In this document: one piece after another, positions 1-37,251 of the stretch
Layout of the letters: every line of letters begins with the position of its first letter
How positions within the stretch are numbered: position 1 is the first letter of the stretch
DNA from: Gammaproteobacteria bacterium
GTDB lineage: Bacteria; Pseudomonadota; Gammaproteobacteria; 21-64-14
NCBI GenBank assembly: GCA_027013145.1
Contig: JALUXX010000058.1
Span: 1 to 37,251 of the forward strand
Direction: 5' to 3'
Length of the DNA stretch: 37,251 nt
Program-made: the position numbers and the translations under genes
Notes under the pieces: generated by a model
Database searches by the model: none
Seen by the model: the letters and a program-made list of their open reading frames with translations, nothing else
What the model was told of the DNA's origin: nothing

Positions 1-160
1 GGTGTTCTATAACCGTCAGCGGCGTCATTCCCATGTTGGGCAGATGGCTCCGCTGGCATTCGAGGCGGCCAACCTGGCTGCCGGCTAATGGTCCGTTAAA
101 CCGGGGAAACTTCAATCTGTCCCCTTTTGCTGTCCCCTTTTGTCCCGGCAGCGCGTCGAG
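1..160 (+). mobile_element. Right end of an IS3-type insertion sequence (partial, boundary approximate)
   Basis: The left edge holds the last codons of a transposase (2-88) followed by about 70 bases of apparent non-coding IS end. At 117-129 and 130-142 there is an exact tandem 13-base direct repeat, CTGTCCCCTTTTG. The minus-strand glycosylase reading frame runs straight into this segment, so the insertion appears to have replaced the true 3' end of that gene. I cannot place the terminal inverted repeat because the other end is outside the window; 160 is an estimate. Confidence 0.6.
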
Positions 161-1021
161 GAGCAGGTGTAAGTAGATCAGGCCGGCGTACGGTCGCCAG
201 GGCGTCAGCACACGCTGCACGCCGGCGTAATCCAAAGGCCGCCGCCGGTGCAGCCAGCGGGCCAAGTGGTTCCGCGCGCCGACGTCGTCGCCGGGAAAGA
301 CGTGGGTGCGCCCGAACCCGCGCAGCAGCACGTACTCCGCGCTCCAGCGGCCGATACCCCGCAACGCACACAAACGGGCCACGGCCGCGGCGTCGTCCTC
401 GGCAGCGAGGCCATCGAGATCGACCACGCCGTCGGCCACGGCGCGCGCCAGCTCGAGCAGGGCCTGCGCCTTGTGCCGGCTGAAGCCGAGCGTACGCAGA
501 CTGTCCGGTCGGTGCCGCGCCAGTTCCGACGGCACAGGAAAGGCGTATGCGTCATCGGCGGCGTGTGCACCGAAGCGCAGCGCCAGGCGGTTGAGCAGCA
601 GGATACCGACGTCGAGACTGAGCTGCTGGCAGGCGATGGCGTTGGTCAACGCCTCGAACGGCGTGGTAAACCGCGGCGGTTTGAGACCGCGGAAACGCCG
701 AGCGAGCGGCGCCAACCGTGGATCGCCCGCGGCGAAGGCGTGAAACCCGTCGAGGTCGATGTCCAGCCCCAACAGGCGCAGCAGCGCACCCGTCACCGCC
801 GCCTCGATATTGCGGGTGCCGCGTGCGGCCTGGACGTCGACGGCCAGCCGCGGCGTCTCCACCGGCCCGGTCTGAGTGACCTCGATCTGCGCGACGACCC
901 TACCGATCGGAAGAACGCGCCGGTAGCGGCGGCCGTCCCACCGGTCCAGGAGATTGTGCGCCCGACGGCGCAGCGCCCACACCGTGAAGTCCAACCGGAA
1001 GGGTGGACGGGGTTCCAGCAT
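1..1021 (-). CDS. alkA: DNA-3-methyladenine glycosylase II (AlkA-like), 3' end replaced by IS sequence
   Basis: This base-excision-repair glycosylase would remove alkylated purines. From the ATG at 1021 the product has an N-terminal AlkA_N-like domain (about residues 1-110), then the helix-hairpin-helix DNA glycosylase fold with NAIACQQLS (about 128-136) and GIGRWSAEY (222-230). The catalytic aspartate is the second D of PGDD, residue 246, matching E. coli AlkA Asp238. The family ends soon after a WRxYA motif; here WRPYAGLIYLHLLLD is followed by sequence encoded by the neighbouring IS end, and the frame stays open to base 1, so the native terminus is lost. An alternative GTG start lies six codons upstream at 1039. 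The gene sits 49 bases downstream of the oxidoreductase stop on the same strand, so the two may be co-transcribed. Confidence 0.82.
   Translation of the reverse strand, partial: MLEPRPPFRLDFTVWALRRRAHNLLDRWDGRRYRRVLPIGRVVAQIEVTQTGPVETPRLAVDVQAARGTRNIEAAVTGALLRLLGLDIDLDGFHAFAAGDPRLAPLARRFRGLKPPRFTTPFEALTNAIACQQLSLDVGILLLNRLALRFGAHAADDAYAFPVPSELARHRPDSLRTLGFSRHKAQALLELARAVADGVVDLDGLAAEDDAAAVARLCALRGIGRWSAEYVLLRGFGRTHVFPGDDVGARNHLARWLHRRRPLDYAGVQRVLTPWRPYAGLIYLHLLLDALPGQKGTAKGDRLKFPRFNGPLAGSQVGRLECQRSHLPNMGMTPLTVIEH
2..88 (+). CDS. Transposase C-terminal fragment, IS3-family OrfB type (truncated by window edge)
   Basis: Only the last 28 residues are present and they end at a TAA at 86-88. They contain FYNRQRRHS followed by a PLAFE segment, the typical end of the IS3-family integrase-core transposase (usually FYN.RR.H..LG..SP..FE). 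The protein would catalyse copy-out/paste-in transposition. The catalytic DDE residues lie outside the window, so activity cannot be judged. Confidence 0.8.
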   Translation: MFYNRQRRHSHVGQMAPLAFEAANLAAG

Positions 1022-1069
1022 GAATCGGTAGTGCGCCACGCGCGCTCTCGACCGGCGCGCCGCCGGACC

Positions 1070-2251
1070 TCAAGCCGTGATGCGGCCCCGCAGCGCGTGC
1101 GGGTCGAGCGTCTCGCGCGCGGCGATCAGCGCCCGCGCTGCGGGCACGCGGTCCCACACATTCCACAGCAGCACCCCGCGCACTCGGCCGTCCCGCAGGT
1201 AATAGACGACTCCCTTGCGGAAGGGCTCGTGCCAGTCCTCGACGATTTCCATGGCGCCGCCGAACTCACCAACCGCCTCGTAGCCGAGATCGAACAGGTC
1301 GGAATAGAAGTACGGCAGATGCTCGTACCGATCGGAGCGACCCGCCATATTTCGGCCCGCTACGGTTCCCATCGCGTTGGCGTTGTCCTCGTGCTCGACC
1401 CGGCGCCGCATGTCCAGCGTGGGACTGTAGACATTGGCGACGTCACCCGCGGCGTAGATGTCGGGGTGGGAGGTGCGTAAAAACGCGTCGACCCGGATGC
1501 CGTTGTCCACCTCGAGGCCGAGCGCCTCGGCCAGCCCGGTCTCCGGTACGATGCCGATACCGGCAATTGCCGCGTCCGCCCTCACTGCCGCACCGTCGCC
1601 GGTGGTCACGATGATCGATGCGCCGCTGTGCTGCAGGTCCGTGACGGATTCGCTCGGAAACAGCCTGACGCCCCGATCACGGTAGTAGTCGTTCAGAAAA
1701 GCGGAAAGGGCCGGCGGATAGATCCGCGCACCGATGCCGGATTCCGGGAACACCATGCTCACCGCACAGCCGTTTCCGGACAGCGCCGCGGCAAGCTCCG
1801 AACCGATGAAGCCGCCGCCGATGACGATGAACTCGGCTTGACGATCGCATAGCGCACGCGCGCGCTGGTAATCTTCGAGTGTTCGGAAGTAGATGACGTC
1901 GTCATCGGGGAAGGGCAGATGTCGGGGTGTGCCGCCGGTCGCGAGCAGCAGCTTCCGATAAACGTGGACATCGCCGCGGCTGTCCCGGACAGTGTGCGCG
2001 GAGGCGTCGCCGTCCAATGCCCGCGTTTCCAGGCGGAGATCGACACCGGCCGTTTCCGTCTTGCGCCAGATCGTCTCCAGCGGTTTGCCGGCCCAGAGTT
2101 TCTTCGACAGCGGCGGGCGATCGTAGGGCGGGTACCGCTCGGCGCTCAGGACGGTGATGCTTCCGGTGGGGTCCGATTCACGGATACCGCGGACCGCCGC
2201 ATCCGCCGTCATGCCGCCCCCGACGATCAGATAATCGGATACCCTCTCCAT
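1070..2251 (-). CDS. FAD-dependent pyridine nucleotide-disulfide oxidoreductase (ferredoxin/rubredoxin reductase or AIF type)
   Basis: A 393-residue flavoprotein expected to pass electrons from NAD(P)H to a small redox partner. An N-terminal FAD-binding Rossmann motif (LIVGGGMTADAAVRGI) starts near residue 8, PPYDRPPLSK follows near 42, a second Rossmann motif for NAD(P)H (FIVIGGGFIGSELAAAL) lies near 145, and the family FAD motif IYAAGDVAN is near 275. The C-terminal part ends with LLWNVWDRVPAAR, as in bacterial rubredoxin/ferredoxin reductases. I chose the ATG at 2251 because GAGAGG precedes it by about eight bases and the FAD motif begins right after it. The frame is open upstream to 2770, but that extension shows no domain. 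The partner protein is not in the window. Confidence 0.85.
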   Translation of the reverse strand: MERVSDYLIVGGGMTADAAVRGIRESDPTGSITVLSAERYPPYDRPPLSKKLWAGKPLETIWRKTETAGVDLRLETRALDGDASAHTVRDSRGDVHVYRKLLLATGGTPRHLPFPDDDVIYFRTLEDYQRARALCDRQAEFIVIGGGFIGSELAAALSGNGCAVSMVFPESGIGARIYPPALSAFLNDYYRDRGVRLFPSESVTDLQHSGASIIVTTGDGAAVRADAAIAGIGIVPETGLAEALGLEVDNGIRVDAFLRTSHPDIYAAGDVANVYSPTLDMRRRVEHEDNANAMGTVAGRNMAGRSDRYEHLPYFYSDLFDLGYEAVGEFGGAMEIVEDWHEPFRKGVVYYLRDGRVRGVLLWNVWDRVPAARALIAARETLDPHALRGRITA

Positions 2252-2903
2252 AGGTGAACCTCTCGCAATGCGCGACACGCCGACGACCTGGCGGGGACGC
2301 CCTGCAACCGCGATCCCACCACGGGCTGGACCAGGCAGATGGTGAAAAGGCGTCCCCAGAGTGTAGACATCCAGCTCCGCGAACGCCACCAATTCCGTGG
2401 TCGGGATGTCGGTTTCGGCCCCGGCGCGCCGGTTCGCCGCCACGCGAGGGCGCGTCGGATTGTCGGCGGTCGTCTGCTGGGTCTCTGGTTCGTAGTTCCA
2501 GTGCAGTAATTCCACACCGAACCTGTCGCGTTCCCCGGCCGTTGAACCTTCTCGATGCGGGGTTTTTTGGTAAAGAGAGTTGATGAAAGCCTTCGTCATC
2601 GGCGTACCGCGTTTGCCTGGAGCGGAGAAGATCGAGATCGCTGACGCTGCGCTGACCCACGTTCTCCGATGGGGTTCACTCGCGGAACTCATCATTGAGG
2701 GGGGCTCGAAAACCGCAGTTGTACCGGGGGCGGAGGGGTCTGTGTCGACCTTTCGCTTGACTGCGATCAAGGGCCGCTGCGGGGCGCCTGTTATACTGGT
2801 TCCGCTCCGGTTTCTTCGGAGTCGGCTGGAACCGACAAGGTGGCGTGGCGCAGCCTGGGATGGGCGCGCGGGCGCTCAGGGTTCCCCGCGGGAGGTCATC
2901 GCG
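2252..2903. other. Intergenic region between divergent oxidoreductase and GST genes
   Basis: About 650 bases separate two divergently transcribed genes. Open frames exist on both strands (plus 2580-2903 in frame with the GST; minus 2252-2770 in frame with the oxidoreductase), but neither shows a recognisable domain or a good start. The only signal I can support is an extended -10 promoter for the GST at 2789-2797. Confidence 0.5.
2789..2797 (+). promoter_or_regulatory. Extended -10 promoter for the GST gene
   Basis: TG (2789-2790), one base, then TATACT (2792-2797) matches the sigma-70 extended -10 pattern TGnTATAAT with one mismatch. The corresponding -35 position is weak, as is usual for this promoter class. 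Transcription would start near 2804, giving a leader of about 100 bases before the GST ATG. Confidence 0.45.
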
Positions 2904-3536
2904 ATGCTTCTCTATGATGCGGACAGTCCCGGCCCGCGTTGTCTGCGGATGTTTCTGCTCGAGAAGGGAGTGGAGGTTCCGAGCGTCGTGATCGACGTGT
3001 TTTCGGGGGAGAATCGCCGTGAGGAATTTCTCAAGCTCAACCCCGCAGGGCAGACGCCGGCGCTCAAGATCGATGACGGTCGGGTGTTGGCGGAGTCGGT
3101 TGCGATCGCCGAGTATATCGAAGAGTTGTATCCGCGACCGTCGCTGATCGGATCCACAGCGGTCGAGCGTGCCGAGACCCGGCAGTGGTGGCGGCGGGTC
3201 GAACTCAATGTCACCGAGTTTATCCACAACGCCTATCATTATGCGGAAGGCCTGGAACGCTTCCGCGGACGTATACCCGTGGCGCCGGAGGCGGCGGACG
3301 GGCTCAAGCGTATCGCACGCGACCGTACAGCCTGGCTCGATCGTATGTTCGGCGACGGCCCCTTCCTCTGCGGGCAGCGGTTCACGGCCGCCGATATCTG
3401 GTTCTACGTCTGGCTCGAGTTTGGAGACGCGGTGGGTCAGCCGTTCGACCGGGCGCTCCCCCGGCTCGGGCCGTGGTTCGAGCGATTGCGCTCCCGTCCG
3501 AGCGCGGAGCGCAGCCGGCGGCCGTTTCGAGCTTGA
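2904..3536 (+). CDS. Glutathione S-transferase family protein
   Basis: A 210-residue cytosolic GST-fold protein, the usual length for the family. The N-terminal thioredoxin-like domain (residues 1-75) has NPAGQTPALKIDDG, with the cis-proline loop that contacts glutathione, and LAESVAIAEYIEE, with the conserved Glu-Ser pair. The C-terminal helical domain holds GPFLCGQRFTAADIWFYVW, the hydrophobic staple and N-capping region. The ATG at 2904 is preceded by GGAGG at 2891-2895, which decides the start over the upstream in-frame codon at 2580. The class and substrate cannot be told. The neighbours (oxidoreductase, hemerythrin protein) suggest detoxification or redox stress. Confidence 0.88.
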   Translation: MLLYDADSPGPRCLRMFLLEKGVEVPSVVIDVFSGENRREEFLKLNPAGQTPALKIDDGRVLAESVAIAEYIEELYPRPSLIGSTAVERAETRQWWRRVELNVTEFIHNAYHYAEGLERFRGRIPVAPEAADGLKRIARDRTAWLDRMFGDGPFLCGQRFTAADIWFYVWLEFGDAVGQPFDRALPRLGPWFERLRSRPSAERSRRPFRA

Positions 3537-3625
3537 TGATCGCACATCTTCTGCGCGGCTTGACCGCGGCGGATGATCGCAGCCCTCGCGAAGGGTCGAC
3601 CGGTCGCGGCCCGGGGTAATCGGCG

Positions 3626-4546
3626 ATGACGAATGCGCCCGATCATCCGGCCGGCTTGCGGCTTTTGCTCGAACGGGTATACGACGCTCGGGAGATCCGT
3701 GAGAAGTTCTCGGCCTGGCACGCCCCGCGGCTCAACCGGTGGGAGCGCGTGCGGGCGGTCGCCGGGGCGGCGCTATGTGAATGCTTGCAGCCGGCTCGGA
3801 TCGCCCGCCGGGAGTTGCCGACGGGCGAGTCGTGCTGGTTCGCCCCCGGCGTTCGCTGGCGGGTCCGCGACGTGGATCCCGCATGTCGGATTGCCGTGGC
3901 ACCCCACGCGGGCCCCGCCGCGGAGGCCGATTTCCCGCCGCCGGCGCGCTCCCATTGGCTCGACGATGCGGAGCGGGTCGCGGTCGCGGGCAAGGGCGAT
4001 TGGGCGCGGACATTGGCCGGGATGCAGGAAGGGGGCAGCGTCCTGATCCACGGGCGGGGCGATCCGGCCGCGGCCGTTGCCGATGCCTTCCGACGTACCT
4101 GCGGACGGCTTGGCTGGCATCCCCTGTGGTCGGATGGAGAGGACTATATTGCCTGGGCGGCGCGCGTGCCCGAGGCGATTGCGCTCGCCGATTATCTGGG
4201 CCGCGATCATGCCCTGATCGAGGCGGCGCTGGCGCGTCATCGGCAGGGGGACCCGCTGGGGTTGCAATGGGCGCTGTTCATGCTCGAGCGGCACATGCAA
4301 CTCGAGGAGACATTTCTTTTCGATATCTACCGCAGGCGGGGCGGCAGCGCGCGACGCATCGCCGAACTCGAGCGCGAGCATGCGCTGGTGCGGGAAGATC
4401 GGGCGCGCCTCACCAGGCCCCAGACGCTGCGCCGATTCTGGCGCATCCTCGAAGCCCATGACGAGAAAGAGGAATCGCTGATTTATCCTCACCTCACCGC
4501 GGAGGAGGACCTTCTGGTGCGGGCGATGGTTTTTCGAGCCCGCTGA
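3626..4546 (+). CDS. Hemerythrin (HHE)-domain protein with uncharacterised N-terminal region
   Basis: The last 120 or so residues of this 306-residue protein form a four-helix HHE domain. The expected ligands are visible in order: GRDHALIEAAL, ERHMQLEETFLF, EREHALVRED and EAHDEKEESLIYPHL, giving the His/Glu pattern of a non-heme di-iron centre. Such proteins bind O2 or NO or sense redox state. The first 185 residues are not recognisable to me; they are rich in Arg and Ala, and a stretch near SVLIHGRGDPAAAV could be a small alpha/beta domain, faintly like DUF2249. No signal peptide or membrane segment is present, so it is probably cytoplasmic. It lies 89 bases after the GST on the same strand. 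Confidence 0.78.
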   Translation: MTNAPDHPAGLRLLLERVYDAREIREKFSAWHAPRLNRWERVRAVAGAALCECLQPARIARRELPTGESCWFAPGVRWRVRDVDPACRIAVAPHAGPAAEADFPPPARSHWLDDAERVAVAGKGDWARTLAGMQEGGSVLIHGRGDPAAAVADAFRRTCGRLGWHPLWSDGEDYIAWAARVPEAIALADYLGRDHALIEAALARHRQGDPLGLQWALFMLERHMQLEETFLFDIYRRRGGSARRIAELEREHALVREDRARLTRPQTLRRFWRILEAHDEKEESLIYPHLTAEEDLLVRAMVFRAR

Positions 4547-4634
4547 AGCGGATGCGGCCGCTGCGCCATGGCCTCGGCGATCGCCCGCACGGCGCGGCGG
4601 ACGCAGATGGCCCTTTGTCCGTGTCCCGGTGCCC

Positions 4635-5273
4635 ATGGATGAGATCGGTATGAGACGACAGCCGCAGCCGCACGGGCGGTCGGGTCATCCCGCAGCCGAA
4701 GCGGCCGCCAGAAAAGACGAGCCGATCGGCCGCGAGCCGCATCGCTCGGCAGTGTATACGATCGGCCATTCGAACCGTCCGCTGGACGAATTCGTACAGT
4801 TGCTCCGGGCGCATGGACTGGTGTACGTCGCGGATGTGCGGACCATTCCGCGTTCGCGGCGCAACCCGCAGTTCGGTCGCGAAACGTTGCCTGCGGAACT
4901 GGCTGCGGCCGACATCCAATACCGGCATTTTCCGGAGTTGGGCGGCCTGCGCCGGCCGCGGCCGGACTCACCCAATACGGCCTGGCGGAACGCCTCGTTC
5001 CGAGGCTACGCCGATTACATGCAGACGGCGTCTTTTTCCAGAGGATTACAGGCGCTTTTGGATCTCGCGGGCAGCTCAAGCGGCCTGGTGCTGATGTGCG
5101 CGGAAGCGGTCCCCTGGCGTTGTCATCGCTCGCTGATCGCCGACGCGTTGACTGTGCGCGGCGTGCCCGTGCAGCACGTGATCGGCGCCGGCGCGGCGCG
5201 GCCGCACGTCCTGACGCCGTGGGCGCGCGTGGAAGGTGTGGTCCTGACCTATCCTTCGGCTGAGTCCGACTAG
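4635..5273 (+). CDS. DUF488 family protein
   Basis: This cytoplasmic protein of about 212 residues belongs to the DUF488 family, whose biochemical role is not established. Signature segments are VYTIGHSNRPLDEF near residue 37, DVRTIPRSRRNPQF with its basic loop, the FPELGG segment, and MCAEAVPWRCHRSLIADAL, the hallmark Cys...CHRS motif. The start is uncertain: GTG at 4629, ATG at 4635 and ATG at 4650 are all in frame and none has a strong ribosome site, and the first 35 residues lie outside the domain. DUF488 genes often neighbour stress or redox genes, as here, but I infer no specific function. Confidence 0.82.
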   Translation: MDEIGMRRQPQPHGRSGHPAAEAAARKDEPIGREPHRSAVYTIGHSNRPLDEFVQLLRAHGLVYVADVRTIPRSRRNPQFGRETLPAELAAADIQYRHFPELGGLRRPRPDSPNTAWRNASFRGYADYMQTASFSRGLQALLDLAGSSSGLVLMCAEAVPWRCHRSLIADALTVRGVPVQHVIGAGAARPHVLTPWARVEGVVLTYPSAESD

Positions 5274-5297
5274 AAGCTGTGTAAAAGAACAAAAGAG

Positions 5298-5359
5298 AAC
5301 AAAAGGGGGACAGATTTATTTGAGCGGTCGCTCAAATAAATCTGTCCCCCCCTTTTGTT
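5298..5359. repeat. Long near-perfect palindrome of the GGGGACAGATTTATTT type
   Basis: Arms of about 29 bases flank a 2-base centre at 5327-5328; the right arm has two extra C residues in its C run. The core is GGGGACAGATTTATTT at 5306-5321 and its complement at 5334-5349. It sits between the convergent DUF488 and EamA genes, so it could also act as a two-way terminator, since the right arm is followed by TTTTGTTTCG. The arm resembles the IS-end segment at 115-142 (ATCTGTCCCC then TTTTG). Such palindromes recur in gammaproteobacterial genomes and are often associated with IS200-like REP transposases (RAYT); that link is inference here. Confidence 0.75.
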
Positions 5360-5385
5360 TCGTTTCGGGCGCTGCGGCGCGTCGC

Positions 5386-6351
5386 TCAGCCCGTGTCCCG
5401 CGCGGCGGCTACGGCGGCGGCCTGGGCCGGCGCCGCGACGGGCTGGGGAGGCGGACGGCGCTGCAGGGATACGGTCGTGACGCCGGCGAGGACCAGCGCC
5501 GCGCCGCCGAGCTGGACCGCGGTCAGGGGTTCTCCGAGGAAGACCGCCGCCAGTACGAGGGTCGATACGGGGCCGATCGCGCCGATCATGGAGGCGGTGC
5601 GCGCGCCCACGCGACGGATGCCCGCGGCGAGCAGGAAGGCGGGCAGGACGGTGGACACCAGCGCCATCGCCAGGGCGAGCAGGTAGACCGGCCGCGGCTG
5701 CACCAGAGCGGCCGGCGGGTGGGTGGCGAAGAACTGAATCACCGCGGCGATGGAGGAGACCGTCATCACGTAGGCGGTGAGGCGCAGGGTGCCGATGCGG
5801 TGCAGCAGTTCGCCGCTGCCCACGAGATAGACGGCATAGGCGAAGGCGCTGGCGAAGACCAGTGCCGTGCCGAGAGGGATGTTGCCGCCTTCGACCCGCA
5901 GGTCGTGCAGGAAGACGACGGCGATGCCCGCGTAGCTCAGCAGCAAGGCGCCGATCTCGGGCCGGCGGATGGGGCGGCGGTCGCGCACCCGCGTGATGAG
6001 GACCACCAGCGTCGGGTAGATGAAGAGCACGAGGCGCTCCAGGCCGGCGCTGACGTACTGCAGGCCGAGGAAGTCGAACAGGCTCGCCAGATAGAAGCCC
6101 CCCAGGCCCAAAAACCCGACCGCGAGCCACTGACGCGCGTCGAGGCGCGGCGCGCGGGCGCGGCGGGACCACAGGGCCGCGATCAGGAAGAAGGGCAGCG
6201 ACAGGAGCATGCGCAACGCCAGCAGGGTCACCGCGTCCACGGAGTAACGGTAGGCGAGCTTGACGAAGATCGCCTTGGCCGAGAAGGCGACGGCGGCGAA
6301 CAAAACGAGCGCGGCGCCGGCGAATCGATCGCTGCGGGAAATCGGCTGCAC
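5386..6351 (-). CDS. EamA/DMT-family transporter
   Basis: A 321-residue inner-membrane protein with ten predicted membrane segments arranged as two EamA repeats. The first repeat begins with GAALVLFAAVAFSAKAIFVK and continues through LERLVLFIYPTLVVLI. The second runs from LGTALVFASAFAYAVYLV to LVLAAVFLGEPLTAVQLGG, the conserved EamA ending. Members export amino acids, metabolites or nucleotide sugars; the substrate cannot be deduced. The start is a GTG at 6351 with AGGGGG about eight bases upstream. The C-terminal tail is Ala/Pro-rich and cytoplasmic. It converges on the DUF488 gene across the palindrome. Confidence 0.88.
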   Translation of the reverse strand: MQPISRSDRFAGAALVLFAAVAFSAKAIFVKLAYRYSVDAVTLLALRMLLSLPFFLIAALWSRRARAPRLDARQWLAVGFLGLGGFYLASLFDFLGLQYVSAGLERLVLFIYPTLVVLITRVRDRRPIRRPEIGALLLSYAGIAVVFLHDLRVEGGNIPLGTALVFASAFAYAVYLVGSGELLHRIGTLRLTAYVMTVSSIAAVIQFFATHPPAALVQPRPVYLLALAMALVSTVLPAFLLAAGIRRVGARTASMIGAIGPVSTLVLAAVFLGEPLTAVQLGGAALVLAGVTTVSLQRRPPPQPVAAPAQAAAVAAARDTG

Positions 6352-6835
6352 GTTGCGGACCCCCTGCGGGCGTGGCGGGTCCGGGATCAGGGCAAGGCGG
6401 GCCGCGTCACGGACCCGCGGCTGCCTTGCTGGTGTACCGAAACTACCTGCGCAAGCCGCCGCGGCCGGTGGGTTTCACCAGCCACAGTCGACGGATGCGA
6501 AGCTGCCCGGCACGGTGGGACATGACCGGACTATAGGCGGGCCGGGGTCGTGGTGTCAAACGGCGGCAGGGCCGGCGAATCCGTGTGCGTGGATTGCCGA
6601 CTCCTGTCCTCCGCGGCGTGCTCGGAGGCCGCGCGCCCCGCCGGTGGACGCGCGTGCCGCCCCTTTTCCTGTCCCGCGTCGCAGGCGCACCACCTTGGGG
6701 CGCGCAATGGACCGAACCGCCGCCGGGGCCTGTTACGGGTGTCGCGGGCCGACGAGGAGGGTTGCTGTCGCCGCGACGACGGAAGCTTCGGGATGAATCC
6801 ACGAGAGGGGGAAGAGGATCCGCGGAACACATCAT
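6352..6835. other. Intergenic region without a recognisable gene
   Basis: About 480 bases upstream of the EamA gene (minus) and of the decayed lipoprotein gene (plus). A 9-base inverted repeat, GCGGGTCCG at 6375-6383 and CGGACCCGC at 6410-6418, lies in what would be the EamA leader. I see no convincing promoter or RNA. Confidence 0.5.
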
Positions 6836-7304
6836 TTGAAGAAGCGGTTGCGCCGGGCGTTGCTGGCGGCGGCTGTTCTGCTGGCCGGCCGCGGCGGCGG
6901 GATCGAGGGGATCTATGCGGATCATACCGGGCCCGTCTCGATCAAGTTCGAGTCGGGCAAGGCCTACATGAAGACGCCGGGCGGGACCCTGCAGATCGAC
7001 TGCGAGGTGGACGGTGACCACGTCCTCCTCAAAGACCCCGCAGGGAAACCTGGTGCTGAACCGGCGGCACGACGGGTCGCTGTCCAGCCCCTGCGACCGG
7101 ATCCCGAACGGCCTCCAGGGCGCGCACCCGCGCGGCAGACTGAGCCCGATCCTTGGGGGCGGGGCGGACGGGCTGTCCGTCGGCCTCGGTATGTGGTCTG
7201 TGGACAAGGGTCGGGGCCGTTTCCGGGAGTTCGTGAGTCCCGATCGCGGCGGCATCTTCGGCCGGGCGTTGCAGCGCGCGGACTCATCAGGTATAAGCCG
7301 TTGA
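6836..7304 (+). pseudogene. Decayed small lipoprotein gene (frameshift, lipobox cysteine lost, TTG start)
   Basis: The reading frame begins KKRLRRALLAAAVLLAG, a lipoprotein signal, but the next codon is CGC (Arg) where TGC (Cys) is expected. The mature part has IEGIYADHTGPVSIKFES and QIDCEVDGDHVLLKDPAG, typical of small lipoproteins with a G.Y.....G..SI.F..GKA pattern. After DPAG the family continuation NLVLNRRHDGSLSS is found one frame over: removing one A from GGGAAACC at about 7038-7045 restores it. The start codon is TTG where AUG-Lys-Lys would be expected. Three independent lesions argue for a pseudogene rather than one sequencing error. After the shift the frame runs to a stop at 7304, far beyond the usual end, so the 3' boundary is approximate. 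Confidence 0.65.
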
Positions 7305-7333
7305 TCATAAAACTAATCTAACACTGTGGTTAC

Positions 7334-7363
7334 TTGACACCTCTTTCGGATCTGGCCTAGACT
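7334..7363 (+). promoter_or_regulatory. Sigma-70-like promoter of the nuo operon
   Basis: A perfect -35 TTGACA (7334-7339) is followed after 18 bases by TAGACT (7358-7363), four of six matches to the -10. Transcription would start near 7370, about 75 bases before nuoA. It is the best promoter match in the window and the only one seen just upstream of the 14-gene operon. Confidence 0.65.
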
Positions 7364-7442
7364 GCCCGGGCGCGTCGGGGGGGCGGCACCGAAGGGGTGC
7401 GGGCGCCGGATGGGGACGCGAACGGACGTGGGGAGCGTGCGC

Positions 7443-7799
7443 ATGCTGGAAGGCTACCTGCCGGTACTGATGTTTATCGTCGTCGGCCTGTTGGTCGGCT
7501 CGGTGGCGATCATGGCGGGTTTCGTGCTCGGCCGGCGCCGCCCGGATCCGGCCAAACTCTCCCCCTACGAGTGCGGCTTCGAGGCCTTCGAGGACTCGCG
7601 CACGAAGTTCGACGTGCGCTACTACCTCGTGGCCATCCTGTTCATCATCTTCGATCTGGAGATCGCCTTCCTGTTTCCCTGGGCGGTGGCGTTGCACCGC
7701 ATCGGGGTGTTCGGGCTGGCCGCGATGGGCCTGTTTCTGACCATCCTGGTGGTGGGTTTCGTCTATGAATGGAAGCGGGGGGCCTTGGAATGGGAATAG
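7443..7799 (+). CDS. nuoA: NADH-quinone oxidoreductase subunit A
   Basis: A membrane-arm subunit of complex I of 118 residues with three transmembrane helices (about residues 6-30, 60-82 and 88-108). The loop after helix 1 contains [24 protein letters not shown] in pieces, including the conserved Glu-Cys-Gly of the quinone-site loop, followed by [16 protein letters not shown] chose the ATG at 7443 because TGGGGAG precedes it at suitable spacing and the membrane helix starts at once; an in-frame ATG at 7410 would add 11 residues not typical of the family. It is the first gene of the nuo operon and overlaps nuoB by 10 bases. Confidence 0.95.
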
Positions 7800-8281
7800 C
7801 CGAGTCACCGCTGCCGGTCCTACAGGAGCGTGGCTGGGTCACGACCTCGGTGGACCGTCTCGTGAACTGGGCGCGCACCGGCTCGATGTGGCCGATGACC
7901 TTCGGCCTCGCCTGCTGTGCCGTCGAGATGATGCATACGGCCGCGGCGCGCTATGACCTCGATCGCTTCGGCATGATCTTCCGCCCGAGCCCGCGCCAGT
8001 CGGACGTGATGATCGTCGCGGGGACGCTCGTCAACAAGATGGCGCCGGCGCTGCGCAAGGTCTACGATCAGATGGCGGAGCCCAAGTGGGTGATCTCCAT
8101 GGGCTCGTGCGCCAACGGCGGGGGTTACTACCACTATTCCTATTCGGTCGTGCGCGGTTGCGACCGTATCGTCCCGGTCGACATCTATGTCCCGGGCTGC
8201 CCGCCTACGGCCGAGGCCCTCTTCTACGGAATCTTGCAGCTCCACAACAAAATCCGCCGCACCAACACGATCGCCCGCTGA
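7790..8281 (+). CDS. nuoB: NADH-quinone oxidoreductase subunit B
   Basis: The peripheral-arm subunit that holds cluster N2, the last iron-sulfur centre before quinone, at 163 residues. Ligand motifs are present: the tandem cysteines in [11 protein letters not shown] (about residues 39-45), [16 protein letters not shown], and [11 protein letters not shown]. The start ATG at 7790 lies inside the end of nuoA (overlap of 10 bases), with GGGGGG upstream; in-frame earlier codons exist only inside nuoA. nuoC follows after 10 bases. Confidence 0.97.
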
Positions 8282-8291
8282 CGGACCGGCC

Positions 8292-9017
8292 ATGGCAGAG
8301 ACGATCGAAGATGGGGCGCAGCGCCTGCGGGACCGGTTCAAGGATGCACTGACCTCCGTCGTCGTGGCCCACGGCGAATGCACGGCCGAGGTTCCTGCGG
8401 CGCGCCTGCTCGAGGTGTGCACGGCGCTGCGCGACGAGCCGGATTTCGGCTTCGATGAGTTGATCGACCTGTGCGGCGTGGACTACGCCGAATACGGGGA
8501 GGCGGAGTGGATCGCGCGGGAGGCCACGGGGCGCGGCTTCAGCCGCGGGGTGCGCGGGCCCGAGGACGAACTGCGCGAGACGCCGCGCGCGCCGAGCCCG
8601 CGGTTCGCGGTGGTCTATCATCTGCTCTCGCTCCCGCGCAACCGCCGCCTGCGTCTGCGCACGTACGCGCCGGACGCCGATTTCCCGGTGGTGCCGTCGG
8701 TGAACGAGGTGTGGAACAGCGCCGACTGGTTCGAGCGCGAGGCCTTCGACCTCTTCGGCATCGTCTTCGAGGGGCACCCGGATCTGCGCCGGATCCTGAC
8801 CGACTACGGCTTCGTGGGCCATCCTTTTCGCAAGGACTTCCCCCTCAGCGGCACCGTCGAGGTGCGCTACGATCCGGAGCGCGCGCGCGTCGTCTACGAG
8901 CCGGTCAGTATCGAGCCGCGCGTGCTGGTGCCGCGGGTGATCCGCCACGATCATCGCTATGACGTCGACCGGCCCGAGGACGAGGGCCGCGAGGCGGCGG
9001 GGACGAAGCGGCCGTGA
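8292..9017 (+). CDS. nuoC: NADH-quinone oxidoreductase subunit C
   Basis: The 30-kDa hydrophilic subunit of complex I (241 residues), separate from NuoD as in most bacteria apart from the enterics. The conserved core runs [55 protein letters not shown] (split here as one motif region, residues about 137-172), then [12 protein letters not shown]. Between the N-terminal domain and this core is an Arg/Glu-rich insertion (about residues 65-97) seen in other proteobacterial NuoC proteins. The C-terminal tail is acidic and variable. Confidence 0.95.
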
Positions 9018-9077
9018 GGGGCGTTGCCGGTACCAGCGGCGTGCGCGTGGACGGCCCGGATTCCGCGGGAGGCGCCC

Positions 9078-10331
9078 GTGCCTGAGATCCGCAATCTGAC
9101 GATGAACTTCGGCCCTCAGCACCCGGCGGCCCACGGGGTGTTGCGCCTGGTCCTGGAGATGGACGGCGAGGTTATCGTGCGCGCCGACCCGCACATCGGA
9201 CTGCTGCACCGTGCGACCGAGAAGCTCGCCGAGAGCAAGCCCTACAACCAGAGCATCGGTTACATGGACCGGTTGGATTACGTGTCCATGATGTGCAACG
9301 AGCACGCCTACGTGCTCGCCATGGAAAAGCTGTTGGGGATCGAGCCGCCGTTGCGCGCTCAATACATCCGCGTGATGTTCGACGAGATCACGCGCATCCT
9401 TAATCACCTGCTGTGGCTCGGTACGCACGCCCTCGACGTGGGCGCGATGACTGTCTTCCTGTATTGCTTCCGCGAGCGCGAGGACCTGTTCGACTGCTAC
9501 GAGGCGGTGTCGGGCGCGCGCATGCACGCGACGTATTACCGCCCGGGCGGCGTGTATCGGGATCTGCCCGAGCGCATGCCGCAGTACCAGCCTTCGCGCT
9601 GGCGCAGCGCCCGCGACCTCAAGCGGATGAACCGGGCGCGGCAGGGATCGCTGCTGGATTTCATCGAGGATTTCACGGAGCGCTTTCCCCGTTACATCGA
9701 GGAATACGAGGCGTTGCTCACGGAGAACCGTATCTGGAAGCAGCGCACTGTGGGCATCGGCGTGGTGTCCCCCGAGCGCGCACGCCAGCTCGGCTTCACC
9801 GGCCCGATGCTGCGCGGCTCCGGGGTCGAGTGGGATCTGCGCAAGAAGCAGCCGTACGAGGTCTACGACCGGCTGGACTTCGACATCCCGGTCGGGACGA
9901 ACGGGGATTGCTACGACCGCTACCTCGTCCGCGTGGAGGAGATGCGTCAGTCCAACCGCATCGTGCGCCAGTGCGTCGAATGGCTGCGCGCCAATCCGGG
10001 GCCGGTGATGGTCGCGGACCACAAGGTCGCCCCTCCCCCGCGCGAGGAGATGAAGGCGGACATGGAGGCCCTGATCCATCACTTCAAGCTGTTTACCGAG
10101 GGCTTCTGCATCCCGGAGGGGGAGACCTACGCGGCGGTCGAGCACCCGAAGGGGGAGTTCGGGATCTATCTGATCTCCGACGGCGCCAACAAGCCCTACC
10201 GGCTGAAGATTCGGGCGCCCGGGTTCGCCCACCTGGCGGCGCTCGACGAGATGGCGCGCGGCCATATGTTGCAGGACTGCGTGGCGCTGATCGGCACGCT
10301 GGATGTCGTCTTCGGGGAGATCGACCGCTGA
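9078..10331 (+). CDS. nuoD: NADH-quinone oxidoreductase subunit D
   Basis: The 49-kDa subunit that forms the quinone pocket with NuoB (417 residues, the usual length). Key segments are [20 protein letters not shown] at residues 7-26, whose His and nearby Tyr line the quinone site, then [13 protein letters not shown], and a C-terminal [10 protein letters not shown] chose GTG at 9078 because GGGAGG lies just upstream and the conserved PEIRN start follows; an ATG at 9024 would add 18 unconserved residues. nuoE follows after 31 bases. Confidence 0.97.
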
Positions 10332-10362
10332 ACTCAGCGGCGGATACGGGATCGGTTTGAAT

Positions 10363-10881
10363 ATGACGCAGAGCGAACAGACGGCGACTGGCGGGCGGGC
10401 GGCGGCCTTGACCCCCGCATCGCGCAAGGCGATCGACCTTTGGGTCGCCAAATATCCGCGCGAGCAACGACAGTCGGCGGTGCTTTCGGCGCTCACCATC
10501 GCCCAGGAACAGAACGGCGGCTGGCTGACGACGGAACTCATGGACGCGGTTGCGGACTACCTCGGGATGCCCCGCGTGTCCGTCTATGAGGTCGCCAGCT
10601 TCTACTCGATGTTGGACACTCGCCCGGTCGGGCGGCACAAGGTCTCGATCTGCAACAATATCTCCTGCATGCTCTGCGGCGGGGACGAGATCATCCGGTA
10701 CGTCGAGCGCAAGCTCGGGATCCGCCTCGGAGACACGACCCCGGACGGGCGGATTACGCTGAAGGTCGAGGAGGAATGCCTTGCGGCCTGCGCCGGGGCC
10801 CCGATGATGACGGTGGACGGCCATTACCACGAGCATCTGACCCCGGAAAAGGTCGATGCCATCCTGGACGCGTTGGAGTAA
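10363..10881 (+). CDS. nuoE: NADH-quinone oxidoreductase subunit E
   Basis: The 24-kDa subunit carrying the off-pathway [2Fe-2S] cluster N1a, 172 residues. The thioredoxin-like domain contains the four ligands in [10 protein letters not shown] (first and second cysteines used in the C-x4-C pattern) and [11 protein letters not shown]. The N-terminal helical part includes [16 protein letters not shown] and [11 protein letters not shown], both family hallmarks. The start is the ATG at 10363; an in-frame ATG at 10303 lies inside nuoD. It works with NuoF and NuoG as the NADH dehydrogenase module. nuoF starts 4 bases after the stop. Confidence 0.95.
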
Positions 10882-10885
10882 GGCG

Positions 10886-12190
10886 ATGGCCGACGAAATC
10901 TGCTTCGCGACGCGGCGCTACGACGAGCCCTGGACGCTCGAGACCTACCGCAAGGTCGGCGGGTATGAGGCGTGGGAGAAGATCCTGCGCGAGAAGATCC
11001 CGCCGGAGCAGGTCATCGAGATGGTCAAGAAGTCAGCGCTGCGCGGGCGGGGCGGGGCGGGGTTTCCGACCGGTCTCAAGTGGAGCTTCATGCCGCGCAA
11101 CGCCCCGGTCCAGAAATATCTCGTCTGCAACTCCGACGAGAGCGAGCCCGGTACCTGCAAGGACCGCGACATCCTGCGGTTCAATCCGCACGCGGTGGTC
11201 GAAGGAATGGCGATCGCGGGCTATGCGATGGGCGCCACCGTCGGGTACAACTACCTGCGCGGCGAGTTCCATCACGAGCCCTTCGAGCGCTTCGAGGGTG
11301 CGTTGCACGAGGCACGCGCCGCGGGATACCTGGGGCGCGACATACTGGGTTCGGGCGTGGACTTCGAGGCGCACGCGCACCTCGGGGCCGGGGCCTATAT
11401 CTGCGGCGAGGAGACGGCGCTGCTCGAGTCCCTGGAGGGAAAGAAGGGCCAGCCGCGTTTCAAGCCGCCGTTTCCCGCGAATTTCGGGCTCTATGGACGC
11501 CCGACGACGATCAACAACACCGAGACGCTGGCCTCGGTGCCGTCGATCATCCGCAACGGGCCGGAGTGGTTCCTGAACCTGGGGCGGCCGAACAACGGTG
11601 GGGTCAAGGTGTTCTCCGTGTCCGGGCACGTCAATCGCCCGGGTAACTACGAGATCCCGCTCGGAACGCCGTTCAAGGACCTGCTCGCGCTCGCCGGCGG
11701 CGTACGCCACGGCCATATCCTCAAAGCGGTCATCCCGGGCGGGTCTTCCATGAAGGTGTTGCCCGCGCACGTGATCATGGAAACGGACATGGACTACGAC
11801 TCGCTGCAGAAGGCGGGATCGGGGCTCGGTTCGGGCGGCGTGATCGTGATGGACGACAGCACCTGTATGGTTCGGGCGCTGATGCGCATCTCGCGCTTCT
11901 ACTATGCGGAGTCCTGCGGCCAGTGCACGCCCTGCCGCGAGGGTTGCGGCTGGTTGCATCGGGTCCTCTCGCGCATCGAGAACGGCGCCGGACGTCCGGA
12001 GGATCTGGACCTGCTGGTGAGCGCGGCCGGGCAGATCGAGGGTCACACGATCTGTGCCTTCGGGGACGCGGCGGCATGGCCGGTGCAGAGCTTCATACGG
12101 CATTTCCGGGAGGAGTTCGAGTACCATATCGAACACAAGCGCTGCCTGGTGGACGCCGGCGGTGCCGCGGGACGAGGAGCGGCGGCGTGA
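10886..12190 (+). CDS. nuoF: NADH-quinone oxidoreductase subunit F (NADH- and FMN-binding)
   Basis: The catalytic entry subunit of complex I, 434 residues: it oxidises NADH with FMN and feeds the iron-sulfur chain through cluster N3. Visible motifs are the FMN-binding [13 protein letters not shown] (about 54-66), [14 protein letters not shown], the NADH-binding [16 protein letters not shown] (about 171-186), and the N3 ligands in [13 protein letters not shown] and [14 protein letters not shown] short Ala/Gly tail ends the protein. Its stop overlaps the GTG of nuoG by 3 bases. Confidence 0.97.
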
Positions 12191-14589
12191 GCGCGAAACC
12201 CGAAATCCACGACGATCAGGTCACCGTGGAGATCGACGGGGTCGCCTACCGGGCGCGCAAGGGCGAGATGATCATTCGCGTCGCCGATGCCGCCGGCGTC
12301 GTCATTCCGCGTTTCTGCTATCACCCCAAGCTCCCCGTGGCGGCGAACTGCCGCATGTGTCTGGTCGAGGTCGAGCGGGCGCCGAAGCCGTTGCCGGCGT
12401 GCGCCACGCCGGTCACCGACGGTATGAAAGTCTTCACGCGTTCGCCGCGGGCGATCGCGGCGCAGAAAGCGGTGATGGAGTTTTTGTTGATCAACCACCC
12501 GCTGGACTGCCCGATCTGCGACCAGGGTGGGGAGTGCGAGCTGCAGGATCTCTCGCTGGGGTTCGGGTCGAGCGTGTCGCGCTTCGCGGAGAAGAAGCGG
12601 GTCGTCGCAGACCACGATCTCGGACCGCTGATCGCGACGGATATGACGCGCTGCATCCACTGTACGCGCTGCATACGCTTCCTCGAGGTGATCGCGGGGC
12701 AGAAGGAACTCGGCGGTATCGGCCGCGGGGAGCACATGCGCATCGACACTTACGTCGAGCGGGCGATCGGCTCGGAGATGTCCGGCAACGTCATCGACGT
12801 CTGCCCAGTGGGGGCGCTCACCTCCAAGCCCTTCCGCTTCACGGCGCGCGCGTGGGAACTGCGCGAATACGCGGCCGTCGCACCCCACGACTCGATGGGC
12901 TCGCATATCGCCCTGCACACCCGTGGCGGACGGGTCATGCGCGTGGTGCCGCGCGAGGAGGAGTCGATCAACGAGGTCTGGATCTCCGACCGCGATCGCT
13001 ACTCTTATCAGGGACTATATGCCGCGGACCGGCTCACCGCGCCGATGGTGCGCCGCGGCGACCGCCTCGAGCCGGTCGAGTGGGATGTCGCCCTCGAGGC
13101 GGTTGCGGACGGTCTGCGCCGCGCGGTGACGGAGGGCGGGCCCGACGCGATCGGCGTCCTGGTCTCGCCCACCGCGACCCTGGAGGAGCTCTATCTGCTC
13201 AACCGCCTGGTGCGCGGCCTGGGTTCTTCGAACATCGACCACCGCCTGCGCCAGACGGACTTCCGGAATCAGGAGCAGGCACCGGCCTTTCCGTCGCTGG
13301 GCCTGCCCATCGAAGCCCTGGAGCGCGTCGACGCCGCACTGCTCGTCGGCTCCAACGTGCGCCACGAACAGCCCATCGCAGCGCACCGCCTGCGCAAGGC
13401 GGCGCTCGCCGGTGCGAAGGTGCTGTTCGTCAATCCGCTGGACTTCGAATTCCACTTTCCCGTGGCGGAAAGAATCGTCGCCGATCCGGCAGGGATGGTC
13501 CGCGCCGTCGCCGGAATCGCCAAGGCCCTGGGCGCGGGCGGCGCCGGCGACACCCCGGCGGCGCGCGACTTCCTCAAGGAGATCCGGCCCGCGCCGGCCG
13601 AACGCGCCATCGCACAGGCGCTCAGGGAGGGGGAACGTGCGAGCGTCCTGCTCGGTGCGCTCGCCGCCGCGCACCCCGATTATTCCTTGTTGCGCGCACT
13701 GGCGATGCGGATCGCGGCCGCCGCCGGGGCGACCTTCGGCGAGCTGCCCGAGGCGGCCAACAGCGCCGGCGCGTGGATCGCGGGTGCGGTCCCGCACCGC
13801 GATGCGGGGGCGGTCCCGGTGCTTCCCGCGGGACGGGATGCGCGCGCGATGATCGAGTCCCCGCCGCAGGCGCTGGTGCTGTTCAACGTCGAACCCGAGT
13901 TCGATTGTCACGATGCGGCCGCGGCGCGCCGCGCGGCGCACGCGAGTGCGTTCACCGTCGTGATGGGGTCGTATGGAAGCGAGGCCGCGCGGGAGTACGC
14001 CGACGTGCTGCTGCCCGTCGCCGCCTTCGCCGAAACCTCGGGGACTTTCGTGAACGCCGAAGGGCGCTGGCAGGGTTTTCGCGGGGCCGCGACCCCGCCC
14101 GGAGAAGCACGTCCGGGCTGGAAAGTCCTGCGCGTGTTGGGTAACCTCCTCGGGCTTCCGGGGTTCGACTACGCGGATTCCGCGCAGGTGTGCGACGAGT
14201 TGCGCGCGAAGGCGGGCGGCCTGACGGCGGAGTGGCGGGGCGAACCCGGGGACATCGACATCGTGGAAAGCGCGCGGGTGACGGGGCTGTTCCGGATCGG
14301 GGAGGCTCCGATCTATCGCACCGACCCACTGGTGCGGCGGGCGTCGGCGCTACAGAAGACCGAACTCGCGCGTGATGCGGTATGCCGGATCGCGCCGAAG
14401 GAGGCGGCGCGTCTGGGGCTGGCCGATGCGGCGCGTGTCGAGGTCATGCAGGGGGAGGCGCACGCGGTGCTGCCGCTGGTGGTGGACGAGCGGGTCCCGG
14501 AGGGTTGCGCTTGGATCCCGGCGGCGACGCCCGGGAGCGCCGCGTTGGGGCCTAGCATCGGGCCGGTGTCGCTGCGGGTGGCGCCGTGA
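12187..14589 (+). CDS. nuoG: NADH-quinone oxidoreductase subunit G
   Basis: The largest peripheral subunit (800 residues). The N-terminal [2Fe-2S] domain has [20 protein letters not shown] in pieces (N1b), followed by [18 protein letters not shown] (His/Cys ligands of N5) and [11 protein letters not shown] with [10 protein letters not shown] (N4). The remaining 550 residues are a molybdopterin-oxidoreductase-like domain. The extra cysteines of the E. coli-type cluster N7 are absent: the corresponding stretch, after [15 protein letters not shown], has no Cys. Like the mitochondrial homologue, this one should therefore lack N7. The start GTG at 12187 overlaps the nuoF stop (GTGA), a normal translational coupling. 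Confidence 0.95.
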
Positions 14590-14623
14590 CGATCGGTGCA
14601 CCGGGAAACGGGGAGGCGGCGCG

Positions 14624-15679
14624 ATGACCGCCACTTTGCTCGAGTTCTGGAACGGGCTGCCGGAGGATTTTCGCATCCCGGTGCTCATCCTGCTCAAGAT
14701 CGTCGCCATCCTGGTCCCGCTGATGCTTTCCGTGGCCTATCTGACCTTCGCGGAGCGCAAGATCATCGGGTACATGCAGATCCGCATCGGACCTCAACGG
14801 GTAGGCCCGCGCGGCTGGCTGCAGCCCATCGCCGACGCACTCAAACTCCTGCTCAAGGAGATCATCGTCCCGGCGAACGCCAACCGCTTCCTGTTCCTGC
14901 TGGCCCCGGTGCTGAGCATCGGCCCGGCCCTGGCGGCGTGGTCGGTGATGCCCTTCGGACACGGCATGGTACTCGCGAACGTGGACGCCGGGCTGCTGTT
15001 CCTGCTGGCGCTGACGTCCATGGGCGTCTACGGAGTCATCATCGCCGGGTGGGCGTCGAACTCAAAGTACGCGTTTCTCGGCGCGATGCGTTCGGCCGCG
15101 CAGATGGTGGCCTACGAGATCGCCATGGGCTTCGCCTTGGTCGGCGCGCTCATGGCCGGCGGCAGCCTCAATCTCGGCAAGATCGTGCTCGCCCAGCAGG
15201 GCGGGGTGCTGCACTGGTTCTGGCTGCCGCTGCTGCCGCTGTTCTTCATCTATTTCATCTCCGGGGTCGCAGAGACGAACCGCGCGCCGTTCGACGTGGC
15301 GGAGGGCGAGTCGGAGATCGTCGCGGGATTCCACGTCGAGTACTCGGGTATGGCCTTCGCCGTGTTCTTCCTGGCCGAGTACGCGAACATGATCCTGATC
15401 TCCACCCTCGCGGCGGTCCTGTTTCTCGGGGGCTGGTTGTCGCCGTTCGAGGGGACCGGGTGGCAGGCCTACGTGAACTGGGTGCCGGGGACGGTCTGGC
15501 TGCTGCTCAAGGCCGCCGGGTTCCTGTTCCTGTTTCTGTGGTTCCGCGCGACCTTCCCCCGCTACCGCTATGACCAGATCATGCGCCTGGGGTGGAAGGT
15601 GTTCATTCCGATCACGATCGTCTGGCTGTTCCTGGAGGGGTTTGCGATCCTCTTCCACCTGCAGCCCTGGTTTGCGTGA
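14624..15679 (+). CDS. nuoH: NADH-quinone oxidoreductase subunit H
   Basis: The membrane subunit joining the peripheral and membrane arms, at 351 residues with eight or nine helices. Conserved features are [20 protein letters not shown] (about 45-64), [14 protein letters not shown], and the acidic quinone-channel loop [20 protein letters not shown] (about 217-236). The ATG at 14624 follows GGGGAGG. It links proton pumping to quinone reduction. nuoI follows after 11 bases. Confidence 0.97.
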
Positions 15680-15690
15680 GGTCGCCGTCT

Positions 15691-16179
15691 ATGCGCACAC
15701 TACGCAACTACGTCAAGAGCCTGTTCCTGTGGGAGCTATTCATGGGGCTGCGGGTCACCGGGCGGTATCTGTTCGCGCGCAAGGTGACCCTGATGTACCC
15801 CGAGGAGAAGACCCCCCAGTCGCCGCGGTTTCGCGGGCTCCACGCCCTGCGCCGCTATCCCAACGGCGAGGAGCGCTGCATCGCCTGCAAGCTGTGCGAG
15901 GCGGTATGCCCGGCGCTGGCGATCACCATCGAGTCGGAGCCGCGCGCGGACGGGACACGCCGGACGACCCGGTACGACATCGACCTGTTCAAGTGCATCT
16001 TCTGCGGCTTTTGCGAGGAATCCTGTCCGGTCGACTCGATCGTCGAGACGCGGATCTACGAATATCATTACGAAAATCGCGGCGAGCAGATCATCCACAA
16101 GGAGCAGTTGCTCGCCAACGGCGACCGTTACGAGGCGCAGCTTGCGGCGGATCGTGCGCAGGAGGCCCGCTACCGCTGA
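15691..16179 (+). CDS. nuoI: NADH-quinone oxidoreductase subunit I
   Basis: A 162-residue ferredoxin-like subunit with two [4Fe-4S] clusters (N6a and N6b) that pass electrons to NuoB. Both ligand sets are complete: [18 protein letters not shown] (about 61-78) and [18 protein letters not shown] (about 100-117). The N-terminal amphipathic region with [18 protein letters not shown] is the membrane-contact helix seen in the family. Confidence 0.97.
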
Positions 16180-16227
16180 ACGCGGGGTTGGCGGGTCGGG
16201 ACCGGGGTCGGGAACAAGAAACGAATC

Positions 16228-16833
16228 ATGACATTCGAGTTGTTCATTTTTTATCTGTTCGCGGCGGTACTGGTCTTCGCCGCACTGCGGGTGGTCACGG
16301 TGCGTAATCCCGTGCACGCCGTGCTGTTTCTGGTGCTGGCGTTCTTCTCGAGCGCGGCGCTCTGGTTGCTGCTCGAGGCCGAGTTCCTGGCGCTGGTCCT
16401 GGTGTTGGTATACGTCGGCGCGGTCATGGTGCTGTTCCTGTTCGTGGTGATGATGCTGGACATCAACGTCGCCGTTCTGCGCGAGGGGTTCACCCGCTAT
16501 CTGCCGGTCGGCCTCCTGGTCGGCCTGGCCATCGTCGCGGAAATGGGCTTGGTGCTCGTGCGCTACTTCGTGCTGCCCCCCGGCAGCGCCCCGAAGCCCG
16601 TGGGGCCCGATTTCTCCAACACCCGAATGCTGGGGGATCTGCTCTATACGCACTACGTGTACCCGTTCGAGATCGCCGCTGCGATCCTGCTGGTGGCGAT
16701 CGTCGCCGCGATCGCGCTGACCTTGCGCCGGCGCCCGGGCACCAAACATCAGGATCCGGCGGCGCAGATCGCTGTGCGCAGACGCGACCGGGTGCGGCTG
16801 GTCCGGATGGACGCAGAGAAGAAGCCGGAATGA
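16228..16833 (+). CDS. nuoJ: NADH-quinone oxidoreductase subunit J
   Basis: A membrane subunit of 201 residues with five helices. The first lies at residues 1-20, the third contains [21 protein letters not shown], which holds the pi-bulge helix and the conserved Glu/Tyr region before it ([16 protein letters not shown]). The last helix, [21 protein letters not shown], ends in a basic cytoplasmic tail of about 35 residues. It starts 48 bases after nuoI. Confidence 0.94.
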
Positions 16834-16912
16834 GCGGGAGACGCACACATCCGCGCCGGCGGGCGTCGGCGGCGGGGGACGCCGGCCCCGCGGGCGGAGG
16901 GGGCGGGCATCC

Positions 16913-17218
16913 ATGATCACGCTGCAGGATTATCTTGTGCTCGGGGCGATACTCTTCTGTGTGGGTGTCGCCGGGATCTTCCTCAATCGGAAGAACGTGA
17001 TCGTGCTGCTCATGTCCATCGAGCTGATGCTGCTCGCTGCGAACATGAACTTCGTTGCCTTTTCGTACTTCCTCGGCAACGCGGCCGGGCAGGTCTTCGT
17101 CTTCTTCATATTGACCGTCGCAGCGGCGGAGTCGGCGATCGGATTGGCGATTCTGGTGGTGCTGTTCCGTAACCGCCGCTCGATCAACGTCGAAGACATC
17201 GACACCCTGAAGGGCTGA
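16913..17218 (+). CDS. nuoK: NADH-quinone oxidoreductase subunit K
   Basis: A small three-helix subunit, 101 residues as usual. Its key charged residues are the buried glutamates in [20 protein letters not shown] (about residue 36) and [13 protein letters not shown] (about 72), needed for proton transfer. The spacer before it (79 bases) is the longest in the operon and very G-rich; GGAGGGGG lies just upstream of the ATG. Confidence 0.96.
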
Positions 17219-17243
17219 ACGGCGTTCGGGAGACACGTCCGGT

Positions 17244-19196
17244 ATGGAGAACATTTATCTGGCAATCGTGCTCGGACCGCTGGCGGGGGCGGTGGTCGCG
17301 GGCCTGCTCGGGCGCTGGATCGGGCGCGGCGGCGCCCACTGGGTGACGATCCTCGGCGTGGCGACCTCGTTTGCGCTCTCGCTGGTGGTCCTGTGGCACC
17401 TGGTGGTCGAAGGCGCGCCGGCATTCGACGGGTCGGTCTACACCTGGATGACGGCGGGCGGGATCCACTTCGAGATCGGCTTCCTCATCGATCGGTTGAG
17501 TGCCCTGATGATCGCCGTGGTCACCTTCGTGTCGCTGGCGGTGCACATCTACACTATCGGCTACATGCGTGAGGATCCGGGGTATATCCGGTTCTTCAGC
17601 TACATCGCGCTGTTCACCTTTGCGATGCTCATGCTGGTGATGTCGAACAACTTCCTTCAGCTCTTCTTCGGTTGGGAAGGGGTGGGACTCGTCTCCTATC
17701 TGCTGATCGGGTTCTGGTACGAGCGCGAGTCGGCGACCTTCGCCGCCCTCAAGGCCTTTCTGGTGAACCGCGTCGGGGATTTCGCCTTCGTGCTCGGAAT
17801 CGCCCTGGTCGTCATGTACTTCAACACTCTGAACTACGAGCCGGTGTTCCGCGTGGCGCCGCTCATGGCGGAGCTGTCGATCCAGGTCGTCCCGGGCATG
17901 GACTGGTCGGTGGTGACGCTGATCTGCCTGCTGTTGTTCGTGGGCGCCATGGCCAAATCCGCGCAGATTCCGCTGCACGTATGGCTGCCGGACTCCATGG
18001 AGGGCCCGACGCCGATCTCGGCCCTGATCCACGCCGCGACCATGGTGACCGCCGGGATCTTCATGGTGGCGCGGCTCTCTCCGCTGTTCGAGTATTCCCC
18101 GACGGCGCTCAACGTGATCCTGGTGCTTGGGGGGGCGACGGCCTTCTTCATGGGGCTGGTCGGCATCGTCCAGCACGACATCAAGCGGGTGATCGCCTAT
18201 TCGACGATTTCCCAGCTCGGTTACATGGCCGCTGCGCTCGGCGCGTCGGCTTATGCGGCCGCCATTTTCCATCTGATGACGCACGCCTTCTTCAAGGCGC
18301 TGCTGTTCCTCGGTGCGGGTTCGGTGATCATCGCGATGCATCACGACCAGGACATGCGTCACATGGGCGGCCTGCGCAAATACATGCCGATCACCTACAT
18401 CACTTTCCTGGTCGGTTCGCTGGCCCTGTGCGGGATACCGCCGTTTGCGGGGTTCTTCTCCAAGGACTCCATCATCGAGGCGGTGCACGCCTCGCAGCTT
18501 CCGGGCGCCCAGTTCGCCTATTACTGCGTGCTCGGGGGCGTGCTCGTGACCGCCCTCTATACGTTCCGTATGTTCTTTCTCGTCTTTCACGGCAAGGAGC
18601 GTATGGACGAGCACACCCGTTCGCACCTGCGCGAATCGCCCGCCGTCGTCACCGTGCCGCTGGTGATGCTGGCGATCCCCTCGGCGCTGGTGGGTTGGTA
18701 TACGATCCGGCCGATTCTCTTCGGTGGTTATTTCGGGAACTCGATCGCGGTGCTCCCCGCCCATAATGTCCTCGCGGAGGTTGGGCGCGACTTCCACGGC
18801 CCGGCGGTGATGGCGGAGCATTCAGTGCATACCCCGGCGCTGTGGCTGGCGCTGGGGGGCATTTTCCTGATGTGGGTGGTCTACTGGCTGCGCCCGGCGC
18901 TCGCGGGGATCCTGCGGCGGACCTTCCTCCCGATCTATTACATTCTCGAGCACAAGTATTGGTTCGATGATCTCAACGAGAAGGTGATCGCCGCCGGGGG
19001 GCGGCTCATGGGGCGGCTGCTGTGGCGCATCGGAGACGTACGGCTGATCGACGGCCTGATGGTCAACGGCAGCGCGTGGCTGGTCGGGCGGTGGGCCGCG
19101 ATCTCGCGCCGGATGCAGACGGGTTATCTCTACCATTACGCGTTTACGATGCTGATCGGCCTGCTGCTGTTCCTGAGCTGGTTCGTAGTCCGCTGA
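17244..19196 (+). CDS. nuoL: NADH-quinone oxidoreductase subunit L
   Basis: The distal antiporter-like proton pump subunit, 650 residues with 14 core helices plus the long lateral helix at the C-terminus. Conserved stretches are FGWEGVGLVSYLLIGFWYE near residue 140, AKSAQIPLHVWLPDSMEGP near 236 with the pumping lysine, LIHAATMVTAGIFM, and HDIKRVIAYSTISQLGYM near 311. The C-terminal 100 residues anchor the lateral helix. Its length and motifs are normal, so the pump is likely functional. Confidence 0.97.
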   Translation: MENIYLAIVLGPLAGAVVAGLLGRWIGRGGAHWVTILGVATSFALSLVVLWHLVVEGAPAFDGSVYTWMTAGGIHFEIGFLIDRLSALMIAVVTFVSLAVHIYTIGYMREDPGYIRFFSYIALFTFAMLMLVMSNNFLQLFFGWEGVGLVSYLLIGFWYERESATFAALKAFLVNRVGDFAFVLGIALVVMYFNTLNYEPVFRVAPLMAELSIQVVPGMDWSVVTLICLLLFVGAMAKSAQIPLHVWLPDSMEGPTPISALIHAATMVTAGIFMVARLSPLFEYSPTALNVILVLGGATAFFMGLVGIVQHDIKRVIAYSTISQLGYMAAALGASAYAAAIFHLMTHAFFKALLFLGAGSVIIAMHHDQDMRHMGGLRKYMPITYITFLVGSLALCGIPPFAGFFSKDSIIEAVHASQLPGAQFAYYCVLGGVLVTALYTFRMFFLVFHGKERMDEHTRSHLRESPAVVTVPLVMLAIPSALVGWYTIRPILFGGYFGNSIAVLPAHNVLAEVGRDFHGPAVMAEHSVHTPALWLALGGIFLMWVVYWLRPALAGILRRTFLPIYYILEHKYWFDDLNEKVIAAGGRLMGRLLWRIGDVRLIDGLMVNGSAWLVGRWAAISRRMQTGYLYHYAFTMLIGLLLFLSWFVVR

Positions 19197-19215
19197 CGGG
19201 GAAGGAAACGGACCG

Positions 19216-20730
19216 GTGCTCTCGCATATTCCGTGGTTGAGTCTCGCGATCTGGACGCCGATCTTCGGCGGGGTCATGGTCCTCCTGGCCGGGGATAAGG
19301 GCGCGGAGGGCGCGCGCCGCATGGCCCTGTTGTTCGCGCTCGTCACCTTCGCCGTTACGGTGCCGCTGTACGTCGGATTCGATCCGACTACGGCGAAGAT
19401 GCAGTTCGTGGAGCGGGTTTCGTGGATCCCGGCGTTCCACATCTTCTACTACCTGGGCATCGACGGCATCTCGCTTCCGCTGATCCTGCTGACGAGCTTT
19501 ATGACCGTGCTGGTCGTGATCGCCGGCTGGGTCTCGATCCAGACGCGGGTGGCGCAGTACATGGCGGCGTTCCTGATCATGGAAGGGCTCATGATCGGTG
19601 TGTTCTCGGCGTTGGATGCCATCCTGTTCTACGTGTTCTGGGAGGGGATGCTGATTCCGATGTTCCTCATCATCGGGATCTGGGGCGGGCCGCGACGGGT
19701 ATATGCGACCATCAAGTTCTTCCTCTATACCTTCCTCGGATCGGTGCTGATGCTCGTCGCGCTGATCTATCTGCATTTTCAGGGCGGCAGCTTCTCGATC
19801 CTCGACTTCCAGGCGCTCAAGCTGCCGCTGGATGCACAACTGTGGATCTTCATCGCCTTCCTGCTCGCATTCGCGGTGAAGGTGCCGATGTGGCCGGTGC
19901 ACACCTGGCTCCCGGACGCGCACGTGGAGGCGCCGACCGGCGGCTCGGTGATCCTGGCCGCGATCATGCTCAAGATCGGGGCCTACGGGTTCCTGCGCTT
20001 CAGCCTCCCGATCACGCCGCAGGCGAGTCACGAACTGGCGTGGCTGATGATCGCCCTGTCGCTGGTCGCGGTCGTCTACATCAGCCTCGTGGCGCTCGTC
20101 CAGGAGGACATGAAGAAGCTGATCGCCTACTCCTCCATCGCCCACATGGGCTTCGCGACGCTCGGCTTTTTCGTTCCGTTCGCGATCTACGCGAACACGA
20201 AGTCGCTGGAGGGGGCGGCTTTGGCGGTGGAGGGTGGGCTGGTCCAGCTCGTCTCCCACGGCTTTATCTCGGGCGCGCTGTTCCTCAGCGTCGGCGTGCT
20301 TTACGACCGCATGCACTCGCGCCTGATCGCCGACTACGGCGGGGTCGTGAACCGGATGCCGGTGTTCGCCGCGCTCGCGGTGCTTTTCGCCATGGCGAAC
20401 TCCGGTCTGCCCGGGACCTCGGGATTTGTCGGCGAGTTCATGGTGATCCTGGCGAGCGTGAAGGCGAATTTCTGGTACGCGGTCCTGCTCGCGACTTCGC
20501 TGGTGACCGGCGCGGCGTACACCCTGTGGCTGGTCAAGCGGGTGATCTTCGGGGCGGTCGCCAACGAGCGCGTCGGCGCCCTCGTGGACCTGAACATGCG
20601 CGAGTTCCTGATTCTCGGCCTGCTTGCGCTGGCGGTGCTGTGGCTCGGCGTGTGGCCGGCGCCCCTGATCGACGTGATGCACCAGTCGGTCCAGCACCTG
20701 CTGGGCCAGATGCTGGCCGTGAAGCCGTAG
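19216..20730 (+). CDS. nuoM: NADH-quinone oxidoreductase subunit M
   Basis: The second antiporter-like subunit, 504 residues. Visible motifs are FYVFWEGMLIPMFLIIGIWG near residue 137, with the catalytic Glu, VKVPMWPVHTWLPDAHVEAP near 222, with the pumping Lys, and EDMKKLIAYSSIAHMGF near 297. The start is a GTG at 19216 with GGGGAAGGAA upstream. It follows nuoL by 19 bases. Confidence 0.97.
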   Translation: MLSHIPWLSLAIWTPIFGGVMVLLAGDKGAEGARRMALLFALVTFAVTVPLYVGFDPTTAKMQFVERVSWIPAFHIFYYLGIDGISLPLILLTSFMTVLVVIAGWVSIQTRVAQYMAAFLIMEGLMIGVFSALDAILFYVFWEGMLIPMFLIIGIWGGPRRVYATIKFFLYTFLGSVLMLVALIYLHFQGGSFSILDFQALKLPLDAQLWIFIAFLLAFAVKVPMWPVHTWLPDAHVEAPTGGSVILAAIMLKIGAYGFLRFSLPITPQASHELAWLMIALSLVAVVYISLVALVQEDMKKLIAYSSIAHMGFATLGFFVPFAIYANTKSLEGAALAVEGGLVQLVSHGFISGALFLSVGVLYDRMHSRLIADYGGVVNRMPVFAALAVLFAMANSGLPGTSGFVGEFMVILASVKANFWYAVLLATSLVTGAAYTLWLVKRVIFGAVANERVGALVDLNMREFLILGLLALAVLWLGVWPAPLIDVMHQSVQHLLGQMLAVKP

Positions 20731-20774
20731 GACAGGTCGGTGCCGTATGAGCGGACAGCGGGATCGGAGTTGAA

Positions 20775-22211
20775 ATGACGTTCGAAATGCCGGACTTCTG
20801 GCTTGCGCTGCCCGAGATGTTCGTGCTCGGGATGGCCTGCTTCATCCTGGTGCTGGACCTGTTCCTCCCGGAGGAGCGGCGCGGTATCAGCTATTTCCTT
20901 GCACAGATCACCGTGATCGGTGCGTTTGTATCTTCCCTCTGGGTCGCGCCCGCGGGCGTGCAGACCACTTTCGACGGGATGTTCGTCAGCGATCCGCTCG
21001 GGACCTTCCTCAAGCTGGCAATCTATGTGTTGACCGCGGGCGTGTTCCTGTATTCGCGCGGCTATCTGCGGGATCGCGCCCTCTACAAGGGCGAGTATTA
21101 CGTGCTCGGCCTGTTCGGCATGCTGGGGATGATGGTGATCGTCTCCGCGAGCAGTCTGCTGACGATTTACCTGGGCCTGGAGCTGTTCTCGCTTTCGCTC
21201 TATGCGATGGTGGCCTTCGATCGCGACTCGCTGCGGGCCTCCGAGGCGGCGATGAAATACTTCGTCCTGAGCGCGCTGGCCTCCGGTACGCTGCTCTACG
21301 GCCTGTCGCTCCTCTACGGTCTGACCGGATCGCTGGAGATGTCGCAGGTGGCGCAATTCGCCGGCGGGCATGCGGGGGAGCACTATGCCTTCGTCTTCGC
21401 GCTCGCCTTCGTACTCGTGGGGGTGGCCTTCAAATTCGGCGCCAGCCCCTTCCATATGTGGATCCCGGATGTCTACCACGGTGCGCCGACCTCGGTGACG
21501 CTCTACCTCGGCGCGGCGCCCAAGGTGGCGGCCTTCGCGATGGCGATGCGCCTGCTGGTCGACACGCTGGGGCCGCTGCAGGCGAGCTGGGGGCCCATGC
21601 TCGTGGTCCTGGCGGTGTTGTCGCTGGCGGTCGGTAACGTCGTCGCCATCGCCCAGACCAACATCAAGCGCATGCTCGCGTACTCCACCATCTCGCATAT
21701 GGGCTTCCTGCTCCTGGGCCTGCTGGCCGGGACGCGGACCGGGTATTCGGCGGCCCTGTTCTATGCGGTGGTCTATGCGCTGATGTCGCTCGCCGCCTTC
21801 GGCGTGGTGATCCTGCTCAGCCGCGCGGGCTTCGAGGCCGAGCGCCTGGGGGATTTCAAGGGGCTGAACGAGCGCAGCCCCTGGTTCGCCTTCATGATGC
21901 TGGTGGCGATGTTCTCGATGGCCGGCGTGCCGCCGACCGCGGGCTTCTACGCCAAGCTGGCGGTGCTGGCGGCGGTGATCGACGTCCACCAGACGTGGCT
22001 GGCCGTGGTCGCGGTGTTCTTCTCCCTCATCGGCGCGTTCTACTACCTGCGGGTCGTCAAGCTGATGTACTTCGATGCCCCGGCGGACCCCGAGCCGCTA
22101 ACGGCACGCCTCGATCTGCGCGTGGCGCTGAGCGCCAACGGCTTGTTGCTCCTCGGCCTGGGGATCTATCCCGGGCTGCTCATGGGCTGGTGCCTCGCGG
22201 CCCTGCATTGA
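20775..22211 (+). CDS. nuoN: NADH-quinone oxidoreductase subunit N
   Basis: The third antiporter-like subunit and last gene of the operon, 478 residues. Conserved elements are [16 protein letters not shown] near residue 131, [20 protein letters not shown] near 219, with the key Lys, and [20 protein letters not shown] near 295. It ends with the usual [10 protein letters not shown] segment. I see no clear rho-independent terminator right after it. Confidence 0.97.
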
Positions 22212-22399
22212 TTCCCCGCAGTCCCTGACCATCCGCGGGTCCGCGGCCCGGTCCCGCGCCCGTTCCCGTCGGCGCCTCTGCGACAAGGCGGCTCCCGCCG
22301 CCCGGTCGGGGCGTGGGCGCGGGGCGGTCCAGAGGGCCCGGATTCGTGGATCGGTGGGGGTACTACGGCGCCGGGGCGCGGATGGGGGTCGCGGATCAA

Positions 22400-22564
22400 G
22401 GGGTCGGAGTCATCGTCCCAGCGCGTGGGCGGGGTCTTTGGAGGCTTTCCAGCGGGCGATGACTCCGACCCCGGGTTGGCGGGGTTGGGGCAGGGGTCGG
22501 AGTCATCGGGCCCAGGGCGTGGGTGGTCTTTGGGGGTTTTCCAGCGGGCGATGACTCCGACCCC
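22400..22564. repeat. Two tandem hairpin units with GGGGTCGGAGTCATCG arms
   Basis: Each unit has a perfect 16-base inverted repeat. Unit 1 arms are at 22400-22415 and 22457-22472; unit 2 arms are at 22493-22508 and 22549-22564. The arms are identical in both units, and the inner 40 bases are similar (both end TTCCAGCGGG) but differ at many positions, so the duplication (93-base period) is old or the copies arrived separately. The layout resembles REP/BIME-like elements moved by IS200-type RAYT transposases; that origin is inference. Confidence 0.8.
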
Positions 22565-22727
22565 GGGGTGTATGCGGAGGTTTCGCGTCCGAGCCCGGAG
22601 CGGGGTGGCAGGGGCCGGGCGGCAGGGGCGGGGCGGCCGCAGGTCATACGATCTCTATGTCATAAAATAAACGTCGTTATAACCGCTTATGGGCAGTTTG
22701 CAGAAAAAATCTCGAGCCGGCGGGAAT

Positions 22728-22756
22728 TTGACTTCGGTTGGATTCGGTCCAATACT
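22728..22756 (+). promoter_or_regulatory. Candidate sigma-70 promoter for the VPLPA-CTERM gene
   Basis: TTGACT (22728-22733), a 17-base spacer, then AATACT (22751-22756) give five of six and four of six matches. It lies at the edge of an AT-rich patch, with the start expected near 22763. No other candidate of similar quality lies closer to the gene. Confidence 0.4.
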
Positions 22757-23044
22757 TGCGCTCCCTGCGGAGACAGGGGCGGACGTGTCGACGGCCGGAG
22801 CATCGGCCCCCGAGGGCACCGGGGACACGGATCGAAGGCGGGCGGGTTTCCCCGGGTGGGGAGTCGCCCAGGGACTGGGATACACAGCCACGGTACGGCG
22901 CAATGTCCCGGAGGGACTGCGTGCGCGGGCCTGTATTCGGACGCTGCGGCGCGACGACCCATCGATGGGCGTCGCGGTCCCGGTGCCGGATCGGTCGGCC
23001 TTCGTATCTTCCGCCGCGGCACAAGAACAAGAGGAGTAACGGCC

Positions 23045-23941
23045 ATGCGTAGCGTTCAGCGGGTACGGGCACGCCGTCCGGCGTGCCTGCGGAGTCTGGT
23101 TTTCCTGGGACTGGCGGTCGGGTTGTGCGCCTCGGGCACGGCGGCGGCCAGCAGTTTCGTCACGCTCACCCCCTTCGGGACCCACGGGGCCAATCCGGGG
23201 ATCAATGAGCACTGGGTTCAGGTCGTCCCGACCTGGCAGGGGCCCGACTACCAGCCCGGATGTCCGAAAACGAGTTCGCAACCGAACGGTGGAACCTGTG
23301 ACGGTATCGCATCGATCGCCGACGCCCAGGCGGCGCTCGCTCTACCCTCCGGCAATGCCGCTTTGCTGGCGAGCGTGAACGGCGTCTACTCCGGGCCGAT
23401 CAACTACGCCAACGCGAGGTTCAACTACGACTATCCCGGCTATGACGGGTACCCCACCACGACCTTGCCGCCGCTGTTTACGAACGACAGCTATTCGGCC
23501 GCAAGTCCGAATCCACAGGAGAATTATGCTGGTGAACTCTCGGGCTACGTGTACGTTCCGGCGGGGCAATACAACTTCAGCGTGCTCGCGGACGACGGGA
23601 TGCAGTTCACCCTCAGCGGGGCCGGCGGGGCGTCCATCACCATGTCGCTCAACGGCCTCAATCCACACCACCCCACCGAATTCGGGTCCAAACTGAAATT
23701 CGAGAGCGGACTCTACAAGTACGACCTGATCGGCTACAACCGCCTCCAGGATGGCGTGTTGCGCCTGCTGATGGGCTCGGCCACGGGAAAGTGGGAGCCG
23801 AGCCTGATCCCGGGCGGGGCGTTCTATACGTCGGTCGCCCCAGTCCCTCTGCCGGCCGCGGGCTGGCTGTTCGGCTCCGGGCTGATCGGGCTCGTCGGGG
23901 TCGCCCGCCGGCGCGTGCGGCGGACCGGGGTCGCCGCCTGA
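23045..23941 (+). CDS. Secreted PA14-like protein with VPLPA-type PEP-CTERM sorting signal
   Basis: A 298-residue exported protein. It starts with a basic n-region and a Sec signal peptide (about residues 1-36, ending near GTAAASSFV). The middle resembles a PA14 fold: GYVYVPAGQYNFSVLADDG followed by a beta-rich stretch, as in sugar-binding PA14 domains. The C-terminus has VPLPA (267-271), a hydrophobic helix (GWLFGSGLIGLVGVA) and an Arg cluster (RRRVRR), the tripartite signal processed by exosortases. The ATG at 23045 is preceded by AGGAG, a strong ribosome site. No exosortase lies in the window. The polysaccharide-type genes downstream fit the usual link between PEP-CTERM proteins and matrix formation. 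Confidence 0.82.
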   Translation: MRSVQRVRARRPACLRSLVFLGLAVGLCASGTAAASSFVTLTPFGTHGANPGINEHWVQVVPTWQGPDYQPGCPKTSSQPNGGTCDGIASIADAQAALALPSGNAALLASVNGVYSGPINYANARFNYDYPGYDGYPTTTLPPLFTNDSYSAASPNPQENYAGELSGYVYVPAGQYNFSVLADDGMQFTLSGAGGASITMSLNGLNPHHPTEFGSKLKFESGLYKYDLIGYNRLQDGVLRLLMGSATGKWEPSLIPGGAFYTSVAPVPLPAAGWLFGSGLIGLVGVARRRVRRTGVAA

Positions 23942-24310
23942 GGGCGGCCGGCGCGGGGGCGTGGCCGGAGTCCACCCCGGCCGCATCCCCGTCCCCGCCG
24001 GTCGACGGATACGCGGATCGGGCGGGTGGCGCATGGGTGCGGCCTGTGGGGGTCTTCCGCCGCTCGGGGGCGGGCGCTTCGTGGCCCGCGGCGGCGCGGC
24101 GGCGTACAATCCCCCGGGTTGTACCGGACCGCGGCCCCACGCCCGGGCGGTCCGTCAAGAAGAACAACAGGTCGACTGCCATGATCCCGCCTGTCCGCCC
24201 GATTCCGGGCCCCGATGACGGTTTCCTGAGCCGGCGTCTTGCGGACGGGCCGCCCCGTGCGCGTGTGGACGCCGGGCCGTCGACCCGAGTCGCAGCGTTG
24301 GGAGAAGCCC
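23942..24310. other. Intergenic region upstream of the Pga-like block
   Basis: About 370 GC-rich bases with no supported gene. The one structured element is an imperfect 21-base palindrome at 24104-24124, described separately. A leader of about 190 bases would follow it before the PgaD-like gene. Confidence 0.5.
24104..24124. promoter_or_regulatory. Palindromic operator candidate overlapping a -10-like box
   Basis: GTACAA at 24104-24109 and TTGTAC at 24119-24124 are perfect inverted half-sites around a C/G-rich centre, and TACAAT (24105-24110) matches five of six -10 positions. No matching -35 is visible. The arrangement would suit a repressor or activator site for the polysaccharide-type genes that begin at 24311, but this is a guess from symmetry and position. 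Confidence 0.3.
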
Positions 24311-24697
24311 ATGAAGCGTGAACCCCTGCCCTCGATCTGGCGCCGCCTGTGGCATGTGCTGCTGGTGCTGCTGGGTTGGGCGATCTATTTCGGTTTCTGG
24401 TGGAAGGTCCTGGCCACCCGGCCGGGCATCGGCCCGCTGTTCATCGTGATCCCGATCATCCTCGTGGCCGTTCCGACGGTGACGCTGTTCTGGATCGCGC
24501 ACAACCTGCGCCTCTACCGGGCGCGCGACGCGCGGCGCACCTCTCCGGTCATCCCGGAGCGCTACGAGCGGGATTGGGTCGGGCGGCCGGTCACGGCGGA
24601 CTGGGAGCGTGTGCGCCGCGCGCGCCAGATCGTGATCCGTTGGGACGACAGCGCGAAGCGCTACGAACCGGTCGCGAACGGGGAGGGCACGATATGA
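24311..24697 (+). CDS. Small two-helix membrane protein, PgaD-like
   Basis: A 128-residue inner-membrane protein with two transmembrane helices (about residues 11-31 and 42-66) and a basic cytoplasmic C-terminal half. Size, topology and position before a PgaC-like synthase resemble PgaD, the accessory subunit needed for poly-beta-1,6-N-acetylglucosamine synthesis. Sequence similarity is not strong enough for a sure name. The ATG at 24311 follows GGGAGAAG. Its TGA overlaps the ATG of the glycosyltransferase (ATGA), so the two are translationally coupled and probably act together. Confidence 0.6.
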   Translation: MKREPLPSIWRRLWHVLLVLLGWAIYFGFWWKVLATRPGIGPLFIVIPIILVAVPTVTLFWIAHNLRLYRARDARRTSPVIPERYERDWVGRPVTADWERVRRARQIVIRWDDSAKRYEPVANGEGTI

Positions 24698-25965
24698 ACG
24701 AGACCGTGCAGTTCCTGGCGGCGGTCCAGCGCAACGACGTCTATATCGTCGCCCTGGTGTTCTTCGCCGTCTACCCGATCCTCACCAGCGTGGTATGGAT
24801 GACCACGTCGTTCTTCTTCTGGTTCCGGCGCGAGAAGGACCCCGATCCGTTGCCGGCGAAGCAATCCCCGCAGGTGTCGGTACTCATCGCCGCGCACAAC
24901 GAGGAGGAGGTCATCGGCCGGGCCCTCGATGCGGCCTGTGCCCTCGACTATCCGAACCTCGAGGTCGTGGTCGTCGACGACGGATCGACGGATGCGACCG
25001 CGGCGGTGGTGCGCCAGCACGTGAGGGAAAAGGGAGTGCGCCTGATCCGCAAGGACCGCAACGAAGGCAAGGCGATGGCGCTGAACGATGCCCTGCCGTG
25101 CGTGAACGGCGAGATCGTCCTGATCATGGATGCGGACGCGGAGCCCGCGCGGCAGTCGCTGCGCTACATGGTCCCGCACTTCGAGAGCCCGCGGGTCGCC
25201 GCGGTGACCGGCAATCCGCGCGTCTACAACGTCGGCTCGCTGCTCTGCCGGCTGCAGCTCATCGAGTTCACCTCGATCGTCAGCCTGCTGCGCCGCTCGC
25301 AGCGCGTCTGGGGGCGCATCCTGACGGTGTCGGGGGTCGTCACCGCGTTTCGCAAGTCCGCGCTGATGGATGTGGGCGGGTTCAGTCCGGACATGCCCAC
25401 GGAGGACATCGAGCTGACCTGGCGGCTGCAGAAGCGCTTCTGGGACGTTCGCTACGAGCCCAACGCGGTCCTCCTGATGCGGGTGCCCTCGACCTTCCGC
25501 GGCCTGGTCAAGCAGCGGCTGCGCTGGGCGCGCGGCCTGATGCAGGTGCTGCGCCGCCACGCCGACGTGATCGTGCACTGGCGCTACCGGCGCCTGTGGC
25601 CGGTCTACGTCGAGGCGGTGTTGTCGACGTTCTGGGCGGTGTGTTTCGTGGTGCTGACGATCCTCTGGATCGTCTCCTACAGCGTCGGCTACCCGCCGGT
25701 CGGCGCCCACCCGATTCCGAATCTCTGGGGTATGCTCATTGCCACCTTCGCCTTGATGCAGCTCCTGGTGGGGACGGTGATGGACCGGCGCTATGATCCC
25801 GAGACGGTGCGCTATTACCCCTATGCGGTGTTCTATCCGATCATCTACTGGATGATCATGTCGATCTCCACGGTGATCGCGCTGCCCGCGGTCCTGCGCC
25901 GCCCCGGCCGCACCCCGGTGCGCTGGGACACGGCGCGCGATCCGCTGCGGAGCCGCGCGTCATGA
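24694..25965 (+). CDS. Processive family-2 glycosyltransferase, PgaC-like (poly-N-acetylglucosamine synthase type)
   Basis: An inner-membrane GT2 synthase of 423 residues. After an N-terminal helix (about 17-42), the catalytic domain shows VSVLIAAHNEEEVI, VVDDGST (D95-D96), DAD (146-148), TED (236-238, the catalytic base) and QRLRW (274-278, the Q-x-x-R-W motif of processive synthases). Three or four helices follow, forming the polymer channel. Such enzymes make beta-linked homopolymers such as poly-GlcNAc, hyaluronan or cellulose; the closest pattern is PgaC. The polymer is not proven by sequence alone. Coupled by 4-base overlaps to the PgaD-like gene and the outer-membrane gene. No PgaB-type deacetylase is in the window. 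Confidence 0.85.
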   Translation: MNETVQFLAAVQRNDVYIVALVFFAVYPILTSVVWMTTSFFFWFRREKDPDPLPAKQSPQVSVLIAAHNEEEVIGRALDAACALDYPNLEVVVVDDGSTDATAAVVRQHVREKGVRLIRKDRNEGKAMALNDALPCVNGEIVLIMDADAEPARQSLRYMVPHFESPRVAAVTGNPRVYNVGSLLCRLQLIEFTSIVSLLRRSQRVWGRILTVSGVVTAFRKSALMDVGGFSPDMPTEDIELTWRLQKRFWDVRYEPNAVLLMRVPSTFRGLVKQRLRWARGLMQVLRRHADVIVHWRYRRLWPVYVEAVLSTFWAVCFVVLTILWIVSYSVGYPPVGAHPIPNLWGMLIATFALMQLLVGTVMDRRYDPETVRYYPYAVFYPIIYWMIMSISTVIALPAVLRRPGRTPVRWDTARDPLRSRAS

Positions 25966-28940
25966 GCCGCCGCGCCGGGTTCGTACTGCTGATCGGGACG
26001 CTGCTTGCCGCGGGTCCCGCCGCTGCGGCGGGCACCGCGGCCCCCGCCGCGCCGGCACCGGCGTCGCTGGCCCAGGCGCGGGCCCTGGTCTCCCAGCGGC
26101 ACTACGCGCGGGCGCTCGCGATCTATCGGGCGTTGCTGAAAAAGACCCCGGACGATGCGAATCTCCTCATCGAGACGGCCCGGGTCTACGGATGGAACGA
26201 TCAGAACGGCCGGTCCGCGGCGCTCTACGAGCGCGTATTGAAGGTGGCGCCCGACCGGCGCGCGGACGTGCTGCCCTCGCTGCCCTGGCAGTTGCTCTGG
26301 GCGAAGCAGCCGCACCGGGCCGTGCATTACTTCAGGGAGTATCTCGCGCAGCATCCGGGGGACATCAAGGCGCGCCTGGGTTATGCGCAGGCGCTCGCCG
26401 CCGCCGGCGACTCGGCCGCGGCGCTGAAGGCCTACCGGAAGGTGCTCGCGAGCGAGCCGAACAATGCGCGCGCACGTCTCGGCGTCGCGCGGGCGCTGGT
26501 GCGGGCGCACGATTACGCCCCCGCGCTCGCGCAGTACCGCACGCTGCTCGCGGCGAAGCCCGATGACGCGGACCTGCTGATCGAGGCGGCCCGTGTCTAC
26601 GGCTGGGACAACCGCAACGCGGACTCGGCACGCCTGTATGAGCGGGTGATCCGGGTTGCGCCCGCGCGTCGTGCGGATGTCCTGCTGCCGCTGGCGTGGC
26701 AGCTCCTCTGGTCCCGGCAGGCGCAGGCCGCGGTCCCGTATTTCGAGGAGTACGTGCGGGCTCACCCCAAGGACGCCAAGGCGCGCCTCGGTCTGGCCGA
26801 GGCGCTGATGTACAGCGGTCACTGGCGCCGCGCGCAGGTGCAGTACGCGCGCGTGCTGCGCTCGTCCCCGCAGAACTGGCGCGCGCAGCTCGGGATCGCC
26901 CGGGCCCTGGTCAAGCGCAAGGACTATCCGGCGGCGCTGGAGGTCTATCGCAAGGTGCTGCTGGCGCGTCCGCGTGACGCGAACCTGCTCATCGAGGTCG
27001 CGCGCGTCTACGGCTGGAACAACGAGAACCGCCGCTCGGCACAGCTCTATCGGCGGGTGCTCGAGGTGGCGCCGTACCGGCGCCGCGACGTGGAGCGCCC
27101 GCTCGCCTTCCAGCTCCTGTGGTCGGGGCAGGGCGCGCAGGCCCTGCCGTATTTTCGCGCGGTTTTGGCGCGCAACCCGGGCGATCTCAAGGCGCGCCTG
27201 GGCTATGCGCAGGCCCTGGCCGCCTCCGGAAAGGACGGTCCCGCGGTCGTGGAATTCCGCCGCGTGCTGGCCGCCGAACCCGCCAACCGGGCCGCCCGCC
27301 TCGATGCGGCGCGGGCACTGGTCGCGGAGCATCGTTATCGGGCCGCGCTGGCCGACTACGACCGGCTTCTGAAGGCGCGCCCGGACGACGCGAACCTGCT
27401 CATCGAGACCGCACGCGTCTACGGGTGGGACAACCGCAACGCCCGTGCGGCGGCGCTCTACGAGCGCGTCCTTCAGGTGGCCCCGCAACGGCGCCCGGTG
27501 GTGATCCTGCCGTTGGCCTGGCAGCTCACCTGGGCCGGCCGGCCCGAACGAGCGGTCCCGCTGTTCCGGGAGTATCTGCGCGGCCATCCCAACGACGTCG
27601 CTGCACGGGTGGGCCTGGCCGATGCGCTCGCCGACGCCGGGCGATTGCACGCCGCCCTGCGGGAATACCGCGCCGCGTTGAAGCGCAGGCCGGACGATCT
27701 CGACGCCGCCTACGGGGAGGCCCGCGTGCTGGGCTGGATGGGCCGCTACCGCAGCGCCGAGGCGGTCTACCGCGGGATACTCCGTCGCGACCCGAACGCC
27801 TTCGGCGCTCAGGCCGGCCTGGAGCAGGTCAGGAACTGGAACGGCGCGCACCGCTCCGCGGCGCGTGAGATGGCCGTCCTCCTGCGAAAGCATCCACAAG
27901 ACGCAGGTCTGCGGCATGACCTCGCCACCGCCCAGTACTGGTCGGGATTCGGTGATCTGGCGCTGGGGACCCTCGACGGATCGCGCCGGCCCGCCGACGT
28001 CGCCTTGCGCCGCCACATCCGGCGCGATCTGGCCCCCACCGTTTCGGCGTCCCTGTTCGGATCCACGGACAGCGATCGCCTGCACATCGTCGGGGTCACG
28101 CTCAACGCGAATTATCACTTCGACGCCGCACGGTGGCTGGGGCTTTCCTACCGCGTCGCGCACCTGCAGCAGCACAATGCGGCGATCCCGGCCGACAACG
28201 TCCTCTACGGGCGCGAGGTGCTGGTCAGCGGCGGTCAGCGTCTCGGCGGGCTGCACTCGCCGGTCGGCACCCTGTGGCCGTCGGTCGCGCTCGGCGTGCG
28301 CAAGTACTCCGACTGGCAGACCTTCGCCTGGCGCGCCAACGCCAAGTGGATCCCGGCCGATCGCTGGCGCGTGGATCTCTATTCCGGCAACGAGGTCATC
28401 GAGAACATCCGTTCGATTCAGAACCAGGTGACTTTCCACTCCGCGGACGCGGACGTGAGCTGGCAGGTCCTGCCGCGCATCAACCTCGGTGTCGGCGGCG
28501 GCGGGGGCGTGTTCGACGACCGCTTCGGCGACCACAACTCGCGCTGGCGCGTGCGCAGCCACCTGCTCGGCGTGCTCTACCTGCACCCGCGCATCTTCGC
28601 CGAGTGGAATTTCCTCTACTTCAACGATTCGAACCCGAACGTACAGGTCGGCTACTACAACCCCGGAGCCTATTGGGAGAACCGTCTCACCGTCGGTGCT
28701 TCCTACCGCTGGCGCGGTTGGGAGTTGGCCGGGCGCGGCGGCGGCGGGCGCCTGACGGAAGACCCCGGCGGCACCTCGGACTGGATGTACTTCTGGCAGG
28801 CGAGCGTGGGGCGGGACTTCGGCCGCGCCGGGGAGCTCCGCCTGGTGGCCGGGCGCACCGACTCCAAGCAGTTCGCCAGCACCACCGGCGCCGGCTACAG
28901 CCGGACCTATCTAAGCCTCGGCTATATCTATCGTTTCTAA
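25962..28940 (+). CDS. TPR-containing outer-membrane protein with C-terminal beta-barrel, PgaA/YaiO-like
   Basis: A 992-residue protein with a Sec signal peptide (residues 1-22, ending AAAA). Residues 40-680 are tetratricopeptide repeats; within them a 137-residue module recurs four times with an exact 411-base period, starting at residues 64, 201, 338 and 475, each beginning DANLLIE.ARVYGW or close to it. The last 300 residues alternate aromatic and polar residues and end SLGYIYRF, with a terminal Phe, as outer-membrane barrels do. By context it would export the polymer made by the upstream synthase. The ATG at 25962 overlaps the synthase stop. It differs from PgaA and BcsC by the regular long repeat, so I leave the symbol empty. 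Confidence 0.82.
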   Translation: MSRRAGFVLLIGTLLAAGPAAAAGTAAPAAPAPASLAQARALVSQRHYARALAIYRALLKKTPDDANLLIETARVYGWNDQNGRSAALYERVLKVAPDRRADVLPSLPWQLLWAKQPHRAVHYFREYLAQHPGDIKARLGYAQALAAAGDSAAALKAYRKVLASEPNNARARLGVARALVRAHDYAPALAQYRTLLAAKPDDADLLIEAARVYGWDNRNADSARLYERVIRVAPARRADVLLPLAWQLLWSRQAQAAVPYFEEYVRAHPKDAKARLGLAEALMYSGHWRRAQVQYARVLRSSPQNWRAQLGIARALVKRKDYPAALEVYRKVLLARPRDANLLIEVARVYGWNNENRRSAQLYRRVLEVAPYRRRDVERPLAFQLLWSGQGAQALPYFRAVLARNPGDLKARLGYAQALAASGKDGPAVVEFRRVLAAEPANRAARLDAARALVAEHRYRAALADYDRLLKARPDDANLLIETARVYGWDNRNARAAALYERVLQVAPQRRPVVILPLAWQLTWAGRPERAVPLFREYLRGHPNDVAARVGLADALADAGRLHAALREYRAALKRRPDDLDAAYGEARVLGWMGRYRSAEAVYRGILRRDPNAFGAQAGLEQVRNWNGAHRSAAREMAVLLRKHPQDAGLRHDLATAQYWSGFGDLALGTLDGSRRPADVALRRHIRRDLAPTVSASLFGSTDSDRLHIVGVTLNANYHFDAARWLGLSYRVAHLQQHNAAIPADNVLYGREVLVSGGQRLGGLHSPVGTLWPSVALGVRKYSDWQTFAWRANAKWIPADRWRVDLYSGNEVIENIRSIQNQVTFHSADADVSWQVLPRINLGVGGGGGVFDDRFGDHNSRWRVRSHLLGVLYLHPRIFAEWNFLYFNDSNPNVQVGYYNPGAYWENRLTVGASYRWRGWELAGRGGGGRLTEDPGGTSDWMYFWQASVGRDFGRAGELRLVAGRTDSKQFASTTGAGYSRTYLSLGYIYRF

Positions 28941-28977
28941 CGCGTAGAAACCCGGGAGATTTTCCGGCCCGGAAGTC

Positions 28978-29003
28978 GGCGGGGCCCTTGAAAAGGCCCC
29001 GCC
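28978..29003. terminator. GC-rich hairpin after the outer-membrane gene, overlapping the tRNA promoter
   Basis: Perfect 9-base arms GGCGGGGCC (28978-28986) and GGCCCCGCC (28995-29003) enclose the 8-base loop CTTGAAAA. No T run follows, so it is not a classical intrinsic terminator, though it could slow polymerase or shield the mRNA 3' end. The loop contains the -35 box of the tRNA promoter. Confidence 0.5.
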
Positions 29004-29016
29004 CGGTCGGTAGAAT
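28988..29016 (+). promoter_or_regulatory. Sigma-70 promoter of the initiator tRNA gene
   Basis: TTGAAA (28988-28993) and TAGAAT (29011-29016) are separated by exactly 17 bases, with five of six matches each. The start would be near 29023, seven bases before the mature tRNA 5' end, which fits a short 5' leader for RNase P. Confidence 0.7.
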
Positions 29017-29029
29017 GCCGCTCTCCTGG

Positions 29030-29106
<77 letters not shown>

Positions 29107-29128
29107 ACAAATTAGGACGTTACCCACC

Positions 29129-29181
29129 AAGCGACACCCCCAATCGCGGAGCCCCCAATTGCGCGGGTCCTGGGGTCGCTT
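29129..29181. repeat. Imperfect inverted repeat downstream of tRNA-fMet
   Basis: AAGCGACACCCC near the left end pairs with GGGGTCGCTT at the right, with a small bulge; CCCCCAAT occurs twice between them. It could end tRNA transcription, but no T run follows. Confidence 0.4.
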
Positions 29182-29314
29182 GACATTCCACCTCCCGACT
29201 GTTGCAGGACGGTCCACCATCGAGCTAATGCTACCTCAGTTTTGTGCAGCAGAGTCGCTGACATTTGGATCTGGACCTGAGATGCTGACCTCCTGACTCG
29301 GGTGGGGTAATGCC

Positions 29315-29338
29315 GCCGGCGGGCCGAAGCCCGCCGGC
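29315..29338. terminator. Perfect 10-base hairpin with CGAA tetraloop at the 3' end of the lipoprotein gene
   Basis: Arms GCCGGCGGGC (29315-29324) and GCCCGCCGGC (29329-29338) close on CGAA. It starts 18 bases beyond the minus-strand stop at 29356, a normal position for a terminator, but a U tract is missing on that strand. Confidence 0.5.
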
Positions 29339-29355
29339 AGGTGATAGCTGCCGGA

Positions 29356-31593
29356 TCAGCGGCTGATGTAGGCCTCCCCGACTTCCTTTACGACATCCGT
29401 GGAACCGTTGCCCGTGCTGACCAAATACAGCGCCTTGGTACCGCCCAGCGGCCAGTAGATGTCGAAGTACTCACCTCCCGTGATGGGCACTCCCTCGATA
29501 TGGTACATCCCGTTCGTCAGTGACGCCTTCATGGTTGCCGGCGCCGTGGTCATGCCGGAAATGGTCATGGTCGCGGTAGGTGCGGCGCCGCCGCTGCCGG
29601 CCGTGATCTCGATCTCGCCCGTATGGAACGCGCTCTTGAAACGCGTGTAGTCGTCCGCGTACAGGGCGCGGGCGAGGAACGTGAGATGCCCGCTGAACGC
29701 GCTCGGGGTCGTCGCCCCAGACACGAAGGGGAACGCGACAAAAGGCTCAGGCCAGTTCTTCGAACGGAATACCCCCGGCTGGGTCGGATCGAGCTGCGAC
29801 ATAGTCGTCGCCGGGGTGGCGCAGTCGCCCATACTGAAGCCGTTCGTGCCCATCTTGGCGCAGCCCCCGTCCTGGCGCATGCCGGTCATCGCGCCCGAAG
29901 GTGCCAACTCCATGATCTCGGCGGAATCGCCGAGGCCGTTGGCGTGGTCCGCCATGTCGTTGCCGTTGTCGTCCTTTTCGGCCGCGATCATGGACCCGTT
30001 CATGACGAAGGCTCCCATGAGCCCAGGAGTCTCGAAGGTCGCCGATCCGCCGGCAGCGCTCAACGCCGAGGTATCGAGCAGGTTGCTGGACCCGAACGAG
30101 GAGAGCTGGAACTCCGCTTGGCTTGTCGCCTGGGTGTGGGTGAGGCCCACGACCCACGGTCCGACCGAGGCGATTTCGAGATCGTACTTCTTGTTCGGCT
30201 GGAGCGAAGGGATGACCGCGTCGCTGCGTGCCAGATAGACGTTTCCGAAGCCCTGGATGACCCCGGAGGTATCGGTCTTCACATAGATGCCTTGGCGGTT
30301 CCCGGGTGCGAACATGACGTACACATCATTGACCGTGGTGGTGCCGCTCACTACGTTGTAATGGATCACCACGATGTCGGCCGGGAAGGTCGTGGTTCCG
30401 CTGGTAAACGAGTAGACGCCCGAGTTGAGCGCGTTGTACTTCAGCGTCAGGGCGTTGGGGACCGCGACGGTGGCGTTCTTGGCGCTATTCGCGGTAACGA
30501 CGCCAAGGGAGATATCGGGTGTCACGGCCGTCTTGGCGTCGATGGTATTGAAGGTCACGTCGCCCCAGCCGAGATCCTCCCCCTTCCCGAAGACCTCGTG
30601 GGCCAACAGCCGGTACTTCTGGCCCTGGTACAGCGCCTGTATCGCCGCGGTCAGCTTGGTCGTATCGACCCCGGTGGTGGGCACGAATGCTGCGACGAAC
30701 ACGCCGCGACTCAGATCCGAAGGCGTAGGCGCCGACAGGTTCCCGAGGGTGGACTGGTTTCCGCTGACGTCGCCGAACAGGCCGACCGTGCCTGCGATCC
30801 GTGACAGAAAGGTCGGCGCGGTGGAACTGTCGGTGATGTTCAGCAGCATCGCGTCGCCTTGAACTTTCCCGGTGATGATCTCGCCGCCCGATCCGGTGCC
30901 GCTGATGTCACCGCTGCTCGATATGGTCGCGTCGGCAGCGTTGAGTGCCAGCGATCCGCTCGAGAAGAACGTCGATATGTTCTGGCCGAGATTCTGGTTG
31001 TTGATGGAAAAGAAAACGATTTTGTAGCTGCCGGCCGCAAGGGAGGTCTTCTGCGTCCCCGACGCCAGGGTCTTGTCGAGCGCCGTCTGGAGCGTTGCGT
31101 TGCTCACCGGGTCGCCGTACAGGTCCGTCGTCGTCAGACCGAGCCTGGTGGCGAGAGCGCTTTGGGCCGTGCTCAGCGATTGAGTCAGCGACGACTGGGC
31201 CAGCACATTGGTGATGGGGGAGACATGGAGGCTGCCGCCGCTGCTGGAACCCGCGAAGAAAAGGGTCGGGGCGGGCATTCCGGTATCGATGTTGGTGCCG
31301 CCCTCGGTCTTGAGGTAGACCGTCGAGGGGGCGGTCGATACGGTCAGCGCGACGCTGAAATTTCCGTTCGCGTCGGTCGTTCCCGATCCGATCTGTTGAG
31401 TCATCGCTGAATCGCTGTAGACGGTCACCGCGGCATTCTTGACATATCCGTCGATGACGTTTCCCTTCAGCACGCTTGAGGCCGCAGCCGGTGTGCCGGC
31501 GCTTCCGGAACCCCCGGAGCATCCCGCGAGCACGCTTGCGGCGAGTGCCGCGGCCACCAAGCCGCGCACCGCCCGATTGGGAATTGCGTACAT
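29356..31593 (-). CDS. Large secreted lipoprotein of unknown function
   Basis: The 745-residue product starts with a lipoprotein signal peptide whose lipobox is VLAGC, so Cys25 would be acylated, followed by a flexible Gly/Ser/Ala linker. Residues about 43-110 look like a carboxypeptidase-regulatory-like or Ig-type beta domain (NVIDGYVKNAAVTVYSD and the TTDANGNFSV turn). The rest is a long, beta-rich, Ser/Thr/Gly-rich body without a family I recognise. It contains two cysteines near GGCAKMG and MGDCATP that may form a disulfide. The ATG at 31593 has an excellent ribosome site, AAGGGGAGGT. It is monocistronic and opposite to its neighbours. A surface or outer-membrane location is inferred. Confidence 0.75.
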   Translation of the reverse strand: MYAIPNRAVRGLVAAALAASVLAGCSGGSGSAGTPAAASSVLKGNVIDGYVKNAAVTVYSDSAMTQQIGSGTTDANGNFSVALTVSTAPSTVYLKTEGGTNIDTGMPAPTLFFAGSSSGGSLHVSPITNVLAQSSLTQSLSTAQSALATRLGLTTTDLYGDPVSNATLQTALDKTLASGTQKTSLAAGSYKIVFFSINNQNLGQNISTFFSSGSLALNAADATISSSGDISGTGSGGEIITGKVQGDAMLLNITDSSTAPTFLSRIAGTVGLFGDVSGNQSTLGNLSAPTPSDLSRGVFVAAFVPTTGVDTTKLTAAIQALYQGQKYRLLAHEVFGKGEDLGWGDVTFNTIDAKTAVTPDISLGVVTANSAKNATVAVPNALTLKYNALNSGVYSFTSGTTTFPADIVVIHYNVVSGTTTVNDVYVMFAPGNRQGIYVKTDTSGVIQGFGNVYLARSDAVIPSLQPNKKYDLEIASVGPWVVGLTHTQATSQAEFQLSSFGSSNLLDTSALSAAGGSATFETPGLMGAFVMNGSMIAAEKDDNGNDMADHANGLGDSAEIMELAPSGAMTGMRQDGGCAKMGTNGFSMGDCATPATTMSQLDPTQPGVFRSKNWPEPFVAFPFVSGATTPSAFSGHLTFLARALYADDYTRFKSAFHTGEIEITAGSGGAAPTATMTISGMTTAPATMKASLTNGMYHIEGVPITGGEYFDIYWPLGGTKALYLVSTGNGSTDVVKEVGEAYISR

Positions 31594-32411
31594 TGTTGGT
31601 ACCTCCCCTTTGGCCGGTTCGCGATCCCTTTTGCGCGAAGCGGCGTTTCCGGTGCCAATGGTCCTTACCAACCGCAGTCCAAACCGGTACACGGACGTGT
31701 TTCCGGGATGGGCTGCAGTCCCCCTAACTACAGCGTGCTAATCGGCACGGACAGGTGGTTGGTTTAGGCCATTTTCACGGGGAGAGGCGGAAGCCGGCAT
31801 GATATAGGAGAGACAAGTACGTAGAGGAAGGGAGAACAACTACAAATCTGAATGATTGGTTAGCGGCGATGCACGGTTCGGGCGCATTGCGAATTCCGGG
31901 CCCGCGAGAAGGCTGGAGAGAATTGCGTGCCCTGGCGCATCCCGGTTGCGGGGCCCGGCTCCAGGAAAAAACGAATCAGTCTAGCCCCGAACTTTTTGCT
32001 GGTCTTGATCCAGCTCAAATCGCCGTCGGGTCATCGAAGGGACAATTCCCCAGGCCGATTGTACGGCCGCGCCGACGGGTGGCCCTGAGGGGCCTCTGGA
32101 TCCGGGTCGCTCCGGGGATGGCGCGGGTGCATACCGCTGCGGGGCGGGGCTATTAAAGAAGTGCCGGCGTGGCCCGAGGAGTGTACCACCTGCTCCGAGG
32201 TTGCCTGAGCCCGAGCCGCCAGGAGGTCAAGGTCGTGGGTTCGTTTGTCCGAAGTCCTGCGTCGTGTCCACGTCCGCCGAACGTCGCTACGCTAGGAGCG
32301 GTCCTCAATAGGTTCTGCGTCGTGACGCTGGCCGGTGGCTTGACTCAATATCCCTGTATTTCGCCCGGCGGTGCATGCAGCAACCGATAAGACGAACATA
32401 GGGTAATCGAG
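31594..32411. other. Intergenic region between the divergent lipoprotein and cox genes
   Basis: About 820 bases carry the upstream regions of both transcripts. GC content drops near 31800-31860, which has runs such as GATATAGGAG. A possible FNR-type site lies at 32005-32018. Short open frames at 31869-32156 and 32169-32390 have no family features. I found no convincing sigma-70 promoter for coxB. Confidence 0.45.
32005..32018. promoter_or_regulatory. FNR/ANR-like half-palindrome upstream of coxB
   Basis: TTGAT, four bases, CTCAA gives nine of ten positions of the FNR consensus TTGAT-N4-ATCAA. It lies about 400 bases before coxB, far for direct control unless the transcript starts well upstream. 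One such match in 800 bases may be chance. Confidence 0.2.
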
Positions 32412-33635
32412 ATGCGGGCGAAGATACGGCTGCAAATAGTGTTGGCCGGCACCGCGATGGGTGCCTTTGTTACGAACACCGTGCGAGCGAAGGCGTTCTA
32501 TAATTTCCCAACCCCCGTAACCCCGGTCGCCGAAGACACGCTCTTCATTCATGATCTGTTCCTGGCGATCATCACGGTGCTCTTCATCATCGCCCTCGGG
32601 GTCCTGCTCTACTCCGTGGTCCGGCACCGCCGCAGCCGCAACCCGGAGCCGGCGACGTTCACCGGTCCGAGGACACGCAGGCAGTGGATGTGGAGCGCGG
32701 TTCCGGTTCTCGTGATGATCGTGATCGACTATATCGTGCTCGGAATCCCGTCTGTCGAGGCGATCATGACGCTTTCCAACAAGGGACATGACCGGCTCGT
32801 GGTCGTTGCAACGGCGAGTCAGTGGAAGTGGCACTACGCCTATCCAAGGTACGGAATCGGGTTCAACAGCGTGCTGTCGACCCCTCGCGACGAAATCTAC
32901 GGCAACGCACCGAAGGACAAGCACTTTCTGTTGGAGGTCAATCATCCATTGGTCCTTCCGACCGGGGAGAAGGTCGGCATCGTGCTGAAGTCGACCGATG
33001 TGATCCACGGCTTCTGGGTACCCGCCTTCGGGATCAAGCAGGATGTGATCCCCGGCTACCTACGCAAGACCTGGGTCAAAATCGACAGGCCGGGAACCTA
33101 CCGCGGCCAGTGTTCGGAACTCTGCGGCGTTGGGCACTCGTTCATGCCGATCGTCGTGGTGGCCAAGACCCCCGCCGCCTTCCATGAGTGGGTTGTCGCC
33201 GAGCAGGCACGGGAGGCGGGCGCGCGGGCGGCGGCCACACAGACGTGGAGCCGGCAGCGGTTGATGACGCGAGGAAAGGTCGTGTTCGACCGGAACTGCG
33301 CGGTCTGCCACCAGGCCAGCGGTCTCGGTATCCCAGGAACCTTCCCGCCGATCGCCACCGGGCACCCGTTCTCGGCATCCAAGGCGCTGCTGGACAAGCT
33401 CTCCGCGCGTGGTTTCTACAAGGACGGTCGGATCGTCGAGGGGCCGTTGTCGAACCATATCGACATCGTTCTGCACGGCATCCCGGGGACGCCGATGCCG
33501 GCGTTCGGAAAACAACTGAACGCATCAGACATCGCGTCCGTGATCACCTATGAGCGCAACGCCTTCGGAAACCGCACCGGACAGGTCGTACAACCGAGCC
33601 GCATCGTAGCCGCCCGGCGCGCGAAGGCGAACTGA
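32412..33635 (+). CDS. coxB: Cytochrome c oxidase subunit II with fused C-terminal cytochrome c domain (caa3-like)
   Basis: The electron-entry subunit, 407 residues. After a signal-like N-terminus there are two transmembrane helices (about 48-72 and 95-115), then the periplasmic cupredoxin domain. All Cu-A ligands are present: H199 (VIHGFW), C234, E236, C238, H242 and M245 (QCSELCGVGHSFM). A C-terminal cytochrome c domain follows, with CAVCH (296-300) for heme attachment and M362 in GTPMPAF as the distal ligand. The glutamate that begins the E-x-x-W motif of helix 2 and guards the K channel elsewhere is Gln91 here (QWMW). coxA starts 36 bases later. Confidence 0.95.
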   Translation: MRAKIRLQIVLAGTAMGAFVTNTVRAKAFYNFPTPVTPVAEDTLFIHDLFLAIITVLFIIALGVLLYSVVRHRRSRNPEPATFTGPRTRRQWMWSAVPVLVMIVIDYIVLGIPSVEAIMTLSNKGHDRLVVVATASQWKWHYAYPRYGIGFNSVLSTPRDEIYGNAPKDKHFLLEVNHPLVLPTGEKVGIVLKSTDVIHGFWVPAFGIKQDVIPGYLRKTWVKIDRPGTYRGQCSELCGVGHSFMPIVVVAKTPAAFHEWVVAEQAREAGARAAATQTWSRQRLMTRGKVVFDRNCAVCHQASGLGIPGTFPPIATGHPFSASKALLDKLSARGFYKDGRIVEGPLSNHIDIVLHGIPGTPMPAFGKQLNASDIASVITYERNAFGNRTGQVVQPSRIVAARRAKAN

Positions 33636-33671
33636 CTGCGCGCCACATCGGATGGGGGAGGGAGCACCGAC

Positions 33672-35261
33672 ATGAGCACCGTAGACATCGACGCCATGGA
33701 GGAACAGCATCATCCGCGGGGTATCACCCGCTGGCTGTACACGACCAACCACAAGGACATCGGCATCCTGTATATCGCGTTCGGGTTTCTGATGTTCATC
33801 GTGGGCGGCATTCTCGCGATGCTGATCCGTGCGGAGCTGATGGAGCCCGGGATGAAGGTCATGGGTCCCGAACTCTACAACCAGATCATCTCGGTGCACG
33901 GGCTGGTGATGGTCTTCGCCGCATTGATGCCCGTGAGCGCGGGGATGGTCAACTATCTGATCCCGATGATGATCGGCGCGCCCGACATGGCGCTGCCGAG
34001 GCTCAACAACTTTAGCTTCTGGCTTCTGCCGCCGGCAGCGATCTTGCTGGTCCTGCCGTGGCTGCTGGAGTTTTTCGGCATCGGCAACGGGACCCTGGAT
34101 ACCGGTTGGACCATGTATGCGCCGCTATCCGTGCAGAGCGGTCCGGGAATGGACTTCGCCATCTTCGCGGTGCTGTTGCTGTTCCTGTCGTCGACGCTGG
34201 CCTCGATCAACATCCTGGTCACGGTACTCAACCTGCGCGCCCCCGGGATGACCTGGGACAAGATCCCCATCTTCGTATGGAGCTGGGTCAATACGGCGGT
34301 GTTGCTGATCGTCGTATTTCCGGCGTTGGCGGGCGCAGCGATCATGCTGCTGCTGGATCGGCACTTTGGGACGCATTTTTTCAGCGCAGCCGGCGGCGGG
34401 GACCCCCTGCTTTGGGTCCACATGTTCTGGTTCTTCGGACACCCCGAGGTCTACATCCTGTTGCTGCCGACGGCTGGAATCCTGGTGCATATCCTGTCGA
34501 CCTTCGCGCGCAAGCCGGTCTACGGGTACAAAGCGCAGGTCTATTCGTTTGCTGCGATCACGATGATTTCGGTGATCGTCTGGGCGCATCACATGTATAC
34601 GTCTGGACTGCCGACGGCGGCGAACATTTATTTCATGTTCTCGACCATGGCGATCTCGATTCCGGTCGGGATTCTGTTCATCTGCTGGTTCGGGACCATT
34701 TGGAAAGGGTCGATGACCTTCGAGACGCCGATGCTGTTCGCTCTCGGATACATCGTGTTGTTCGGAATCGGAGGGCTGACCGGCCTTATCCTTTCGGACG
34801 CGGCGGCGGATCAGCAATACCACGGGGCCTACTTCGTCATCGCCCATTTCCACTATACGCTGATCGGGGGCCCGGTGATGGGCGTGCTTGCTGCGTCCTA
34901 CTACTATCTTCCGAAACTGACCGGCCGGATGTACGACGAGACGCTCGGGAAATGGCATTTTTGGCTGACGATGATCGGATTCAACGTAACTTTCTTTCCG
35001 CAGTTCCTGCTCGGAATCGACGGGATGCCGCGGCGGATTGCGGACTACGCCGTCAAGTTCGCACCGCTCAACATGGCGTCGAGCATCGGGGCGTTCGTCC
35101 TCGGAGCGGCGCAGTTGATCTTCCTGTACAACGTGTACCGGACCCTGGTGGGTGCAGGGAAGCCGGCGACGGGTCGGGTGTGGGACGGTGCACAGGGTCT
35201 CGAATTTACCTTGCCTTCGCCGCCTCCCTACCACACCTTCGAGGTACCTCCCACGGTCTAG
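33672..35261 (+). CDS. coxA: Cytochrome c oxidase subunit I (A-type D channel, no canonical K channel)
   Basis: The catalytic subunit that reduces O2 to water, 529 residues with 12 helices. Ligands are intact: H76 and H394 (heme a), H392 (heme a3), H257, H306 and H307 (Cu-B), and Y261, which cross-links to H257 in GHPEVY. D-channel residues N94, D105, N112 and E259 are conserved. The K-channel positions are not: the canonical Ser, Thr and Lys of helices VI and VIII are V272, V332 and L335 (IPVGILFICW in place of IPTGIKxFSW). At the Mg site the Asp after H384 is G385. Arginines of GMPRRIADY that hold heme propionates are kept. The start ATG at 33672 follows GGGGGAGGGAG. Confidence 0.97.
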   Translation: MSTVDIDAMEEQHHPRGITRWLYTTNHKDIGILYIAFGFLMFIVGGILAMLIRAELMEPGMKVMGPELYNQIISVHGLVMVFAALMPVSAGMVNYLIPMMIGAPDMALPRLNNFSFWLLPPAAILLVLPWLLEFFGIGNGTLDTGWTMYAPLSVQSGPGMDFAIFAVLLLFLSSTLASINILVTVLNLRAPGMTWDKIPIFVWSWVNTAVLLIVVFPALAGAAIMLLLDRHFGTHFFSAAGGGDPLLWVHMFWFFGHPEVYILLLPTAGILVHILSTFARKPVYGYKAQVYSFAAITMISVIVWAHHMYTSGLPTAANIYFMFSTMAISIPVGILFICWFGTIWKGSMTFETPMLFALGYIVLFGIGGLTGLILSDAAADQQYHGAYFVIAHFHYTLIGGPVMGVLAASYYYLPKLTGRMYDETLGKWHFWLTMIGFNVTFFPQFLLGIDGMPRRIADYAVKFAPLNMASSIGAFVLGAAQLIFLYNVYRTLVGAGKPATGRVWDGAQGLEFTLPSPPPYHTFEVPPTV

Positions 35262-35360
35262 CCATGGCCGCCGGAGTGCCACGGGAATGGGGTTAATGAC
35301 GTACGCGGCGCAGGCGGTCCAGCGGAACGGTTGCAACGGGAGCTTTCGGAGAGCGCGCGG

Positions 35361-36221
35361 ATGAGCATATCGCAGGCACATGGCGGGCACTATTACCTGC
35401 CGAAACCGAGTCCGTACCCGGCCCTGATGTCGACGGCCCTGCTCCTGCTCGGGGCCGGTGGGGCGCTGGCGGTCAACGGGTACGTGCTCCCGGCTGGCTG
35501 GCTGGCGGGAGCCGGGGGCCTGCTGGTCGTCTACGTGCTCTCGGGCTGGGTGGGGGATGTGATCCGCGAAAACCGCCGCGGTGTGTACGGCGAGAAGGAG
35601 GGCGTTTCGTTCCGATGGGGAATGGGTTGGTTCATCGCCTCCGAGGTGATCTTTTTCAGCAGCCTGTTCGGGGTATTGTTCTACGAACGTAACATTGCTG
35701 TCCCCTGGCTCGCCTCCCTGAATTCCCACTATTCCCCCTGGGCGGGATTCAAGGCGGTGTGGCCGACGAGCGGGCCGGCGGGCGCGGCGTTCACACCGGA
35801 GCACGCATGGGGCATACCGGCGCTCAATACGCTCATCCTGCTGAGTTCCGGCGTGACGGTCACATGGGGTCTGCAGCAAATCACCAAGGGGCACCGCCGC
35901 GCGGCGACGTGGGCGGTCGGCGCGACCATATTGCTGGGCGGGGTCTTCCTGGCGCTGCAGTGCCGCGAGTTCTATCTCGCCTACACCGAGCTGCACCTGA
36001 CTCTCGGTTCGGGGGTGTACGGTGCCACCTTTTTCATTCTCACCGGCTTCCACGGGCTGCACGTGACGATCGGTATGATCATGTTGAGTGTGATCTTCGG
36101 TCGTTGTTTGAAGGGGCACTTCGGGCCGGACAACCACTTCGGATTCGAGGCGGTGTCTTGGTACTGGCATTTTGTGGATGTCGTATGGCTGATGCTGTTT
36201 ATCTTCGTCTACTGGCTGTAG
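35361..36221 (+). CDS. coxC: Cytochrome c oxidase subunit III
   Basis: A 286-residue subunit with seven helices that stabilises subunit I and its proton uptake. It opens with HYYLPKPSPYPALMS, the usual N-terminal motif, continues with GWFIASEVIFFSSLFGVLFY, and ends with the histidine-rich GFHGLHVTIGMIML and FEAVSWYWHFVDVVWLMLF, the family signature. The ATG at 35361 is chosen over an in-frame codon ten residues upstream because HYYLPK is reached at the normal distance. The 99 bases between coxA and coxC hold no ctaG gene, unlike the usual coxB-coxA-ctaG-coxC order. Confidence 0.95.
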   Translation: MSISQAHGGHYYLPKPSPYPALMSTALLLLGAGGALAVNGYVLPAGWLAGAGGLLVVYVLSGWVGDVIRENRRGVYGEKEGVSFRWGMGWFIASEVIFFSSLFGVLFYERNIAVPWLASLNSHYSPWAGFKAVWPTSGPAGAAFTPEHAWGIPALNTLILLSSGVTVTWGLQQITKGHRRAATWAVGATILLGGVFLALQCREFYLAYTELHLTLGSGVYGATFFILTGFHGLHVTIGMIMLSVIFGRCLKGHFGPDNHFGFEAVSWYWHFVDVVWLMLFIFVYWL

Positions 36222-36308
36222 CTCCCAGCTCGGGTGCGGGAGGCCGCGGACGTGGCACAGATCCGCACCGGAATGGGGTGGCTGAGAATACGCGATCGGG
36301 GGCGGGAA

Positions 36309-36773
36309 ATGGGGATTGACTGCGCGGGCATTCGTGAAGCGCGGCTGGAACGGGCGGACTCGGGTGCCCCGGGACGGGAGCGGATCATGGATCTGCTCAA
36401 GGGGCGGAAGATCCGCTCGACGCCGCACCGGGTCGCGGTCGCTCAGGCGTTGTTTTCGCGCCCGCAGCATCTTACGGCCGACGAGGTGCTCGCCAAGGTC
36501 AACGGCGGACCGAGGAGGATTTCAAGGCCGACGGTATACAACACGCTCAACCTCCTGGTCCGGAGGGGGCTGGTCCGCGAGCTCGTCATCGATCCGGAGC
36601 GCAGGATCTTTGACGGCAATCTGGAGGAGCACCATCATCTGTACGACCCGGCGACGGGGACGCTGACGGATCTGCCGGTGTCGGCCGTGACCCTCGACGA
36701 TTCGGTGATGGAGGCGCACCCTGAGGGATGCGGATTTGATGTCGTGATTCGCCTGCGCCGCCGGGCCGATTGA
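36309..36773 (+). CDS. Fur-superfamily regulator, Irr-like
   Basis: A winged-helix DNA-binding protein of about 154 residues. The recognition part reads RSTPHRVAVAQALF and SRPTVYNTLNLLVRRGLV, typical of Fur proteins. In the sensing part it has three consecutive histidines, H108-H110 (EEHHHLYDPATG), as in Irr, and ends DVVIRLRRR, again as in Irr. The C-x-x-C zinc motifs of Fur are absent; only two cysteines exist (C5 and one in GCGFD). Irr proteins of Alphaproteobacteria sense heme and control heme synthesis, so the place between coxC and ctaB suits. No classical heme motif (Cys-Pro) is visible. The ATG at 36387 (128 residues) has a better ribosome site, GGGAG, so the start is open. Confidence 0.8.
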   Translation: MGIDCAGIREARLERADSGAPGRERIMDLLKGRKIRSTPHRVAVAQALFSRPQHLTADEVLAKVNGGPRRISRPTVYNTLNLLVRRGLVRELVIDPERRIFDGNLEEHHHLYDPATGTLTDLPVSAVTLDDSVMEAHPEGCGFDVVIRLRRRAD

Positions 36774-37102
36774 GACCAGCGTAAATGGTTTCCGGCCATT
36801 CCGGAGCCTCCCGTGGCCCGGATGCAGGCCGTAGGCCGAAATCCGGGAATCGCGGTTCTGGGGGAATTTCCGTCCCCGGGATGCGCTGCGCTCCATCCGG
36901 GCCACATCTTAGGGTTGCCCCATTCGGGGGACATGCCGGTTTGCTTCCGGATTCCGCATCTCTGCATCCGGGCGACGGGTGCCAGGCATTTCCGTAGGCC
37001 TCGCGGGAGCGGTCCGAGAACCGTATTGACTACTCATGCAGCATTGCGATTCCTGCCGAGTCCCCGATTTTTCGAGTGCGCGCGGCGGGGAGCGAGGTGG
37101 TG
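36774..37102. other. Intergenic region before ctaB
   Basis: About 330 bases filled mainly by the palindromic repeat at 36813-36905 and a smaller inverted repeat, CCGGAT at 36947-36952 and ATCCGG at 36966-36971, that looks like part of a second copy. I see no clear promoter for ctaB. Confidence 0.5.
36813..36905. repeat. 93-base interspersed repeat with GTGGCCCGGATG terminal inverted repeats
   Basis: The ends GTGGCCCGGATG (36813-36824) and CATCCGGGCCAC (36894-36905) are perfect 12-base inverted repeats. Inside are GCAGGCCGTAGGCCGAAATC and GCGCTGCGCTCCATC, the pattern of the widespread gammaproteobacterial element that reads roughly CCCGGATG-G-GCGCAGC-AAATCCGGG. It would fold into a long hairpin in RNA. 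Such units are small non-autonomous elements; any role at this site is unknown. Confidence 0.75.
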
Positions 37103-37251
37103 ATGGCGAACGCGGTTGAGAGTCGGTGGGAGCGTGCGGGCTGGGATCCGCTGGGCACGGTGCGGGCCTATCTGGGCCTGTGCAAGGTGCGAGTGGTGGC
37201 GCTGATCGTGTTCACGGCGATGGTGGGGATGTTTCTGTCCACGCCGGGGAT
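37103..37251 (+). CDS. ctaB: Heme O synthase (protoheme IX farnesyltransferase), N-terminal part
   Basis: The first 49 residues are present before the window ends. They match the start of CtaB/CyoE: AYLGLCKVRVVALIVFTAMV and GMFLSTPG, where the family has YxxLTKPRVxxLIVFTAxVGMFLAxPG. The usual Pro of KPR is Val here. The enzyme adds a farnesyl group to heme b to make heme O, the precursor of heme A for CoxA, so the gene belongs to the oxidase cluster. GAGGTGGTG precedes the ATG; a GTG one codon upstream is also possible. The UbiA-type Asp motifs lie beyond the edge. Confidence 0.9.
   Translation, partial: MANAVESRWERAGWDPLGTVRAYLGLCKVRVVALIVFTAMVGMFLSTPG

Follow-up and report, generated by a model that had tools for sequence, protein, structure and literature searches.

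A stretch of 37,251 nucleotides from a gammaproteobacterial genome (assembly GCA_027013145.1, contig JALUXX010000058.1, positions 1 to 37,251; hereafter the window) carries an intact open reading frame of the Fur superfamily, Irr branch, at 36309-36773 on the forward strand, with coxC on its 5' side and the start of ctaB on its 3' side. Irr is ordinary in the class, and what is unusual is that this gene belongs to a lineage-specific pair of Irr duplicates situated at two oxidase operons. The most likely role of the pair, given a probability of about 0.5 on the sequence evidence, is that of neofunctionalised paralogs serving as dedicated local oxidase regulators, and it is the position of the genes that points to the neighbouring oxidases as their targets.

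The window gene runs from an ATG at 36309 to a stop at 36773 (154 aa), its frame being open from a GTG at 36234. It was assigned as an Irr-type regulator from a Pfam FUR match (56.8 bits against a cut-off of 23.1 in a profile search), from trees, from conserved columns and from a structural model. Since the codon-position GC (0.70/0.46/0.80) is gene-like and the protein keeps 25 of the 31 columns that are conserved at 90% or more in 49 orthologs, the frame is judged to be a real gene and not a chance ORF. The protein contains both EEHHHLYD (H108-H109-H110) and the ending GFDVVIRLRRRAD; its only two cysteines are far apart, with no CxxC pair, and the structural CxxC zinc site is absent. The HHH motif, the ending and the lack of zinc cysteines, from which the original prediction had proposed an Irr-like protein between coxC and ctaB, are therefore all as described. 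There is no CP anywhere in the protein and thus no Cys-Pro heme regulatory motif. That motif is not universal among Irr proteins and hence was not taken as defining.

Upstream, on the same strand, are the genes of a caa3-type cytochrome c oxidase: coxB (32412-33635), encoding subunit II with a fused C-terminal cytochrome c (Pfam COX2 and Cytochrom_C; TIGR02866 above its cut-off), coxA (33672-35261), encoding subunit I (Pfam COX1, 511 bits; TIGR02891, 663 bits, slightly below the cut-off of 671), and coxC (35331-36221), encoding subunit III (Pfam COX3, 179 bits), the true start of which is probably the ATG at 35361. As the gap between coxC and irr is short (87 bp, 36222-36308, forward strand) irr may be co-transcribed with coxBAC; no promoter-like site was found in this gap. 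Downstream, a spacer of 329 bp (36774-37102) separates irr from ctaB and contains imperfect inverted repeats, which at 36800-36910 look REP-like by eye. The contig end leaves only a short 5' fragment of ctaB, the first 49 codons (37103-37251, forward strand), and its identification as a heme O synthase gene is therefore weak (a match of 32 residues to the NCBIfam heme o synthase model, 19.8 bits). A lipoprotein-like ORF of 778 aa without a Pfam match lies divergent from coxB at 29356-31692 on the reverse strand.

IrrA and Irr were the top-scoring NCBIfam models for the window protein, yet it fell below the cut-offs of both (88.8 bits against 150 and 78 bits against 170 for the Irr/IrrA models). 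Ordinary gammaproteobacterial Irr copies likewise fell short, with 115-135 bits, so the models cover an alphaproteobacterial subgroup only. Phylogenetic analysis, in which long branches call for caution and the bootstrap of the paralog tree was not fully settled, placed proteobacterial Irr together with Leptospira PerRA on a branch that excludes Fur, Zur and Bacillus PerR (SH-aLRT 94). The window protein was nested in the gammaproteobacterial Irr group and grouped with neither Fur nor Zur, the genome having a separate Fur on contig C16. The phylogeny thus upheld an assignment to Irr as opposed to Zur, Fur or a Bacillus-type PerR.

The genome (3.28 Mb, 67 contigs, 99.9% complete) has four FUR-family genes, namely one for Fur, on C16, and three of Irr type, on C4, C34 and C58, the last of these contigs being the window. 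Irr had been described as best known from Alphaproteobacteria, but Irr-type genes were found in 142 of 369 genomes drawn from the class (E 1e-20), more than one copy being present in this genome only, and searching with the C34 copy instead led to the same outcome. The three copies form one clade (99/90, the node that joins the window protein to the C4 copy), within which the window and C34 copies are sisters (100/93). Ordinary Irr of the class is normally single-copy and often adjoins thiO and pilin genes; the C4 copy lies behind thiO, an arrangement shared by 37 of 95 loci, and keeps 31/31 of the conserved columns against 25/31 in both duplicates. The window copy is ~48% identical to the C4 copy and its branch is long (1.1 to 1.4 changes per column). 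To judge from these comparisons the C4 copy is the ordinary Irr at the ancestral thiO-irr locus, and the window and C34 copies are lineage-specific, fast-evolving duplicates. No true ortholog of the window copy was found in the 369 class genomes or among the GTDB contig matches listed (best 49% identity).

A comparison of 95 Irr-type loci revealed an ICE-like box, TTAGACnnnGTCTAA, upstream of gammaproteobacterial irr, mostly ~35-40 bp before the start. It was present at two or fewer mismatches in 20 loci compared with 0.3 in shuffles, and at three or fewer in 41 compared with 5.9; in 36 further loci outside the derivation set, although including close relatives of it, there were 7 compared with 0.1, a mirrored control pattern giving 1. 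The box precedes irr in L039, L088, L101, L103, L127, L136 and others, it resembles the alphaproteobacterial ICE, and its position would imply autoregulation of gammaproteobacterial irr. In the genome studied here there is a weaker box upstream of the C4 irr, and a box among the closest matches to the pattern, TTAGAATTGATCTAA, which forms a perfect TTAGAnnnnnTCTAA palindrome, is found directly upstream of a rubrerythrin gene (C56:26068-26082; L239:1501-1515), which is followed by a gene for an Fe-S (CCG domain) protein. A caveat that must be applied is that matches across the genome at three or fewer mismatches were no commoner than those of a reversed control pattern, so the weight of the box comes entirely from the position of the sites and from comparison with other genomes. 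Elsewhere strong boxes precede a rubrerythrin gene in L092, genes for a di-haem cytochrome c peroxidase in L124 and, as identified by sequence similarity, in L159, and fur in L086. Because the rubrerythrin and peroxidase boxes parallel the targets of alphaproteobacterial Irr, which is reported to bind at mbfA/rubrerythrin-like and ccpA genes (PMC3413700), the ordinary copy of Gammaproteobacteria has the appearance of a functional Irr.

Around the oxidase genes themselves a scan for TTAGACnnnGTCTAA near coxB, coxC, the window irr, ctaB and cyoA gave nothing above background, and no motif (palindromes, words) common to the coxB and cyoA-irr upstream regions exceeded shuffles. The rhizobial ICE, TTAGAAnnnTTCTAA, had two sites in the window at three mismatches, no more than in shuffles, with none near cox. 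An ICE-like motif near coxB and ctaB, which had been suggested as something to look for, was thus absent in both its rhizobial and its gammaproteobacterial form. The top Irr-box score within the window (11.3) was at 22734-22756, in or ahead of an ORF at 22523-23941 the C-terminus of which resembles a sorting signal. At C27:3986-4000 (L160) there is a strong box, TTAAACACATTCTAA (score 14.2), preceding a frame whose translation resembles an FadL-type outer-membrane protein; the same contig also carries a third oxidase cluster, which is cyo-like and has no Irr copy.

Alignment showed that the PerR regulatory ligands His37, Asp85, His91, His93 and Asp104 correspond to H54, D102, H108, H110 and D121 of the window protein, all five being invariant among the Irr copies compared, and that the Cys4 structural zinc of PerR has no counterpart. 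An AlphaFold model (mean pLDDT 87.6) has the Fur fold and its best PDB matches are all Fur, PerR or Mur proteins. Changes at conserved columns lie largely in the DNA-binding domain, with P37S, Q40H, K73R, A74P and F83L in the window protein and K73M, A74P and N78S in the C34 protein, which also has HCH in place of HHH. A74P is therefore common to both duplicates and K73 is changed in both, with either Q40 (window) or N78, here Ser (C34), changed in addition. An asparagine of the DNA-binding helix is conserved in PerR and Irr (PMC8638967) and N78 is probably this residue. In the duplicates sensing appears to have been kept and DNA recognition changed, and with sensor ligands retained while near-invariant DNA-binding residues are altered it is plausible that they bind a new target sequence.

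The window protein could be a PerR-like peroxide sensor, in which H2O2 arising close to the oxidase would oxidise the Fe(II) and so relieve repression, a reading that is compatible with local oxidase control. All five PerR-type ligands are present, among them an aspartate (D121) at the PerR D104 position, the nearest solved structure to the model is Leptospira PerRA (5nl9), which also lacks CxxC, and boxes of the ordinary copies lie before genes for rubrerythrin and di-haem cytochrome c peroxidase. However, the tree and the family scores favour Irr over Bacillus PerR, the structural CxxC zinc site is absent, and PerRA is only ~28% identical and falls outside the Irr clade of Proteobacteria. 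An aspartate at the D104 position is common to PerR and Irr, and an Irr-like box has been reported for perRA (PMC8638967). A peroxide sensor is a tentative proposal, and the signal may be heme, iron or peroxide.

The second paralog lies on C34 (L036:9982-10503, forward strand) and is oriented divergently from an operon for a bo3 quinol oxidase, made up of cyoA (8310-9317), cyoB (6245-8296; CyoB above its curated cut-off), cyoC (5628-6248) and cyoD (5291-5626), all on the reverse strand. This adjacency, which was not noticed when the original prediction was made, provides the strongest argument for a link between Irr and oxidases. The genome has about 7 COX1-family loci, and if roughly 3,200 genes are assumed the chance of a further paralog abutting one of them is estimated at ~0.4%. 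As the caa3 and bo3 oxidases are only ~37-39% identical and belong to old families, they did not duplicate together with the regulators. The suggestion that Irr controls an oxidase has gained from the sister copy at cyoABCD, an independent case, as regards the link itself, but not as regards an Irr box, there being none at the oxidase genes.

The linkage argument is built on two adjacencies in one genome. Neither cox nor cyo was found near any other Irr locus among the more than 100 examined, no Fur-family neighbour occurred within 1.5 kb of the next-nearest coxC loci (0/29), and a conserved neighbourhood with cox/cta genes, the lack of which had been named as counting against the original prediction, was absent in every relative examined. 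A genome of the same genus (G001) has Fur and lacks both Irr and aa3/bo3-type COX1, so it provides no test of the linkage; the joint absence of Irr and aa3/bo3 oxidases is suggestive only. No report of Irr at an oxidase operon was found in the open-access literature.

A different view of the same arrangement is that the window protein regulates unlinked genes or overlaps the ordinary Irr regulon, and that its place in the cox operon serves only to keep its level in step with expression of the oxidase. This would fit with the lack of a recognisable operator at cox or cyo, and with the ordinary Irr probably acting in trans on rubrerythrin, before which a box is found both in this genome and in L092. 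It is nonetheless rather unlikely, since two duplicates at two different oxidases are improbable by chance (the ~0.4% estimate applies to the second) and the divergent orientation of the C34 copy and cyo is what is usually seen with a local regulator, not with a passenger. A decaying duplicate with no present function might account for the long branch and the loss of 6/31 conserved residues, but is improbable given the intact frame, the gene-like codon GC, the retention of all sensor ligands and most conserved DNA-binding residues, and the occurrence of A74P in both duplicates. Chance adjacency, the duplicated iron/heme regulator having some function unrelated to the oxidase, a view to which synteny known from this one genome only lends some colour, has little to recommend it when the same pattern recurs at a second, unrelated oxidase.

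Among known systems the Irr proteins of Alphaproteobacteria (Bradyrhizobium, Rhizobium, Brucella, Rhodobacter) belong to the same clade as the window protein and share its HHH, its lack of CxxC and its VVIRLR-type C-terminus, the likeness extending in the ordinary gammaproteobacterial copies to an ICE-like box and to its presence at genes for rubrerythrin and for cytochrome c peroxidase (cf. PMC3413700). The window protein differs from them in falling below the NCBIfam cut-offs, in having no Cys-Pro heme motif and altered DNA-binding residues, and in being encoded at an oxidase operon without an Irr box there. Ordinary single-copy gammaproteobacterial Irr, as at the thiO-irr locus on C4, is the direct parent lineage and has the same sensor ligands, the window copy differing as a fast-evolving duplicate. 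CtaR of Acidithiobacillus ferrooxidans, a predicted iron-responsive regulator in a ctaA-ctaB cluster just downstream of the cox operon, is comparable in position and in idea but is an unrelated protein; as a member of the Rrf2 family it was ruled out as an Irr (PMC2754497). The idea that the organism oxidises ferrous iron is not indicated, rusticyanin, the marker searched for, not having been found.

The window gene arose within the lineage by duplication of an ordinary gammaproteobacterial Irr. Under the preferred reading, that of local oxidase control, it would then have been recruited to regulate transcription of the adjacent caa3 oxidase genes (coxBAC, perhaps ctaB), its C34 sister doing likewise for the bo3 quinol oxidase (cyoABCD). 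The window protein would be a homodimeric winged-helix regulator with Fe(II)/Mn(II) at H54-D102-H108-H110-D121, the DNA binding or stability of which would be altered by iron, heme or peroxide. It would bind a site near its own oxidase operon differing from the Irr box, and oxidase synthesis would thereby be matched to heme/iron supply or oxidative load.

Regulators that respond to oxygen or redox state are generally held to govern the choice of terminal oxidase. The extra Irr copies suggest a separate switch for each oxidase. It is conceivable, if doubtful, that a global iron/heme regulator has been duplicated into locus-encoded switches for caa3 and bo3, that each switch has acquired its own new operator and perhaps an altered sensor (HHH/HCH), and that in consequence cofactor supply and not oxygen or redox would choose the oxidase. 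One by-product of the analysis is a testable Irr box for many Irr-type proteins of the class, and the duplicates may themselves offer a natural example of how a duplicated regulator retains its sensing while its DNA recognition changes. If true, the presence at two oxidase operons of a regulator from the heme/iron branch would tie the choice of oxidase to cofactor supply or peroxide load.
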